Source: Candidatus Acidulodesulfobacterium acidiphilum
GTDB taxonomy: Bacteria > SZUA-79 > Acidulodesulfobacterales > Acidulodesulfobacteraceae
Direction: 5' to 3'
Assembly (NCBI GenBank): GCA_008534395.1
Contig: SHMQ01000011.1
Span: 1-64,000 of the forward strand
Length of the DNA: 64,000 bases
Shown here: one piece after another, positions 1-64,000 of the stretch
Numbering within the stretch: the stretch's first letter is position 1
Layout: the number at the start of each line of letters is the position of its first letter
Translations under genes and position numbers: made by a program
Notes under the pieces: generated by a model
The model's input: the letters and a program-made list of their open reading frames with translations, nothing else
What the model was told of the DNA's origin: nothing
The model's database searches: none

Positions 1-159
1 TTAAATAACGACGGAAAATCAAAAAAAATAGGATTGTCTATAGGAATATCAGGATTTAAAAAAGGGAAAAAAGCGGATGAAATAATAGAAGAAGCCGATA
101 TTGCAATGTATAGGGCAAAACGCGGAAACGGAAACCACGTTTTTATATACGAAGAATAA
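1..159 (+). CDS. GGDEF domain protein, C-terminal fragment (5' end outside window)
   Basis: Frame 1 is open from the first base to a TAA at 157-159 and encodes the last 52 residues of a protein. The sequence IGLSIGIS followed by ADIAMYRAKRGNGN is the typical C-terminal end of a GGDEF (diguanylate cyclase) domain. The catalytic GG(D/E)EF loop lies upstream of the window, so activity cannot be judged. Its role would be c-di-GMP synthesis or sensing. It lies about 2.8 kb from a Pel operon that carries a c-di-GMP receptor, but cbiB intervenes on the other strand, so any link is inference. Confidence 0.85.
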   Translation, partial: LNNDGKSKKIGLSIGISGFKKGKKADEIIEEADIAMYRAKRGNGNHVFIYEE

Positions 160-330
160 TAAAGCAATATTTTAATATATAACAACATACGCAATTTGAT
201 TATAAATTGATATAAAAGAAGCATATACCACTCCCCATTTTTCATAATTATCAATAATTTTTTAACGTTTTTTGAATAATTTGTCAATAATATTTACAAA
301 TTATTCCAATCGTTATATAATTTATACATT

Positions 331-1497
331 ATGATGATAAAAAGGGAATCTTCATCAAAAATTATAGAATTGTCGAAACATTATCCTGTAATAACTATAA
401 CCGGACCCAGGCAGTCTGGAAAAACGACTTTATGTAAATATCTGTTTCCCGAAAAAGAATACGTCAATTTAGAAGATCCTGAAATAAGGATGTTTGCATC
501 TAACGACCCAAGAGGTTTTTTCGGCAGGTTTTCAAAAGGCGCCGTAATAGACGAAGTTCAGAGAGTGCCGGAACTGCTTTCATACTTGCAGGTAATAGTC
601 GATGAACATAAAATACCAGGGGAATTTATAATAACGGGAAGCCAAAATATTCTTCTTTTGTCGGCTATATCTCAATCTCTTGCCGGAAGAACCGCAATTA
701 TCCATCTTTTGCCTTTATCTGTTTTTGAACTGAAAGAATACGGCGGATATGAAGTTCCTTCTGAATTATACGAATTTATGTATAAAGGTTTTTATCCTAA
801 CGTTTATAACTCTAATCTTAATCCTTCCGAAAATTACGGTTTTTACGTATCTACCTATTTGGAAAAGGATATAAGAGATTTGCTTCGTATTTCCGATTTA
901 AATAAATTTGAACTATTTTTGAAAATCTGCGCTTCCAGAACCGGACAAGTTGTCAATCTGTCGTCCATAGGAAACGATTGCGGTCTTTCGCATAATACGA
1001 TAAAACAATGGCTGTCGTTGCTAGAAACTAGTTACATTGTAAAATTTTCCAATACATACTACAAAAATTACGGCAAAAGATTTATAAAATCTCCTAAACT
1101 TTATTTTATAGATACCGGTCTTTTGTGCTATCTCCTAGGCATAAGGAATAAAGGACATATAGACGTTCATCCGCTAAAAGGGCAGATTTTTGAAACGTTT
1201 GTTTTTTCGGAATTTTTAAAAACTCTTTATAACAAAGGGAGAGACGAAAACATATATTTTTTAAGAGATACCAAAGGTTACGAAATAGATTTTATTTTCG
1301 ATGAAGGTATAAAATTTAAATCGATAGAGGCTAAACTGTCGCAGACGATAAACCAAGACTTTTTTAAAAATATGAATGCCTTAAGCGGCTTGACGGGTAC
1401 GGATGTAGAAAAATATCTTATATACGGCGGGGAAGAATCGAAAAAATATAAAGATATAAGCATTGTTTCATGGCAAAATATTCATAGTATTTTTTAA
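331..1497 (+). CDS. AAA family ATPase with DUF4143 domain
   Basis: 388 residues. The N-terminal AAA_14-type P-loop domain has Walker A GPRQSGKTTL near residues 25-34 and a Walker B-like AVIDEVQRVPEL around residue 71. ITGSQNILL (sensor region) and LLPLSVFEL follow. The C-terminal half (about 200-380) fits DUF4143, a nuclease-like fold common in these stand-alone ATPases. These proteins are widespread in bacteria and archaea, often in many copies, and their cellular role is unproven; an antitoxin or DNA-related role has been suggested. Two adjacent ATGs (331 and 334) could start it and no strong Shine-Dalgarno is visible. It is monocistronic, with 171 bases of AT-rich sequence upstream in which I see no other feature. 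Confidence 0.85.
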   Translation: MMIKRESSSKIIELSKHYPVITITGPRQSGKTTLCKYLFPEKEYVNLEDPEIRMFASNDPRGFFGRFSKGAVIDEVQRVPELLSYLQVIVDEHKIPGEFIITGSQNILLLSAISQSLAGRTAIIHLLPLSVFELKEYGGYEVPSELYEFMYKGFYPNVYNSNLNPSENYGFYVSTYLEKDIRDLLRISDLNKFELFLKICASRTGQVVNLSSIGNDCGLSHNTIKQWLSLLETSYIVKFSNTYYKNYGKRFIKSPKLYFIDTGLLCYLLGIRNKGHIDVHPLKGQIFETFVFSEFLKTLYNKGRDENIYFLRDTKGYEIDFIFDEGIKFKSIEAKLSQTINQDFFKNMNALSGLTGTDVEKYLIYGGEESKKYKDISIVSWQNIHSIF

Positions 1498-1547
1498 CGC
1501 AATAAAAATTGTGTAAAGATATTTAATATTTACAACTTATATGGTAT

Positions 1548-1568
1548 GGCGAGGTTAGCGAACCTGCC
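1548..1568. terminator. hairpin between convergent genes, possible bidirectional terminator
   Basis: GGCGAGGTT and AACCTGCC pair around an AGCG loop, with one bulged base. The hairpin lies between the stop of the + strand ATPase gene (1497) and the stop of the - strand cbiB (1593). Downstream sequence is A/T-rich but has no clean run of T, so the terminator call is tentative. Confidence 0.4.
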
Positions 1569-1592
1569 TATATAAAAAATATATAATATTAT

Positions 1593-2654
1593 CTATAAAA
1601 TACGATTATAAATTATAAGTAATACGGTCGTATAAAAGACTGCAATAATTACAGACGATACCTTCATTATCCTTACGGTTTCAATTATATTTTCTTCATT
1701 GGGATTATTATAGTTTTCAAATCCGATAACCGGTCTTCTGCTTTCGACGCCGCCGTAATAATTTACGCCGCCTAATTTAATATTAAGTGCGCCTGCAGTT
1801 ACGGACTCCAGTTGTCCTCCGTTTGGACTAGGGTGATTTTTCCTGAATTTTATAAAAGATAAAACGGCATCTTTTGCATCATATTTATTTAAAGCAATAC
1901 TTAAAATAATAGTAGATAACATCATGAATAATGCCGTTATTCTGAACGGTATAAAATTTAACGCATCGTCTAAACGAGCAGAAAATTTACCGAATTTTTC
2001 ATATTTTTTATTTTTGTATCCGACTATAGAATCTAAAAGATTTACGGTTTTATAAATTACGGCAAATAAAACGCCGAAAAATATAATGAAATTAATCCGT
2101 GAAAATCCCGTCTTTAACGTTAAGAAATGTTTGTAAAATAACAATGACGATATTGCTCCCAAAGTGAAATAAAAAACGACGGAGCCTATTCCGTCGCCTG
2201 TATTTTCGGAAACCGATTCGACGACGGCTCTGGAAATTTCAGAGCCGTTCAAATTATCTGCGTCTCTGCCGGCAAGAGACGGAAGATTATTTCTTGCGCC
2301 TTTTATGTCGCCGGCTTTTAGCATTTTATATATTTTTAATGCTTCGTGTCTAAGTCCTCCGGTAGAAAGAAAAGAGGATATAATATAAACACAAAAAATA
2401 TCAAATAATATATTGGAAACTTGATAGATTAATAAGTCTAAAAATAAAAATAATATTGAAATAGATATAATGGTTGCAATGTTAAAAAAAAATCCCGAAA
2501 TTATACCTCTTGAAAGCTTATAGAACTTTCTTTTTAAATATACGGCTATTAAACCAATTATATTTAAAGGGTGTGCCTTATATTTTACATGTCCGATTAA
2601 ATATTCGACAATAAAGGCTGAAGGCACTATAATAAATATAAAAATAATATTCAT
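1593..2654 (-). CDS. cbiB: adenosylcobinamide-phosphate synthase (CbiB/CobD)
   Basis: 353-residue multi-pass inner-membrane protein that attaches aminopropanol (or its phosphate) to adenosylcobyric acid in late cobalamin synthesis. The family signature is clear: GDGIGSVVFYF near residue 153 and, towards the C-terminus, HPSPNGGQLESVTAGAL followed by LGGVNYYGG. Hydrophobic segments at the N-terminus, around 50-95, in the middle and at the extreme C-terminus fit the membrane topology. It is slightly longer than the usual 310-330 residues. No other cob/cbi gene is in the window and I see no cobalamin riboswitch upstream. B12-binding radical SAM enzymes elsewhere in the window would use the product. 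Confidence 0.93.
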   Translation of the reverse strand: MNIIFIFIIVPSAFIVEYLIGHVKYKAHPLNIIGLIAVYLKRKFYKLSRGIISGFFFNIATIISISILFLFLDLLIYQVSNILFDIFCVYIISSFLSTGGLRHEALKIYKMLKAGDIKGARNNLPSLAGRDADNLNGSEISRAVVESVSENTGDGIGSVVFYFTLGAISSLLFYKHFLTLKTGFSRINFIIFFGVLFAVIYKTVNLLDSIVGYKNKKYEKFGKFSARLDDALNFIPFRITALFMMLSTIILSIALNKYDAKDAVLSFIKFRKNHPSPNGGQLESVTAGALNIKLGGVNYYGGVESRRPVIGFENYNNPNEENIIETVRIMKVSSVIIAVFYTTVLLIIYNRIL

Positions 2655-2998
2655 TTATTATAAAACTTAAAAAACTTAAAATTTATTATTATTAAATTGC
2701 TTGAGATTATTATAAAAAATATTAATCTATTTTGCTTTATAAATTTTATAAAGTCAAATTTAAATACGGCTTAATAATTTAATTTTATGATTTTCGCAAA
2801 TTAAAGAAATTATTTATAAAAACATGCAATGCACAAATAATATTGGTTCACAAATAATATTGACTATTAATAATAATTATAATAAAATTTATTTCGATTT
2901 TTTCTAATTTTATTATTTATAATTCAAAATTATTTAATTATAATTTATTTATATTTAAATAATATATTGATAAATTTAAATTATATATAAAAAATTTA
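2655..2998. other. AT-rich divergent intergenic region (cbiB / pel operon)
   Basis: 344 bases without a gene between the divergent starts of cbiB and pelD. The region is very AT-rich and must hold both promoters. I cannot pick out a convincing -35/-10 pair, operator palindrome or riboswitch. TAATATT-type repeats near 2838-2870 look like composition effects. Confidence 0.5.
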
Positions 2999-4267
2999 AT
3001 GAAATTTAAAGTAAATTTTAGAGACGTAAATATAAAAATATTAACAGTTGAAATATTCATTTTTTTTGCAGTTATAGTATTTTCAGGATATTTTATAAAT
3101 AAACATAATCCTCTTGGTTTAAAAGGAAGCGTAAACTATTTTTTAATATTTTTGACTGTAATAACTTTGTTTTACGGTATTGTCGCAGGTTTGATATCTT
3201 TAATTTTGTCTTTGCCGATATTATTATACTTTTATTCGCCTTTTCCTACTAATTTTTTCTTATTCAATCTGCTAATGGTTCTGGTTTTTGGAGAATTTTA
3301 TTTTTATTGGAACCGTAACGTAAAAAAAGCCGAAGAAAAAAGTGAATATGTTGAGGAAAAATTTAACGAGTTGAGAAAAAATTTTTATTTCTTAAAACTT
3401 TCATTCGATCAGATTGAGAAAAGCTATGTTACTAAACAGGTTACCGTCAGAGGTATGATTCAGGATATTAAAAAATTGTTCGCTTACGGCGAAAAACCTT
3501 ACTCAGAAATGGTTACTATGTTGTCGCAACTGTTTAAAATAGAAAGAGCATCGCTTTTTATAAAAAATAAATCAGGCAAAAAATATGAAGATGTCGGTGA
3601 TGTAGGAGAGCCCGTAAAATTTGAATTAAACGATTATCTTTTAGAGGAAGCATTTAGAGAAAAAACGCTTACCTATCTTCCTTCATTATTAAACAAAGAT
3701 GAAAATGAACATTCTGAATATCTTGCAGTAATTCCAGTTTTTAATTTGGACAATTTAGATGCGGTTTTTTTGATTAAAGAGATTGCCTTTGTTGAATATA
3801 ATAAAGAAAATCTGTTGCTTATATATCTTTTTATTTTTTATTTTTTTGAAAATTTAAAAAATATAAAAGGTTTAAGCCAAGAAACTAAAAAATTTATAGA
3901 ACTGTTCGATATAGATTTTTTGTTAGAAATTGAAAGACTACATAAAATTTGGGAAAAGTTTAAAATAGAAAGTTCTATTGTAGCTTTTTATTTGAAAGAC
4001 GATAAGTATTCGAAAGATTTTTATTCTATTATGGAAGACAAGGTTCGAAATCTTGATATGATTGAGGCTGTTGATAACTATAAAATTGCAATAGTAATGT
4101 TACCTTTTACGCCAAAATCAGGATGTAAAAGTTTTGTAAGCAGAATAAGCCGCGGTATTATAGACAGGTTCGGCGAAACTTTTTATAAAGATTTAAGACA
4201 GGAAATTTTTCAAATCGATAAGGAGCCTGCAGAATTAATTGAAAACATAGTCGTGAAAAAGAAATGA
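2999..4267 (+). CDS. pelD: PelD, c-di-GMP receptor of the Pel polysaccharide synthase
   Basis: 422 residues. Four hydrophobic segments fill about residues 12-105, followed by a coiled-coil-like stretch (105-150), a GAF-like region (150-290) and a degenerate GGDEF-like C-terminus. This is the architecture of PelD, the inner-membrane protein that binds c-di-GMP and switches on Pel synthesis. There is no GGDEF catalytic motif, but an I-site-like R350-N-L-D353 is present with a further arginine, R385, 35 residues on. That spacing matches the c-di-GMP-binding R367xxD370 and R402 of Pseudomonas aeruginosa PelD as I recall them. First gene of the pel operon; its stop overlaps the pelE start by 4 bases. 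Confidence 0.88.
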   Translation: MKFKVNFRDVNIKILTVEIFIFFAVIVFSGYFINKHNPLGLKGSVNYFLIFLTVITLFYGIVAGLISLILSLPILLYFYSPFPTNFFLFNLLMVLVFGEFYFYWNRNVKKAEEKSEYVEEKFNELRKNFYFLKLSFDQIEKSYVTKQVTVRGMIQDIKKLFAYGEKPYSEMVTMLSQLFKIERASLFIKNKSGKKYEDVGDVGEPVKFELNDYLLEEAFREKTLTYLPSLLNKDENEHSEYLAVIPVFNLDNLDAVFLIKEIAFVEYNKENLLLIYLFIFYFFENLKNIKGLSQETKKFIELFDIDFLLEIERLHKIWEKFKIESSIVAFYLKDDKYSKDFYSIMEDKVRNLDMIEAVDNYKIAIVMLPFTPKSGCKSFVSRISRGIIDRFGETFYKDLRQEIFQIDKEPAELIENIVVKKK

Positions 4268-5259
4268 TAAGAATATTTTTTATATTTTTATCTCTGGCAT
4301 GCGAAATTTTAGCAATTATTTCAATTATTTACTGTCACGGTTATTTTTATTCAATATATTTTTTTATTTTTTTACATGCTTTTTCGGCAATATCTCTTGC
4401 TTATGTATCTTATATTTCTTTGCCTATAAGAAGATATAAGAAAAACTATCAAACAATATTTATTTTCTTTTTTATATATTTTTTTATACCCATTTTTGAA
4501 TTTTTGTGCTTTTTAATTATATATCTAATTTTAAAACGAACGCATTCAGAAAAATCTGAAATATTTCATATAAATCCGGAATTTGAAATAGGACATAAAA
4601 TAATATCGGTGGCAGGAAGACAATATGGAGAAGGTTCCGTAGTATCAAGGCTTACAGATACAAAAGTTCCGATAAATCTCCAGCAATCTTCTTTATTATA
4701 TCTCATTAATAAATCGCCGGACTTGTCTTATAAGTTCGTCAAACAAAGCCTTTATAATCCGCAAGATGAAATCAGGCTTCTTGCTTTTGGACTCATTTCA
4801 AATATCGAAAAAGATATAAATAGTAAAATAATGGAATTGAAAAAATACTTAAACGATTCAAACAATAAAAATAATAAAGGCGAAATATATTTAGATTTAG
4901 CAAACTTATACTGGGAATTGGTCTATAAAAATATTTCAGATAACGAATTCGACGATTATAATTTAAAAAAATCTAAACAGTATGCGCTTGAGTCTATAAA
5001 GGAAAATTATAAAAAATTTGAAAATTTTTTTCTGCTAGGGAAAATTAGTTTAAAATTGAATGATATAGAACAAGCGCAGAAATATTTTGCTGAATCCTTA
5101 CATTTTGATTATTTTAAAGATAAAACCATACCTTATATTGCAGGAATATATTTTAACGAAAAAAAATATTCAGAATCAAAAAAAATATTTGAAAATATGA
5201 AATCGCATACGCTTAACAATAAACTTAAAAATATTATAGATTTATGGAAAAATCAATAA
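4264..5259 (+). CDS. pelE: PelE, inner-membrane TPR protein of the Pel system
   Basis: 331 residues. Hydrophobic segments at about 3-25, 28-50 and 65-90 are followed by a soluble helical half. Residues 215-325 hold TPR-like pairs (LANLYWELVY, LLGKISLKLNDIEQAQKYF). The position between pelD and pelF and the two-membrane-segment-plus-TPR design fit PelE, thought to form an inner-membrane complex with PelD, PelF and PelG. Translation is probably coupled to pelD through the ATGA overlap. The call depends partly on context because PelE sequences diverge strongly. Confidence 0.8.
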   Translation: MIRIFFIFLSLACEILAIISIIYCHGYFYSIYFFIFLHAFSAISLAYVSYISLPIRRYKKNYQTIFIFFFIYFFIPIFEFLCFLIIYLILKRTHSEKSEIFHINPEFEIGHKIISVAGRQYGEGSVVSRLTDTKVPINLQQSSLLYLINKSPDLSYKFVKQSLYNPQDEIRLLAFGLISNIEKDINSKIMELKKYLNDSNNKNNKGEIYLDLANLYWELVYKNISDNEFDDYNLKKSKQYALESIKENYKKFENFFLLGKISLKLNDIEQAQKYFAESLHFDYFKDKTIPYIAGIYFNEKKYSESKKIFENMKSHTLNNKLKNIIDLWKNQ

Positions 5260-6782
5260 TAGAAAATAAAAATAAACCTATAAAAGTTTTGCTTGTCTGC
5301 GAAGGAACATTTCCGTATGTAAGAGGAGGCGTTTCTACATGGATTTATCAAATTATAAAGGGTTTGCCGCATATTAATTTCGGAATAGTTTTTATGGGTG
5401 CAGGTAAAAACGACTATAAAGGACTTGAATACGACATACCGGATAACCTTGTTTATATGTCTGCATCATATTTATTCGACGATATTAATAGACAAAATCA
5501 TAAATATTCGCTTTTAAAAGAAATAATTCCTATAAGAAAAAAAACGCTTTCGGAAAAATTTAATTTTATTAAAAAAATGCACGCACAATTTAATGCACAA
5601 ATTAAGTCTGATTTTCCGGATAGAATTAAATCTTTAGACTTTTATTTTAATTTTATTAGCGAAGATTTTTTTTTGCGGGACAGAAAGTCATGGGAATTTA
5701 TAAAAGAAGAATATTTAGAATTTGCTTACGATCTGTCTTTTACTGATTATTTTTGGACTATAAGAAATATTCATGCGCCTATATGGAAAATAGCAAATAT
5801 TGCACGAGAAATTCCGTCTTTTGAGATAGTCCACAGTCCTTCGACAGGATACGCAGGATTTCTTTCGTCTATACTTAAGCATAACAGGAAATCTCCGTTT
5901 ATTCTGACGGAACACGGAATTTACGTAAGAGAAAGAAAAATAGATATACTTAACAGCGACATGGCTTCAGTTAAAGAAACCGTTATGAATACTCTTTTTA
6001 ATGCCGAACATTTAAAAAACGTATGGATAAAATTTTTTGAAGCCTTAGGAAAACTTTCCTATGTATCTGCGGACAATGTTATTTCTTTATTTAACGATGC
6101 AAGGACGTTTCAGGTTAATTTCGGAGCAGATTCAAATAAAACGCAGGTCATACCAAATGGCGTAGATATTAAAAAACTGTCTTTGCTTCTTAAACAAAGA
6201 CAAAAAGAGATACCTAAAATCGTAGCGCTTATAGGACGAGTAGTTCAAATAAAAGACGTTAAGACTTTTATTAAAAGCATTAAATTGGCGTCGGATGCCA
6301 ATAATCAAATACAGGGCTGGATTGTAGGCCCCGAGGATGAAGATGAAGATTATGTCAAAGAATGTAAAGATATGGTGGCTATGCTTGGCATGGAATCTAA
6401 CTGTTTATTTTTAGGCTTTAAAAATATTTACGATATATTGCCTAAAATTGGACTTTTAACGCTGACTTCTATAAGCGAAGGCATGCCGCTGGTCGTTTTA
6501 GAAGCATTTAGCGCAGGCATTCCCGCAATTTGCACAGATGTGGGAGCATGCTCTCAGCTCATAAACGGCGGATTGGACGAAGACGATATGGCAATAGGCA
6601 AAGCAGGAGAAATAGTTCCGATTGCAAATCCGCAAATTATTGCAAAAAATTATGTAGCGTTTTTAACCGACGAACAAAAATGGAGAAAAGCCCAGTCTGC
6701 CGCTTTAGAAAGAGTAAACAGGTATTATTCCATTGAAAGTATGCTTGAAAATTATAACCATCTATACGAAGAGGCGTCTTAA
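5244..6782 (+). CDS. pelF: PelF, cytosolic Pel polysaccharide glycosyltransferase (GT4)
   Basis: 512 residues, the usual PelF length. The N-terminal acceptor domain starts with LLVCEGTFPYVRGGVSTW, the hallmark of PelF-type GT4 enzymes, and STGYAGFL and TEHGIYVRER follow. The C-terminal nucleotide-sugar domain begins near VIPNGVD (about 305) and holds VALIGRVVQIKDVK and the E-x7-E region SEGMPLVVLEAF (about 415). The family polymerises the amino-sugar backbone of Pel from UDP-GlcNAc/UDP-GalNAc on the cytoplasmic face. The start overlaps the end of pelE by 16 bases, so the genes are cotranscribed and probably coupled. Confidence 0.95.
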   Translation: MEKSIIENKNKPIKVLLVCEGTFPYVRGGVSTWIYQIIKGLPHINFGIVFMGAGKNDYKGLEYDIPDNLVYMSASYLFDDINRQNHKYSLLKEIIPIRKKTLSEKFNFIKKMHAQFNAQIKSDFPDRIKSLDFYFNFISEDFFLRDRKSWEFIKEEYLEFAYDLSFTDYFWTIRNIHAPIWKIANIAREIPSFEIVHSPSTGYAGFLSSILKHNRKSPFILTEHGIYVRERKIDILNSDMASVKETVMNTLFNAEHLKNVWIKFFEALGKLSYVSADNVISLFNDARTFQVNFGADSNKTQVIPNGVDIKKLSLLLKQRQKEIPKIVALIGRVVQIKDVKTFIKSIKLASDANNQIQGWIVGPEDEDEDYVKECKDMVAMLGMESNCLFLGFKNIYDILPKIGLLTLTSISEGMPLVVLEAFSAGIPAICTDVGACSQLINGGLDEDDMAIGKAGEIVPIANPQIIAKNYVAFLTDEQKWRKAQSAALERVNRYYSIESMLENYNHLYEEAS

Positions 6783-6787
6783 TAAAA

Positions 6788-8158
6788 ATGGCGGGAATTG
6801 CTTTTGAACTTAGAAAAAAATTAGGTAAAAAAAGTTTATCTTCTTTAATTCAAACTTTTGCATATTCTGCGTTTTTAAGTTCTGGAGCTTGGATAATATC
6901 TATTTTTAGCATTATTTTAGCATCTTATATTGCCGAAATTATTTTAAAAAACGACAAAATAGTCGCAGATTTTCAAACTTCTATTACTTATCTTATATCA
7001 TTAAGCCTGATTTTTTCAGGAACTTTTCAATTTTATATATCCCGTTTTACCGCAGACAAAATTTTTACTAAAGAGTATAAAAGCATATTGCCAAATTTTT
7101 TAACGGCGGTTCTTTTAAATATGATTATAGCTTTTATAATATATTTTCCTTTAAGTATTTACCTTTTTCATTCCGTATCGTCTTTTTATACTTTACTTTC
7201 GCTTCTTTCGTTCGTTGTTTTATGCGGAGAATGGATAGCTGCTTCAATGCTGACAGGATTAAAAAGTTATAATTTGATAGTTTATTCGTTTATTTGCGGT
7301 TACGCTTTAACCATTGCAATAGTTTATTTTTTAGGACATCTTGGATTAGATTATCTTATGTTTGCTTTTTTTGCCGGTCAGGCGTTAATATTTGTTTCAA
7401 TGATAGTTTCTATAATGAATAATTATCCTTCGGATAAACTTTTTTCTTTTGATTTCCTAAAAAGAAAAAATATTTATTTTACGTTAATATTAACCGGTTT
7501 TTTTTATAATGCAGGTTTATGGATAGATAAATTTATGTTTTGGTTTTCTCCTTTGACCGGAAACAATGTATTTAGTCATTTAAGAGCCTCTGTAGTTTAC
7601 GATGCGCCTGTTTTATTGGCATATTTTTCTATGATGCCCGGAATGGCGGTTTTTTTTCTAAAATTAGAGGGAGAATTTGCGGGATATTATTCGGCATATT
7701 ATGATACTATAACGGAGGGCAAAACATTAGAAGATATATATGAAGCAGGAAATAAGATGATTTTATCCGCAAGAAGCGTTTTTTTTGACGTGATAAGAAT
7801 ACAAGCTATAGCCGATATATTAATAATTCTTACTGATAATATCATATTTGATTTTTTACATATTTCTTATATCTATATTCCTTTATTTCATGTACTTTTG
7901 CTAGGAACTATGCTGCTTCAAATATTATTGGTATTAATAGGATTTATGTTTTATTTCGATAAAAGAAATTTTTCCCTTTTTATTACATCGCTTTTTTTTA
8001 TTCTAAATTTTATTTTTACATATATATCAATTCAGTTAGGTCCTTATTATTATGGTTACGGATTTACTTTAAGCCTTTTAGTCTGCGTAATTTTAGGATC
8101 TATTTATATAAGGAGGTTTTTAAATGAAATTCATTATTTTACTTATATGTTTATTTAG
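6788..8158 (+). CDS. pelG: PelG, polytopic membrane transporter of the Pel system
   Basis: 456 residues with about 12 hydrophobic segments. It starts MAGIAFELRKKLGKKSL, the conserved cytosolic start of PelG (GIGFELRK-type), and LSSGAWIISI and FYISRF follow. PelG belongs to the MVF/flippase-like superfamily and moves the nascent Pel chain across the inner membrane with PelD/E/F. It begins 5 bases after pelF, and its 3' end overlaps pelA by 35 bases with the pelA ribosome-binding site inside it. Confidence 0.94.
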   Translation: MAGIAFELRKKLGKKSLSSLIQTFAYSAFLSSGAWIISIFSIILASYIAEIILKNDKIVADFQTSITYLISLSLIFSGTFQFYISRFTADKIFTKEYKSILPNFLTAVLLNMIIAFIIYFPLSIYLFHSVSSFYTLLSLLSFVVLCGEWIAASMLTGLKSYNLIVYSFICGYALTIAIVYFLGHLGLDYLMFAFFAGQALIFVSMIVSIMNNYPSDKLFSFDFLKRKNIYFTLILTGFFYNAGLWIDKFMFWFSPLTGNNVFSHLRASVVYDAPVLLAYFSMMPGMAVFFLKLEGEFAGYYSAYYDTITEGKTLEDIYEAGNKMILSARSVFFDVIRIQAIADILIILTDNIIFDFLHISYIYIPLFHVLLLGTMLLQILLVLIGFMFYFDKRNFSLFITSLFFILNFIFTYISIQLGPYYYGYGFTLSLLVCVILGSIYIRRFLNEIHYFTYMFI

Positions 8159-10895
8159 TATTATTATTTTATTGCCGTTTAAGGTTTCGGCTAAAACCGA
8201 AACTCATGCGGCTATTAAAAATCCTAAGTATGTAGCAATTATATATAATGAAAACATACCTACGGACGTTTATCATTTGTATAACTGGATAGTGACCAAT
8301 CCCAATAATCCTAGTATTAATATTCTTAAGCAAAAATTTTATTTGAAACATACGGCAAAACTTATTGCATACGTTAGTTTCGGAGAAACCGACAAATCGG
8401 TAAATTACTATGAAAACGTAAAACGTTACGGCATAGGAAAAAATAGGGTTTGGCATTCCGAAATCATGAATATAAGAAAAAAAGGCTATAGAAACTATAT
8501 TCTTAACAACGTTTTACCGAAAATTGCCAAAATGGGTTTTAAAGGATTTATGTTCGATACCCTCGATTCATATAAGCTGGTATCAAATAAAAAAGACTGG
8601 CCGGAATTTCAAAAGGCCGAAATTAAATTCATTAAAGACGTAAGGAAAAAATTCCCCAATAAAATCATTATATTAAACAGAGGATTTTCTATTATAGGTA
8701 AAGTCCATAAAGACGTAAACGGGATAATAGCCGAGTCTCTTTACAGGGGCTTGGGCGGAAAAAGCGGATTGCATTATGTTAAAATGAGTAAGAGCAATTC
8801 GGAATGGATGCTTAAAAAACTAAAAGTTATAAAAAATAAATATAAACTTCCGGTTATAATAATAGATTACGTCAACCCTAAAAACAGGCAAGAAACTAAA
8901 AAAGACGTCGTTAGAATTGCAAAAAATGGTTTTATACCATGGGTTACCGACAAAGATTTAAACATAGTCGGAACTACCGATTTTAAATTCATAAAACGAA
9001 GAATAATTATAATATGCAATTCCAGTTCAAATCCAAACAGGATTGATCCTGCTTTTTTTATGGCGCCTCTCGAATATATCGGATTTACGCCTGTTTTATT
9101 TCAAGTTAATAAAAAACTACCCAAAGGTTTTGTCGCCGACAGATATGCAGGAGCGCTTGTTATAGCAAATTCTATAAAAAATCAAAAAAAATTTTACCGC
9201 TGGGTTAGAAAGTCGATTAATAGCGGATTAAAGATATTTTTTGTAAATACTTTCGGATTTCCTAAAAAAAACCGGTTTCTTAATAGATTAGGCATTAAGC
9301 TATACAACAATAAAGCCGATATTTCAGACGGCTATACTTATGTTTTCAAATCGAATGGCGGAGATTATGAAGTTCCTTTAAACGTCAGCTACGACAATGT
9401 ATACTTAATACCTAGAGACGGAAAGCCCGTCGTATGTATAAAAAATAAATATGGACAAAAATCGGTGCCTTTTGCCATTACTCCTTGGGGAGGCTATGCA
9501 TTAGACAATACTTTGATGAATTCTAAAGGTCTTTGGATTTATAATCCTTTTAAAATTTATAAAAAAATATTTTATAAAACAAGCTTTCCGGTTCCGGACG
9601 TTACTACGGAAAACGGAAGGAGAATGCTTTTTGCCCAAATAGACGGCGATGGCGATTTCGGTTATGCTAATTTTAATCCTAATGAATTTATAGCTAGCTA
9701 CGTTGCAAAAAATATTTTAGAACATTACAAAGTGCCGGTAGATGCATCCGTTATAGTATCCGACTTAATAGGAAAACCTTACGGACTTCATTTAAAAAGA
9801 GCCAAACAACTGAGAGCAATATTTAGGAAAATATTTAAATATAAAAATGTTCAGATTGCGAGCCATACTTTTTCCCATCCATTTAATTGGCCGGCGCTGG
9901 TAAAGGGGATAGATAAGCCTGGATACGAACTACCCGTTCCGGATTATAAATTCAGCGTAAGAAGTAACGTAATCGGTTCGGTAAACTGGATAAACAAGCA
10001 TCTTGCGCCTAAAGGAAAAAAGGTAAGGGTTATACTGTGGTCAGGGGATTGCGACGTTCCCGAAAAAGCTGTAAGAATGGCTTACGATATTGGAATTTAT
10101 AATGTTAATTGGAAAAATACTTCAATTAGATACAGCCATCCATTTTTAAAATACCTAAAACCTATGGGAAGAAACGTAGGAAATTTTTTCCAAAATAATG
10201 CGGGAATAGCAAACGAAGACATATATACGCATCTTTGGAGGGGGCCTTTTTACGGATTTGAAAACGTTATACAGACATTTAAAATGACGGACAAACCATA
10301 TAGATTGAAACCTATTTATATATATTACCACTGGTATTCAGGGCAGAAAGTGGCTTCGGTGAAAGCTTTAAATAAAGTTTATACATGGGCATTAAAACAG
10401 CACCCGATACCTATGTTTCTTTCCCAATATGCCAGAAAAAATTTGGATTTTAGAAGCACCGCCATAGCAAAAAAAGGTAACGGCTGGATAATAAAAAATA
10501 GCGGTAATTTAAGAACGCTAAGAATTCCTTTAAAATGGGGCTATCCTAATATGAAATTAAGCAAAGGCGTCGTAGGATACAGGATAATTAACGGAAGAGA
10601 GTATATAGCTTTAAGCAATTCCGGCAGTTATTACCTAATACTAAGTCATAAAAAACCTAATTTTAGGTTAATCGAAGCAAACGGTATGATTAAATTTTTC
10701 AAAAAAACCAAAAACGGTTATCTGTTTAAGTTAAAAAGTAATCCATATGTGCCGCTGCATTTTAAAATACAGTCTTCCGAATGTAAAATTAAGATAAAAG
10801 ATTCTAAAAAATTTATTAAAACCGTAAATGGAAATATATTTAGCTATAAACTAATTAACGGCAGGAAAGCTTATGTCGAAGCAAAATGTAATTAA
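8124..10895 (+). CDS. pelA: PelA, periplasmic Pel deacetylase/glycoside hydrolase
   Basis: 923 residues. A cleavable signal peptide (about 1-24, ending VSAKT) precedes a GH114-like hydrolase domain (about 30-290; GFKGFMFDTLDSY, IIILNRGF). A middle domain follows, then a polysaccharide deacetylase domain with D507 in QIDGDGD and a metal-binding H581-x3-H585 pair in SHTFSHPF. The D/H/H set and its spacing match PelA of Pseudomonas, which partly deacetylates and trims Pel in the periplasm. The start is set by AGGAGG at 8111-8116, eight bases upstream and inside the end of pelG. Length is close to the about 950-residue norm, so all usual domains seem present. Confidence 0.95.
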   Translation: MKFIILLICLFSIIILLPFKVSAKTETHAAIKNPKYVAIIYNENIPTDVYHLYNWIVTNPNNPSINILKQKFYLKHTAKLIAYVSFGETDKSVNYYENVKRYGIGKNRVWHSEIMNIRKKGYRNYILNNVLPKIAKMGFKGFMFDTLDSYKLVSNKKDWPEFQKAEIKFIKDVRKKFPNKIIILNRGFSIIGKVHKDVNGIIAESLYRGLGGKSGLHYVKMSKSNSEWMLKKLKVIKNKYKLPVIIIDYVNPKNRQETKKDVVRIAKNGFIPWVTDKDLNIVGTTDFKFIKRRIIIICNSSSNPNRIDPAFFMAPLEYIGFTPVLFQVNKKLPKGFVADRYAGALVIANSIKNQKKFYRWVRKSINSGLKIFFVNTFGFPKKNRFLNRLGIKLYNNKADISDGYTYVFKSNGGDYEVPLNVSYDNVYLIPRDGKPVVCIKNKYGQKSVPFAITPWGGYALDNTLMNSKGLWIYNPFKIYKKIFYKTSFPVPDVTTENGRRMLFAQIDGDGDFGYANFNPNEFIASYVAKNILEHYKVPVDASVIVSDLIGKPYGLHLKRAKQLRAIFRKIFKYKNVQIASHTFSHPFNWPALVKGIDKPGYELPVPDYKFSVRSNVIGSVNWINKHLAPKGKKVRVILWSGDCDVPEKAVRMAYDIGIYNVNWKNTSIRYSHPFLKYLKPMGRNVGNFFQNNAGIANEDIYTHLWRGPFYGFENVIQTFKMTDKPYRLKPIYIYYHWYSGQKVASVKALNKVYTWALKQHPIPMFLSQYARKNLDFRSTAIAKKGNGWIIKNSGNLRTLRIPLKWGYPNMKLSKGVVGYRIINGREYIALSNSGSYYLILSHKKPNFRLIEANGMIKFFKKTKNGYLFKLKSNPYVPLHFKIQSSECKIKIKDSKKFIKTVNGNIFSYKLINGRKAYVEAKCN

Positions 10896-11748
10896 AAATT
10901 TCTTAGAATACAAAGAGATAGCTTTGTTTTTTTTGATAGTAGTTATAATGCTAATACTGTTATTCCCTAAGAAAGAAATTATAACTACTATCTTAACCGA
11001 TACAAACTATATTCCGCCTGAATTCATAAAAGCGGTTATAAGGGTTGACCCGAAATCAAATTTAAAAATTGCGCTTATTAAAGATTATTTAAAAGCAAAA
11101 AAATTTAAAAAAGCAAGTTTTTATTTTAAAAAAATAAAATATGACGTTAATAGCGCAAGTTTTTTTGATTACGCAAAAATTAAATTTAAAATATTGGAAG
11201 ACGAATATTATTATACTAAAAATAAAGGCATAAAAAAAAGATATATAGAAAAGTCTATAAAGTCTCTCTTGTCAATTATTGCAGGTACTAAAAACTATAA
11301 GTTAAGAAAATATATGGCTGTTAAAGGAAGAAAAAATCTGAAATGGTTGCATGACGGATATAAGTTTGAATCTGATTTAGGAAATAAAATTTTAACTTTG
11401 GATCTTTTAAAAAAATATTTGATAGTTTATCCTCAATATAAAAATAAATATTTATCAAAATTAACGGTTTTATATTTAAAATCTAATAATTATATAAAAA
11501 GTTATAAGTTACTGATAAAATATTTTAAAATTCATAAAAATATCAAAAAAAAAGAAAAATTATTTGAAAAAGTCATACAAAAATCTATATTAAAAAAGAA
11601 CCATAAATTTACCTTTCTGTTTTTGAGAATTTATGAAAAGTTTTTTTTACACAGCATAAAAGTTCAATCTTTTATATTGACCTGCGCTTTGCAATCAGGA
11701 GATCCTTATTTTGCCAGAGATATTGCGCTTAAAATTATAAAAAGTTAA
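10873..11748 (+). CDS. inner-membrane-anchored TPR-like protein, likely the N-terminal half of a split PelB
   Basis: 291 residues. One hydrophobic anchor (about 16-36) is followed by a strongly basic, helical soluble part with TPR-like pairs (DYLKAKKFKKASFYFKKI; LYLKSNNYIKSYKLLIKYF). It overlaps pelA by 23 bases and has AGGAAAG just upstream of the ATG. In Pseudomonas, PelB is one protein of about 1190 residues with an N-terminal membrane segment, many TPRs and a C-terminal barrel. Here this small gene plus the next one together supply those parts (291 + 984). Function beyond a scaffold role is inference. Confidence 0.65.
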   Translation: MSKQNVIKNFLEYKEIALFFLIVVIMLILLFPKKEIITTILTDTNYIPPEFIKAVIRVDPKSNLKIALIKDYLKAKKFKKASFYFKKIKYDVNSASFFDYAKIKFKILEDEYYYTKNKGIKKRYIEKSIKSLLSIIAGTKNYKLRKYMAVKGRKNLKWLHDGYKFESDLGNKILTLDLLKKYLIVYPQYKNKYLSKLTVLYLKSNNYIKSYKLLIKYFKIHKNIKKKEKLFEKVIQKSILKKNHKFTFLFLRIYEKFFLHSIKVQSFILTCALQSGDPYFARDIALKIIKS

Positions 11749-11766
11749 TTTATTTTATTGTAATTT

Positions 11767-14721
11767 ATGTTCATGAATAACAAATCGAAACTTATATCTT
11801 ATTTATTAATTTTTTTTACGGTATTTTTGCTTGTTTGTTTCTTTTTGCCGGTAAAATCTCAATCTTCTCAGTCAATCATAAGCAATAAAATTATAAAACC
11901 ATATGTATATGGCAATGCAAAAAAAAATAAACTTTTACGCACACATTTATTTAAAGTAAAAAATAAATTAACTAACAATAAGTATTCAAAATTTAATATA
12001 TTATTTAATCTTGAATTTAAAATATTTTTAGGAGCCGGCGATTTAAAAAATGCCGCAAAAATTTGTCGTGAAGCGTTAAATATGTTTCCCGGTTATTATC
12101 GCTGGTGGCAAAAATGCGGACAGGTTTACATTTGGATGGGAAATACAGAAATAGGTTTGAAATTTTATTATAAGGCTTTTATGCTAAACGGGGATAAAAA
12201 TATTGCCGAAAAATTATATAAATTTTATATCGGCTCTCATCAGTGGAACATGGCTGTAAAAATGCTGGATACAGGGATGATATCGTCAAGTTTAAAAGAT
12301 AGGGTTTTCATATATACTATGGCCGGAAGCACAAAAAAACTTATAAATTATTTGACTAATCTTTATAAAGAAAAAAAATCAAAAAAGGTTTTAAATTATA
12401 TTATATATACTTATTGGCAGTTAGGCAAAATCAATAAAACTATAAAAACTATTAAGCTTTTAAGAAAAACGTTCGGTCTTGGCCCAAAAGATATAGTAAT
12501 GTATTCTAATATATTGGCTATAAAAATGAATTATAAAAAAGCGTTCGACGTTCTAAAAAATTTTGTATCTAAAGCTCCTTACAACGATTATATATACTGG
12601 GATAAACTATCAGATATAGGATGGATGCTGGGACATTATAAAACTGCCGTAAAAGCTTCAATGCATCTGGCAAATTTAAAAACGGTAAGAATAATAGAAA
12701 CCAAAGAGGATGCCAACGGAAGATTTTACAAAACTTCGGTTAATTATACTCCGGGCAGAAGGCGCGATTTCGAAAGAATTTATCTTTATTATTCGAATAT
12801 AAATCCTCAAATAGCTATAAAATATGCATTGTCTGGGTGGAAAAAATACCGTATAAAAAATCTTTTTGACGGCGTTATTTATCTTGCTTCAAAAGAAAAA
12901 AGAAATAGATTCGTAATAAAATTAATTAAAAGTTTAAGCGTTAAGGATTTTACGGAGCTTTCAAAAAATACTTATTTTGTATTGAATTATGCAAACGCTT
13001 TAGTAAAAACGGGACGTTTTAAAAAAGCCGAAAATATATGTTTAAAAGAATTAAATGCGAAATTTAATTCTGCTTTTTTATCGGAACTAATTTATATGGA
13101 ATTAAATGCCGGTAATATAAAAATGCTTAAATATATATCTTCAAGGTGGGGCGAATATGCCTATGACTATCCCAGTCTTGCCGCTCCCTTTGCTTCATTA
13201 AATATGTACTTTGAAAACAGCAGGAAAGCGCTTATGTTGTCTAAAAATTTAAAGAAAAACCCAACCGAAGACAATCAATTAGTTTACTCAGATATACTTT
13301 CGCTAAGAGGCGACGTCTACGAAGCAAACGGTATAAGACACGGTATATGGATAAAAATGAAAAAACGGTTGCAAAAAAACCGGAAACTGAAAAGAAACGT
13401 AGCTTTCATGGAAAATTTTTTAAGCGTATCTATGAAATTTGAAAGCGGAAAAAATTTTTTAAAAATGCTTAAAAATTCTAAAAAAATATTACCCGTAAAA
13501 ACGTATAGGGATTTTATTTTGTCTTATAAGTTATACAAAAATGAGCGCGATAAAGTTAAATATTTACGAAATAAAAAAGGTTATAAACTTAAGCCATGGA
13601 TGAAACTTGATATTGCTATGTCAAGAAAAAATACCTATAGCGAGCGCAAGTTATTAAAACATTGGATATCAACGCTGCCTATAAGAGACAGGGTGGAAGC
13701 GCTAAGAGAATCGGGAGATATCGGCGGCGCTTTTACTTATGCGTTTAAAGGGTATGAGGAAAACGGAAAAGATTACCTATTATACAGGCAGTTTAGAGCC
13801 TTAGCAGACGAATATTCAAACAGGGCGCACATATCTTTTAAGTACATTAATTGGCAGGGTTACAGGGAGGTATATGAAAATATGTATTTAAAATACAACC
13901 TTGCCGACGGTTTTAGCTTAACACCCAATATTAACATAGGCAAAGAAATTTCTTACGACAACGGAGATATAATAGACGCTCCTTATAAACATTACGATGC
14001 CGGAGTTACATTAAAAAAAGAGTATTCAGATTTTAATTTTAAAGCATCGGCTGGGGTTATATCGTCTATAGGAACGAATCCTTATTTCAGTATAGAACCT
14101 GAGTGTAAAATTACGGATACTACGATTCTAAAACTATTTTATGGAGAGCATATCAAAGACGACGACACATTGTTTACATACTTAGGCGGTTTAAAAAGAG
14201 AGATAAAAGCATCTATTTTCCAAAATATAACGAACAGAGCTTCTTTTACGGGATATATTTCTCAAGACTGGTACATGTCGCAGAATAACGTAAATATTGG
14301 AAACGGGAACGGGGTTTACGGCGAATTTGATTATAAATTAACGGGAGAATATACAGATATCATATTAAGAGCTTTTGCGCAGTCAAACCGCTATTACGAC
14401 AGCGGCAACGACGGGGATATGTCTGAAATTTTTCCGGTAAAAGGAACTGCTGCTTTGCCTTCTAGTTATAATCTGGCCGGCGGCGGTTTTACATTGGGAA
14501 GTAATTATAAAAATAAGCTTGAAAAGTCATGGCATCCATTTTTATATACCGATATTTTATACGAAACAGGTTCTGGTCTAGGATATGATATGGGTGCCGG
14601 TTACGGAGGTTCAATACTCGGTTACGATAACTTAAGCATAGGGTTCAATTATTATTCAGATTTTCAAGGATCTTCGGCTCCTTATATGAATATTTTCTTA
14701 AGTTACAGCTTATTTTATTAA
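11767..14721 (+). CDS. pelB: PelB-like outer-membrane export protein: TPR scaffold plus beta-barrel
   Basis: 984 residues. A signal peptide (about 8-32) is followed by a long array of TPR-like helical pairs (about 60-650), e.g. GAGDLKNAAKICREAL and YIWMGNTEIGLKFYYKAF. From about residue 705 the sequence turns into alternating aromatic/glycine amphipathic strands (YDAGVTLKKEYSDFNFKASA) and ends LSYSLFY, with the terminal aromatic typical of outer-membrane barrels. This is the Pel export porin with its periplasmic TPR domain. It starts 18 bases after the preceding gene. The barrel segment is about 280 residues, enough for the 16 strands known for PelB. Confidence 0.85.
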   Translation: MFMNNKSKLISYLLIFFTVFLLVCFFLPVKSQSSQSIISNKIIKPYVYGNAKKNKLLRTHLFKVKNKLTNNKYSKFNILFNLEFKIFLGAGDLKNAAKICREALNMFPGYYRWWQKCGQVYIWMGNTEIGLKFYYKAFMLNGDKNIAEKLYKFYIGSHQWNMAVKMLDTGMISSSLKDRVFIYTMAGSTKKLINYLTNLYKEKKSKKVLNYIIYTYWQLGKINKTIKTIKLLRKTFGLGPKDIVMYSNILAIKMNYKKAFDVLKNFVSKAPYNDYIYWDKLSDIGWMLGHYKTAVKASMHLANLKTVRIIETKEDANGRFYKTSVNYTPGRRRDFERIYLYYSNINPQIAIKYALSGWKKYRIKNLFDGVIYLASKEKRNRFVIKLIKSLSVKDFTELSKNTYFVLNYANALVKTGRFKKAENICLKELNAKFNSAFLSELIYMELNAGNIKMLKYISSRWGEYAYDYPSLAAPFASLNMYFENSRKALMLSKNLKKNPTEDNQLVYSDILSLRGDVYEANGIRHGIWIKMKKRLQKNRKLKRNVAFMENFLSVSMKFESGKNFLKMLKNSKKILPVKTYRDFILSYKLYKNERDKVKYLRNKKGYKLKPWMKLDIAMSRKNTYSERKLLKHWISTLPIRDRVEALRESGDIGGAFTYAFKGYEENGKDYLLYRQFRALADEYSNRAHISFKYINWQGYREVYENMYLKYNLADGFSLTPNINIGKEISYDNGDIIDAPYKHYDAGVTLKKEYSDFNFKASAGVISSIGTNPYFSIEPECKITDTTILKLFYGEHIKDDDTLFTYLGGLKREIKASIFQNITNRASFTGYISQDWYMSQNNVNIGNGNGVYGEFDYKLTGEYTDIILRAFAQSNRYYDSGNDGDMSEIFPVKGTAALPSSYNLAGGGFTLGSNYKNKLEKSWHPFLYTDILYETGSGLGYDMGAGYGGSILGYDNLSIGFNYYSDFQGSSAPYMNIFLSYSLFY

Positions 14722-14767
14722 ATAAATAAAAATAAAATTAAAAAAAAAAAGAAAAAAGGAGGCAGAA

Positions 14768-15268
14768 ATGAAAAAAATGTTTATTTTTTTAGAAATGTCG
14801 TTATTTGTGGTATTATTATCTGCATGCGCTACAATGGTAGTAAATTCCGACAATTCCAGATTGCAAAAAAACGGATCGTATTTAGTTGCCGTATTTAAAA
14901 ATTTTACCGAAACTCCTCATGCAGGATTAAGAGTATCGTCTATGATAGACAGTATTATGGCTTCAAAAGGTTATAAGACCTACAATACGTCTGAAATTTT
15001 AAAAAGTAACGGTAACAATAAAAATATTGATAAATTAATTAGACGCGCAAAAAGAAAAGATATAGAATACGTAATTTCCGGAACAGTAAACGAATTTAGA
15101 TATAAAACCGGTATTGAAGGAGAACCCGCAGTAGGAATATCAATTTTTGTATATAACACTTCAGACGGAAAATTAGTTTGGAGCAGTACGGGATCGGCTA
15201 CAGGTTGGTCTAATCAATCAAGGACGACTATTTTGCAGAATCTGATAAATAGGTTAATAGATAAATAA
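14768..15268 (+). CDS. pelC: PelC, outer-membrane lipoprotein of the Pel secretion complex
   Basis: 166 residues. The lipoprotein signal peptide ends in lipobox LLSAC, with lipidated C20. The mature part has the PelC pattern: VAVFKNFTETPHAGLRVSSM, a YVISGTVNEF strand and a closing VWSSTGSATGW. PelC forms a dodecameric ring under the outer membrane that guides Pel to PelB. AAGGAGG lies just upstream (14757-14763). It is the last pel gene; the next gene converges from the other strand 40 bases away and I see no obvious terminator hairpin between them. Confidence 0.9.
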   Translation: MKKMFIFLEMSLFVVLLSACATMVVNSDNSRLQKNGSYLVAVFKNFTETPHAGLRVSSMIDSIMASKGYKTYNTSEILKSNGNNKNIDKLIRRAKRKDIEYVISGTVNEFRYKTGIEGEPAVGISIFVYNTSDGKLVWSSTGSATGWSNQSRTTILQNLINRLIDK

Positions 15269-15308
15269 TAAAATATTTTGCAGTTTACATAATGTATCTT
15301 ATGGGACA

Positions 15309-17732
15309 TCATACAATCCAGTTCGCTATTTCAAAGTTTGTATCGGGTATCGTCGTTTCAAAATAACCGCTGACCGGAAAACGCTCTATTTCGACAAGCG
15401 GATTATTTTTATAAGTAAGGACGGCGTAAAAGTCGATTTGATTGCTTGGGGCTACGCCTAAGGTAAAAGTTTTAATGGATAATTCGAGAATTTTATTATA
15501 TGCGGCTTTCAAAATATTGCCCGTATTATGTTTAGTCGCGGATTTTCCGTCTTTAATATAAGGCGAATTTAATAGTAAATTTAATGAGTTATTTATATTA
15601 AATTCAATTTTTACTTCAACATCAGAATTATTTATAAATTTTATTATAAGTACTTTTCCTAACAATTCTGAATAGTCTTTTTTAAAGAAATCAAATCTCA
15701 TGAAAAAATATTCACCATTAAATCCGTATTGCATTTTTCTTATAAATCTGTCGGTATGCGCCATTGCCTTACCGGATAAGATACTTGGGAAAAATACCGC
15801 GCTTCCGAGCCATTCAAAATAATTATCTGCTATGCCGTCTATTTTCGGATAAATATACGATACTATATCCATATTAGGTTTTACTGCTTTTTTACCTTCT
15901 AACAAAGGTATAAAATATTCGTCGGGCGGGGTTTCGTTTAAAAATTTGTACACGTTTATAAGATGTGTTCTGTAAAGGAAATCATATTCTTCGTCTATGC
16001 CGGACGTTCTGTCTTCCCCGTACCACCAGTTATAATCGCTTCCTTCCGCTATAAATATTTGTTTCCATGCCGCTTTAAAATTTGGTCCGGCGCCGTTTTC
16101 TATATTAACCGGCGCCGCTGCGTCATTTTTGTCGGCATATGCTTCTTTATCTTTCTGTAAAAGATAATCTCTTGTTTTAGAAAGAATATCCCAAGCTCTG
16201 TTGTCTTCTTTATCCCCTATCCATATTCTGAAATTATGGTTAATCCATGAACCCGGGTATATCATAGGTATGTTGTATATTTTAGAATAATCGAAATCGC
16301 TATCTTTGTCAGGGTCGGTATTCCATTTAATATCGAAAAACGATTTAACTTTAACTCCGGTTTTGCCGTTTTCATAGGTACCTGATTCCGGTTCGGCATC
16401 GGTTATTTTTAAAGTTTCTTCCGTTTTTTTAATATATTCGCTAACGGTAAGCGTTTTTATAATTTTTGAGTTTTTAGTAATATTTTCATAAAGATAATTA
16501 AAAAAATCGTATGCGTTATTTTTATAATATTCCCATGCATTTTCGCCGTCCAATATTATCGGTACTGCAGATAGTCCATTTTTATCGTAATCTTGAATAC
16601 TTAATGCTATATTTTTAAGGTTATTTATTAAATCTTCCGCCGCGGCTTTAGGTTCGTAATTTGAATATTTAAAACCTATTAAATCCGAAAGCCCTTTATC
16701 CCTAAAAAAAATATATAAAAATTTGTCGTTTCTTTTTATTACATATGGCCTGTATAATAATTTTCGCAATCTTAAATCCTTTAGATTTGTTCCTATGGAG
16801 TTTTCTAAGATTTCTTCATCCGTAGCTATCCAGTTTATATCGTTGTCCATAAAAAGTTTTAAAGCCTTTTCGCTAACGCTTCCTTCTGACGGCCACATTC
16901 CTTTAACTTTATATTTTAATTTGCCGCTGAAATAATCCAATGCGCTTTTAATTTGATAATCTGCATCTTCAGGATGTCTGAAAGGCATAGGCAGTTTTAT
17001 GCCGTCGTGAAAATCGGCTATATCGGTGTCGCACAGCAGAGGCAGTATTGGATGATAGTAAGGGCTTGCGGAAAGTTCAATTTGTCCGTTTTTTGCAAGT
17101 TCGGTTATTAAGGGAAGTATTTTATTTAAAACCTGCGGAATTTTTTCTTTAATTAATCTGTCTTTTTCTTCTTCAGTAAATTTTTTGTCTTTATTTTTTA
17201 AAGCGGTTAAAAACTCGTCTTCAGCTATGGAAACAGGGTCAAACCACATAAGATTAAACAGGACAACAATATCTAAATAGTCCTGAGTATCGAACATATC
17301 GACTTTTTCCTCAAGTCCTCCGCCGTCTGCCGTTTTTAATCTTGCATAAAGTTGTTTAAACCTGGCGCTTTTTTCTATGAAATTATTGCTTGAAGAACAT
17401 GCGGGAAAAAATTTTTCTATAATAAAAAGTTTGTCCTCAAGCGAAAGTTTCGATATTTTTCCATCGGATATGCTTAAAAATTCTTCGTTTTTAAGAAGTG
17501 CGCCGTAATTGCCGGTATAATCTTCAAGCTGACTGAGCAAGGACGGCGAATAGTTAAAAGTAGCGTGTATTTCGGGATGATTTTTTAAAAGCGCTCCCAT
17601 GTAATAGTAGTCTTTTGTTGCATGCAGCCTCGTCCACGGCATCAGCATTTCGCCGGTAAAATTATCTTTGTAATACGGCTGATGAAAATGCCACAAAAAT
17701 ATTACGTTGATAGGATTATTTATCGAATCCAC
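15309..17732 (-). CDS. glycoside hydrolase family 57 protein (alpha-amylase/glucanotransferase type)
   Basis: 807 residues. GH57 motifs appear in order: HFHQP (residues 15-19), ELSASPYYHPILPLL (about 225), GMWPSEGSVS (about 280, holding the expected nucleophile Glu) and ILDGENAWEYY (about 395, with the expected acid/base Asp). The second half carries SWINHNFRIWIGD and a C-terminal beta-rich part. Members act on alpha-1,4 glucans such as glycogen; exact specificity cannot be read here. No signal peptide, so cytoplasmic. The start codon is GTG at 17732-17730, overlapping the stop of the chemotaxis gene by one base (TAGTG), so the two are likely translationally coupled. Confidence 0.9.
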   Translation of the reverse strand: MDSINNPINVIFLWHFHQPYYKDNFTGEMLMPWTRLHATKDYYYMGALLKNHPEIHATFNYSPSLLSQLEDYTGNYGALLKNEEFLSISDGKISKLSLEDKLFIIEKFFPACSSSNNFIEKSARFKQLYARLKTADGGGLEEKVDMFDTQDYLDIVVLFNLMWFDPVSIAEDEFLTALKNKDKKFTEEEKDRLIKEKIPQVLNKILPLITELAKNGQIELSASPYYHPILPLLCDTDIADFHDGIKLPMPFRHPEDADYQIKSALDYFSGKLKYKVKGMWPSEGSVSEKALKLFMDNDINWIATDEEILENSIGTNLKDLRLRKLLYRPYVIKRNDKFLYIFFRDKGLSDLIGFKYSNYEPKAAAEDLINNLKNIALSIQDYDKNGLSAVPIILDGENAWEYYKNNAYDFFNYLYENITKNSKIIKTLTVSEYIKKTEETLKITDAEPESGTYENGKTGVKVKSFFDIKWNTDPDKDSDFDYSKIYNIPMIYPGSWINHNFRIWIGDKEDNRAWDILSKTRDYLLQKDKEAYADKNDAAAPVNIENGAGPNFKAAWKQIFIAEGSDYNWWYGEDRTSGIDEEYDFLYRTHLINVYKFLNETPPDEYFIPLLEGKKAVKPNMDIVSYIYPKIDGIADNYFEWLGSAVFFPSILSGKAMAHTDRFIRKMQYGFNGEYFFMRFDFFKKDYSELLGKVLIIKFINNSDVEVKIEFNINNSLNLLLNSPYIKDGKSATKHNTGNILKAAYNKILELSIKTFTLGVAPSNQIDFYAVLTYKNNPLVEIERFPVSGYFETTIPDTNFEIANWIV

Positions 17733-19111
17733 TATTTTTTTTGCCTGTTGTAAATATTGTTCGCTTTGACTTTATCGTTTAAGTCGTCGATAGTTTTTAT
17801 TACCTGATTTTTGTAGCCTATCAACTTGTCGGCTAAGCTATTTGCTTTATCCGTGTCTTTTGCGTTTAAAGCGTCGATTAGAGCTTTTCCGGTTTCGTGG
17901 ACTTTCGGATGGATCTGCCCTAATTCTATAAATTCTTTATAATCTCCGTATTTCTGTCTGCCTATGCCGTCGTACCACTTGCCGAGCCTGCACTGATGAT
18001 GGTCGGTTAATTCTGAACTGCTTAAAGATATCTGTTTATTAGAAAGTGCGTCCAACACTCTTGTGACCCACAATAAATGGTCCGCCTTTACTATGTTTAA
18101 AAGCATGCAGTCAAATTTCCAATCCGAAAAGGTTTTTAACGAATTAGACTGTTCTTTAATTATCTTATCGAAATAGGAACCGATGGTGTCGAAGGTATTT
18201 TGTATTTCTTCCATGCCCGAGGACAGAGATGAAAGATTATTGGCCATTTCCGCGGCGACCTGGGACTGTTCTTCCGCCGCGGTAGCGATATACGTTACCT
18301 GTTCGCTCGTCTGGGTAGCGGCTTTATCGGCTATCGACATAACGTTCGTTACGACGTCCAAAGATTCCTGCGAGTTCTTAAGGTGAGAAAGCCCTTCATT
18401 GACTTTAATTTCTACTTCTTTAGACTGTCCGCCTATGTCCTGGGTAACCTGTTCTATCTCTTTTGCCGCCTGAGCGGATTTTTCCGCCAGAGTCCTTACT
18501 TCGTCGGCTACTACCGCAAATCCTCTGCCGTGTTCACCTGCCCTTGCCGCTTCTATCGCGGCGTTTAAAGAAAGAAGATTCGTCTGCGCCGCGATTTCTT
18601 TTACTTTATCGGTAAGTTCGACTATTTTCTGCGTCCTTGTTACAAATTGATTTATGGATTCCCCCATAGTTTTAACGGCCTGTTCGACCTGCTCCATTCT
18701 TGAAACAAGTTCTTCTAACGCCGCCGAGCCTTCTTTGGTTTTTTTAACGGTATCTCCGGCTTCTCCCGCCGCCGCCTGCGCGTTTTTGGCTATTTCCTTC
18801 GCCGTGGAAGACATTTCTTCCGTTGCGGCAGCCACGCTGGTTATCCTTTGAACCGCCGTTTCTATCTCGCCTCTGAAAACCCCCGCATTCTTTTTGGTAT
18901 CTATGGTGATTTCCATTATATCTACCTGGTCGGAAGCAAGGGATAATATTCTGTTTCTCCACTCGTTGACTAAAGATAACGCCGGAAAAGAAGCGTCGAA
19001 CAGTCTAGTATCCGACTTTTGAACTTTTTCCAATTCGTCGTCGTTGTCGGTTAAGGCGGAATTCATTACGCTATAGCAACTTTTGTTATTTAACTTGTTG
19101 AGTAATCCCAT
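17732..19111 (-). CDS. soluble methyl-accepting chemotaxis protein with C-terminal CZB domain
   Basis: 459 residues with no transmembrane segment. Residues about 60-325 are the MCP signalling coiled coil with the conserved hairpin tip around [19 protein letters not shown] (about 180) and [19 protein letters not shown]. Residues about 345-450 form a CZB (zinc-binding) domain: HLLW, a Cys in [10 protein letters not shown] and a later HPKVH supply the usual His/Cys ligands. CZB domains sense zinc or oxidants such as hypochlorous acid in other bacteria. There is no separate ligand-binding domain, so CZB is probably the sensor. It would signal to CheA/CheW outside the window and pairs with the flagellar genes at the right edge. 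Confidence 0.92.
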
Positions 19112-19189
19112 GTTTTTTCTTTCCCTAGTTAATTTTTATTGTATTTATTTTTCCGGTATTTAATTAAATCTAGCGACAGCTTATAATTG

Positions 19190-19825
19190 TTAAGAATTAA
19201 GCTGAATTAAATTTTCTATATAACCCCTGTCTTTAGTCATTGCATCGTTTGTAAGCATAGCTTTATAAAGCGCAACCGCTTTTTTGGGTTCTTTTATTTT
19301 AGTATAAACGGCGGCTTCTTCAAGCATGGCATATTCCTGAAGCTTTACGTCGTTTATTTTGGACATGGCGGCAAAATCTGGTATTGCGCTTTTATAATTC
19401 TTTTCCAGCATAGAAACCGTTGCAAGATTACTGTAAGCTAGATAAGTTAAGTTGTCTGAACCAGGTTTTGGATAATATTTGACGTATTTGTTAAAATAAG
19501 ACGACGAATTTTTAAATTTTCCTATTCTCATATAATCTAAACCCGCATAAAAACAAGATATTTTAGCCGCACTGGTTCCTCCGTATTCGCCGCGGAGTTT
19601 TTTTAGGTATGAAATAGATTTTGTAATAGCTGAAGGATTTTTTCCGTCGTAAGACATATAAAGCCTTACGCCTTTCCATAAAAGTTTTGAAGCTTTTTTG
19701 CTTTGCACGCTTTTATAATATCTTATGCCGAAAACGGCGCCGGCTATAAGAATAACCAGTATGAGAACGGCTATTAACGCAATCTTATTTTTAATAAAAA
19801 AGCCTTCCAAATCGATTTTATCCAT
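19190..19825 (-). CDS. membrane-anchored TPR protein (YfgM-like)
   Basis: 211 residues. One N-terminal membrane segment (about 15-33, IALIAVLILVILIAGAVFG) is followed by TPR-like helical repeats: ISCFYAGLDYMRIGKFKNSSSYFNKY, split across about residues 85-110, and LATVSMLEKNYKSAI. The N-in, periplasm-facing anchored TPR layout resembles YfgM, which works with periplasmic folding factors, but similarity is at the architecture level only. It lies between the PHP gene and the MCP gene on the same strand with gaps of 60-80 bases. Confidence 0.65.
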   Translation of the reverse strand: MDKIDLEGFFIKNKIALIAVLILVILIAGAVFGIRYYKSVQSKKASKLLWKGVRLYMSYDGKNPSAITKSISYLKKLRGEYGGTSAAKISCFYAGLDYMRIGKFKNSSSYFNKYVKYYPKPGSDNLTYLAYSNLATVSMLEKNYKSAIPDFAAMSKINDVKLQEYAMLEEAAVYTKIKEPKKAVALYKAMLTNDAMTKDRGYIENLIQLNS

Positions 19826-19885
19826 TAATATTTTCCTTTTTTAATCATTAAAGATAACTAATATTATAAGATAACAAAATAAAAA

Positions 19886-20557
19886 TCAAGCGTTTTTTTT
19901 CAACAAATTCAATGCATTTTCTTTAATTTTTATAAGTTCTTCGGCGGTCAGTCCCGCCCCTAACCCGACCGCATCGTATTCTTTTTCGCTCATTATATCT
20001 GAAGGCGAATGAGTATCGCTTGAAATTATAAGCCCTGCCCCTGTTTTTTTCGCAGTGGCGGCGACGTATCCGTTCGCGAGACAGTGTCCTTTTCTGTACG
20101 ACAACTCTAAATATATTCCGTTTTTCTTTGCCGCAGAAGCTTCCGCTTCGGTAATTAAACCCGGATGCGACAATATGTCTATATCTGCTTTGAGCGCCGC
20201 GGCGTTAGTGCCTTTTTCGACCGGTTCGCTTAAGGTTTCCCCGTGAACAATGATTATTTTTGCTCCGGATTTTCTTGCAAGAATAGCGGCGTCTTTTATA
20301 AGGGCAGGCGGTACGTGGGTAATTTCGACGCCCGGCAGAACTTGAAATTTATTGCCGTTTTTTTTATTGCCGTAAAGAGAATTTATCTTTTCGCATATTT
20401 TTTTTAAGCCTGATAAATTATGCTCTATATTTGAAAAATCGGCATGATCCGTTATCGCTATGCCGTTAAGACCGGCATAAATCGAACGCCTTATTAATTC
20501 GGCAGGAACAAGTTCTCCGTCCGAAAATACCGTGTGCATATGGAAATCTATAATCAT
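19886..20557 (-). CDS. PHP-domain phosphoesterase
   Basis: 223 residues spanning a PHP domain. Metal-binding motifs are visible in order: DFHMHTVFSDG (about 3-13), ITDHADFS (about 35), PGVEITH (about 75), IIVHGE (about 100), LSHPG (about 130) and ISSDTHSPSD (about 178). This fits the trinuclear-metal PHP hydrolases related to histidinol phosphatase and YcdX/TrpH types. The substrate is not predictable from sequence. It lies 83 bases downstream of miaB in the same orientation. Confidence 0.88.
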   Translation of the reverse strand: MIIDFHMHTVFSDGELVPAELIRRSIYAGLNGIAITDHADFSNIEHNLSGLKKICEKINSLYGNKKNGNKFQVLPGVEITHVPPALIKDAAILARKSGAKIIIVHGETLSEPVEKGTNAAALKADIDILSHPGLITEAEASAAKKNGIYLELSYRKGHCLANGYVAATAKKTGAGLIISSDTHSPSDIMSEKEYDAVGLGAGLTAEELIKIKENALNLLKKNA

Positions 20558-20640
20558 ATAATATATTTTATACCTCCGGTTTTGTTTTTATAAAGATATG
20601 CTTGTAATAACGACGAAGATGCCTATTACGGTTGAACTAT

Positions 20641-21834
20641 CTATCGCCCGCAATGACGAAGACTTATTTCTTTGTATTTTTGAAATACCTTTTCAAGCCT
20701 TTCTTTTTTAACCTCCAATAAAATATCGTCGTTAAATTTAGAAGCTTTAGTAAAAGGTCTCGGCGAATATTTGAATGCGAAAATAGAACTAAACTCCGCT
20801 TCTTCTATTAATTTTAATGTATCTTCAAAATCTTCTTCGGTTTCACCCGGAAAACCTACTATTATGTCTGTAGAAATAGAAATATCCGGATGCCCGTTCT
20901 TTAATTTGCGGACGAGTTTTAAATAGTCGGCATTGGTATATCCTCTGTTCATCATTGCAAGTATTTTATCCGAGCCGGATTGAACCGGAAGATGAATTTC
21001 TTTTGTAATTTTATCATTGCCGCAGACCGTGTCTATTAATTTATCGTTGAAATCCTTAGGATGAGATGTTAAAAATTTAATTTTAAAAGACCCTTCTATT
21101 CCGGACGCCGCATTTAATAAAAAACAAAAGTCTTTCTTGCAGTCGTCCGGCGACATGTAAGAATTAACGTTTTGACCTAAAAGAGTAATCTCTGTAGCAC
21201 CTTTATCTATGAGATTTTTAACGGTCTTATATATAATGTCTATAGGAATAGACCTTTCTCTTCCCCGCACGTAAGGCACTATACAGTATGAACAAAAATT
21301 ATTGCACCCTTCCGTTATTTTTACGGATGCGGTTCCGTCGTTTTCCGGCTTTTTGCCGTAAAAATATTCTTCGATTTTTTTGGCGTTTTCTAAATATTCC
21401 TCCGGCCGTTCCGTTAAGGAATAATTTTGGCTTGTTTCGTTTGAACCGCCTGTATCGTTGACGGCTGTATTATTTATAAGTATATCGGGAATGGAAAAAA
21501 TTTCTTCCGGGGCGAAACAGTAATCGAAATATATACTGCCGTTTTGTTCTTTTTTCAGCTTAATCTGTTTAGCAAAACACCCTGCAAGAACTATTTTTTT
21601 ATCGGCATAGTTTTTTTTAAGCCTTCCAAGTTCGGAAATTACTTTATGGTCGGCATTATCCCTTACGCTGCATGTATTGAAAACCACTATGTCGGCGTCT
21701 TCGACCGAGCCGGCTTTTTTAAATCCTTTTTTTACCAGCCCGTTTTCTATTAAATCCGAGTCGTGCACGTTCATCTGACAGCCGTATGTTTTAATGAAAA
21801 ATCTATTATTTGCTTTAATCTTCGACGAGGTCAT
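20641..21834 (-). CDS. miaB: tRNA-2-methylthio-N6-dimethylallyladenosine synthase MiaB, lacking TRAM domain
   Basis: 397 residues. An N-terminal methylthiotransferase domain (KTYGCQMNVHDSD) has cluster cysteines C19, C55 and C86. The radical SAM core carries C177-x3-C181-x2-C184 in GCNNFCSYC, then VPYVRGRERS and LLGQNVNSY. The enzyme adds the methylthio group to i6A37 of tRNAs. The protein stops at KEISLRHCGR, just where the C-terminal TRAM RNA-binding domain should begin; usual length is about 430-450. Only 83 bases separate the stop from the PHP gene, so a frameshifted TRAM cannot be hidden there. The start overlaps the end of the HU gene by 20 bases. Confidence 0.9.
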   Translation of the reverse strand: MTSSKIKANNRFFIKTYGCQMNVHDSDLIENGLVKKGFKKAGSVEDADIVVFNTCSVRDNADHKVISELGRLKKNYADKKIVLAGCFAKQIKLKKEQNGSIYFDYCFAPEEIFSIPDILINNTAVNDTGGSNETSQNYSLTERPEEYLENAKKIEEYFYGKKPENDGTASVKITEGCNNFCSYCIVPYVRGRERSIPIDIIYKTVKNLIDKGATEITLLGQNVNSYMSPDDCKKDFCFLLNAASGIEGSFKIKFLTSHPKDFNDKLIDTVCGNDKITKEIHLPVQSGSDKILAMMNRGYTNADYLKLVRKLKNGHPDISISTDIIVGFPGETEEDFEDTLKLIEEAEFSSIFAFKYSPRPFTKASKFNDDILLEVKKERLEKVFQKYKEISLRHCGR

Positions 21835-22093
21835 TTTTATAAATTTTACTAACTTTAAACTGAGGAACTACTTTTTTATCTACCTCTATTTTTTCTCCGG
21901 TTTTGGGATTTCTGCCGGTATAAGTATCGTATTCCTTAACGAAAAAACTCCCAAATCCCCTGATTTCTATTCTTTTACCCTGAATTAAAGTTTCTTTAAT
22001 TTCATTAATTATAGTATCGATTATTCTGTCAGCCAATTTAATTGGTATATTGTTTTTAGAAGCGAATTTTTCCGTAAATTGAGCTTTATTCAT
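21815..22093 (-). CDS. HU/IHF family DNA-bending protein
   Basis: 92 residues, full length for HU/IHF. It has the dimerising helices (FTEKFASKNNIPIKLADRI), the IEIRGFGSFFV core strand and the DNA-intercalating beta arm with GRNPKTGE. The RIEIRGFGSF/GRNPKTGE combination is closer to IHF-beta than to HU, but subunit assignment from sequence alone is weak. It is a nucleoid protein that bends DNA. First gene of the - strand run HU-miaB-PHP-TPR-MCP-GH57. Confidence 0.92.
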   Translation of the reverse strand: MNKAQFTEKFASKNNIPIKLADRIIDTIINEIKETLIQGKRIEIRGFGSFFVKEYDTYTGRNPKTGEKIEVDKKVVPQFKVSKIYKNDLVED

Positions 22094-22242
22094 TTAATCG
22101 TAACCTCGAAGAGATAATTTAGTTTATAGTTTATTATATTATTATATAATTTTAAATAATTTATTTTATATTTACATTGCAGATACCTTATATTAATCTT
22201 AACTTTAGAATATTTATATATGCGGAATAGTTTTTTAGTTTA

Positions 22243-24567
22243 TCACATAAGAACGTCGGGGTCAACATCTACGACAATTTTTCTAGAAGAAAAACTTTTA
22301 AAGAGATTAGCGTCCATTTTTAAGGCCGATGCGAGTTTATGCAGATTTGCCGCAGGCGGAGGCGATTTTAAAATTAGCTGATACCTGTAGTCGTTATCTA
22401 TTTTCTCTATTGGGCAAGGCGAAGGTCCCAAAATACTTATATTGCCGTTAACGCCGCCGGAAAAATCGCCGGATTTTATTTTTATATCTATAATATTTTC
22501 GATGCTTTTTTTTAGGTTTAAAGCGGTTTCTATCAGAGCGTCGATATTTTTATCGGTTAGTTTCAGGGCAATTATCTTAGAATAAGGCGGATATCCATAT
22601 TCTTTGCGTATATCAAGTTCTTTTTCGTAAAATCCTTTTATATCGTGAGCCGCAGTATATCTTAGCAAGTAGTTATCCGGTATAAAAGTCTGAACGGCTA
22701 TTTTGCCTTTATCCGTTCCCCTGCCGGCTCTTCCGGCTACCTGCGTTAGTATTTGAAAAGCTTTTTCTGCGCTTCTAAAGTCGGGCAGATTAAGCAGGCT
22801 GTCGGCAAAAATTACCACCACGAGACCGACGTCGGGAAAATCATGCCCTTTGGCTATAATTTGCGTGCCTATTAGTATGTCTATTTTCTTATCGTGCATT
22901 TTTTTAAAAATTTCTGCGCCTGTTTTACCTTTTTTTGCGATATCCGAATCTATTCTCTCTATTATTATCCCGTTTTTTTCGCCGTTTAATTCATTTAAGG
23001 TCATGTCTAAGTCTCCGCAGGCATCTTTATATTCGTAAGAACTGCGGGAATAGTTTGAAAATAAAGACTTAACGTGTTCTTCCAATTTTTGTACGCCTAT
23101 GCCGTAAGGTTCTATAGTATCCATGCCGCATTCCGGGCAGAGTTTTGGAACTTTTTCTTTATAGCCGCAATAATGGCATTCTAATATTTCCTGCGATATA
23201 TCGGTATGAATTTCCTTTTTCCTTCCGTCTTTATGTTTATGGTAAACCAAAGATATAGCGCAATTTTTACATAAAAATTGATGTCCGCAAGAAGTGCATA
23301 TTAAAAACGTGGAAAATCCCCTTCTGTTTAGAAACAGCAAAACCTGCTTTCGGGCTAAGATGTTTTCGGTTATTAATTTAATAGTTTCTTCCGATAAAAT
23401 TTTATCTTTAAATTCTTTTTTGGTAAGCGTTTTAAATTCGGATTTTAAATTTATAAGCTGTATATCAGGGAGCGTTTTGCCTTTAACCCTGTTTTTTATA
23501 TAAATATATTCATATTTTTTTAATACGGAGGCATTATAATAAGACTCTAAAGAAGGCGTAGCGGAACCGAGTATGCATACCGAGGAAGTTTTCTTAGCTA
23601 TCATAACCGCAACGTCCCTTGCATTATAAAGAAGACCCGACTGCTGCTTATAAGAACCGTCGTGCTCTTCGTCGATTATTATAAGTCCGGGATTTATTAA
23701 AGGAGAAAAAACTGCCGATCTGGCGCCCAGAATTAGCTTGACGCCGCCGTTCATTATCCTGAAATGGTTTATTAGCTTTTCTTTTCTTGAAATTTTACTG
23801 TGAAATACCGCAAATGCATTTTGTTTTATTAGGTTTTCAAAACGTTTTTTTATAAGATAAATAAACTGGTTCGTTATAAAAATTTCGGGAACGGTAATTA
23901 TAATCTGTTTATTTAAAGACAATACATAATCTATAAGATTGAAATATACTTCGGTTTTACCGCTTGCCGTAACGCCGTGAAGCAGAAAAGTTTTATAAAA
24001 TCCGTTTGATATATATTCTTTTATGAAATTTACGGCGTTTTCCTGGTCTTTAGTAAGTTCGTATTCAGCTTTTGAAAGGAAGCCGTTTACCGGTTGTCTC
24101 TCTGAGTTTAAAATATCGGGATTATTTTCTTTAAGGAGATGCTTTTCCTGTTTTGAAACATCGGCGGGACTTTGATTAAAACTTTCGGCCTCTTCAAAGT
24201 ATTTATCGAGCAGGTCGAATCTTTTTACGTCTATAGACGGCAAAACGGCATCAAAAACGCCGGATATATTTTCGTGATAATATCCGGCTAAAAAATTAAA
24301 AATATCTTTACGCGATTCCGTAAAAAAAGTTGCCTTTGAAATACGCAATACATTTTTTAATTTTATAGGTTTACTATCTTTTACACTTTCCTTTTCTTCA
24401 TCGTCGGTTTTTTTTATTCCGTAAATAAACCCGTAAACGGTTCTGTTTTTTAACTGAACAAGCACTGCCCTGCCGGTTTCCGCTTCGCTATTAAGATCAT
24501 CGGGTATTATATAGGTAAACTTTATATCCGTTCCGCTTTTAGGTATAACAATCTCTGCCGTGGTCAT
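22243..24567 (-). CDS. priA: primosomal replication restart helicase PriA
   Basis: 774 residues. A 3' DNA-binding domain at the N-terminus is followed by a superfamily-2 helicase core with Walker A HGVTASGKTEVY (about 197-208) and the DEEH box in IIIDEEHDGSYKQ (about 298). A zinc-binding insertion has paired Cys motifs (CTSCGH, CKNCA, CHYCGY, CPECG). GTQIIAKGHDFPDV and VAGRAGRG are motifs V and VI. PriA reloads the replisome at stalled forks. Spacing to HU (149 bases) and to the upstream radical SAM gene (209 bases) suggests its own promoter. Confidence 0.95.
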   Translation of the reverse strand: MTTAEIVIPKSGTDIKFTYIIPDDLNSEAETGRAVLVQLKNRTVYGFIYGIKKTDDEEKESVKDSKPIKLKNVLRISKATFFTESRKDIFNFLAGYYHENISGVFDAVLPSIDVKRFDLLDKYFEEAESFNQSPADVSKQEKHLLKENNPDILNSERQPVNGFLSKAEYELTKDQENAVNFIKEYISNGFYKTFLLHGVTASGKTEVYFNLIDYVLSLNKQIIITVPEIFITNQFIYLIKKRFENLIKQNAFAVFHSKISRKEKLINHFRIMNGGVKLILGARSAVFSPLINPGLIIIDEEHDGSYKQQSGLLYNARDVAVMIAKKTSSVCILGSATPSLESYYNASVLKKYEYIYIKNRVKGKTLPDIQLINLKSEFKTLTKKEFKDKILSEETIKLITENILARKQVLLFLNRRGFSTFLICTSCGHQFLCKNCAISLVYHKHKDGRKKEIHTDISQEILECHYCGYKEKVPKLCPECGMDTIEPYGIGVQKLEEHVKSLFSNYSRSSYEYKDACGDLDMTLNELNGEKNGIIIERIDSDIAKKGKTGAEIFKKMHDKKIDILIGTQIIAKGHDFPDVGLVVVIFADSLLNLPDFRSAEKAFQILTQVAGRAGRGTDKGKIAVQTFIPDNYLLRYTAAHDIKGFYEKELDIRKEYGYPPYSKIIALKLTDKNIDALIETALNLKKSIENIIDIKIKSGDFSGGVNGNISILGPSPCPIEKIDNDYRYQLILKSPPPAANLHKLASALKMDANLFKSFSSRKIVVDVDPDVLM

Positions 24568-24621
24568 AGTTTTATATTATAATATAAATGGAAAGAATAT
24601 AAAACTACTTAACCCAACATA

Positions 24622-24712
24622 AGAAAAAGGCGTCAAATTAATTTTACGCAACATCTTTTATCGTTAATTATTTCTTTTTGTATGCGTAAAATAAAATCCG
24701 ACGCCTTTTTCT
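24622..24712. repeat. long palindromic intergenic element, copy A
   Basis: 91 bases with perfect 13-base outer arms (AGAAAAAGGCGTC and its complement) and inner complementary blocks TTTTACGCA / TGCGTAAAA around an AT-rich loop. It is about as long as copy B (28012-28102) and clearly homologous along its whole length. It lies downstream of the radical SAM gene and upstream of priA, and the oligo-T outer ends would let it act as a Rho-independent terminator in either direction. Confidence 0.85.
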
Positions 24713-24776
24713 AAAACATTTTTCTTATCATTATAGTATATTCAAGATGTTTTGTCGTTCTAGTGAAGGATTAAAG

Positions 24777-26234
24777 TTAATTATTATTTATATTTTTCTC
24801 GCTATCTTTATTTTTACCTCCGTTAAGCGGATACAGTTGTTTTCTATAATAATCTTCTTCGTTTAATTCTAATTTTTTGCCGTCGTAGGCAGTGAAATAT
24901 TTACCGTTTCCAAATTCCGTTTCCCATACTTTGTCGGCAATTTTGCCGTAATTTTGGGAGTATTCGTCCATCTTGTCTTTAAGTTCCGTAATTATAGACT
25001 CTCCTCCTTCCTGCGCAGCCTTTGCTCCGCCTTCGGAAACTACTTTTCTTAGTATTTTGGGATGGTCTATTATCATGCATGGACGAAGCCTGTTCTTGAC
25101 CCCCATCTGCTCTTTTCTGATTGATTTAAAATACATGGAGTTTAAAATTTCTTCCATAGATTTATCGAAAATATTGTCTGCGGCAAATTGGGCAAATACG
25201 CAAGGTTCTACTCCGCCGTTCGCGTTTACGTGAAGATATACGCGCCCGCCCGAAAGACAACCGTGGGAAAGTACGCCGTCGTTCCAAAAGTCTGCAACCA
25301 CTATCGGTTTTGTTTCCCTAATTTCTACTACCCTCTTTCTTCTAAAATTGCGCTGTTCCGGCGTAGGCATAAGATTTACGTCGGGTTCGCGTCCAATGGG
25401 TATATAATTAAAATACCAGCCCAGAAATGCTCCCTGTTTAATGTAAAAATCTATAAATTCGTCGCTGACTATTACTTCGTTGTTATAGCGGGTAGCAGTC
25501 GCCGAAAATCCGAACAATACTCCGTTGTCTTTAAGGTTGTTCATAGCGGTTACTACTTTTTTAAAATGCCCCTTACCTCTTCTTTCATCCGTTTCATTCT
25601 CGAACCCTTCGACGCTAATGCACGGAAAAACGTTCCCAAGGTTAGACAATCTTTCCGCCGTTTTACCGTCTATAAGCGAACCGTTTGTATATATCTGAAA
25701 ATAGCAGTCGTTATTTCTTTCCAGTATATCGAACAGGTCTTTTCTTACGAAAGGTTCTCCGCCCGATATAGTATAAAAGAATATGCCGAATTTTTTGCCT
25801 TCGTCGATAATTTCGTTAATTTTTTCAAAAGAAAGTTTATCGCTGCGGGTATAATTGGCGGAATAGCACCCGTAACATTTTAAATTGCAATGCATAGTCG
25901 GACTGATTACGTAAAAGAGGGGCGGATAAAATCCGTTTTTTTCTATAAACGCTTTTCTTCTGTCTCCGCTGAGCAAAAGAAAGTTTGAAATAAAATTATC
26001 CAGTATTCCTTGTTTTACGTTTTTAGATAAATGCGGAAACTTTCTTTTTAATCCGATAAAAATATGGTCGAAAAAAATTTTACCGGCAGGCGCTTCAAAA
26101 TTATTTATTTTATCGGAAAGTTTAATTATAGTTTCGTCGCTTAATTTAGGCAATACATAGTTGCCCGCAAAGTGAAACACGTTTTTTACGACCGAACTTT
26201 TAACCGACTGTTTAAACGAGGCTAATCTCTCCAT
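24777..26234 (-). CDS. radical SAM protein with SPASM-like C-terminus, function unknown
   Basis: 485 residues. The radical SAM cluster is C116-x3-C120-x2-C123 (HCNLKCYGC), with GGEPFVR near residue 160. A SPASM/twitch-like C-terminal region has Cys in HGCLSGGRVYLHV, GVEPCVFAQF and LRPCMII, probably binding an auxiliary [4Fe-4S] cluster. SPASM enzymes usually modify peptides or act as anaerobic maturases. No precursor peptide or sulfatase gene is adjacent, so the substrate is unknown. An N-terminal helical extension of about 100 residues precedes the core. The start has a strong GGAGGGGG just upstream. It is flanked by palindromic element A at its 3' side and by a tRNA gene at its 5' side. Confidence 0.85.
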   Translation of the reverse strand: MERLASFKQSVKSSVVKNVFHFAGNYVLPKLSDETIIKLSDKINNFEAPAGKIFFDHIFIGLKRKFPHLSKNVKQGILDNFISNFLLLSGDRRKAFIEKNGFYPPLFYVISPTMHCNLKCYGCYSANYTRSDKLSFEKINEIIDEGKKFGIFFYTISGGEPFVRKDLFDILERNNDCYFQIYTNGSLIDGKTAERLSNLGNVFPCISVEGFENETDERRGKGHFKKVVTAMNNLKDNGVLFGFSATATRYNNEVIVSDEFIDFYIKQGAFLGWYFNYIPIGREPDVNLMPTPEQRNFRRKRVVEIRETKPIVVADFWNDGVLSHGCLSGGRVYLHVNANGGVEPCVFAQFAADNIFDKSMEEILNSMYFKSIRKEQMGVKNRLRPCMIIDHPKILRKVVSEGGAKAAQEGGESIITELKDKMDEYSQNYGKIADKVWETEFGNGKYFTAYDGKKLELNEEDYYRKQLYPLNGGKNKDSEKNINNN

Positions 26235-26438
26235 TTCCCCCTCCTGATTTAATTATTTAATTGTTCATATTTTATAATTAAACTTTATATATCAATTAAT
26301 TATATTAATTCAAGAAATTATTAAGCGTTTAAAACAGGTAAAATATTTATCGTTTCTAAATAATATTTTATCGCAGGTATTCAAAAAGTCAAGAACGAGG
26401 TTGCAATTTTAATTTTTTTTTGGGATAATTATTAAATA

Positions 26439-26503
26439 CGGTGACAGAATTCAATTCTGTTACCGTCACAAATTGAAAGTGACAGAATTCAATTCTGTTA
26501 CCG
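26439..26503. repeat. two tandem palindromes upstream of tRNA-Ala
   Basis: Two direct copies (period 38 bases) of GTGACAGAATTCAATTCTGT followed by TACCGT. Each copy is itself a near-perfect palindrome centred on a C; copy 1 spans 26439-26465 with 13-base arms. The spacer also allows GTCAC/GTGAC pairing between copies. They end 18 bases before the tRNA. The remaining sequence from 26235 to 26438 is AT-rich and shows nothing else I can support. Confidence 0.85.
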
Positions 26504-26521
26504 TTATGAATTGTTAAAAGT

Positions 26522-26597
26522 GGGGGGTTAGCTCAGTTGGTAGAGCGATGCCTTCGCATGGCATAGGCCAGGGGTTCGAATCCCCTATCCTCCACCA
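26522..26597 (+). tRNA. tRNA-Ala (anticodon CGC)
   Basis: A 76-base cloverleaf. Acceptor GGGGGGT pairs with ATCCTCC, including the G3-U70 wobble that specifies alanine. D arm GCTC/GAGC; anticodon stem ATGCC/GGCAT with loop TTCGCAT giving anticodon CGC; T arm AGGGG-TTCGAAT-CCCCT; discriminator A and an encoded CCA end. It reads codon GCG. It is on the + strand between two - strand genes. Confidence 0.97.
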
Positions 26598-26684
26598 ATT
26601 ATTTTTACATAATTAGTTATTGCAAATTATTTAGCAAAGGTCATTACCGGTAATATTTCTTCCAATCTTTAAAATCTAAATACT

Positions 26685-27971
26685 TTAAAATACTTTTTTT
26701 ATCGCTTCCGAAATAATTGCAACTGTTTTGTCTAAGTCCGCTTTAGAATGTTTGGAGCTTACGAACATTGCTTCATATTGGGACGGAGCAATAAATAATC
26801 CTCCGTTTAATACAGAGGAGAAAAAATCTTTAAATCTGTTTGTATCGGATTTCATAACGTCGTTAAAATTAAGAACTCCCCCGCTCTTAAAAAATATAGT
26901 CAGTATCGAAGAAATAGAATTTACGGTTATTTTGTCGTTAAAATTTTTAAGTTCGTTTTTTAAACCGTCTATTAAATAATTAGCGGAAGAATTAGCCTTA
27001 GATACGGCGTCGTCTCTTTCTATAGCTTTTAAAGTCGCAATGCCGGCGGCTACGCATACCGGATTGCCGGATAAAGTACCGGCCTGATAAACAGGCCCAA
27101 GCGGAGATAGAAATTCCATTATGTCTTTTCTGCCGCCGAAAGCTCCTATAGGAAGTCCTCCTCCTATTATTTTACCGAGACAAGTAATATCCGGTTTTAA
27201 ACCGAATAATCCCTGCGCTCCGCCGTTAGAAAGCCTGAAGCCCGTTATGACTTCGTCGAAAATGATTAGAGAACCGTTATCGTGAGCTAAATTTATTAAT
27301 TCGTTTAAAAAACCTTCCTTAGGCAAAACGACGCCCATATTTGCCGCAACCGGTTCTATTATAACAGCCGCTATCTCTTTTTTGTTCGCGGAAAAAAGTT
27401 CTTTAACCGATGATATATCGTTGTAAACAGCGACTAAAGTATCCTTTGAAAGGCTTTCCGTTATGCCGGCGCTTGAAGGAACGGACGTAGTCAGCGCTCC
27501 GGAGCCTGCTTTAACAAGCATAGAATCAGAATGTCCGTGATAGCATCCTTCAAATTTTATAATTTTGCTTTTTCCTGTAAAACCCCTTGCAAGCCTTAGT
27601 GCGCTCATAACGGCTTCCGTTCCGGAATTTACCAGCCTGACGGACTCTATGGACGGAAAATGCTTATTTATTAAATCGGCAAGTTCGATTTCGGCTTCCG
27701 TCGTGGCGCCGAAACTGAAACCTTCCGACGCGGCGGACCAGACGGCTTTGACTACTCTTTCGTCGGCGTGTCCAAGGAGCATAGGGCCGTAAGACATTAC
27801 GTAATCAATATATTCGTTTCCGTCTATATCGTAAATTTTATCGTCTTTAGCCTTTTTTACGATTATCGGCGATAACCCGACTGATTTAAATGCCCTGACC
27901 GGACTGTTAACGCCTCCGGGCATAAGCAATTCTGCATGTTTTACCGCTTCTAAGCTTTTATCTCGTTTCAT
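26685..27971 (-). CDS. hemL: glutamate-1-semialdehyde 2,1-aminomutase
   Basis: 428 residues, full length. It has the PLP aminotransferase fold with LMPGGVNSPVRAFKSVG at the start, NSGTEAVMSALRLARG (about 115), GCYHGHSD (about 142), FDEVITGFR (about 238) and the PLP lysine in CLGKIIGGGLPIGAFGG (about 266). It makes 5-aminolevulinate from glutamate-1-semialdehyde, the C5 entry to heme, siroheme and cobalamin, so it feeds the same pathway as cbiB. Monocistronic by appearance, with palindromic element B directly upstream and the tRNA downstream. Confidence 0.97.
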   Translation of the reverse strand: MKRDKSLEAVKHAELLMPGGVNSPVRAFKSVGLSPIIVKKAKDDKIYDIDGNEYIDYVMSYGPMLLGHADERVVKAVWSAASEGFSFGATTEAEIELADLINKHFPSIESVRLVNSGTEAVMSALRLARGFTGKSKIIKFEGCYHGHSDSMLVKAGSGALTTSVPSSAGITESLSKDTLVAVYNDISSVKELFSANKKEIAAVIIEPVAANMGVVLPKEGFLNELINLAHDNGSLIIFDEVITGFRLSNGGAQGLFGLKPDITCLGKIIGGGLPIGAFGGRKDIMEFLSPLGPVYQAGTLSGNPVCVAAGIATLKAIERDDAVSKANSSANYLIDGLKNELKNFNDKITVNSISSILTIFFKSGGVLNFNDVMKSDTNRFKDFFSSVLNGGLFIAPSQYEAMFVSSKHSKADLDKTVAIISEAIKKVF

Positions 27972-28011
27972 AAAATTCCCTTTAAATTTTTTTTAAAATA
28001 AACAATGATAT

Positions 28012-28102
28012 AGAAAAAGGTGTCAGATTAATTTTACGCAACGTCTTTTATAGTTAATTGTTTTTTTTCGTATGCGTAAAATAAAATCCGACACCTTTTT
28101 CT
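28012..28102. repeat. long palindromic intergenic element, copy B, with extra end fragment
   Basis: 91 bases, the same length as copy A and similar throughout. The outer arms are AGAAAAAGGTGTC and its complement: relative to copy A the C-G pair has become T-A on both sides. Inner blocks TTTTACGCA/TGCGTAAAA are kept. A second right-end fragment (GACGCCTTTTTC, with the copy-A base) follows at 28104-28115. It sits between the hydrolase stop and the hemL start. Confidence 0.85.
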
Positions 28103-28162
28103 TGACGCCTTTTTCATATATTCGATATTCAATAAGTTTTTGTGTTGTATTTATATTGATTA

Positions 28163-29266
28163 TTATAAAAATTTCCTTCCGTTTTTATTGCTTTTTATAT
28201 TTTTTTTAACGGCGTTTTTATCGTATTTTGGCAGATAAGGAGCAAAAAACTTAAAAACTTCCATATTCCAGCCCGGAAGCACGACGTGACCGCTGTTTTT
28301 CGCGACAAAAAGCTTTTTCTTCGATTTAATCATTTTATAGACTACCAAAGTGCCTTTAGGCGGACAGTCCTCATCTTTAAGTCCTATGCCTATCATTACC
28401 GGAACTTTTATCCATTTTGCAAAGTGTTTGGTATCCACGTAATATAAAGAGCGCATAACTTTAGATTTGTCGTCCGGATGTTTTTTTAGAAAAGCCTTAA
28501 CTTCCATATAAGGACCCATTTTTGCGAGCGGCATCTGTACCGGAATATCGCTTAAAAACGGAACGTCCCCAGCTGCAGCGGTAACGTGTTTATCGATAGC
28601 GGCGTCTATTAAAGACAGCCCTCCGCCCATACTTCCGCCGGTAACAAAAATATACTTATTGTTTATATCTTTATAGTGTTCAAGGAATCTTAAAGATGCA
28701 AGGGAATCCATAACTATTTTAACCATAGAAAAACTTTTTACGTGAAGAATTCCGTTAGTCATAAGACCCGGAAAACCGGGATGATAAACCGTCGCGCTTC
28801 TGCCGTGACCCCTTAGGTCAATCGAAAGAGCGGCATATCCCCTTCTTGCAAAAAAATGCGCCCAGCCCGGCGTTCCATAAGAGCCGTAGCCGTGCAGAAG
28901 CAGAACCCCCGGATATTTTTTTCCTTTGACCCCGTAAGGAATTGCGAAGTAACCCTTCAGCTGAAGCCCGTCGTAAGAAGTAAGGGTTAGGCTGTATGTT
29001 TCTATTTTATTAATTTTATCGTTATAAAGCGGCCTTAAAGAATAAATGACTTTTTCGGTGCGAAGATGGGCGTACATTTTATGCCAAAATTTTTTAAATT
29101 TTTGATATCTAGTAAGTTTAATTTTAGAAATTTTTGATTTTGAGGCAGATGTAGAGGCGTTAGGTTTTGCGTTAAAATTTTTATACAGCAGCGTTCCTGC
29201 GGCTAAAACGACTGCGACTATTAATAATATTATTAATACGGTTTTATTTTTGTTATTTGTTTTCAT
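28163..29266 (-). CDS. membrane-anchored alpha/beta hydrolase, acetyl xylan esterase (AXE1)-like
   Basis: About 367 residues from the ATG at 29266, which directly precedes MKTNNKNKT and a signal anchor (VLIILLIVAVVLAAGTLLY). A longer reading to 29341 has no ribosome-binding site and would run into the terminator hairpin. The hydrolase fold shows LLLHGYGSYGTPG (oxyanion region), IDLRGHGRS, nucleophile motif GGSMGGG, and late D and H in GLKDEDCPP and NSGHVV. It is nearest the AXE1/cephalosporin-C deacetylase group, which removes acetyl from sugars. The substrate is unknown and the active site would face the periplasm. Confidence 0.82.
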   Translation of the reverse strand: MKTNNKNKTVLIILLIVAVVLAAGTLLYKNFNAKPNASTSASKSKISKIKLTRYQKFKKFWHKMYAHLRTEKVIYSLRPLYNDKINKIETYSLTLTSYDGLQLKGYFAIPYGVKGKKYPGVLLLHGYGSYGTPGWAHFFARRGYAALSIDLRGHGRSATVYHPGFPGLMTNGILHVKSFSMVKIVMDSLASLRFLEHYKDINNKYIFVTGGSMGGGLSLIDAAIDKHVTAAAGDVPFLSDIPVQMPLAKMGPYMEVKAFLKKHPDDKSKVMRSLYYVDTKHFAKWIKVPVMIGIGLKDEDCPPKGTLVVYKMIKSKKKLFVAKNSGHVVLPGWNMEVFKFFAPYLPKYDKNAVKKNIKSNKNGRKFL

Positions 29267-29332
29267 AATAAATTTTTCTAATTTTTGTATTTGTATATAT
29301 ATATTGTTAAGATTAATATAAAGAATCATATA

Positions 29333-29393
29333 AAAAGGCATCTATGAATTTAAATTTATTCAATTTATTCATAGATGCCTTTTATTGTTATTT
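29333..29393. terminator. strong hairpin, probable terminator
   Basis: AAAGGCATCTATGAAT pairs with ATTCATAGATGCCTTT around an AT-rich loop, with A-run and T-run flanks. It lies between the cytochrome c stop (29433) and the start of the hydrolase (29266), so on the - strand it would end the cytochrome transcript. The outer AAAAAGG-CC-TTTT design recalls the palindromic elements nearby, but the stem sequence differs. Confidence 0.75.
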
Positions 29394-29432
29394 ATGTTAA
29401 TTAATTTTGCGCGATGATACGATTGTAAAAAC

Positions 29433-29912
29433 TTATTTTAAAGATTCAAGATATTCCGCAACGGTTTTTAACTGAGTCGGATTTAGGTTATGATTTGGCA
29501 TCATAGTGGTCTTATCGTGAACTTTAGGGGTATTGATCTGAACTTCAAGCCAATGTATAGAATGGCCTTTTGTTCCTTCTTTGTCGAGATTTGGACCTAT
29601 AGTTCCGCCTTTCCCGTTAATTACGTGGCATCCCGTGCATCCCTGAGCGTTAATAATTTTCAATGCGGCGGTTTTTAAATTTCCGGCTGCCGGTTTGGGA
29701 GCGGATGCAGTTTTTGCTTTTGTTTTAGAAGTTTTCGATGTTTTTTTAGCTGCTTTTTTAGCGGCTTTAGCTGCTTTTTTAGCGGTTTTTTTGGCCGGTT
29801 TAGTCGGTGCAGCCGGTTTTTTTGCGCAACCGTAAAGACTGAAGCTTACCAATACTAAAAATAATGCGGTAAATAAAACGGTTAATCCTTTTTTTCCTTT
29901 CAATGCTTTCAA
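29433..29912 (-). CDS. lipid-anchored class I c-type cytochrome with Lys/Ala-rich linker
   Basis: 159 residues. The lipoprotein signal peptide ends SLYGC (C29). Residues about 31-76 are an extreme Lys/Ala/Pro/Thr linker reminiscent of histone H1-like tails. A small cytochrome c domain follows with heme motif C92-T-G-C95-H96 and a probable axial Met in TTMMPNHN. It would carry electrons at the periplasmic membrane surface. The start codon is TTG at 29912, supported by AGGGAGG at 29921-29927. No oxidase or reductase genes are adjacent. Confidence 0.88.
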   Translation of the reverse strand: MKALKGKKGLTVLFTALFLVLVSFSLYGCAKKPAAPTKPAKKTAKKAAKAAKKAAKKTSKTSKTKAKTASAPKPAAGNLKTAALKIINAQGCTGCHVINGKGGTIGPNLDKEGTKGHSIHWLEVQINTPKVHDKTTMMPNHNLNPTQLKTVAEYLESLK

Positions 29913-30149
29913 TTTCTTACCCTCCCTAATTAATTAAAAATTAAATTAAATTTATAATCGTATTACCATCACTTGTTAAATTAATTCAAAAAAAATGATT
30001 AAAATTATATGAAGTATATACTATACTGCATGTATCGATATGTAGTATGGTATATTTATAAATACGATATAACATTTGTTTCAGTCTTTCATTGACTTAT
30101 TATTTTAATATATAATATAACTATTTTTAAATTTGTCAATAAATTTTTT

Positions 30150-32582
30150 TTATAAATTTATATTTATAATTTTTAATCCTTCAGGCAGCAAACCATTTAT
30201 TTTATCTTTTAAATCGGTCAAATTCATAGATGCGGCATGAATTTTTGGAATTCTCCCCTTAATGTACAGCTCGTCGCTTTCCGACATAAAAGGTATCGGG
30301 TTGGAAAAACTTAGTTTCGGTCTCAAAGTATATTCGGATTCTTTATATAACAGCGGAATTTTTATTATCCTGAAAGCTTTAAGCAGTATTTTAACGGTTT
30401 CCAAATGTCCGAGATATTTTGCTATTCCTCTTTTTGAATATGTAAAAGTTATTTCTGAAAACGGAACGGTTTTAACTTTAATATCATTATTGCCGTTAAA
30501 ATTATAGAGTTCTACGCTGTTTATGCCGGTTTTATTAAAAAAGACGTCTTTATTTATACTGCTGTCATAATTATCATTTACGCCACTATTTTTATCTTTT
30601 TCATTTTCATTATTTTTAATATTATTTTTATGCATTTTTACATTTGCGGCTTTTGATGAATAAACCGGACTTACGGTTTTAAAATCGCATACTCCGCATA
30701 AGCAGCATATTTTTCTGCAGTTTTGGGTAGAAAGGTATTCTCCGTCTATTTCGGAATTAAAATAATAAATAGATTTAGCATTTTGCATGTAAGATTTTTT
30801 ATATTCTTCTTTCAAAAATTTTTTATCGACCAGAATATCGATAAAATCCCACGGCAGCGAGTCGTTTATATTTTTTTCTTCATATAGATATTTAAAATAA
30901 CCCTGATAAGATTGATAATCGTTTCCATGGCTAAACTTGTTTTCGTTTTGATTCCGGTTTTCGGTTTCTATCGCTTTTATCCATGCATCAAAGTTGAAAA
31001 GCCTCGACTCGCTGTCGTAAACGGCTCCCGATTTGTACGCCTTATAGATAATTTTAGACGTAAATTCATCCCCTCTCGATATCAGCGCTTCTACAAAACT
31101 CACCCTGGGATCCTGATATTTAAAATTTACGTTCAGCGGTTTTAATATCTTTTTTAAATAATTTATTTTAAAGCTAAGCGCTTCTTCTTTTTCCATAGGA
31201 AACCACTGAAAAGGAGTATGCGGTTTTGGAACGAAGTTATTGACGTTCACGGTAACGTTAAGTCCTTTTGCCGCTTTTTTTATTTTTACTATTAAAGAGG
31301 CTATTCCGTCCAAGTCGGCGATTCTTTCAAAAGGAAGACCTATCATAAAATAAAGTTTTAAAGACTTATATCCTTTTTGAGAAAGCCCTGCTGCTTCATT
31401 AAGCAGATCAGTTTCGGATATATTTTTATTTATGATATTTCTTAGTCTCTGGGTTCCGGCTTCCGGAGCCAGCGTAAAATTTGTTTTTTTTACTGCGGCG
31501 GTTTTTTTAAGTATATTTTCGCTTAATGAGCCGATTCTCATAGACGGAAACGACATCGATATCCTCTCTTCGGTAGTTAATTCCGCTAACTCGGAAAGAA
31601 GCGGTTCTATTTCGGAATAATCTCCGGTAGAAAGCGAAGACAGCGATATTTCCTCTAAACCGGTCGTATGCAACCCGTGTTTTACGGCATTTACTACGGT
31701 ATCTTTTTTCCTTTCCCTTACCGGCCTGTAAATATAACCGGCCTGGCAGAACCTGCATCCGGAAGAACAGCCCCTCGCTATCTCGACGGCAAGCCTGTTG
31801 TGGACGGTTTCTATAAGCGGTACGATATGCTTGTTAATATAAACATACTTGTTGGTTTTAAAATCAAAGTTATAATTTAAATCTATATCGTTAAGTAATG
31901 ATTTTTTTACGCTTTTTGAAATTCCAGGCACATAAACGCCCCGTATTTCGGCAAGTTTTCTTTTAACGTAATTTCTGTAATCCGATATATCGACAACGCC
32001 TGATTTTAGGTCGTTTTTTGCTTCCAATACCGCATCGCATACCAGGGCGGTAGCAATTTCGCCGTCTCCTATTATGAAAAAATCCATAAAGTCATTTAAC
32101 GGCAGAGGGTTAAAAGCGCAAGGTCCGCCCGCTCCAACGAAAGGAGAGTCCGTTCCGGTTCGGTCTTTAGAAAATAAGGGAATACCCGAAAGTTCAAGCA
32201 TTAATAATATATTCGTATAGGATAGTTCATACTGAAGCGAAAAACCTGCTATGTCGAAATTTTTAATTTCTTCGAAAGATTCTAAAGAAAATAAAGGAAT
32301 ATTATGCTCTTTAAGTTTTGCGTTCATATCCGGATAAGGCAGGTAAACCCTTTCGCAGGCAATATAATCGACGGAGTTTAAAATATCGTATATTATTCCC
32401 ATTCCTATATGGCTCATGCCGAGTTCGTAAAAATCGGGGAAAGCCAAAGCAAATTTTAAAGGAATATTTTTGATATCTTTTATGGTAGTTCCTGTTTCCA
32501 AACCCAGATATCTAACCGGTTTCTGGACGAAAGGCAGAACGTCGCCGTTCAGTTTGCTATAAAGTTTATGGTTTTTTTTCAT
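30150..32582 (-). CDS. B12-binding-type radical SAM protein (TIGR03960) fused to DUF2344/TIGR03936
   Basis: About 810 residues from the ATG at 32582 (MKKNHKLY). A TTG at 32630 would add 16 residues without a ribosome-binding site. The N-terminal half has a Rossmann-like region (LALAFPDFYELGMSH-type sequence) and a radical SAM core with GCSSGCRFC and QAGYIYRPVRER, then FTLAPEAGTQRLR. A Cys cluster (CRKICCLCGVC) lies near residue 660. From about 710, VPFSEITFTYSKRGIAKYLGHL begins the DUF2344 domain. In many Firmicutes these are two adjacent genes; here they are one protein. The reaction is unknown, though a role in RNA or cofactor modification has been proposed. Confidence 0.88.
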   Translation of the reverse strand: MKKNHKLYSKLNGDVLPFVQKPVRYLGLETGTTIKDIKNIPLKFALAFPDFYELGMSHIGMGIIYDILNSVDYIACERVYLPYPDMNAKLKEHNIPLFSLESFEEIKNFDIAGFSLQYELSYTNILLMLELSGIPLFSKDRTGTDSPFVGAGGPCAFNPLPLNDFMDFFIIGDGEIATALVCDAVLEAKNDLKSGVVDISDYRNYVKRKLAEIRGVYVPGISKSVKKSLLNDIDLNYNFDFKTNKYVYINKHIVPLIETVHNRLAVEIARGCSSGCRFCQAGYIYRPVRERKKDTVVNAVKHGLHTTGLEEISLSSLSTGDYSEIEPLLSELAELTTEERISMSFPSMRIGSLSENILKKTAAVKKTNFTLAPEAGTQRLRNIINKNISETDLLNEAAGLSQKGYKSLKLYFMIGLPFERIADLDGIASLIVKIKKAAKGLNVTVNVNNFVPKPHTPFQWFPMEKEEALSFKINYLKKILKPLNVNFKYQDPRVSFVEALISRGDEFTSKIIYKAYKSGAVYDSESRLFNFDAWIKAIETENRNQNENKFSHGNDYQSYQGYFKYLYEEKNINDSLPWDFIDILVDKKFLKEEYKKSYMQNAKSIYYFNSEIDGEYLSTQNCRKICCLCGVCDFKTVSPVYSSKAANVKMHKNNIKNNENEKDKNSGVNDNYDSSINKDVFFNKTGINSVELYNFNGNNDIKVKTVPFSEITFTYSKRGIAKYLGHLETVKILLKAFRIIKIPLLYKESEYTLRPKLSFSNPIPFMSESDELYIKGRIPKIHAASMNLTDLKDKINGLLPEGLKIININL

Positions 32583-32729
32583 GCTTATGTGATTATGTAA
32601 TATATTATCATTATATAATATTACGGACAAAAAATTAACGGAAAAATTAAAATAAAATAATAAACATTGCTAATAAACTAATAAAATTATGTTGATTTAT
32701 AAGGAAAAATAATCGTATAATGGTTTAAT

Positions 32730-33446
32730 ATGAATAATACGATTCAGCTTATAGTAATTGCAATAATTCCGGTTTTATTCGCCATTATACTTCACGAGGT
32801 TTCACACGGCTACGTGGCCCATATTTTCGGCGATGATACCGCAAAAAACGCAGGCAGGCTGACGCTTAATCCTATTAAACATATCGACCCTTTTGGAACT
32901 ATACTCCTCCCTTTATTATTAATTTTGGTAGGTTCTCCGTTTTTATTCGGCTATGCAAAGCCTGTTCCGGTAAATTTTAACGGGCTAAAAAATCCGAAAA
33001 GAGATACCGGATTCGTTGCGGCGGCAGGACCGGTCACTAATTTTATTCTGGCTTTTATATGTTTTGTTTTTTTAAAGATTATACTTTTTGAATTTCCGGT
33101 TATGAATTTATATCTTGCATATTTTATAAGCCATCTTCACTTTCAGGCAGTGCACGGCTCCTCTGTTTTTAAATTTTTCGTTTATCCGGTAACTTTTATG
33201 CTTTTTATCGGCATAATGATAAATGTAATACTTGGAACGTTTAATTTGATACCTATTCCTCCTTTGGACGGCGGCAGGATAGCCGTCAGTCTTTTACCAG
33301 AGCCTTTTTCTGGTTATTTAAACAAATTAGAACCTTTCGGCATATTTTTAATTTTAATACTGCTTTTAATCGATCCCGGCAATTTTTTAGTGGTTTCTTT
33401 TAACTTTATAGTAAACGATATAGTTTTAAAAAATCTTTATTTTTAA
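32730..33446 (+). CDS. site-2 protease family protein (peptidase M50)
   Basis: 238 residues, polytopic. The zinc-protease motif H22-E-V-S-H26 lies in the first membrane segment, the third metal ligand is in NLIPIPPLDGGR (about 177), and GFVAAAGPVTNF is also typical. This is the small M50B type, a presumed intramembrane metalloprotease of unknown substrate. It is followed 48 bases later by scpA, the usual neighbourhood of this family. Confidence 0.92.
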   Translation: MNNTIQLIVIAIIPVLFAIILHEVSHGYVAHIFGDDTAKNAGRLTLNPIKHIDPFGTILLPLLLILVGSPFLFGYAKPVPVNFNGLKNPKRDTGFVAAAGPVTNFILAFICFVFLKIILFEFPVMNLYLAYFISHLHFQAVHGSSVFKFFVYPVTFMLFIGIMINVILGTFNLIPIPPLDGGRIAVSLLPEPFSGYLNKLEPFGIFLILILLLIDPGNFLVVSFNFIVNDIVLKNLYF

Positions 33447-33494
33447 TGAATTTACTGTATTTTAATTCCGTTATATATATTATAGTTTATAATC

Positions 33495-34469
33495 ATGCAT
33501 CCGATTAAACGGCAAGATACCGTAACTACTTCTTTAAATTCAAATTCCTTTTATCCCAAAGTAAACCTCGAAGCCTATAACGGACCTTTAGACCTGCTTT
33601 TAACTTTAATTAAAAAAAATAAAATCAATATATACGATATTCCGATAGTCGAAATAACGAACCAATATTTGGAAGCTATAGGCATCGGCGAAAAAAGCGG
33701 AATTTTGACTAAAGATGAAGACACGGTGGAAGGCATGAACGGAGGCGGCGCCTTAAATTTAGATTCCGGCGGCGATTTTATAGTAATGGCGGCGCAGCTT
33801 ATATATATCAAATCGGTAATGCTTCTGCCTAAACGCAATACCGAAAACGGCGAAGACGATGACGGCGATATAGAAGACCCTAGAGCCGAATTGGCAGATA
33901 TGCTTTTAGAGTATAAGAAAGTAAAAGAAGTTGCCGAATTTTTAAATAACCGCCCTATACTCGGGCGCGACGTGTTCGGAGTTAAAATTATTCAAAACGA
34001 TGAAGGTGAAGACGAAAACGGCGCTCTTATCGCGCAAAATCAGAATAAAAATAACGGAGTCGTTTTTGAAGCAAATATATTCATACTTTCTAAATATTTT
34101 TACGATAAAATAAAAGAAGCTCAAAACAGGATTAGCGTATACGAAATAGCTAAAGAAAACTTTTCCGTAAAAGAAAAAATCATAGAAATAATGGAGAAAT
34201 TTAACGATAATATTTATTATTTCGAAAATTTTAACGCCGCAGGAAATAACAATAATGCTATTGCTAATACGGGCAATATAACTTTTGGAATAATCGTAAA
34301 AAACAGCCGCACCAAAGATGAATTTTTTACATATTTTCTTGCTGTATTAGAAATGGCAAGACTGCTCCTTATAAGTATCGATCAGATTCAGCTATTCGGC
34401 GATATATATATTGCTCCCGTTTCCGGCAGCCTCGAAACGTACCGTTCAAAAATAGCAAGCATGAACTAA
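33495..34469 (+). CDS. scpA: segregation and condensation protein A
   Basis: 324 residues. The N-terminal kleisin domain starts YNGPLDLLLTLIKKNKINIYDIPI (described here in two parts: YNGPLDLLLTLI, then KKNKINIYDIPI). QYLEAI and FIVMAAQLIYIKS follow, and a C-terminal winged helix closes it. ScpA bridges the two SMC heads and needs ScpB. Longer than the usual 240-270 because of glycine/acid-rich inserts around 75-90 and 112-122 and an Asn-rich stretch near 240-255. No scpB follows: the next gene converges from the opposite strand across a repeat cluster. Confidence 0.92.
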   Translation: MHPIKRQDTVTTSLNSNSFYPKVNLEAYNGPLDLLLTLIKKNKINIYDIPIVEITNQYLEAIGIGEKSGILTKDEDTVEGMNGGGALNLDSGGDFIVMAAQLIYIKSVMLLPKRNTENGEDDDGDIEDPRAELADMLLEYKKVKEVAEFLNNRPILGRDVFGVKIIQNDEGEDENGALIAQNQNKNNGVVFEANIFILSKYFYDKIKEAQNRISVYEIAKENFSVKEKIIEIMEKFNDNIYYFENFNAAGNNNNAIANTGNITFGIIVKNSRTKDEFFTYFLAVLEMARLLLISIDQIQLFGDIYIAPVSGSLETYRSKIASMN

Positions 34470-34475
34470 TTTTTA

Positions 34476-34640
34476 AAGGGGACAGATTTATTTATTTCTT
34501 TACTCCCGACTGCGTTTGCTAGTTTAGTCGATAAATCGAAAAAGGTGTCATGAAAAAGGTGTCAGATATTATTTTCCGCATACGTAATAGTCAATTTATA
34601 AATAAACTACTTGCGGAAAATTAATCTGACACCTTTTTCG
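34476..34640. repeat. palindromic element copy C with flanking end fragments
   Basis: The core palindrome is 34552-34639 with arms GAAAAAGGTGTCAGAT and complement, and inner blocks TTTTCCGCA/TGCGGAAAA, so the A-T pair of copies A and B has become C-G on both sides. An extra left-end copy (GAAAAAGGTGTCA) precedes it at 34538-34550. A related GGGGACAGATTTATTT lies at about 34479-34496. It sits between convergent scpA and the pseudouridine synthase gene, where it could terminate both. Confidence 0.85.
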
Positions 34641-34700
34641 CTTGACGGCAAACCGAAGCAGAAAAATATTTATTTATTTGCGCTGCCTCATATTAACATA

Positions 34701-35600
34701 TTAATCCGAGTCTGCGTTAGAAATAGCCAATTCCGCTGTTTTTTTGTTCAATATGCGGTATTCGCCGGAAGGCAGGTCGCCTATATATAGTCCGCCTATT
34801 CTTACTCTTTTAAGCATTAAAATCTTAAGATTAAAAAACTCCATAAGTCGTCTTATTTCACGGTTTTTTCCGTGGGTTAAATCGACCGACAGTATAAATT
34901 TATTTGGATTTTTTCTGACTATTTTTACGTCGTCAGGTTTTAAAAGACCTGCTTCTTCAAGTCTGACGCCTTTTTTTATCCTGTTGAAAAGGTCTGAGGT
35001 CAGTTCTCCTTTAACTTCTACTATATAGGTTTTTAATACGTCGAATTTTGGATGCGTTAATTTATACGAAAAATCGCCGTCGTTGGTAAGTATCAGCATG
35101 CCCTCACTCATAAAATCGAGTCTGCCCGCAGGAAATATATGCTTGTATTTCAAGGTTTCTTTTTTCACCAATTCCATGACTGTCTTAAAACCTTCTTCGG
35201 ATTTTACCGCGGTAATATATCCTTGGGGTTTGTTAAGCATGATATAAATTTTAGGTTCTTCTTTGAATTTAATTTTTTTACCGTCGACGGAAACTTCGTC
35301 GCCGGGTTTAACCGAAACGGCAAGTTTATTTATTTTTTTTCCGTTTATTACGACCCTTCCCTCTTCTATAATTTCGTCTGCATTTCTCCTTGAAACGCCG
35401 GTATGCATAGCTATAAATTTATTTAATCTTATTATTGCGCTTCCTGTGCCGCTTCCCGTGTCTGACGCAGGCAACGCCGATTTTACAGACTTTACAGATT
35501 TTACAGACTTTACAGGCTTTGATTTTTGCGGATTATTATTAGCAGATTTAGGAATCGCGGAATACTTGGAAGTCTTGTTTATTTTTTTTTCTTTTGTCAA
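34701..35600 (-). CDS. RsuA/RluB-family 23S/16S rRNA pseudouridine synthase
   Basis: 299 residues. A disordered Lys/Ser-rich N-terminal tail (1-55) is followed by an S4 RNA-binding domain ([19 protein letters not shown], then GRVVINGK) and a pseudouridine synthase domain with catalytic Asp in [11 protein letters not shown] and [10 protein letters not shown] near the end. It isomerises a specific rRNA uridine; RluB is the likeliest subfamily because this gene usually lies near scpA/scpB. Here it is inverted relative to scpA and is the last gene of the thiamin operon, overlapping thiG by 4 bases. Confidence 0.88.
35485..35520. repeat. four tandem copies of a 9-base repeat inside the pseudouridine synthase gene
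   Basis: ACAGACTTT, ACAGATTTT, ACAGACTTT and ACAGGCTTT lie in tandem. On the coding strand they encode the Lys-Ser-Val repeats in the basic tail before the S4 domain. The unit is a multiple of three, so copy-number change would keep the frame. Confidence 0.9.
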
Positions 35601-36382
35601 AATACTATTCCCTCCATTTGGGTTGAAGCCTGAGCATAAAGTTTCATGGGGATTCGTCCCGATAGGTACGCCTGTCTGCCTGCTTCTACAGCTTTTTTCA
35701 TAGCGTCTGCCATATTAACGGGATCTGCAGCTCCGGCTATCGCCGTGTTAATGAGAATTCCGTCAACGCCGAGCTCCATGGTTTTGCAAGCATCGGATGC
35801 CGTTCCTACTCCAGCATCGACTATTACGGGAACAGAGACCGTTTCTTTAATTATTTTTATGTTATACGGATTTTTTATGCCTAAACCTGAACCTATAGGA
35901 GAAGCAAGCGGCATAACTACAGGACATCCAATGTCTTCAAGTTTTTTTGCAAGGACAGGATCGTCCATCATATAAGGCATAACCGTAAATCCTTCTTTAA
36001 CTAAAATTTTTGCCGCCTTTAACAGTTCTTCATTGTCGGGATAAAGGGTTTTTTGATCGCCTATCACTTCCAATTTTACGAGGTCTGTTCTAAAAACGTC
36101 TAATTCTCTCGCAAGCAACAAAGTGTTTACCGCGTCTTCTGCCGTGTAGCATCCTGCGGTATTCGGTAAAAGAATATACTTATCAAGGTCAATATAAGAC
36201 AATAAATTTTCTTTGGCGTTAAAGTTGATTCTTCTTACGGCGACGGTTATTATTTCTGCTCCGGAAATATCCGCCGCCTCTTTCATTGTTTGAAAGTCGG
36301 GATATTTTCCTGTTCCGATAAGCAGTCTCGAGTCAAATTCGTATTTTCCTATTTTTAAAATATCGTCTTTTTTTTTCATCAT
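35597..36382 (-). CDS. thiG: thiazole synthase ThiG
   Basis: 261 residues. TIM-barrel enzyme joining 1-deoxyxylulose-5-phosphate, ThiS thiocarboxylate and 2-iminoacetate (dehydroglycine) into thiazole phosphate. Signatures: [13 protein letters not shown] near the N-terminus, the Schiff-base lysine K103 in [22 protein letters not shown] and [10 protein letters not shown]. The first of two adjacent ATGs is preferred because AGGAGG (36392-36397) lies nine bases upstream. It is separated from thiS by 77 bases that hold half of a palindromic element. Confidence 0.96.
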
Positions 36383-36410
36383 TTTATATAACCTCCTCTT
36401 TTATTTAAAT

Positions 36411-36452
36411 TAAAATAAATAAATCTGACACCTTTTTTTGACACCTTTTTTT
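36411..36452. repeat. half palindromic element, copy D (two right ends only)
   Basis: AAATCTGACACCTTTTTTT followed directly by GACACCTTTTTTT: two tandem copies of the right end of the palindromic elements, with no left arm to pair. It lies in the thiS-thiG gap inside an operon, where a full hairpin would be expected to terminate transcription. Confidence 0.7.
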
Positions 36453-36459
36453 CCTTTTT

Positions 36460-36663
36460 TTATCCTCCTGGAGCTATAGTTACCATGTCTATTTTATCGT
36501 TCTCTTTTAACGTGAATTCTGCGTAACAATTTTTGGAAATTATGGTTTTATTTACTGCAACGGCAGTGCTTTTTATATTAAGTTTGAGTTCGTCGATTAG
36601 TTTTTGAATCGTAATACCGTTTTGTTCGACTATATATTCGTTTCCGTTTAATTCTATTTTCAT
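36460..36663 (-). CDS. thiS: sulfur carrier protein ThiS
   Basis: 67 residues with the ubiquitin-like fold pattern (MKIELNGNEYIVEQNGITIQ at the N-terminus, AVAVNKTIISK in the middle) and the essential C-terminal Gly-Gly (VTIAPGG), which is adenylated by ThiF and thiocarboxylated. It delivers sulfur to ThiG. The start overlaps the stop of the CofH-like gene by 4 bases. No thiF lies nearby. Confidence 0.95.
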   Translation of the reverse strand: MKIELNGNEYIVEQNGITIQKLIDELKLNIKSTAVAVNKTIISKNCYAEFTLKENDKIDMVTIAPGG

Positions 36664-37823
36664 AAAATTTTATTATTATTTTTTTCGTATATATAATTAT
36701 ATACGGTATCCCTTCTGACCGGAGTTTTGCCGGCATGTTTTATTAAATTTATTATTTCTTTTTCCTCTAAAAATTCACCGAATTTACCTCCGGCGCTTTT
36801 AGTTATGTTTTCTTCCATTAAAGTCCCGCCGAAATCGTTAATGCCGCAATCAAGAGATTTTAAAGCCGCGGACACGCCTATTTTAGGCCAGCTTGTCTGA
36901 ATATTTTTAAAATTGTCCAAGAAAAGCCTTAAAATTGCATAAAATTTAAACACTCTTTTTTCGCCGATTATTTTCTTTCCGTTTATCGACTTTCCTAAAG
37001 ACGTTTTGGGAGAAATAAACGGCAGAGCTATAAATTCCGTAAATCCGCCGGTTTCATCCTGCAAACGTCTTATAATACTTAAATGATAAGCCAAATCTCC
37101 GCTTGATTCTATATGTCCGAAAAGCACCGTAGCAGACGTTTTAACGCCGAGTAAATGCGCCGTTTTTATTATTTTCATCCACTCTGCCGTATTTATCTTT
37201 TGCGGGCATATCTTTTTTCTTGTTTCTTCGGCTAAAATTTCAGCGGCAGTTCCGGGCATGGAATTAACGCCGCAATCAACTAATTTTTCGATAACCCGCG
37301 CATACGTCATACCCGTTGTTTCGGAAAGTTCGTAAATTTCCTGAGGCGAAAAAGCATGTATATGAAGTTTCGGAAAATTATTTCTTACCGTTTTAATTAA
37401 ATCAAAATAATAATCCGGATTTAATTTCAATTCCGGATTTATTCCGCCTGTTACGCATATTTCGTTAATACTGATGCTTTTTACGCCCTCCGAAATTTTC
37501 TCGATTATCTTATCGTAATCTAATAAAAAAGCGTCTTTAGAATTTTTTGTTCTTTTGTATCCGCAAAATTTGCAATTTAAACCGCAAATATTAGTAAAAT
37601 TAATATTTCTGTTAACGACGTAAGAAACTTTATCGGAATTAATTTTTTTATTTAGCGTATCTGCCGTAAAAATAATTTCCTCAATAGCTTTCTCTTCCTG
37701 CTCTTCAAGCAGTATAAGCAAATCATCGCTATCAAGTCTTTTGCCGGATAAAGCTTTTTGCAAAATATAATCCGGTTCGATTTTATGTGTTTTACTATTT
37801 TTATTATTCGACAAATTAAGCAT
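36660..37823 (-). CDS. CofH-family radical SAM enzyme in a thiamin operon, candidate 2-iminoacetate source
   Basis: 387 residues. The radical SAM cluster is C80-x3-C84-x2-C87 (CGLNCKFC). Family signatures match CofH (the tyrosine-cleaving subunit of F0 synthase): HIHAFSPQEI, NSMPGTAAEIL, RKKICPQKI, ETGGFTEFIALPF and TPVRRDTVY near the end. CofH splits tyrosine, adds the 4-hydroxybenzyl part to a ribityl-diaminouracil and releases 2-iminoacetate. ThiH also splits tyrosine to 2-iminoacetate, for ThiG. Here the gene is the first after a TPP riboswitch and overlaps thiS by 4 bases, where thiH would be expected. I infer it serves thiazole synthesis; true CofH or MqnE activity remains possible. Confidence 0.85.
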   Translation of the reverse strand: MLNLSNNKNSKTHKIEPDYILQKALSGKRLDSDDLLILLEEQEEKAIEEIIFTADTLNKKINSDKVSYVVNRNINFTNICGLNCKFCGYKRTKNSKDAFLLDYDKIIEKISEGVKSISINEICVTGGINPELKLNPDYYFDLIKTVRNNFPKLHIHAFSPQEIYELSETTGMTYARVIEKLVDCGVNSMPGTAAEILAEETRKKICPQKINTAEWMKIIKTAHLLGVKTSATVLFGHIESSGDLAYHLSIIRRLQDETGGFTEFIALPFISPKTSLGKSINGKKIIGEKRVFKFYAILRLFLDNFKNIQTSWPKIGVSAALKSLDCGINDFGGTLMEENITKSAGGKFGEFLEEKEIINLIKHAGKTPVRRDTVYNYIYEKNNNKIL

Positions 37824-37930
37824 TGTAATATATCTTCAATTTATTGCTTAAAGCTTAATGTATTATGCCTGAAGATAAAGCTTTTGGAAAGAAAAACTGC
37901 AGAAAAGAAAAAGTAAGCAGAAAGTCTATC

Positions 37931-38028
37931 TTCCCTACGACGGCATTATCCGTATCAGGTTCAAAGGGTTGCGTGCTTTAACGGCTACGCTCTCAGCCAT
38001 AGTTACAATAATACGGCACCCCTGATTT
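37931..38028 (-). promoter_or_regulatory. TPP riboswitch (THI element)
   Basis: Read on the - strand, the aptamer starts CAGGGGTGCCG, continues with GGCTGAGAGCG, and ends with ACCCTTTGAACCTGAT, then GGATAATGCCGTCGTAGGGAA. These are the conserved CTGAGA and ACCTGA segments and closing stem of the TPP aptamer. About 107 bases separate it from the start of the CofH-like gene. That stretch includes an AAAGCTT/AAGCTTT pairing that might serve as an expression platform, but I cannot say whether control is by termination or by hiding the start. Confidence 0.96.
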
Positions 38029-38085
38029 CATTGCATACCGACCTAAAACATATAAACTATCGATATATTATAAATTATACCATTA

Positions 38086-38856
38086 TTACTTTATAATTCC
38101 AACCAAAAAACTTTTGCTTTTATTGTTGTAAACCTTAACGCAAAAAACTTTTACCGTTAAAACGTCGTGTTTTGCCGTTAAAGGAATAAAATTATAGGAT
38201 AGAAAAACGGATTTTTTAATATGACCGAATGTTCCGGTTCTTTTATTGATAAACTTTTCCGCTCTTTTTGCCGGAATACTTAAAAAATTAAACTTTCCCG
38301 CATTTTTAAAAACTATCGTTAAACGCTTTGAAAAATGATATATATTTCCGTGTTCTATCTTTACGAAATCGATATTTCTGTCCGTTCTCATGCCATTCAT
38401 TATAACTTTCTTTTTATTGCGGTACGTTAAATAGAAACCGCCTTTATTCATTATATAGCCGCTAAGCGACGCTTTTACGTAATTTTTAAAATATTTTACT
38501 GAATCGACGTAGCTCATAAGTTTATTCAGCCTTGTCTTATCTTCAGAATATAGCTTATTCCATAAAAACACGTTATTCCTGTCATGCTTATATTTTGCCG
38601 GATTAACTATTTTTATATAGGTAACCACGTCGTTTTTACTTATAGCCTGTCCTTTCGCCTTTAAATAAAGCGCATAAATTATAGGATTTGTAGCATATAC
38701 TCCATTACAGTCCGTATTGCCGTTTCCGTCGGCAAACGACTTTCTGACCGACGCCGGATTAAAATTAAGAAATAAAATTGCCGATAACACTAAAATAAAT
38801 AAAAATGAGGTCTTAAAAATAAATATACCGTTTTTAATAATTTTATCTGCAATCAT
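38086..38856 (-). CDS. predicted exported or membrane-anchored protein of unknown function
   Basis: 256 residues. Not recognised. One N-terminal hydrophobic segment (about 13-32, IFKTSFLFILVLSAILFLNF) looks like a signal peptide or anchor, probably cleaved near SFADGNG. The mature part is basic, strand-rich and without cysteine pairs or a clear catalytic motif. It ends 57 bases upstream of the TPP aptamer and is on the same strand. It is monocistronic by appearance. Confidence 0.55.
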   Translation of the reverse strand: MIADKIIKNGIFIFKTSFLFILVLSAILFLNFNPASVRKSFADGNGNTDCNGVYATNPIIYALYLKAKGQAISKNDVVTYIKIVNPAKYKHDRNNVFLWNKLYSEDKTRLNKLMSYVDSVKYFKNYVKASLSGYIMNKGGFYLTYRNKKKVIMNGMRTDRNIDFVKIEHGNIYHFSKRLTIVFKNAGKFNFLSIPAKRAEKFINKRTGTFGHIKKSVFLSYNFIPLTAKHDVLTVKVFCVKVYNNKSKSFLVGIIK

Positions 38857-38992
38857 TTTATGATGCTCCTTGTTTTTTAAATTTTTAATGAATTTACTTA
38901 ATTTTAATAAAATTAAGTATAATTTGTCAAATCAATAAAATATTACGTCGCAAATAATAAAAAATGTCGCTTATAGTAATTTAAGCAAAATT

Positions 38993-39775
38993 TTATTTAA
39001 ATCTCGCAAAATATTCGTCTATCTCAGGCCTTAATTCGATTCCGGCAATTTCAAAACAATTAAGCAGTTCTTCGTAAGTACCGTCGCCGCCAAGAAAATC
39101 CCAAAATTCTTTCCCTACCTTTAGTTCGCAATCTAAATCCAACATACCCTTTAGCGTCCATCTTTCGTAAGGTTTGGGTTCGTATGGATTATATGGTATT
39201 GCTATATACGAGTTTATATCGGCGTCTGGATTTTCAGCAAGATAAATTGCTGCCCATTCAAGCAAAGTATGTTTAAAATCTTTAAAACTGCTTATGTTCG
39301 GTTTGACTGTTTTTAAATCGAATAAATGTATTTTACCTTCTTTATCATTAATAAATAAATCTACTTTAACCGTCTTTAATTTATTCATTTTCCCGTCTTT
39401 GCAAACCGCTCTTATTCTTTCTATTTCTCGTGCTTTATTCGGAACGCTTTCTATTTCCGAAGCAAGACCGTTGATTATAGATTGAATTTCATTTTGGGCT
39501 TTTTCGCTTATAAAGTCTCCAACCGTATATTGTTTTTCGGCAAATCTAAAATTTGGATTAAGATTAGCAAGGGTTTTGGCGACCGGTTCATAAATAGATA
39601 TTCCGAAAGTCGTATTTAAAGAATGAATAAAAGAAAATAATGCCATTCTGTCTTTGCCAAGCAATAAATAATGAAACGGCATTTGTTTAGTTTCCGGCTT
39701 ATACGTTTTAAACTTCTTTTTTAAACTTTCTTTTATAATATTTTTTATTAAAGCGATTCTATCATTAGATTCCAA
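38993..39775 (-). CDS. TdeIII-family type II restriction endonuclease
   Basis: 260 residues. The whole sequence resembles the TdeIII endonuclease family, whose characterised members I recall as cutting GGNCC. The PD-(D/E)xK-type active site is visible as D139 (VKVDLF) and D153-L-K155 (HLFDLKT), with RWTLKGMLDL and VGKEFWDFLGG further on. It lies 48 bases downstream of the methyltransferase gene in the same orientation, the normal order for a protective system. The site specificity is inferred from the family only. Confidence 0.8.
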   Translation of the reverse strand: MESNDRIALIKNIIKESLKKKFKTYKPETKQMPFHYLLLGKDRMALFSFIHSLNTTFGISIYEPVAKTLANLNPNFRFAEKQYTVGDFISEKAQNEIQSIINGLASEIESVPNKAREIERIRAVCKDGKMNKLKTVKVDLFINDKEGKIHLFDLKTVKPNISSFKDFKHTLLEWAAIYLAENPDADINSYIAIPYNPYEPKPYERWTLKGMLDLDCELKVGKEFWDFLGGDGTYEELLNCFEIAGIELRPEIDEYFARFK

Positions 39776-39823
39776 TCTATTTAAAGTCCTCCCGAGGTTT
39801 AAAGCTTTGCTTATTTAAAATCC

Positions 39824-41581
39824 TTACTTATTTTGCTTTATATGAAATATCGTTTCTGAATAAATATTACTCCTATCTTTTTCTACCCTGTTGAGTACCG
39901 GACGGTTAAACCTATTGACTATTTTCATTCCGGATAACTTTACTATTTCAGGGTATATGTTATATTTATCGTTTGCCACTAAGAAAATATCGTAGTCTTC
40001 CTGCAAGTATTTTGCCGAATTAATTAAAACATCGGAAATATCTTTAATATAAGCTTCTCTGGCTTTTTTACCAGAACCTTTAGAAAGCGAGCCTATTTCC
40101 ATTTCGTCTTTTTTTTGAAAGCCGAACAGTTCGTAAGCGTAAGCATGTTGTTCATGATAATCTATCAATCCTACGTAAGGCGGACTTGAAAAGATTCCTC
40201 TTATTTTTTGATTTTTTAATATTTCATAAAAAAGAACATTTTTTTTATTTACTTCGGCATATATATCCAAATTTCTACTGTCACCGCACAAACATAATTG
40301 AAAAGTATTCGTTTTTAATTTTTGAAACTCTTCAAGCCTTTGTATCGTATCTTCGGAATAAGTTTTCCACCAGTCTTTTATAGTCAATAAAGGTTTGCAT
40401 ATTTTACCGTGTTTTTTGCAGTAATAAGGACTTACTATCGGCTCCTTTAACGTTGCTAAGTCGGCATGCGTCGTAGCCCTGCAAGAGCGCATAGTTCTGC
40501 TTAATATGGCCGCTAATACTTTTTTTACGTCCGAGTTTTCTATCTTTTGAATCTCGCCGAAAATAAAATCTATTTCTTCTTTTACCGGCCGCAAAAACCA
40601 TTTTCCGTTAAAACTGCTATAGTCGTACTTGTTAATTATCTCGACTTTATACTCTTTTACCAATCTTTCGTATTCTACTAAAAACTCTTTCTCTTTTTGC
40701 CCGCCGTATTCCTTTTCGTTTATACCTCCCTCTCTTACTTTTATTTTATATTCCGGTGAAGGGAAATATTTATTATTAAATTTTGATAAAGAACGATTTA
40801 AATTTTCGATAAAAAAATCGTTATTTTTCTTCTTTCGAAAATCCGTAAATTTATATGTTATATCTGAAATATATTTTCTGATTTCAGACAAAGGATGCGT
40901 TCCTATCTTTATATTACTTATTAAAGCATTAAAGGGCGAAATCTCGATTCCAACGGCATGCAGATTTAATTCGTTAGATTGAACCAAAGTAGTTCCGCTT
41001 CCGCAAAACGGGTCAAGAACTATATCTCCTTTTTTAAAATACGCTTCTTTTTTAAATTCGTCGATATGGATATCAAGAAAATATTCAACTAATTGAGGTA
41101 TAAACTTTCCTTTATAAGGATGTATCCTATGAACATGCTTAGTTCTTTCGGATTCTGTATAACGAGAAAAAGACAATAGCGGATTCGCAAAGTCATTCAA
41201 ACGCTGACCGTCGGAATTGCCTAATCTATTTTTATTATCGATGTTCTTAACAATATTCTCGTTGATTTCTGATCTGTTAATAATATATTCATCTTTAGTT
41301 ATATTTTGTAAATTTAAAGGATTTTTGGTTGTAAGTTTATATTCAAAATTATTTAAAGAATCATAATATTTTATTAATTCTAAAACATCTACCAATATAT
41401 TTCTTTTATCGCCATATTTTTTAATTCTGCCGTATTGCAATAGATATGAAATATTAGAAACGGAAACCGGCTTATTTAAATATGCAGAAGCAAAATTGCT
41501 TGTCTCAGACAAATTTAGAAACCTTTTTTCCGGCGCGGTAATATTATTTTCATTTAATAAGGTATTAACATTATCGGTCAT
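39824..41581 (-). CDS. site-specific DNA methyltransferase (N4-cytosine or N6-adenine type)
   Basis: 585 residues. The SAM-binding motif DPFCGSGTTL is near residue 192 and the catalytic SSPPY near 467 (GIFSSPPYVGLIDYHEQ), with a long target-recognition stretch between. That order (I, recognition, IV) is alpha-like, and SPPY is typical of N4-cytosine enzymes. HRIHPYKGKFIPQL just before motif I is common in this type. The first about 85 residues resemble a helix-turn-helix module (PVSVSNISYLLQYGRIKKYG) and could support autoregulation. It forms a restriction-modification pair with the next gene. Confidence 0.88.
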   Translation of the reverse strand: MTDNVNTLLNENNITAPEKRFLNLSETSNFASAYLNKPVSVSNISYLLQYGRIKKYGDKRNILVDVLELIKYYDSLNNFEYKLTTKNPLNLQNITKDEYIINRSEINENIVKNIDNKNRLGNSDGQRLNDFANPLLSFSRYTESERTKHVHRIHPYKGKFIPQLVEYFLDIHIDEFKKEAYFKKGDIVLDPFCGSGTTLVQSNELNLHAVGIEISPFNALISNIKIGTHPLSEIRKYISDITYKFTDFRKKKNNDFFIENLNRSLSKFNNKYFPSPEYKIKVREGGINEKEYGGQKEKEFLVEYERLVKEYKVEIINKYDYSSFNGKWFLRPVKEEIDFIFGEIQKIENSDVKKVLAAILSRTMRSCRATTHADLATLKEPIVSPYYCKKHGKICKPLLTIKDWWKTYSEDTIQRLEEFQKLKTNTFQLCLCGDSRNLDIYAEVNKKNVLFYEILKNQKIRGIFSSPPYVGLIDYHEQHAYAYELFGFQKKDEMEIGSLSKGSGKKAREAYIKDISDVLINSAKYLQEDYDIFLVANDKYNIYPEIVKLSGMKIVNRFNRPVLNRVEKDRSNIYSETIFHIKQNK

Positions 41582-41774
41582 TTTATGATTCCTTGTTTCT
41601 ATTCAGATAAAATTTATTATACGCTGGATATATACTATGATATGCTATGCTTTATCTCTCTTAAATTCGCATAAGTTACAATAATAATATTGCATTATCC
41701 GGTAAAAATTTTTATTATCGTCAAAGATGATTAACTCAAGCTATTATATCATTTTTTGGCGGTTTTGTTTATAA

Positions 41775-42383
41775 TTACCTCAATATTTTTCTGTAATAAA
41801 TATAATACCTATAAACCCGCATAATATAAATCTCAGTCTGCCGGTACGGCGGAATTATAAATTTGCGGCGGTTTTTGATATATACCGTGCGGACAGAATC
41901 TGGACCTGCGTTATAACAGGCTAAAGCAGTAATAGGTTTAAAGCCGAAACGTTTAAGGCAGTAATGAAGATACTTTGCGCCGGCAATAATGTTTAATTCA
42001 GGATTTTCGACGTTAATATCCATTTCTTCGCCTGTCTTGGGCATAACCTGCATAAGCCCGACCGCGCCTTTAGGACTTAAAGCCATAACGTTAAAGCCGC
42101 TTTCGGCTTTCATAACCGCAATAAAAAAAGGAAGCGGTATGCCGTATTTTTTTGAAGCGTAGACTATGGTTTCGGCCAATCTTTTTTGATTTAAACCGGC
42201 GGCATATACAGGACTTAAACATATTATAAAATTTGCTAAAAAGATGCAAAGCAGCAAAACGGAGAAAATAAAAAACGGAGCCGAAAACTTTTTAATTAAT
42301 CTTGTATTTAATAAAAAAATTGATAACATTATCGATAGATACCAAAGTCTGAAAATTAAAATTATTTTAGCCAAATTATTCAT
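41775..42383 (-). CDS. VirB1-type lytic transglycosylase of the type IV secretion locus
   Basis: 202 residues. A hydrophobic N-terminus (two segments up to about 60, ending VYAAG) leads into an SLT domain: the catalytic Glu is in FIAVMKAESGFNVMALS, then [25 protein letters not shown] and ALACYNAGP. It opens the peptidoglycan for assembly of the secretion channel. The start overlaps the preceding lipoprotein gene by 4 bases. It is the last gene of the locus. Confidence 0.88.
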   Translation of the reverse strand: MNNLAKIILIFRLWYLSIMLSIFLLNTRLIKKFSAPFFIFSVLLLCIFLANFIICLSPVYAAGLNQKRLAETIVYASKKYGIPLPFFIAVMKAESGFNVMALSPKGAVGLMQVMPKTGEEMDINVENPELNIIAGAKYLHYCLKRFGFKPITALACYNAGPDSVRTVYIKNRRKFIIPPYRQTEIYIMRVYRYYIYYRKILR

Positions 42384-43345
42384 AATCTAACGGGCAGTTT
42401 TATAAATCTTACTCCGCCGTAATTGTTTTTATATAACGCTTCGATAAACAAAACCGTTTTATGCAAAGCCGGTTTCTCAATGCTTTTTTTATCTTTTAAA
42501 ATGCAGATAAGTTTTCCTTTGATTTTGCTAAAGCCGGATAAAATAAAGTAATTTTTACCGCCTTGTTTTTTAATATTTGATTTAAAAGGTATTTCTATGT
42601 GTTTGTTTTTACCCGATTTTTCAAACAGCAAAGGCTTATATCTTAAAGGCAATTTGTAAAAATTAGACAGCGAAAACGAAATAATTTCTAAATTGCCCGC
42701 AGCTTGAATGCCGTTTATGTTTAAAACTATTTTACCGTCGTCGGCCTTAGCGGTTTTACTTAATTTAATAAATATCGGGGTTATTTCTTTTTCTTTTTGT
42801 TTTGACGCATTGGCAGCCGCAGCCGTATTTACATTTTTATTCACGTCTTTAGCCGATTTGACCTTTCTTATTTTAACGGTAGCAGTAGCATTATAAGCGT
42901 AATTTTTTGTATTTTTTTTAATTTTATCGGTAATGCCGTGTTCTTCCTTCATAAAGGAAGGCACAATATAACCATTGTTTAAGCCTGTTTGCTTAATTTT
43001 GCCCTTATGCCCGTATTTTTCCGAACGTTCTAAATTCTTAATTTTTCTTCCCGAAACTTTGTTTAATTTTAAAGAATAGTATAATACGCTATTTTCCAGC
43101 GCTTTTTTAAGGTTTTCATTTTTTTCTAAAAAAGCGCCGCTTCCGTTACTGCCGCTTTCTTTATTATTATAATTATTATAAGTCGATGCAGAACTATTTC
43201 TAAATAAAGAATTTGAAGCGCAACCCGAAAGAAAAAATTGCATCGATAAAATTAATGTAAAACATAAAATATATATCTTTATGTTATTATATTTAATAAT
43301 TTTTTTTATTATTTTTATACCTATATACTTATTATTGATTTTCAT
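42380..43345 (-). CDS. lipoprotein of the type IV secretion locus, VirB7-position, unknown fold
   Basis: 321 residues. A long basic n-region and hydrophobic segment end in lipobox FFLSGC (C42), so it is predicted to be outer-membrane lipidated. The middle is low-complexity (Asn, Lys, Gly); the C-terminal about 110 residues look beta-rich (IVLNINGIQAAGNLEIISF; GGVRFIKLPVRL). It follows virB9 immediately, as virB7 often neighbours virB9, but is far larger than VirB7 peptides. I do not recognise a family. A core-complex role is inferred from position and lipidation. Confidence 0.6.
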   Translation of the reverse strand: MKINNKYIGIKIIKKIIKYNNIKIYILCFTLILSMQFFLSGCASNSLFRNSSASTYNNYNNKESGSNGSGAFLEKNENLKKALENSVLYYSLKLNKVSGRKIKNLERSEKYGHKGKIKQTGLNNGYIVPSFMKEEHGITDKIKKNTKNYAYNATATVKIRKVKSAKDVNKNVNTAAAANASKQKEKEITPIFIKLSKTAKADDGKIVLNINGIQAAGNLEIISFSLSNFYKLPLRYKPLLFEKSGKNKHIEIPFKSNIKKQGGKNYFILSGFSKIKGKLICILKDKKSIEKPALHKTVLFIEALYKNNYGGVRFIKLPVRL

Positions 43346-43416
43346 TTTTTTATTTAAGATTTTTATTTAAGATTTTAGCTATCGAAATATAAATTAAAAT
43401 AGAGAATTAATATCGA

Positions 43417-44505
43417 TTATGGGTTAATACCGTTAATTTTTAATTTTATTAATCTTTTACCGTATAAAATATGAAAAGAAAGCCTCATATTCGTATATCC
43501 CGACGATTGCGCCGAATAACCGCCGCCGTTCGAGCCGCTTTTGCCGCCTTTTTTAAAAATTATTACGTTTTTTATTATTTTATAAGGCATATAGTATTTA
43601 TTATGAGGCGTTTTATTTATAACCGGAATTTCTTCTAATTTATCGGGCGTGTATCCGTTGAAAAAATTGCCGCCGTATTCTTTATACAGATAGACGTTTC
43701 TTACGAAAAATTTTCTGTTTGAATTATTAGTCAGCTGATACTGCAGGTAATAAAAATTTTTTATCCTGCTTACGGCAAGCGCAGTCAGCGTAACACCGTC
43801 TTCGGTAAACGACTTGTTGATTATTTTTCTGTTAATCATAAGGATAAGATTCATAACGCTTCTTTTTTCTTTTTTTAATTCTTCGGCTTTTTTGCTTAAA
43901 GATAATTCACGAGTTTTATATTTTTTGGACAAAGTCGTTTTTAAAGCGTCAATTTTGTTTTTAACGTAATTTTTGACGAAAACGTTTTTTATAGTATTTG
44001 CAATGTTTAAATTATAGGTGACCGATTTAGCGTTGCTTATTCTTAAAAGTACGTTTATTAACCCGTATTTAGTGTATATCTCAAGGTTGCCGGTTTCTTT
44101 ATAATCGTATGTAATTGGTTTTATAAATATCTGCCTGCCTACTATCTGTTCCGAAAAAGCTCCGGTATTGCCCAGCGCAACGTCCAAAGGTATAACGGGA
44201 AGAGTTATAACGGAAACATATCCCGGCGACGTGTTTAATTGATATATTATGCCGGATTTTATTCGCAGTTTATGCACCCAAAGTTTTTTCCTCATCGTAT
44301 ATTTTTTTAAAGGCGAATAACTTACGGCGAATGAAGGCTTGGCAGTAAAATTTATATAATATGACAGAAATAAAATTAAGAAAAAAGGCAATATTTTATA
44401 TAATTTAATGCCGTTAATACAATAAGTTATAGTATTATATTTAAATGTAAACTTTAATTTATATTTATAATTTTCTTTCAAATTTTGGTTTGAATTTAAT
44501 TTCAA
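43417..44505 (-). CDS. VirB9/TrbG-family outer-membrane core-complex protein
   Basis: 362 residues. The start is TTG at 44505, supported by AAAGGAGG eight bases upstream. A signal segment lies around 38-58. The VirB9 N-terminal domain is clear: NTSPGYVSVITLPVIPLDVA, then GRQIFIKPITYD and GNLEIYTKYGLINVLLRIS. A helical linker (about 185-225) and a C-terminal domain with LTALAVSRIKNFYYLQYQL and FVRNVYLY follow. It would form the outer ring of the channel with VirB7 and VirB10. Confidence 0.85.
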   Translation of the reverse strand: MKLNSNQNLKENYKYKLKFTFKYNTITYCINGIKLYKILPFFLILFLSYYINFTAKPSFAVSYSPLKKYTMRKKLWVHKLRIKSGIIYQLNTSPGYVSVITLPVIPLDVALGNTGAFSEQIVGRQIFIKPITYDYKETGNLEIYTKYGLINVLLRISNAKSVTYNLNIANTIKNVFVKNYVKNKIDALKTTLSKKYKTRELSLSKKAEELKKEKRSVMNLILMINRKIINKSFTEDGVTLTALAVSRIKNFYYLQYQLTNNSNRKFFVRNVYLYKEYGGNFFNGYTPDKLEEIPVINKTPHNKYYMPYKIIKNVIIFKKGGKSGSNGGGYSAQSSGYTNMRLSFHILYGKRLIKLKINGINP

Positions 44506-44520
44506 AATATTTCCTCCTTT

Positions 44521-44871
44521 TTATGGTTTCATGCCGTTTTCTTCGTTATTGCCGCCGTTATATTTTTCTAATTTATTAAACATTTTTAGTTTAGAACCGC
44601 TGACCCTTATTTCAAAAATTCTAACGTATAAACCGTGAAGTCCCGCTAAAAATAAAAACAGGTTTAAAACGTATAAAATTACGTCTGCAGGATAAACTTT
44701 AAAAGAATAGGCTATAAATGCATAAAACGAATTTATATAATACTTAAAATTTAAATTCGTAAAATAGAAAAGAGCGAATAATCCGCTAAATACTAAAAAA
44801 GCTATCTCAATAATATCCAGATCTCCTCCCTGCCCTCCTCTTCCGTTTCCGCCGTAACCGTAATTGCCCAT
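44521..44871 (-). CDS. small membrane protein of the type IV secretion locus, unknown
   Basis: 116 residues. A Gly/Tyr-rich N-terminus (about 1-16) is followed by three hydrophobic segments (about 22-42, 45-58, 62-85). Not recognised. It sits between virD4 and virB9 with short gaps (53 and 15 bases), so it is almost certainly part of the same transcript. A role in the inner-membrane complex would be a guess. Confidence 0.6.
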   Translation of the reverse strand: MGNYGYGGNGRGGQGGDLDIIEIAFLVFSGLFALFYFTNLNFKYYINSFYAFIAYSFKVYPADVILYVLNLFLFLAGLHGLYVRIFEIRVSGSKLKMFNKLEKYNGGNNEENGMKP

Positions 44872-44924
44872 AATATATTATCTAACCCCCAACCTTATTA
44901 TTTCAAATTTTAATAATAACAAAA

Positions 44925-46724
44925 CTAATCGAAATAGCTCTTAGTTTTAGGCCTGTATATAGGATGAAGATATACTACGCCGGGTCCTTTTACTTCGCCG
45001 CCGGAATAAACTCTGTAAACGGCCTGATTTAATTTTAAATTTGCAAAACCGTCGGTATCGAAAGACGGCATTTTTTCGTAAGTCTTTGTGGTTCCCTGAG
45101 AAATAGTATTGTCGTCGGACAGCAGTTTTCCTATATAAGGATTAAATACCGCCCTGTCGTCCTGCTCGGTTATATTTTCCGTAATTTTAAGCTTATACTC
45201 CTTATCGCATATTTTAGAAGCTTTTTCTCTCGAATAATCGTCGCTTAACGCAAGCCAAATAGTCGATCTTATATTTCCTATTAAAGAATTTAATTTTTCT
45301 TCGGAGCCGAGTTTCAACTTTAAAGAACTGTAACTCTGGGTTAAAACTATATTAATCGCTTTAGACTGTCTGCATCTTGCGAAAAATTCAGCGTCCGATT
45401 CTATATCGCCGGAAGTCACATAATTCTGATATTCGTCGCATATAAACAAGACCGGTCTTTTAGTATTTACTTTATCGTCTATGACCGATTTGTAAACCCT
45501 GTTGAGAACCGTCCTGAAGTAATCTAGTTTCATCATTATGCCTATAATTTTTCCGGTTAAACCGTATTTTGATTCCGGCATGTTTAATATAACTATTTTT
45601 CCGGAATTAACGACTTCATGAAAGCCCGGAAAATTTAGCTTTTCCTGAGGAGCGCAGAAAGTATCTTTAAAAACAGGCTTTATAAAATCGCTGCATACCC
45701 TTAAAGATTCGCTCTTAATAATGGCTTTTGTCCTTTCGTCGAGACCTGCGTAATCCGCGCCCGAAAAATAAGATACCGCTAATTTAAGTTCGTTTGCGTA
45801 AGTTTCGGTTTTATTCGATTTTATTTTTATTAAATTTTTTGCATAATCTATAATGTTGCCAAGTTTATTTTCGTCGGACAATATTTCGTAAATATCGCTT
45901 AAGGTAGCGTAATCCATGCAAAGCCGTATTATATCTATGGAATTCGCCAAAAGATTTATGGATTTATCTTTCCAGAAACTGTCCTGTCTTCCGTCGTTTG
46001 AATTCATATTTTCTAAAACGGAATATAATCTTTCTGCAATAATTTTGGCATCTAGATGCGGATAATGTATGGGATTAAAATAGTAACCGGACCCGGGTTC
46101 GATTATAACTATATCTTCTGTTCTTTCATTTCGTTTTAGTATGGAAACCGCCTCTTTCCAAAAATCGCCTTTAACGTCTAGTATAAGCCCGCCTATCTTT
46201 TCTTCCGGCGACTTGTTTTTATATTTAGCCAACTGGTCTAAAAAAGGGTATGCGCATGCGGTTGTTTTTCCGGTGCCCGTAGAGCCAAATACTAATATTC
46301 CTGTATATAGACCCTTTGCGTCTATTGTAAGCCAATCCGGTTTTTCTTTTCTGTTTCCGTTTTTTTCGTGAATTTCTCCGACTACCAACTGAAGTTCCGG
46401 GCTTTCCGGCCATATCATAGCGCCTGTATTTTTTGATTTTTTGCCCGTTAGTTTATTTTTATTTTTTTTATCGTCGTCGGGTTTTAAATATAAATATTTG
46501 TTGAAAATTATATTAGTCAAAGTGTATGAAGACGCAAACCATGTAGTTAAAGGAATAAAAATAAACGCAAGCTTTACTCCTTTAAAATAAGCAAAATAGT
46601 TAGATATTTTTTCATCGAAGAAAAATCCTGATACAAGAAACAGATAAACTAATTCTATTGCGAAAATTCCGCCCGAAACCGATAATTTAACGATAAAAGC
46701 GCCGTTTTTTTCGCCGTTTTTCAT
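44925..46724 (-). CDS. VirD4/TraG-type type IV coupling protein
   Basis: About 599 residues from the ATG at 46724 (MKNGEKNG), which has GGGAG nine bases upstream and overlaps the previous stop as ATGA. A longer reading to 46781 lies inside the upstream gene. Two N-terminal membrane segments (to about 75) precede the ATPase: Walker A FGSTGTGKTTAC (about 150), LILDVKGDFW, and Walker B FICDEYQNYV (about 430), then VLTQSYSSLK. Coupling proteins bring DNA-protein or protein substrates to the channel. No relaxase is encoded nearby, so its substrate is unknown. Confidence 0.88.
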   Translation of the reverse strand: MKNGEKNGAFIVKLSVSGGIFAIELVYLFLVSGFFFDEKISNYFAYFKGVKLAFIFIPLTTWFASSYTLTNIIFNKYLYLKPDDDKKNKNKLTGKKSKNTGAMIWPESPELQLVVGEIHEKNGNRKEKPDWLTIDAKGLYTGILVFGSTGTGKTTACAYPFLDQLAKYKNKSPEEKIGGLILDVKGDFWKEAVSILKRNERTEDIVIIEPGSGYYFNPIHYPHLDAKIIAERLYSVLENMNSNDGRQDSFWKDKSINLLANSIDIIRLCMDYATLSDIYEILSDENKLGNIIDYAKNLIKIKSNKTETYANELKLAVSYFSGADYAGLDERTKAIIKSESLRVCSDFIKPVFKDTFCAPQEKLNFPGFHEVVNSGKIVILNMPESKYGLTGKIIGIMMKLDYFRTVLNRVYKSVIDDKVNTKRPVLFICDEYQNYVTSGDIESDAEFFARCRQSKAINIVLTQSYSSLKLKLGSEEKLNSLIGNIRSTIWLALSDDYSREKASKICDKEYKLKITENITEQDDRAVFNPYIGKLLSDDNTISQGTTKTYEKMPSFDTDGFANLKLNQAVYRVYSGGEVKGPGVVYLHPIYRPKTKSYFD

Positions 46725-47641
46725 TTTAAAACTCTCCCTACGACGTTTTTTACCGCCCTTATATCGGAATAATATGTCCATAAAGAAGGTTCGAGCATTT
46801 TTAAGTCTTCAGCCGCAACATTAGACCTTTTATTTAAAACCGCGGCCGTTTTTAAAATTTTAACCGTTTCGCGCCATCTTCTGTCGGAAACTATCACCTG
46901 CTTATTTTTTAATTCTTCCCTGATTAAATACATTTTATTTAAAATTTCGTCGCTAATTTCTATGTTTTCCGCCGTTTTATTTAGGATATTTATATCTTCC
47001 CTTTGCAAAAAAACTTCTTCTCCGTATTTAGAAATTTCACATTTTTCAATATCTCCGTCTTTAAGTCCGAGTAATTTTTTAAAATTTTCTTCGCTTCTGA
47101 CGGGCAGAATTTCCATTCTGAATAAAAATCTGTCGTAAAGAGGCAAAAGATTTGAATCGGAAGACTTGTCCGTCCTCTCGTTAGACGACGCAAAAAGACT
47201 TATTAGCGGAATTTTCACGGGTTCGGAGTTTCCGTTATAAAATATTCTTTCATTCATTATCGATAACAATGAGTTTAACGTGGAATGATGACCTTTAAAA
47301 AATTCGTCTATCAAAGCAATATCGCAATTGTCGATGCCGATTTTATTTTTATTCCGGCTGCGGCTATCGCCTGTTCCTCCGCAAGAAAGAAGTTCCTCTA
47401 TTTTAGTTGCAGGCGTCATTTGAAAATCAAAAAATTTTAAACCTTTTATCCTGCAGGCAAGCGCTTTTAAAACAGCCGTTTTTGCGAGTCCGGGGCCGCC
47501 TATTAAAATTGAATGTTTTCCTGAAATAACGGATAAAACTATCATATCTACGGCATTTTTTCTTTCCAGAAAATTTACGTTTAAACCGTCTTTTATAGCG
47601 TTGATTTTATCTGCTATCGTATATGCATTATTATCGTTCAT
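46721..47641 (-). CDS. MoxR/RavA-type AAA+ ATPase inside the type IV secretion locus
   Basis: 306 residues. Walker A IGGPGLAKTAVLKAL (about 42-56), Walker B IALIDEFFKG (about 107), sensor 1 LFASSNERTD, arginine finger region LYDRFLFRME and sensor 2 VSDRRWRETV all follow the MoxR/RavA pattern. These ATPases act as chaperones, usually with a von Willebrand A partner; none is adjacent here. It lies between virB10 and virD4, overlapping virD4 by 4 bases. Type IV systems normally use VirB11 as their AAA-like traffic ATPase, and no VirB11 is found in the window. Confidence 0.88.
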   Translation of the reverse strand: MNDNNAYTIADKINAIKDGLNVNFLERKNAVDMIVLSVISGKHSILIGGPGLAKTAVLKALACRIKGLKFFDFQMTPATKIEELLSCGGTGDSRSRNKNKIGIDNCDIALIDEFFKGHHSTLNSLLSIMNERIFYNGNSEPVKIPLISLFASSNERTDKSSDSNLLPLYDRFLFRMEILPVRSEENFKKLLGLKDGDIEKCEISKYGEEVFLQREDINILNKTAENIEISDEILNKMYLIREELKNKQVIVSDRRWRETVKILKTAAVLNKRSNVAAEDLKMLEPSLWTYYSDIRAVKNVVGRVLK

Positions 47642-47664
47642 AATTTTATTTTGCGTTCAAGCCG

Positions 47665-48996
47665 TTAAATCCCGTTCATATATAAAGGTCTTAAAAAAAT
47701 TATCTTAATAGGAGTACCCGCCGGCAAAGTAATACTAATGTTTTGATTGGACTGCGCATAACCGTTAAGTCCGTTTTCTGCGTCGTTAAGTTCGTTCTGC
47801 GCTATATTTTGCCGAACCTGATCCTGAAAAGTATATGGATTAGAGGAGTTAACGCTCGACCCGCCTCCTACGAAAATAGACGCCGCGCCGACTATGCCCT
47901 GCGCTATAGAAGTTAATATATTTCCGGTATAATGATTATGGACGTCGCCTTTTACGCCGCCTGAACCGTCGGGCATCATCGCTATTGCGTCTATGGTTAA
48001 AGATTTTCCGGAACGCTCTATAATCTTATTAAAATTTATGTTCAGTCTGTTTAAAGAATGTTTTACGCTTACCGTTCCAAAAAATTCGGCTCCTTTTTCG
48101 AAAACACGTTTGCCGCCGCGGTAATAACCTGAAACCGATACGGCTATTACGGGAACGGACGTATTATACGAAAAAATTTTATATTTCGTGTAGGCGTTTA
48201 TTACTGCGCCTTGCGGGACGGCTATTTCCGAATAAGCTGTTTTCTGCGGAAAACCGGCGTTTTTTCGCGGGCCTTTGACGATTTTTAAACCTCTTTCTTT
48301 ATCTAAAATATATTTTCCGTAGCTTGCTTTTATAAAAACTACGGTTTTTTTAGTTATCTGAGCCGCCGAACCGCTTCGAGAGTTCGAGTAGCGTCCGCCG
48401 TATCCGTTACCGTTACCTCCGTCCGAATTAAATTTTATCCTGCGGTTCAAATTATCCGCTTCTTTTTTAAATTTAACGTTAAATTTTTTTCTTCCTATCT
48501 CGTTCGACTTGGAACTTAAACGATTTTTTTCTACGGAATTATTTTTACCGCTTTCGTTAAAAACCGCAGGAGAAAACATTTTTTTATCGTTTATAACGGT
48601 ATTGTTCTTCACGACTTTTTTCACGACTTTTTCCGGTTTTCCGCTTAATATAATATACTTTATAAAAAGCAAGACGGCAATTAATATAACTAAAATTATC
48701 AGCGGCAATTTAAAATAGCGTAAAAAATCTTTTCCCGATAATTTTTTTGGGACCGCAGGGTTTGAATTATAAATATCTTTGCCGTCGTCGGCTCCGTCGT
48801 CATATATAGCGTCGACCGTTTCATTTTTGTCTTCGCTTTCATTTCCGCTTCCGCTTCCGCTTTTACTTTTTCTTTTACTTTCGTTAAAATCAACGTAATT
48901 ATAGCTATCGCTACCGTTATCGTTATTGTTATAACTGTCGCCGTTCTCTAATTCTTCTTCTTTGATTACGTTAGAATCGTTCAAATTTTTAAACAT
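47665..48996 (-). CDS. VirB10/TrbI-family core-complex protein
   Basis: 443 residues. A disordered, acid/Ser/Asn-rich cytoplasmic N-terminus (1-95), a single membrane segment (about 100-122) and a low-complexity periplasmic linker lead to the VirB10 C-terminal domain: AVPQGAVINAYTKYKI (about 240), FGTVSVKHSLNRLNI, IDAIAMMPDGSGGVKG and a closing SITLPAGTPIKIIFLRPL. VirB10 spans both membranes and gates the channel. The start (49 bases of overlap-free spacing, 3 bases from virB8) has GGAG upstream. Confidence 0.85.
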   Translation of the reverse strand: MFKNLNDSNVIKEEELENGDSYNNNDNGSDSYNYVDFNESKRKSKSGSGSGNESEDKNETVDAIYDDGADDGKDIYNSNPAVPKKLSGKDFLRYFKLPLIILVILIAVLLFIKYIILSGKPEKVVKKVVKNNTVINDKKMFSPAVFNESGKNNSVEKNRLSSKSNEIGRKKFNVKFKKEADNLNRRIKFNSDGGNGNGYGGRYSNSRSGSAAQITKKTVVFIKASYGKYILDKERGLKIVKGPRKNAGFPQKTAYSEIAVPQGAVINAYTKYKIFSYNTSVPVIAVSVSGYYRGGKRVFEKGAEFFGTVSVKHSLNRLNINFNKIIERSGKSLTIDAIAMMPDGSGGVKGDVHNHYTGNILTSIAQGIVGAASIFVGGGSSVNSSNPYTFQDQVRQNIAQNELNDAENGLNGYAQSNQNISITLPAGTPIKIIFLRPLYMNGI

Positions 48997-48999
48997 CCT

Positions 49000-49662
49000 T
49001 TAAGCTCCTCCAAGTTTTAAACTGCTGAAATAGACTATTTCCAAACCGAAAGGATACTGAACGCTTCTTTTGATTCTTTTAAGAATCAATTTGTCTTCGT
49101 AGGCCGCCGCATTCTTCGCGGAAGTATCGGTATTAGATATTACGGTTCGTATGACGTAAAGTTTTAATTCGTCGTGATTGACGGTCTGCTTAATTAACTT
49201 TATTTTTTTAAATTTTATTTTTGAAGTAATATCGGCTTTTTCCATTTTTTGAATAAACCTGCTTCTTATTATAGCCCTGAGCGTTTTTTTGCCGTATGTT
49301 TCCGACATTTTATTTAATGCGCGGGAAAGTTCCGTTTTTATCATTATCGAATTAAATCCGGTAAATTCCCTTACGAAACTTTTTGAAAAATATACTATTT
49401 CGCCCATTCCCGTTTTATTATTAAAGGGCAGATTTCTCAATACCTTTGCGTTTCCAGCCGAATTAACCCTTATTACTACCGGAATCCTGTTTGCTTTATA
49501 AGTATAAAAAGCAGTCAATAAAGACGTCGAAGTAATTAAAGACATTAAGACTATTATTATTTTTAGGGTCGTATTCTGGGCTTCCAAATCGCCCCATATT
49601 TCGTAAAACAATCTGCCGTTTCTTTTTTTATAATCGTTTTTATAATTAAACAGATTAGACAT
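49000..49662 (-). CDS. VirB8/TrbF-family inner-membrane protein
   Basis: 220 residues. A short cytoplasmic N-terminus (FYEIWGDLEAQN), one membrane segment (about 33-53) and a periplasmic NTF2-like domain (about 60-215) fit VirB8/TrbF. RIPVVIRVNSAGNAKVL is the usual stretch after the membrane segment. VirB8 nucleates the inner-membrane complex. It directly precedes virB10 with a 3-base gap. Confidence 0.78.
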   Translation of the reverse strand: MSNLFNYKNDYKKRNGRLFYEIWGDLEAQNTTLKIIIVLMSLITSTSLLTAFYTYKANRIPVVIRVNSAGNAKVLRNLPFNNKTGMGEIVYFSKSFVREFTGFNSIMIKTELSRALNKMSETYGKKTLRAIIRSRFIQKMEKADITSKIKFKKIKLIKQTVNHDELKLYVIRTVISNTDTSAKNAAAYEDKLILKRIKRSVQYPFGLEIVYFSSLKLGGA

Positions 49663-49731
49663 ATAGTATTTACCCTAATTTTTTATCTTTATAGTTTTTA
49701 CTATTTATTTTTTATAACTTTTTTAATAATA

Positions 49732-50952
49732 TTATGAAACGGCGGCAATTCCTGCAGAAACGACTTTTGATTTTACGTTTTTAATTTTTTCATGCGCTTC
49801 GCCGCTTATACCTTCAAATAATTTTGCTACTAAAAAAGGAACCGAAACGTTTATTGCTATCATTACGATAAAAACTGTTATAACTTCCGCAAAAGTAAAC
49901 AATCCTATAATATTGCCTATTCCGCTTCCCGTAGAAGGCATATTTGCAGATTCCATTTTGCTTAATATAGTAAAAAAAATAAGCTGTTCGAGAGCGACCA
50001 TAACCCCCCAGAACGATATTTCTACAAACATTTTAAACCATTTACCGAATATTCCTCTCATATAAGGTATAGTTTCAAAACCGAGTATTATAGGACACAT
50101 CGAAAATAAAAGCCCTAAAAATACAAGCTGAATTAACGCCATAAAAAGCTGTATCGCAAGATAAATTATATTAAACAAAAACCAAATTATGCCCATAAGA
50201 ACCGCTCCCGTTATCGCATGCATAGCGCCGGCAAGCCAGGAAACGGGATTTAAATTCCAGCCGCTTTTTACGGATGCGGTGCCGTTAGAAGAAACGGTAG
50301 GTATCGAAACGGAATGAAGACTGCCCGAAATAGAAGACACTATCTGCGAAACAGACTGACCTATCCCCAATATGTTTTGCTTTATCAGATAAAGCTGAAT
50401 TTTATCGGCTAAAGTCAATATAAGCTGGGCAAAATTAGACTGCCCAGTCTGCTTCCATGAAAGAAAGCCTATAGCTATCAAAGCCGTCCTTAAAAATAAT
50501 CCGTAATAATTAAAAACGGCTCCCGTTAATTCTGCGCGGTATCCTTCAAAAAAAGAAAGGACTATTCCAAGCGCAAATAAAAAATAGAAAATATATGTAA
50601 CGAAAGTACTCAGTTCGGAGTCGTTATTTAATGCCGAAGGAATAGAATCGATAGAAAGCATGCTTAAATCTTCGCCGTTTTTAAGTTTTGAAATAGAAAG
50701 GGCGGATTGACTCACCGCCGTATCGTTTGATTTTGCCCCTCCCTTTTTAGAAGAAGCGGCTGAGGCGGGAGGGTTGGACGCATAACATTTTTTTGCGTTA
50801 AAAATAGAGGAAACAGACCAAAAAATTAAAAATATAGATAAAATTGCCGACAAAAATGCAACAAGGGTTATAAAAAAATTATAGCGCAAATTATGCTTTA
50901 AACCTGTATATATTTTCATTTTCATATTTTTTAGTTCCATTTTTTTAAACAT
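49732..50952 (-). CDS. VirB6/TrbL-type polytopic inner-membrane protein
   Basis: 406 residues. A hydrophobic N-terminus (about 25-50), a Ser/Ala/Lys low-complexity loop and then at least five more membrane segments (about 112-132, 145-165, 245-300, 315-335, 355-385) are visible. Repeated VSSISGS- and Gly/Ser-rich loops are typical of TrbL/VirB6. It would form the inner-membrane part of the substrate path. Several Met codons near the N-terminus leave the exact start open. Confidence 0.75.
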   Translation of the reverse strand: MFKKMELKNMKMKIYTGLKHNLRYNFFITLVAFLSAILSIFLIFWSVSSIFNAKKCYASNPPASAASSKKGGAKSNDTAVSQSALSISKLKNGEDLSMLSIDSIPSALNNDSELSTFVTYIFYFLFALGIVLSFFEGYRAELTGAVFNYYGLFLRTALIAIGFLSWKQTGQSNFAQLILTLADKIQLYLIKQNILGIGQSVSQIVSSISGSLHSVSIPTVSSNGTASVKSGWNLNPVSWLAGAMHAITGAVLMGIIWFLFNIIYLAIQLFMALIQLVFLGLLFSMCPIILGFETIPYMRGIFGKWFKMFVEISFWGVMVALEQLIFFTILSKMESANMPSTGSGIGNIIGLFTFAEVITVFIVMIAINVSVPFLVAKLFEGISGEAHEKIKNVKSKVVSAGIAAVS

Positions 50953-51027
50953 TTTTTAAAAATATTTGTTTAAATTTTTTCTTAATTACTAAGAATCGGT
51001 TGATAGGTAATAAGTTGAATATAAAAT

Positions 51028-52161
51028 TTACATAGTAGTTTTAGTATAATAATTTAAACCGGGGGTCGGATTTGTTTGCGGCATAATAACCGAACCGATA
51101 TGTTCTTTTTTAATTTCTTCCGCCGATTTGTCTAATTCTATCTGCTTAAGCTGACTTTCCATATATCCTAAATTCTTTAAACTCGATGCGTTTTCTTCAG
51201 CCATAATAGTTAAAATAGAACTTTGATATGCATAATAATTTGAGCTGTTTTTTAATGCCTCTCCGGAAATTTCGTTCATAAATTCTGAGCCTTCCAACTC
51301 CGCCTTGTGAGCTCTTGCCGCGGATAATCCCGCATTATAAAGCCCTGAAGATGCGGTATCGCTTATAAATCCGCCGGCTAAATTGGTGCATCCTCCTACG
51401 GGATTTCCGCTTGAATCAAAAGTATAGCCGACATCAAGCGACGAACAGTTTATATTTTCTGAAGGATCTCCGGAATTTTCCGCCGAATTAAAAATTGCCC
51501 CCTGAGAAAATAAAGCGGAACCGTTTTCGAGATCAGATTTATTTAAAGAACCCGACTGCCCGCCTGCAGAACCTCCCGAAACAAAAACCGACGGATTATA
51601 AGCGTTTTCATCTGAAACCGCCGAAGCAATATTTCCGTATTCGGAAGATTCGTAATTAATGTCCGAATTAATGCCTGATGCCGCATTTTGCAATGAACCG
51701 GTTTGAACGTCGCTTGCCGTTAAATCTTGCGGAATCTGATTAAAAGCCGAGTTAATTTGATTATTCAAATTATTTATATTGTCTACGGCATCTTCAACCG
51801 AATTCGCTAAATGGCTTATTTTATCGAAATTTATTAATATGTTTTGATACTCCTCCTGCATATTAGAAACATCTGCCGTCAGTTTGTCCACGGTAGCCAT
51901 TGCTTCCGAAAGTCCGGGTCCGGGATTAAAAAGAGGTCCTCCACCAGCCCCAGGAGCATAGCCGAGAGTTCCGGCCAATCCCTGCAGCGCCGAAAACGCT
52001 CCGTTTGCGGCAGTTTCTACCGACTGGATCTGTCCCGATATAGCGGTTATATCCGGAATAGGCAGGGGCAAACCGTACGAAACGCCGGTTAAATATGTCG
52101 AAACTGTAAAAATAGCTATAACCGAAGCTATCAGCGGTTTATTTTCAATCAATTTCTTCAT
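51028..52161 (-). CDS. VirB5/TrbJ-like periplasmic protein
   Basis: 377 residues. The start is supported by AAGGAGG five bases upstream. A signal peptide (about 1-30, ending YGLPLP) precedes a helical region with strong coiled-coil character (about 80-140, VDKLTADVSNMQEEYQNIL and VEDAVDNINNLNNQ), a Ser/Gly/Asn-rich middle and a C-terminal helical part (AARAHKAELEGSEFMNEI). Position between virB4 and virB6 and the helical periplasmic design fit VirB5/TrbJ, a minor pilus-tip component. Sequence similarity is low, so the call rests on context. Confidence 0.6.
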   Translation of the reverse strand: MKKLIENKPLIASVIAIFTVSTYLTGVSYGLPLPIPDITAISGQIQSVETAANGAFSALQGLAGTLGYAPGAGGGPLFNPGPGLSEAMATVDKLTADVSNMQEEYQNILINFDKISHLANSVEDAVDNINNLNNQINSAFNQIPQDLTASDVQTGSLQNAASGINSDINYESSEYGNIASAVSDENAYNPSVFVSGGSAGGQSGSLNKSDLENGSALFSQGAIFNSAENSGDPSENINCSSLDVGYTFDSSGNPVGGCTNLAGGFISDTASSGLYNAGLSAARAHKAELEGSEFMNEISGEALKNSSNYYAYQSSILTIMAEENASSLKNLGYMESQLKQIELDKSAEEIKKEHIGSVIMPQTNPTPGLNYYTKTTM

Positions 52162-52257
52162 TTCATCCTCCTTAAATTTTTGAACTGCCGCAATGGCTGC
52201 ATACGCTATATTCCTGAATAATGCCGTATAATAGCTTATTTATCCGGCATATATTGT

Positions 52258-54846
52258 TTATACGTTTATTCCGTTTATCCCATACGGTCCGTTCGGATAT
52301 TTTTCCGCAAGAATATAAAGCCGTTCTTTTAAGGTTTTATCCGGATAAAGCCGTTCTATCCGTCTTTCTAATTCTTCGTCTTCGGACGATTTACAACAAA
52401 GCCAGTATTCAAAAGGGTCGGGGGAATTTCTTATAACCGACGAATCTTTTCCGAATTTTAAAAGATATTCCGAATAATGTCCTTTGACTACCTTAAGATT
52501 TTTTACGGTGTTTATCTCTTTTTCGTTTAGTCCGCATATTTTTAAGTCGTTTTCCGAAACTCCTCCGTCAAGCTGACAAAATATTTTAACCGACGAATTT
52601 TCTATTATGCTTTTACCTACGGCGCCGGCCTTTAACAAATCGCCAGGCTCCTGCGTAATACTCCATACCATAGAACCCCATTTTGCGGATGTTTTGTATA
52701 GATGCATTATCAGCTCCGCAAGTTTAGGGTCTCCCATAAATTCCCAGCATTCATCGTAAAAGAAAAAAACTTTTGCCGATTTGTCGTACATTTTTTTAAA
52801 AGATATATTTTTTATAATAGCAAATACTACTTTTTGCAGGTCTTCATGGCCTTTTAACTTTTGCAGGTCGAATATTACTATTTTATTATCTATATTTATT
52901 CCGTTTTTTCTGTTTATGAGCATTCCGTACGGCGAAGAAATATCCGTCCACTGAAACAGATTTTTCCCCATTTCCATAGCCCTTTGTTTATCTTGAATAT
53001 CCCTGGCTTCGCCGTAATCGAATAAAATGTTGTTTATATCGGATATTATAGGCATATCTTCATAGTCGTCTATATTATCGTAAACCGCCTGCACCGCCCT
53101 CGATATTATGGTTCTGTCGTTGGGCGATAATTTTTTTTCCGGTTCTACCATTAGTCCTATTATACCCGTCAGAAAAACCATAATATCGGGGTCGAAAGCC
53201 TCTTCTCCGTTTATTTCTTTGACGAAGTATTTTTTCGGAGGGAAAGGATTTATGCAGTAAGAGCCGTCGAGGTCTATTTCTATATAATCGCCGTTAAATA
53301 TTTTGCAGAATTTTTTGTAAGTTCCGCCTATGTCAACCCCTACTATATGGTAATCGTCGCCGGATATGTAAAAATTGCTTAAAAATCCGTTAAGCATAAA
53401 ACCTTTTCCGCTTCTCGTTTTGCCGAAAACTATTCCGTGCTTTGAAGGCAGGCGGTTTTCGTAAAGGTCGAGTCTTACCGCTTCCCCTCTGTCGTTTATT
53501 AACGGAATAGCGCATTTTTCCGTCCCCTTAAACCCTTCGTTAAGCGGTATGAAAGGTGCCGCCGCCGTAGAAATAGACGTTTTAAATCTCCTGTTAAAGC
53601 GCGATTGACCGGGTAAAAAAGAAAGATAAAGTTTATGATGCTCCATGTCGTCTATTATTCCTTCCATTCCGTTCAAATTTTTAAAAGATTCAAGGAGTTT
53701 TACCGCCCTTACATTCAGGTCTTCTAAATTTTTAGACTTTATTCGCGCGCATAAAGAAAATTCTACGACTTTCTTTTTAAGTTTTGAAACCGATTCCAAA
53801 AACTCGTCTAACTGTTCGGTAATATTAACCCCTTTATAATCCGTATATCCGCCGTTTACCGCTTCCGTCAAACTTGCTTTTATATTTCTGTCCGTCTGTA
53901 TTTTTTCCATAGTTTTTTCCTGTTCTGGAATATTAAAGGCGACTGCTATATCATAAGGGAAAAAATCATCTTCCGTCACAGACCCGTTTAAGTTTAAAAG
54001 GGGCGTTATACCGAATGAATCTATTTTTGACGGAAGTCTGTGCATGTTTATAAATTTATAATAATATCCGTCTATATAAAAAAAATCTTTTTTGATTTCG
54101 GCATATGAATATACAAGCTGGCTTCTGAACGTCGAACCGTCCATCATATCTTCCCATTTCGGCGCTTTGACTCCGCAGGCAAATCTTAAAGGATTTAATT
54201 CTTCGTAAAAATAGTCCACAAGCTCCTGATTATTCATTTTTTTTAAGCTTAAATCGAGTTTTGAGGATATAAAACCCAGATTGTTTTCGACGTTTCTTAA
54301 TTTTCTTTCTATTATTTTTTTATCGCAGCCGGCGTTTAGTTTTGCGATAGAATTAACGGAAGACTTTAAATCAATTTTGGCAAGCCTGCCTGCAAAACCT
54401 GCAAATATAGAAGTTAAGTTCGTTTTGTCGGTATTTGAACGAAGGCTTAAACCGTTAATTGTGCAAAAAAGGTATATATTAACGTTTTTAATATTTTTAG
54501 ATTCCAGATGCTTTATTTTATTATCTTTTATATATTTAAAATTTACTGGCGGCACGGAAGAGTTTTCGTAGTTAGAAATAAATTTTTCATTTTTGTCGCC
54601 TATTTTGTAAATCCATTGAAGACTGATGTTTTCGTCCATAAGATTGAGCAGAAGATCGTTTACGTAAGCCGTATCGTTAACTATTTTATTTTCGGAAAGA
54701 TAGTAATCGAAGCCTTTTACGGAAAAACCTATTGTAAAAGACCCGTCTACGCCTGCGGCTATACCGTCGTTTACCGACAAAAGATTAACGTATTTATTTA
54801 ATGAACCGGACGGCTCTATTTTTTTTAAAACGGAATTTAACAGCAT
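52258..54846 (-). CDS. VirB4/TraC-type secretion ATPase
   Basis: 862 residues, full length. The N-terminal domain (about 1-440) is followed by a RecA-like ATPase: P-loop IVFGKTRSGKGFML near 475, VGVDIGGTYKKF, and Walker B VFFFYDECWEFM (about 690), with VWSITQEPGDLL. VirB4 powers pilus and channel assembly. The P-loop ends Gly-Lys-Gly instead of Gly-Lys-Ser/Thr, a form more familiar from VirD4/TraG proteins. It follows the virB3-like gene after 10 bases. Confidence 0.92.
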   Translation of the reverse strand: MLLNSVLKKIEPSGSLNKYVNLLSVNDGIAAGVDGSFTIGFSVKGFDYYLSENKIVNDTAYVNDLLLNLMDENISLQWIYKIGDKNEKFISNYENSSVPPVNFKYIKDNKIKHLESKNIKNVNIYLFCTINGLSLRSNTDKTNLTSIFAGFAGRLAKIDLKSSVNSIAKLNAGCDKKIIERKLRNVENNLGFISSKLDLSLKKMNNQELVDYFYEELNPLRFACGVKAPKWEDMMDGSTFRSQLVYSYAEIKKDFFYIDGYYYKFINMHRLPSKIDSFGITPLLNLNGSVTEDDFFPYDIAVAFNIPEQEKTMEKIQTDRNIKASLTEAVNGGYTDYKGVNITEQLDEFLESVSKLKKKVVEFSLCARIKSKNLEDLNVRAVKLLESFKNLNGMEGIIDDMEHHKLYLSFLPGQSRFNRRFKTSISTAAAPFIPLNEGFKGTEKCAIPLINDRGEAVRLDLYENRLPSKHGIVFGKTRSGKGFMLNGFLSNFYISGDDYHIVGVDIGGTYKKFCKIFNGDYIEIDLDGSYCINPFPPKKYFVKEINGEEAFDPDIMVFLTGIIGLMVEPEKKLSPNDRTIISRAVQAVYDNIDDYEDMPIISDINNILFDYGEARDIQDKQRAMEMGKNLFQWTDISSPYGMLINRKNGINIDNKIVIFDLQKLKGHEDLQKVVFAIIKNISFKKMYDKSAKVFFFYDECWEFMGDPKLAELIMHLYKTSAKWGSMVWSITQEPGDLLKAGAVGKSIIENSSVKIFCQLDGGVSENDLKICGLNEKEINTVKNLKVVKGHYSEYLLKFGKDSSVIRNSPDPFEYWLCCKSSEDEELERRIERLYPDKTLKERLYILAEKYPNGPYGINGINV

Positions 54847-54856
54847 AAATTTATTC

Positions 54857-55171
54857 TTATTTCTCCTTTTCAGAATTTAAAACGTACAGCTCTTTTTTTG
54901 CGAATATAAAAGATAAAAGCGAATTCGTATAAAAATCCGGTTTATTTTTCTTATACTTTTTTATAAATATTAATGTTGCGGTATCCGACAATATCGCTAT
55001 AATAATAGCTTTTTTAAATATTAATATAGAAGCCGTAGTCAAAAAAATAAAAAATGCCCAGTCGTAAATTTCAAGCCCGAATCTCGTTATTTTTCCGTGT
55101 ATTTCGCTGTATATTTTAAATTCGGTATATCCTTGCGCATTTATTGCTTTGTTCTGTTTTTTTTGAGTCAT
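54857..55171 (-). CDS. VirB3/TraL-like small inner-membrane protein
   Basis: 104 residues with two close hydrophobic stretches (about 36-56 and 58-72) in the first two thirds, RFGLEIYDWAFFIFL at the start of the first, and a basic C-terminal tail. Size, topology and position directly before the virB4 gene fit VirB3/TraL, an inner-membrane subunit that works with VirB4. Sequence alone is too short for a firm family call. Confidence 0.68.
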   Translation of the reverse strand: MTQKKQNKAINAQGYTEFKIYSEIHGKITRFGLEIYDWAFFIFLTTASILIFKKAIIIAILSDTATLIFIKKYKKNKPDFYTNSLLSFIFAKKELYVLNSEKEK

Positions 55172-55227
55172 TTTTTATTTTATTTATATATATGTATTGT
55201 TATAATTATTTTTATTTATGCAGCATT

Positions 55228-55773
55228 TTAAGGCTGTCCTATCGTCGTTGCGCCGTTACCGGCTCCAATATTCATACCGGCGGCAGCGCCTCCCGCATTC
55301 TGGACTATTCCGAGTATTGCCCCTGTTATAGTCGGAGCAAGCATAACGCCTGTTCCTGCCGCCGCAGTTATAAACGCTTTTCTTGCGGCATCCGGTTTGT
55401 GCTGTTTTATATCGTAAAAGCCTTTAACGAGTCCTATGGTAAGAGTAGCGGGAGCAAGCCTGTAGCATATCCACGTCGTAGCTTCGTTTAAAATGCCGGA
55501 AGCGCCTATACCGAGCGAACCCTGATTTAAGTTTATCATAGCGGAAGCGCATGAAGCGACGGAGATAATACTTCCGAAAGCAAAAACAGATAATAAAACC
55601 TTGCCGTAAGATACATTAGTTGCCTTATTTTTTTTAGTTTCGGACTGAATTTTTGCGGCGATATTTACAGAAACGTTAAAATAAAAATTTTTAAACCTTT
55701 CAATCTTTTTAAATGTTTTAAGCGGATTAAAATAGTTAAAGTAAACGGCGTTTTCTAATTTTCTTGCGGACAT
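55228..55773 (-). CDS. VirB2/TrbC-like pilin precursor
   Basis: 181 residues. A strong ribosome-binding site (AAGGAGGG) precedes the ATG. A long basic leader (1-58) runs into a hydrophobic signal (VLLSVFAFGSIISVASCASA); a mature region of small residues with hydrophobic segments (about 98-115, 133-158) and a Gly/Ala-rich end follow. A leader plus two hydrophobic helices rich in Ala/Gly is the VirB2/TrbC pilin pattern. First gene of the 13-gene locus, directly before the virB3-like gene. The leader is longer than in typical VirB2. Confidence 0.62.
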   Translation of the reverse strand: MSARKLENAVYFNYFNPLKTFKKIERFKNFYFNVSVNIAAKIQSETKKNKATNVSYGKVLLSVFAFGSIISVASCASAMINLNQGSLGIGASGILNEATTWICYRLAPATLTIGLVKGFYDIKQHKPDAARKAFITAAAGTGVMLAPTITGAILGIVQNAGGAAAGMNIGAGNGATTIGQP

Positions 55774-56003
55774 TTCTGCGTCCCTCCTTAAACTTAACGA
55801 TTAAATTAATTTAATATCAATATTAAAAACTGATATAATTGAGATAATATTATTTAATCATTTTAATGTTTCAGGATTATGACGAAAATGTTAAAAATAT
55901 GTTAATTTTTTGTTACATTTACGTTACAAAATTCCGCAAATAAGGAAGGAAACGGCAATAGCGGGAAAAGGATATAATTGATTCTGCCCACGTCAAAAAA
56001 ATA

Positions 56004-56504
56004 TTAGAATTTTTCGAAATCCTTAATAGCTTTTCTAAGGTATTCTGGAATACGCTTAGGTTTAAAATCTACGTTGTCGACGCAGACTAAGACCGTATAT
56101 CCGGAGGCGATCTCGGTATGTATTGAAGGCAGAGTTTGTTTAAGTTTCGAGGTCATAGGGTATCCGCCGTCTTTCGGCGGATTTTCCGTCTTATTTTCTC
56201 TTACTATTTTATAAATAAAGTTAAAACTAGAATTTTTTATATATTCTATTTTTGTATATATCTTTAAATCGTCGTCGTATTTCGCAGGATTAAAATATTT
56301 ACAGTTGGATTCGGCTACAACGAAGTAAAAGCCTTCTTTTTCTATGTCGGTATATTTGTAGCCTATGTTTTTAAGATACTCCGTTCTTGCCACTTCGAAA
56401 AATACGAAATATTTACCGTAGTAAACGACGGACATAGCATCCGTTTCTTCGTATCTGACCTTTAGTTTTGTGTAAAATTTAAATTCTTCCGTTTTATCCT
56501 TCAA
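56004..56504 (-). CDS. acyl-CoA thioesterase, YbgC/4HBT hotdog family
   Basis: 166 residues. The hotdog fold signature RYEETDAMSVVYYGKYFVFF contains the expected catalytic Asp in TDAMSVVYYG, and ARTEYLKNIG and YFNPAKYDDDLKI follow. It hydrolyses acyl-CoA thioesters, in some bacteria linked to the Tol-Pal system; no tol genes are near. A roughly 20-residue insert (PPKDGGYPMTSKLKQTLP) breaks the last strands. It overlaps the upstream receiver gene by 11 bases. The 230 bases between it and the pilin gene are AT-rich and show nothing I can name. Confidence 0.85.
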   Translation of the reverse strand: MKDKTEEFKFYTKLKVRYEETDAMSVVYYGKYFVFFEVARTEYLKNIGYKYTDIEKEGFYFVVAESNCKYFNPAKYDDDLKIYTKIEYIKNSSFNFIYKIVRENKTENPPKDGGYPMTSKLKQTLPSIHTEIASGYTVLVCVDNVDFKPKRIPEYLRKAIKDFEKF

Positions 56505-56871
56505 TTTTTAAATATTCCCTTATTTTTTCGTAAAGTATGTTTTTATCTATAGGTTTTGCGATAAAATCGTTAAACCCAAGAGATATCAGATGTTCTTTAT
56601 TGCCTGCCATGGCGTGAGCCGTAACCGCAATAACGGGAATATTTTTGTATGCTTCATTGCATTTCAACCTTTTAAAAACTTCTATTCCGTCTATCCCTGG
56701 AAGTCCTATATCGAGAAGAATTAAAGCAATATCGGGATTTTCATCCGTTTTTTTAAGCGCTTCGTAACCGTCTTCAGCCGTTACTATATCTAAATCGAAC
56801 GGCTCCAGCATTGCCGTAATTAAATCAAGATTTATAGCATTATCTTCTACTATAAGAATTTTATGGCGCAT
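56494..56871 (-). CDS. single-domain response regulator (CheY-like)
   Basis: 125 residues, a bare receiver domain. Acidic pair in ILIVEDNAIN, phosphoacceptor Asp in LILLDIGLPGIDG, Thr in AVTAHAMAG and Lys in FIAKPIDK. No output domain. It lies 78 bases downstream of the hybrid kinase and is likely its phosphorelay partner or output. Confidence 0.93.
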   Translation of the reverse strand: MRHKILIVEDNAINLDLITAMLEPFDLDIVTAEDGYEALKKTDENPDIALILLDIGLPGIDGIEVFKRLKCNEAYKNIPVIAVTAHAMAGNKEHLISLGFNDFIAKPIDKNILYEKIREYLKIEG

Positions 56872-56949
56872 ATTATATAATTAATTTAATTTAATAATGC
56901 AACGTATCAATAATTAATATTAATTTATTTCTTTATTTTTTTTAATTAT

Positions 56950-59886
56950 TCAGTTTACTTCCGCTACGGCATTTCCTCCCGAACTCTTAATATCGCAAAG
57001 CTTGTTGTATATTTTAGAAACAAGCTCTTCCGGAGTCTCTCCGTCTTTTGGGAACGAAGCGACTATAAAAGAAGCCGTTAATTTTTTCGAGTTCAACTCT
57101 TCTTCTTTATAAAAAGGATAATCCCTTATAACGGAACAGAACCTGTTTGCGACGAATACGGCCGCATCTTTTAATGTATTATTTAATATTATTGCAAACT
57201 CGTCATAGCCGAATCTTACTATCACATCTGAGCCTCTAAGCATTTTCTTTAACATTTCCGATATTTTTTTAAGCGCTATATCGGAATGAAAATTTCCTAC
57301 TAAATCACAGTATTCTTTAAAATTATCTATATCTAAAAATATTACGCTGAAAACTATATTGTATCTTTTTGCCCTGTTAATTTCCTGAGCCAATCTTATA
57401 TTAAAATAATTATGGTCTAAAAGACCGGTAATTTCATCGAATAAACCTGCTTTTTGGGGATAGATAAGCTCCAATTCCCTTATAGAGCGGCTTAATTCTT
57501 CGGCGGAAAAAGATTTTTTGCCTATTATTCTTTCAATATTGCCGGAAAGTTTAAGCCTTTCTTCCACCGTCAAATCTTTGGACGTTATAATGAATATAGG
57601 TATTTGAGCAGATATAGGATGTTTTTTTATGTTTTCGGCTACTTCGAATCCGTCTATGTCCTGCATTATCAAATCTAGCAGTATCAAATCGGGTTTAAGC
57701 TCTATTGACATTTTAAGGCCTTCTTCGCCGTTGTATGCATGGACGAGATTAAAACCTTCATCCGCCAAAATTTTTCCTATCATTTTATGAACTATCGGGT
57801 CATCGTCGACAAGCAGAATATTAACCTGTCTTTTTTTTCTTTTAGAGGTCAATGTAAACTGCGAAAGAGTATGAATAAGCGATTCTTTTTCTATAGGTTT
57901 TATAAGATAATCCGTAGCGCCTAGCGCAAATCCCAAGTCTTTATTGTCTATTATGCTCGTTATAATTACCGGTATGTTTTTTGTGTCTTTGTCGGTTTTT
58001 AATTCGTTTAAAACGTCCCATCCGTCCTTTTTCGGCAGCATAATATCTAATAGAATAGCGAAAGGCTTTAAACTTTTCGCCTTTTCGACGGCTTCTATTC
58101 CGTCGTATGCATGGGCAACCGAATATCCCGAGTTTACCAAGTTTATAGTTAAAATTTCAGAGGTAGGGCGGTCGTCTTCTGAAACAAGCACTAAAGGTTT
58201 ATTTCTTTTGGCGTTGTTGTTCCAGAAAAAAGTTTTTGCATCTACCGTTATTAAAGTTTTTTCGGTTTCTTCGACGCTCATTGCGGCAGCTTTTTCGGCT
58301 TCAAGAGGATTTGGCAGGATAAAAGTAAAATCGGTTAAACCGTTTTCGACCGATTCAAAGTTTATATGCCCTCCGTGCAGTTCTATTATTTTTTTCGTCA
58401 AAGCAAGTCCGAGGCCCGTTCCTTCATACTGCCTAGAGTAATTATTATCCGCCTGAGTAAATTCTTCGAATATTTTATTTTTAAAATTATCGTCTATGCC
58501 TATTCCGCTGTTTATAACGTCTATCTGTATGTATTCAAACAATTTATCGCGAGATGTTTCCGGTTTAATATTTACGGCGGGAGAAACATTTTTGCACACT
58601 ACTTTAACTTCGGTATTTTCAAAAGAAAATTTTATGGCGTTGCTTAAAAGATTATATATCACCTGTTTAAATTTAATTCTATCGGAATACAGTTTGTAAT
58701 CTTGGGAACATTCATAATCGACGGTTATCGTAAGATTCTTTTTTCCGGCAAGCGATTTTAAAACGACGATAGCTTCGTCTATAGCTTCCTTAATAGAAAA
58801 AACGGAGTATTCAAGAGTGAACATGCCTGCTTCTATTTTAGATATGTCGAGAATATTGTTTATAAGCTGGAGCAGATGTTTGCCCGATACTAATATGTTA
58901 TTGGTATATTTTTTATGCTTTTCGCTTAAATCCGCCGAATCTTTAAGAAGATCTGAATAGCCTATAATTGCATTAAGCGGCGTCCTTAATTCGTGAGACA
59001 TATTTGCGATAAATTTAGATTTTAACTCATTTGACTTTCTAAGTTCCTTGTTGCTTTCTTCAAACTGTTTCGTTCTTTCTATAACCTTATTTTCAAGATT
59101 TTCGTTCAGCTCCTTCAGCCTTTTTTCCTGCAATTTTATGTCCGTAATATCTTTAGAAATGCCGATAGTTCCTATTATATCTCCATTCTTATCCATAATG
59201 CGTGATATCGTAAGAGATATATTGACCGTACTTCCGTCCTTTTTTCTAAGCAGCGTTTCGTAATTTGCTACGAATTTATCTTTTTTAAGCTTTTCTAAAA
59301 TATCGTCTCTTTCTTCGGGATTTATATAAAATTCGGATGCGCGCTTTCCTATAACTTCTTTCTGGGAATAACCGAGCATATTTTCGCCGCCCTTATTAAA
59401 TTCGGTAATTATACCGCGGCGGTCGGTGACCATAATCATATCGAAAGAATCGTCTAAGATATTTTTAAAGTATGCCTTCTGCTCTCTTAACTGCTTAATA
59501 ATGCTTTCTTTATCGATATGATTTTTGTGCCTGTCGTAAAGCAGGTCGTAAATAAGTTTGGAACTGACGGAATTAATAATCTCTATTCCGTGGTCGTGAA
59601 GCAACGCAAGCTCGGCAAGTTCTAATTCAGGTTCTCCGGTCAGATTAAATATTATATTAAAATTTATATTAGAGTCGTTAACTTCCTTAATCGTTTTAAA
59701 GCATTTTATTCCGGATTCTTTTGCATAGACGGCGCCTTCTTTGTCTAAATTTCTGGCGGTTAACGCGGCTATCTCGACGTTTTTATCGTCTCGAAGCATT
59801 TCAATCATAGTCTTAGCGGCTTTGCCGCCGCCGTATATCAGAATTTTTGCCATGACACCGTTCATAAAATTATTCAGTTTCTTCAA
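56950..59886 (-). CDS. hybrid sensor histidine kinase with Rossmann-like N-terminus, two receivers and variant GGDEF
   Basis: Up to 978 residues. Domains in order: a Rossmann-like dinucleotide-binding region (ILIYGGGKAAKTMIEML, about 14-120), PAS (about 145-260), HisKA with H-box NMSHELRTPLNA (about 297), HATPase (about 395-530; GTGLGLALTKKI), receiver 1 (about 565-680; ILLDIMLPKKDG), receiver 2 (about 690-805; LILLDLIMQDIDG) and GGDEF-like (about 815-975) with RFGYDEF. GYDEF replaces GGDEF, so cyclase activity is uncertain. No membrane segments, so a cytoplasmic sensor. The start is open: TTG at 59886 with AAGGAG 13 bases upstream, or ATGs at 59865 and 59853. Confidence 0.9.
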   Translation of the reverse strand: MKKLNNFMNGVMAKILIYGGGKAAKTMIEMLRDDKNVEIAALTARNLDKEGAVYAKESGIKCFKTIKEVNDSNINFNIIFNLTGEPELELAELALLHDHGIEIINSVSSKLIYDLLYDRHKNHIDKESIIKQLREQKAYFKNILDDSFDMIMVTDRRGIITEFNKGGENMLGYSQKEVIGKRASEFYINPEERDDILEKLKKDKFVANYETLLRKKDGSTVNISLTISRIMDKNGDIIGTIGISKDITDIKLQEKRLKELNENLENKVIERTKQFEESNKELRKSNELKSKFIANMSHELRTPLNAIIGYSDLLKDSADLSEKHKKYTNNILVSGKHLLQLINNILDISKIEAGMFTLEYSVFSIKEAIDEAIVVLKSLAGKKNLTITVDYECSQDYKLYSDRIKFKQVIYNLLSNAIKFSFENTEVKVVCKNVSPAVNIKPETSRDKLFEYIQIDVINSGIGIDDNFKNKIFEEFTQADNNYSRQYEGTGLGLALTKKIIELHGGHINFESVENGLTDFTFILPNPLEAEKAAAMSVEETEKTLITVDAKTFFWNNNAKRNKPLVLVSEDDRPTSEILTINLVNSGYSVAHAYDGIEAVEKAKSLKPFAILLDIMLPKKDGWDVLNELKTDKDTKNIPVIITSIIDNKDLGFALGATDYLIKPIEKESLIHTLSQFTLTSKRKKRQVNILLVDDDPIVHKMIGKILADEGFNLVHAYNGEEGLKMSIELKPDLILLDLIMQDIDGFEVAENIKKHPISAQIPIFIITSKDLTVEERLKLSGNIERIIGKKSFSAEELSRSIRELELIYPQKAGLFDEITGLLDHNYFNIRLAQEINRAKRYNIVFSVIFLDIDNFKEYCDLVGNFHSDIALKKISEMLKKMLRGSDVIVRFGYDEFAIILNNTLKDAAVFVANRFCSVIRDYPFYKEEELNSKKLTASFIVASFPKDGETPEELVSKIYNKLCDIKSSGGNAVAEVN

Positions 59887-59962
59887 GCTAAACTTATTTC
59901 TCCTTGATAGTTAAGTAATAAATATCTATTTATACGCAACGATAATAAATTATAAATTTGAA

Positions 59963-60367
59963 TTATAAAGACCGGCTGTTAAGCAGAAGGCTTATTTTGT
60001 CTCTGAGCAGTTCGTTTCTTATAGGCTTATCGACGTAATCGGTAGCTCCGTCTTCAAAACTTTTTTTTACGGTTTCTTTATCGTTAAGAGCGCTTATCAT
60101 TAAAATGGGAACTTTGTCGTAAACTTTTCTGATAGTCCTGAGAACGTCGAGACCGTTTATTTTCGGAAGCATTATATCGATAATAATAAGGTCGAAAATA
60201 TTTCCTTCGGTAATTTTATCCAATGCGTCCCTGTCGTTTTCTGCTATAGTTACGTCGGCGTCAAAAGACGATTGTATAATAATTCGCACAAGTTCCGAAT
60301 GCATCCTGTTGTCTTCTACCAGAAGAATTTTTTTTCTGGGAGTAATTCTGTTCGCTAAATTTATCAT
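59963..60367 (-). CDS. single-domain response regulator
   Basis: 134 residues. Receiver domain with ILLVEDNRMH, phosphoacceptor Asp in LIIIDIMLPKING, MISALND and YVDKPIRNE. No output domain. It sits 76 bases upstream of the hybrid kinase gene on the same strand, so the two receivers (this one and the one at 56494) flank the kinase in one probable transcript. Confidence 0.92.
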   Translation of the reverse strand: MINLANRITPRKKILLVEDNRMHSELVRIIIQSSFDADVTIAENDRDALDKITEGNIFDLIIIDIMLPKINGLDVLRTIRKVYDKVPILMISALNDKETVKKSFEDGATDYVDKPIRNELLRDKISLLLNSRSL

Positions 60368-60440
60368 GGCATTATCCTTAATAAATAACAGCCGTTAGAT
60401 TAATTTTGATATATTATGTAATACCGCTATTTTAATATTA

Positions 60441-60803
60441 TTACTTATTCTTCCTTTTTTCAAGTTCTTCCTGTTTAGTTTTGCAGGCAATGCATAAAGT
60501 AGCTTCCGGCCTGTATTCCAATCTTTTTTCGGAAATTTCTCCGCCGCATTCGTCGCATATTCCGTAAGTACCGTTTTCTATTCTGGACAGCGCTTCCTGT
60601 ATTTTAGGAATTAGTTTCCTTTCTCTGTCGCGTATCCTTAGTTCGAAATTTCTGTCGGATTCTAAAGTCGCCCTGTCGTTAGGGTCTGGAAAATTATCGT
60701 CTTCTTTCGTCATGCTGTCGACGGTTTTAAGAGCATCGTCGAGCAAAGACTCTAATTTTTTGTTTAAAATATTTTTAAAATGTAAAAGCTTTTCTTCCGT
60801 CAC
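60441..60803 (-). CDS. DksA/TraR-family zinc-finger protein
   Basis: 120 residues. An N-terminal coiled coil (about 1-75) is followed by the DksA-type zinc finger YGICDECGGEIS with the second Cys pair in CIACKTKQE. DksA-like proteins enter the RNA polymerase secondary channel and modify the response to ppGpp. The coiled-coil tip has DPNDRA in place of the DxxDxA of true DksA, close enough that activity is plausible. The start is GTG at 60803. Confidence 0.88.
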   Translation of the reverse strand: MTEEKLLHFKNILNKKLESLLDDALKTVDSMTKEDDNFPDPNDRATLESDRNFELRIRDRERKLIPKIQEALSRIENGTYGICDECGGEISEKRLEYRPEATLCIACKTKQEELEKRKNK

Positions 60804-60893
60804 GGAAATTATGCCCCCGCCTTTTTATAATATAATTTGTTGTTTATTTATAAAAATTATAACATAATTTTAATTTTAAAAAAATATATATAT

Positions 60894-61940
60894 TTAGCGA
60901 TATTTTTTTATTAGCGTATAATTATTCGTTCTCTGCGCAGGAATAAATCCCGCGTCCTTAATTAATCTAACCATTAATTTTTCATCGACTGTTCTGTTTG
61001 CCGTTCCCGCCGCTTTTACTACGTTTTCTTCAAGCATTGTGGAACCCATATCGTTAGCTCCGAAACTTAACGCGACCTGTCCCATTTTCGCTCCCTGCGT
61101 TACCCATGACGCCTGAATATTATCGAAATTGTCTAAAACTATTCTTGAAACCGCAAGTACTTTAAGATAATAATGACCGAAAACGCCCCTTGGATTAAGC
61201 GACGTATTTTTACTCTGAAAACTCCAAGGAATAAAAGCCTTGAAACCGCCGGTTTTATCCTGAAGGTCTCTAAGTTTTAAAAGATGTTCCACTATATCTT
61301 CATCGGTTTCTATAGTTCCGAACATCATGGTGGCGGAAGAATTTAAACCCGCATTGTGAACTTCTTCCATGACTTTAAGCCACTGCCCGCTGTCTATCTT
61401 ATTCGGGCTTATTTTTTTTCTTACCCTGTCGACTAATATTTCCGCTCCTCCGCCCGGTACGGAATTCAAGCCTGCTTCTTTCAAAAGATTTACGGTTTCT
61501 CTGATAGTCATATCGTTTGAACGGGCGATAAAAGTAATCTCCGGCGGAGAAAACGCATGTATATGTATATCGAAATTTTCTTTAATATCGTTTAACAGAT
61601 TAATATAGTAGTCTATAGTTATATCGGGATTTAATCCTCCCTGAAGAAGAATCTGCGTACCGGAAAGTTCTTTTGTTTCCCTGATTTTATCGAAAATTTG
61701 TTCTTTCGTCAGCACGTAAGCGTCGTCGTCGCACACTCCGTATTTTTTGTAAAAAGCGCAAAATTTACATTCCGAGATGCAGACGTTGGTGTAGTTAATA
61801 TTTCTGTCTATAATAAACGTGACTATATCGTCCGGATGTTTTTTCTTTCTTATACCGTCGGCTATTTTTCCAAGTTCGATAATGTTATCGTTTTTAAACA
61901 GCGACAAAGCATCTTTTTTGCCTATCCTATATTTGTTCAT
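60894..61940 (-). CDS. mqnC: cyclic dehypoxanthinyl futalosine synthase MqnC
   Basis: 348 residues. Radical SAM cluster C54-x3-C58-x2-C61 (CISECKFC), followed by LLQGGLNPDITIDYY, HAFSPPEI, NSVPGGGAEILVDRVR and DKTGGFKAFIPWSFQ, which are the MqnC signatures. It cyclises dehypoxanthinyl futalosine in the futalosine route to menaquinone. SVPGGGAEIL with PWSFQ separates it from the CofH-type paralogue at 36660, which has SMPGTAAEIL and ALPF. The organism therefore very likely makes menaquinone by this route. It lies 45 bases downstream of fliI. Confidence 0.95.
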   Translation of the reverse strand: MNKYRIGKKDALSLFKNDNIIELGKIADGIRKKKHPDDIVTFIIDRNINYTNVCISECKFCAFYKKYGVCDDDAYVLTKEQIFDKIRETKELSGTQILLQGGLNPDITIDYYINLLNDIKENFDIHIHAFSPPEITFIARSNDMTIRETVNLLKEAGLNSVPGGGAEILVDRVRKKISPNKIDSGQWLKVMEEVHNAGLNSSATMMFGTIETDEDIVEHLLKLRDLQDKTGGFKAFIPWSFQSKNTSLNPRGVFGHYYLKVLAVSRIVLDNFDNIQASWVTQGAKMGQVALSFGANDMGSTMLEENVVKAAGTANRTVDEKLMVRLIKDAGFIPAQRTNNYTLIKKYR

Positions 61941-61985
61941 ATTTTTTTATTTTATTTTTTTATATTTAGTTCGCGGTTTATTTAT

Positions 61986-63308
61986 TTAATTCAGCAGTCC
62001 GGTCATTTCGTTAATGCTTTCCTCGAAAGAATATTTTTCCTCGGGGGTCTGTTTTATAAAGTTTTCTATCTTAGATATATGGTCTATGGCAAAATCTATC
62101 GCTTCGCTGGAACCTTTAGAATAAGCGCCGATATTTATAAGGTCTTCGTTTATCCTGTATTCCGAAACCACTTTTAAAACCTCTCGTGCGTACAGCAGAT
62201 GCTCTTTTGAAACTATGTCCGGCATGACGCGGGACAAACTGTTTAAAACGTCTATCGCCGGAAATATTCCTTTTTCCGCCGTTTTTCTCGAAAGAACTAT
62301 ATGTCCGTCGAGTATAGACCTTACCGTGTCGGAAACAGGTTCGTTCATATCGTCGCCTTCTACTAAAACCGTATATATTCCGGTGATGCTTCCTTTATCG
62401 GAGTTGGCAGCTCTTTCTAACAGTTTCGGCAAAACGCTGAAAACGGATGGCGTATAGCCTCTTACCGTCGGAGGTTCTCCCGCCGAAAGTCCTATTTCCC
62501 TCGAAGCCATTGCAAACCTGGTAATGGAATCCATAAGAAAAAGCACGTCAAGTCCTTTGTCCCTAAAATATTCCGCAAGGGCTGTCGCCGCAAAAGCTCC
62601 TCTCATTCTGACCAACGGGGATTTATCCGACGTAGCGACGATAACGGCGGATTTTTTTAAACCTTCTTCTCCTAGACTTTTTTCTATAAATTCTTTAACT
62701 TCGCGCCCTCTTTCGCCGATAAGCGCTATAATATTTACGTCTGATTTAGAATATTTGGTAAACATGCCGAGAAGAGTGCTTTTGCCGACCCCTGAGCCGG
62801 CAAATATACCTATCCTCTGCCCTTTGCCTATCGTCAAAAAAGAATTTACCGCCCTTACTCCGACGTCCATAACTTCGTTAATTCTTTTTCTGGATAAAGG
62901 AGATGGAGGCTCGTTGACTATCTTTGCATAACCGCCGCATTGAATTTTTCCTTTATCGTCTAACGGATTGCCGAACGGATCCACGACTCTTCCCAGCAGT
63001 TCTTCGCCTGCCGGAAATTTTTCCTCTTCTTCTAAAAGAATAACCTCGCTTTCTAAACTTATGCCTCCTATATCGCCGTAAGGCATAAGAACTGCCTTGT
63101 CGTCTTTAAAACCGATAACTTCTGCGGTGATACCTTTTGAAGACACGTCGTTTTTACCTTTAATGCGGCAGATTTTTCCTATGGAAAGATCAGGATGTTT
63201 AGCTTCAAGGACGAGTCCGACGGCTTTAACTATTTTTCCCTTTATAAGCATAGGATTAAAGTCTTGGAGCATACCGGCGTATTCTTTTAAATTTATAAGT
63301 CTTCCCAT
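61986..63308 (-). CDS. fliI: flagellar export ATPase FliI
   Basis: 440 residues, full length. P-loop IGIFAGSGVGKSTLLG (about 165-180), ALIGERGREVKEF, Walker B LFLMDSITRFAMA (about 250) and GYTPSVFSVLPKLLERA. It drives export of flagellar rod, hook and filament proteins. Flagellar rather than virulence type because of the flanking FlgJ-like gene and the chemotaxis gene elsewhere in the window. FliH and FliJ, the usual neighbours, are not between it and mqnC. Confidence 0.95.
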   Translation of the reverse strand: MGRLINLKEYAGMLQDFNPMLIKGKIVKAVGLVLEAKHPDLSIGKICRIKGKNDVSSKGITAEVIGFKDDKAVLMPYGDIGGISLESEVILLEEEEKFPAGEELLGRVVDPFGNPLDDKGKIQCGGYAKIVNEPPSPLSRKRINEVMDVGVRAVNSFLTIGKGQRIGIFAGSGVGKSTLLGMFTKYSKSDVNIIALIGERGREVKEFIEKSLGEEGLKKSAVIVATSDKSPLVRMRGAFAATALAEYFRDKGLDVLFLMDSITRFAMASREIGLSAGEPPTVRGYTPSVFSVLPKLLERAANSDKGSITGIYTVLVEGDDMNEPVSDTVRSILDGHIVLSRKTAEKGIFPAIDVLNSLSRVMPDIVSKEHLLYAREVLKVVSEYRINEDLINIGAYSKGSSEAIDFAIDHISKIENFIKQTPEEKYSFEESINEMTGLLN

Positions 63309-63365
63309 AATATAAAATAAACGATATGATAAAATTTATACGATGATAATCCCGCTTAAAATTAA

Positions 63366-64000
63366 TCAAGAGTATTCTTTATAGTAAGCAAGAACGGTTT
63401 TTACGTAATTTTCCGTTTCTTCAAACGGCGGTATTCCGTTATATTTTTCGACATTTCCTATACCGGCGTTGTATGCGGCAAGAGCAAGCTCGGTATTGCC
63501 TCCGTAACGGTCCAAAAGCTGTTTAAGGTAAAGCGTTCCGCCTAAAACGTTGCCTTCGGGATCGTAAGGATCGACGCCCAGTTCTTCTGCAGTTTTAGGC
63601 ATTAACTGCATAAGTCCGACGGCGCCTTTATTGGAAACGGCATAAGGATTAAAACCGGATTCCGTTTTGATTACGGCTTTTATTAAACCGTACGGAACGC
63701 CGTAAATTTCGGAAGCTTTTTTTGCAAGACCGTCGGCGGTGGCATAATCTTCGGTAACTCCTGAGGCGTCAGAACCGGAAGCGCCGTCGGATTTCAAAGC
63801 GTTAAGTTTCAGTCCTTCGGCGCCGGCGCCCCCATATTTTGAAGCTAATCCGTATGCCTGAAATAAATTGCCGGTAGCGGACATAGAAGCGACAGAAGAA
63901 CTTAGTCCTTTTATTCCGTCCTTTGCTATCAAAGACGGATGCTCTTTAAAATAATCGACGATCATTTTTGCTATGCCTATGCCTTTACCGTAGCTGTTGT
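63366..64000 (-). CDS. FlgJ-like rod protein fused to SLT lytic transglycosylase (5' end outside window)
   Basis: The frame stays open through the right edge, upstream of the first ATG at 63965, and reads [17 protein letters not shown]; the real start is therefore outside the window. [11 protein letters not shown] resembles the end of the FlgJ rod-binding domain (GKGLGLADMMV type). A Ser/Ala/Gly linker (about 25-85 of the visible part) leads to an SLT domain: catalytic Glu in [32 protein letters not shown] and [13 protein letters not shown]. It would cut peptidoglycan so the flagellar rod can pass. Classical FlgJ carries a glucosaminidase-type domain instead. Confidence 0.8.

Follow-up and report, generated by a model that had tools for sequence, protein, structure and literature searches.

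A CofH-family radical SAM protein in a TPP riboswitch-led thiS-thiG operon is a probable source of 2-iminoacetate in a lineage with no detected ThiH or ThiO

The thiamine operon of "Ca. Acidulodesulfobacterium acidiphilum" carries, ahead of thiS and thiG, a gene that probably encodes a radical SAM tyrosine lyase derived from CofH, which would replace ThiH and supply 2-iminoacetate to ThiG. That this enzyme feeds 2-iminoacetate to ThiG by one route or the other, as a plain lyase or through the full CofH reaction, appears highly likely. We infer its substrate, its product, its coupling to ThiG and the fate of the benzyl fragment from sequence. Cleavage of tyrosine by CofH produces two fragments, one of which is 2-iminoacetate. 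The other, a p-hydroxybenzyl radical, adds to ribityldiaminouracil (PMC8498797). ThiH makes the same cut in tyrosine to give dehydroglycine and p-cresol, and in aerobes the same product, 2-iminoacetate, is supplied to ThiG by ThiO (PMC9046217). An enzyme that stops after the first half of CofH's reaction would be the equivalent of ThiH.

The window, by which we mean the whole stretch of 64,000 nucleotides that was analyzed, belongs to a genome of 2.09 Mb in 70 contigs that is rated 100% complete. The operon lies on the minus strand of the window in the order TPP riboswitch, CofH-family gene, thiS, thiG, with the following features.

37914-38033, minus strand: TPP riboswitch aptamer, which leads the operon (RF00059, 69.4 bits against a gathering score of 54.3, E 1.4e-11)
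36660-37823, minus strand: CofH-family radical SAM gene, 387 aa, with matches to NF005609, TIGR03551, PF04055 and PF19288; proposed 2-iminoacetate synthase (tyrosine lyase)
36460-36663, minus strand: thiS, sulfur carrier protein (TIGR01683, 55.9 bits against 37.45; the open reading frame ends in GG)
35597-36382, minus strand: thiG, thiazole synthase (PF05690, 369 bits)

A preliminary description of this DNA had placed a TPP aptamer at 37931-38028, and the RF00059 match, above its gathering score, bears this out. The CofH-type gene that the same description reported under the riboswitch corresponds to an open reading frame scoring above the TIGR03551 and NF005609 cut-offs, and the arrangement it gave for the rest of the operon, thiS with a 4-base overlap and then thiG, agrees with the open reading frame coordinates and with the TIGR01683 and PF05690 matches: thiS overlaps the CofH-family gene by exactly 4 bases, and a gap of 77 bases separates thiS from thiG. 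Folding of the leader did not define an expression platform for the riboswitch (z −0.05). This thiG encodes the only full ThiG of its genome. The riboswitch is immediately preceded, on its own strand, by a gene for a DUF4852 protein of unknown function (38086-38856). A TdeIII-type restriction endonuclease gene and a DNA methylase gene (38993-41581) are also close by on the upstream side of the operon.

The preliminary description had noted that neither thiH nor thiO is in this operon, and the absence extends to whole genomes. Profile searches of the 30 genomes of the phylum in the set used, which represent one family and six genera and are referred to here as the lineage, recovered no ThiH above cut-off, the best matches being the CofH-family protein itself, and no ThiO above cut-off. 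A divergent ThiH or HydG that had escaped recognition was considered and rejected; the lineage's matches to the ThiH profile are only CofH, MqnE and MqnC proteins together with short or weak radical SAM matches. ThiO (glycine oxidase, TIGR02352) is a flavoprotein unrelated to the CofH-family protein, and partial matches to it (~70 bits, stronger than 1e-7) occurred in three lineage genomes only. A hidden ThiO was rejected as well, with nothing beyond these partial matches, of which the one that was read (L044) looks, judging from its sequence, like an L-2-hydroxyglutarate oxidase. The F420 pathway, which the preliminary description had singled out for a check, gave no CofG match over the cut-off among 19 lineage genomes tested, and none of the 30 encodes CofD, so that F420 is not made in the lineage. 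Control genomes gave the expected matches in the ThiH, ThiO, CofG and CofD searches. By these profile searches, both known sources of 2-iminoacetate, ThiH and ThiO, are absent from the lineage genomes.

In the window genome, the genes for ThiC and ThiE are neighbors, and a single adenylyltransferase of the ThiF/MoeB type is encoded. Among the thiazole-branch steps tested by sequence, which leave out ThiD, ThiL and the supply of deoxyxylulose phosphate, the source of 2-iminoacetate is the only one without a known enzyme. We propose that, in the manner of CofH and ThiH, a 5'-deoxyadenosyl radical would abstract a hydrogen atom from tyrosine's amino group and that the Calpha-Cbeta bond would then break to yield 2-iminoacetate (dehydroglycine) and a 4-hydroxybenzyl radical. 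ThiG would condense the 2-iminoacetate with deoxyxylulose phosphate and the thiocarboxylate of ThiS into the thiamine thiazole. Since the cell has no CofG, the benzyl fragment would most likely be discarded as p-cresol, as it is by ThiH. Control presumably runs through the riboswitch, with TPP repressing the operon.

Two further loci of this genome touch on the same pathway. The only ThiF/MoeB-family protein (L145 243-2786, G000:C10) is encoded beside a MoaD-like small carrier and TusA-like and cysteine-synthase-like proteins, which suggests that a single adenylyltransferase may act for more than one sulfur carrier. A second ThiC homologue (L147 1456-2769, G000:C19), which scores as ThiC, immediately follows a gene resembling, by eye, cobyrinate a,c-diamide synthase, and it may be an anaerobic 5-hydroxybenzimidazole synthase for the lower ligand of B12.

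The CofH-family protein shares a fold and a superfamily with CofH, the 5-amino-6-(D-ribitylamino)uracil--L-tyrosine 4-hydroxyphenyl transferase, and is 37-46% identical to its best outside relatives. Against the NCBIfam models it narrowly passes the CofH cut-offs of TIGR03551 (399 bits versus 374.1) and NF005609 (434 versus 426); the former discriminates poorly, as one MqnC (L036) passes it too at 376.7 bits, and three of the four lineage orthologues fall below the latter. Scores were below cut-off for the MqnC and MqnE equivalogs (358 versus 428 and 324 versus 435 bits, respectively), and by sequence the protein is not a ThiH, with 42.4 bits against a cut-off of 380 for the equivalog TIGR02351. 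In a tree of 80 proteins, the thi-operon proteins formed a clade of their own (100/100) whose stem measures 1.46 changes per site, and MqnC and MqnE grouped apart from it (100/97), which settles in the affirmative whether thi-operon members form their own clade, a question raised by the preliminary description. The branch setting CofH apart had support of 23/89, and the tree is compatible with the thi-operon clade being either nested within CofH or sister to it. The two CofH-superfamily paralogues of the genome are a genuine MqnC, encoded in the window near 61 kb, and an MqnE, in separate genes. An unrelated genome (G039) has two tandem MqnE-type genes about 12 bases apart, both over the MqnE cut-off (L127 345-2582). 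The original proposal, that a CofH-family enzyme has been recruited to feed ThiG, gains support from the absence of ThiH, ThiO, CofG and CofD and from the separate clade, with the activity itself being predicted.

Signature residues, defined as marks that separate CofH from MqnC and MqnE, were compared across 21 thi-clade sequences. Six of the seven CofH-only residues (C123, T192, A193, E263, K314 and M336) are kept and are invariant in all 21; these and the CX3CX2C cluster motif, at C80/C84/C87 in the window protein, are common to it and CofH, and the same first half-reaction on tyrosine is predicted. Among the retained residues, E263, K314 and T192 are candidate ligands of tyrosine. MqnE and MqnC, which belong to the futalosine pathway to menaquinone, also share the CofH superfamily, and the protein is without nearly all of the residues peculiar to them (0/6 MqnE-only and 1/11 MqnC-only marks in the thi clade). 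Eight of the 81 near-invariant CofH residues are replaced in the clade (R58, F89, A113, A119, T120, Q125, T230 and R366), asparagine standing in place of R58, and the clade-specific substitutions F89Y and Q125T adjoin the radical SAM core. This pattern suggests that the tyrosine-cleaving half of the enzyme has been retained and that change lies elsewhere, possibly in the site for the second substrate.

As of 2021, CofH had no known structure (PMC8498797), and searching the PDB did not find one. A Foldseek search with the AlphaFold model of the CofH-family protein (pLDDT 87) placed MqnE closest (6xi9/6xig, TM 0.82-0.84), followed by HydE, HydG and ThiH, the last of which (7pd1/7pd2, TM 0.68-0.72) is likewise a radical SAM barrel. 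An overall fold of the CofH/MqnE type, the retained CofH-only residues and the CofH cut-offs passed would all suit an enzyme that had kept the full CofH reaction, in which tyrosine and 5-amino-6-ribitylaminouracil would give 2-iminoacetate for ThiG and a benzyl-uracil adduct that would be either discarded or channeled into an unknown metabolite. We consider this unlikely: there is no CofG (19 genomes tested) or CofD (30 genomes) to use the adduct, the eight near-invariant residues are replaced clade-wide on a long stem, and consuming a second substrate would bring no gain. A smaller chance attaches to a bifunctional enzyme in which one cleavage of tyrosine would provide thiamine synthesis with 2-iminoacetate and at the same time benzylate a riboflavin precursor or another radical acceptor, giving a product from which an unknown metabolite begins; if this were true, thiamine and flavin metabolism would be tied together. 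Smaller still is the chance that the protein performs a different radical reaction, on a substrate other than tyrosine in thiamine or neighboring metabolism, with 2-iminoacetate coming from an unrecognized enzyme. The position of F89Y and Q125T next to the radical SAM core and the versatility of a family in which CofH, MqnC and MqnE differ in substrate could accommodate such a reaction; however, the residues that separate CofH, a tyrosine user, from MqnC and MqnE are retained, and the gap in the pathway is exactly 2-iminoacetate.

The association of the putative tyrosine lyase gene with thiG was followed across the lineage. ThiG is present in 27 of the 30 genomes, and the same 27 encode a protein scoring >500 bits against the CofH-family protein of the window. 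The three genomes that have neither are 85-86% complete, and their joint absence is weak evidence because linked genes go missing together from incomplete genomes. The CofH-family gene adjoins thiS and thiG in 26 of the 27 ThiG-bearing genomes, across five genera and in two gene orders (gene-thiS-thiG in four genera and thiS-thiG-gene in genus g2), a recurrence that chance does not explain. In the remaining genome (G020) the gene is retained 36 kb from thiG; there, a TPP riboswitch heads thiS-thiG, and none was found beside the distant CofH-family gene. A TPP riboswitch precedes all of the linked operons with a readable leader (22/22), although four of these riboswitches score slightly below the gathering threshold (50.8-54.0 bits). 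All of the association evidence comes from one lineage and represents one evolutionary event seen many times; among the best 80 loci listed, thiS and thiG adjoin the gene only in the lineage's four. Second thiS-thiG copies occur on short contigs of two genomes (L155 and L156; G004:C11 and G011:C34), with ThiS and ThiG proteins 98-100% identical to those of the window. Considered as cases of ThiG without a CofH partner, they were rejected as most likely stray fragments of a near-identical strain broken at the cofH end. In one relative (G023), a cobalamin riboswitch (L157 258-455, 90 bits) follows the thi operon at a distance of ~2.3 kb. NCBIfam naming would make the protein a CofH, but that it is a bystander, an ordinary CofH of F420 synthesis or an Mqn enzyme lying in the thi operon by chance, is very improbable, with MqnC and MqnE encoded by separate genes and the gene held under a TPP riboswitch in every readable linked operon through a change of gene order, and a bystander CofH was rejected on the absence of CofG (19 genomes tested) and CofD (30 genomes) together with the conserved operon membership.

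Compared with known systems, the protein is a member of the CofH superfamily that does not fit the CofG/F420 part of the definition of CofH. Unlike CofH, it has no CofG partner and no F420 pathway, it belongs to a clade of its own on a long stem, and it is part of a TPP-controlled thi operon. With ThiH it shares its place in an operon with thiS and thiG and its proposed product and role. Searches of open-access papers, a collection that most subscription journals fall outside, found none that brings CofH together with thiamine and ThiG, or that mentions it alongside 2-iminoacetate and ThiH. The new part is the role in the pathway, as the chemistry and the family were already known. Two suppliers of 2-iminoacetate for the thiazole moiety of vitamin B1, ThiH and ThiO, are known in ThiG-bearing bacteria, and a CofH-derived enzyme, if our proposal is true, would be a third that evolved independently. 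It would also be a case of a bisubstrate radical SAM enzyme turned into a lyase through loss of its second substrate, and an annotation as CofH need not imply the synthesis of F420.
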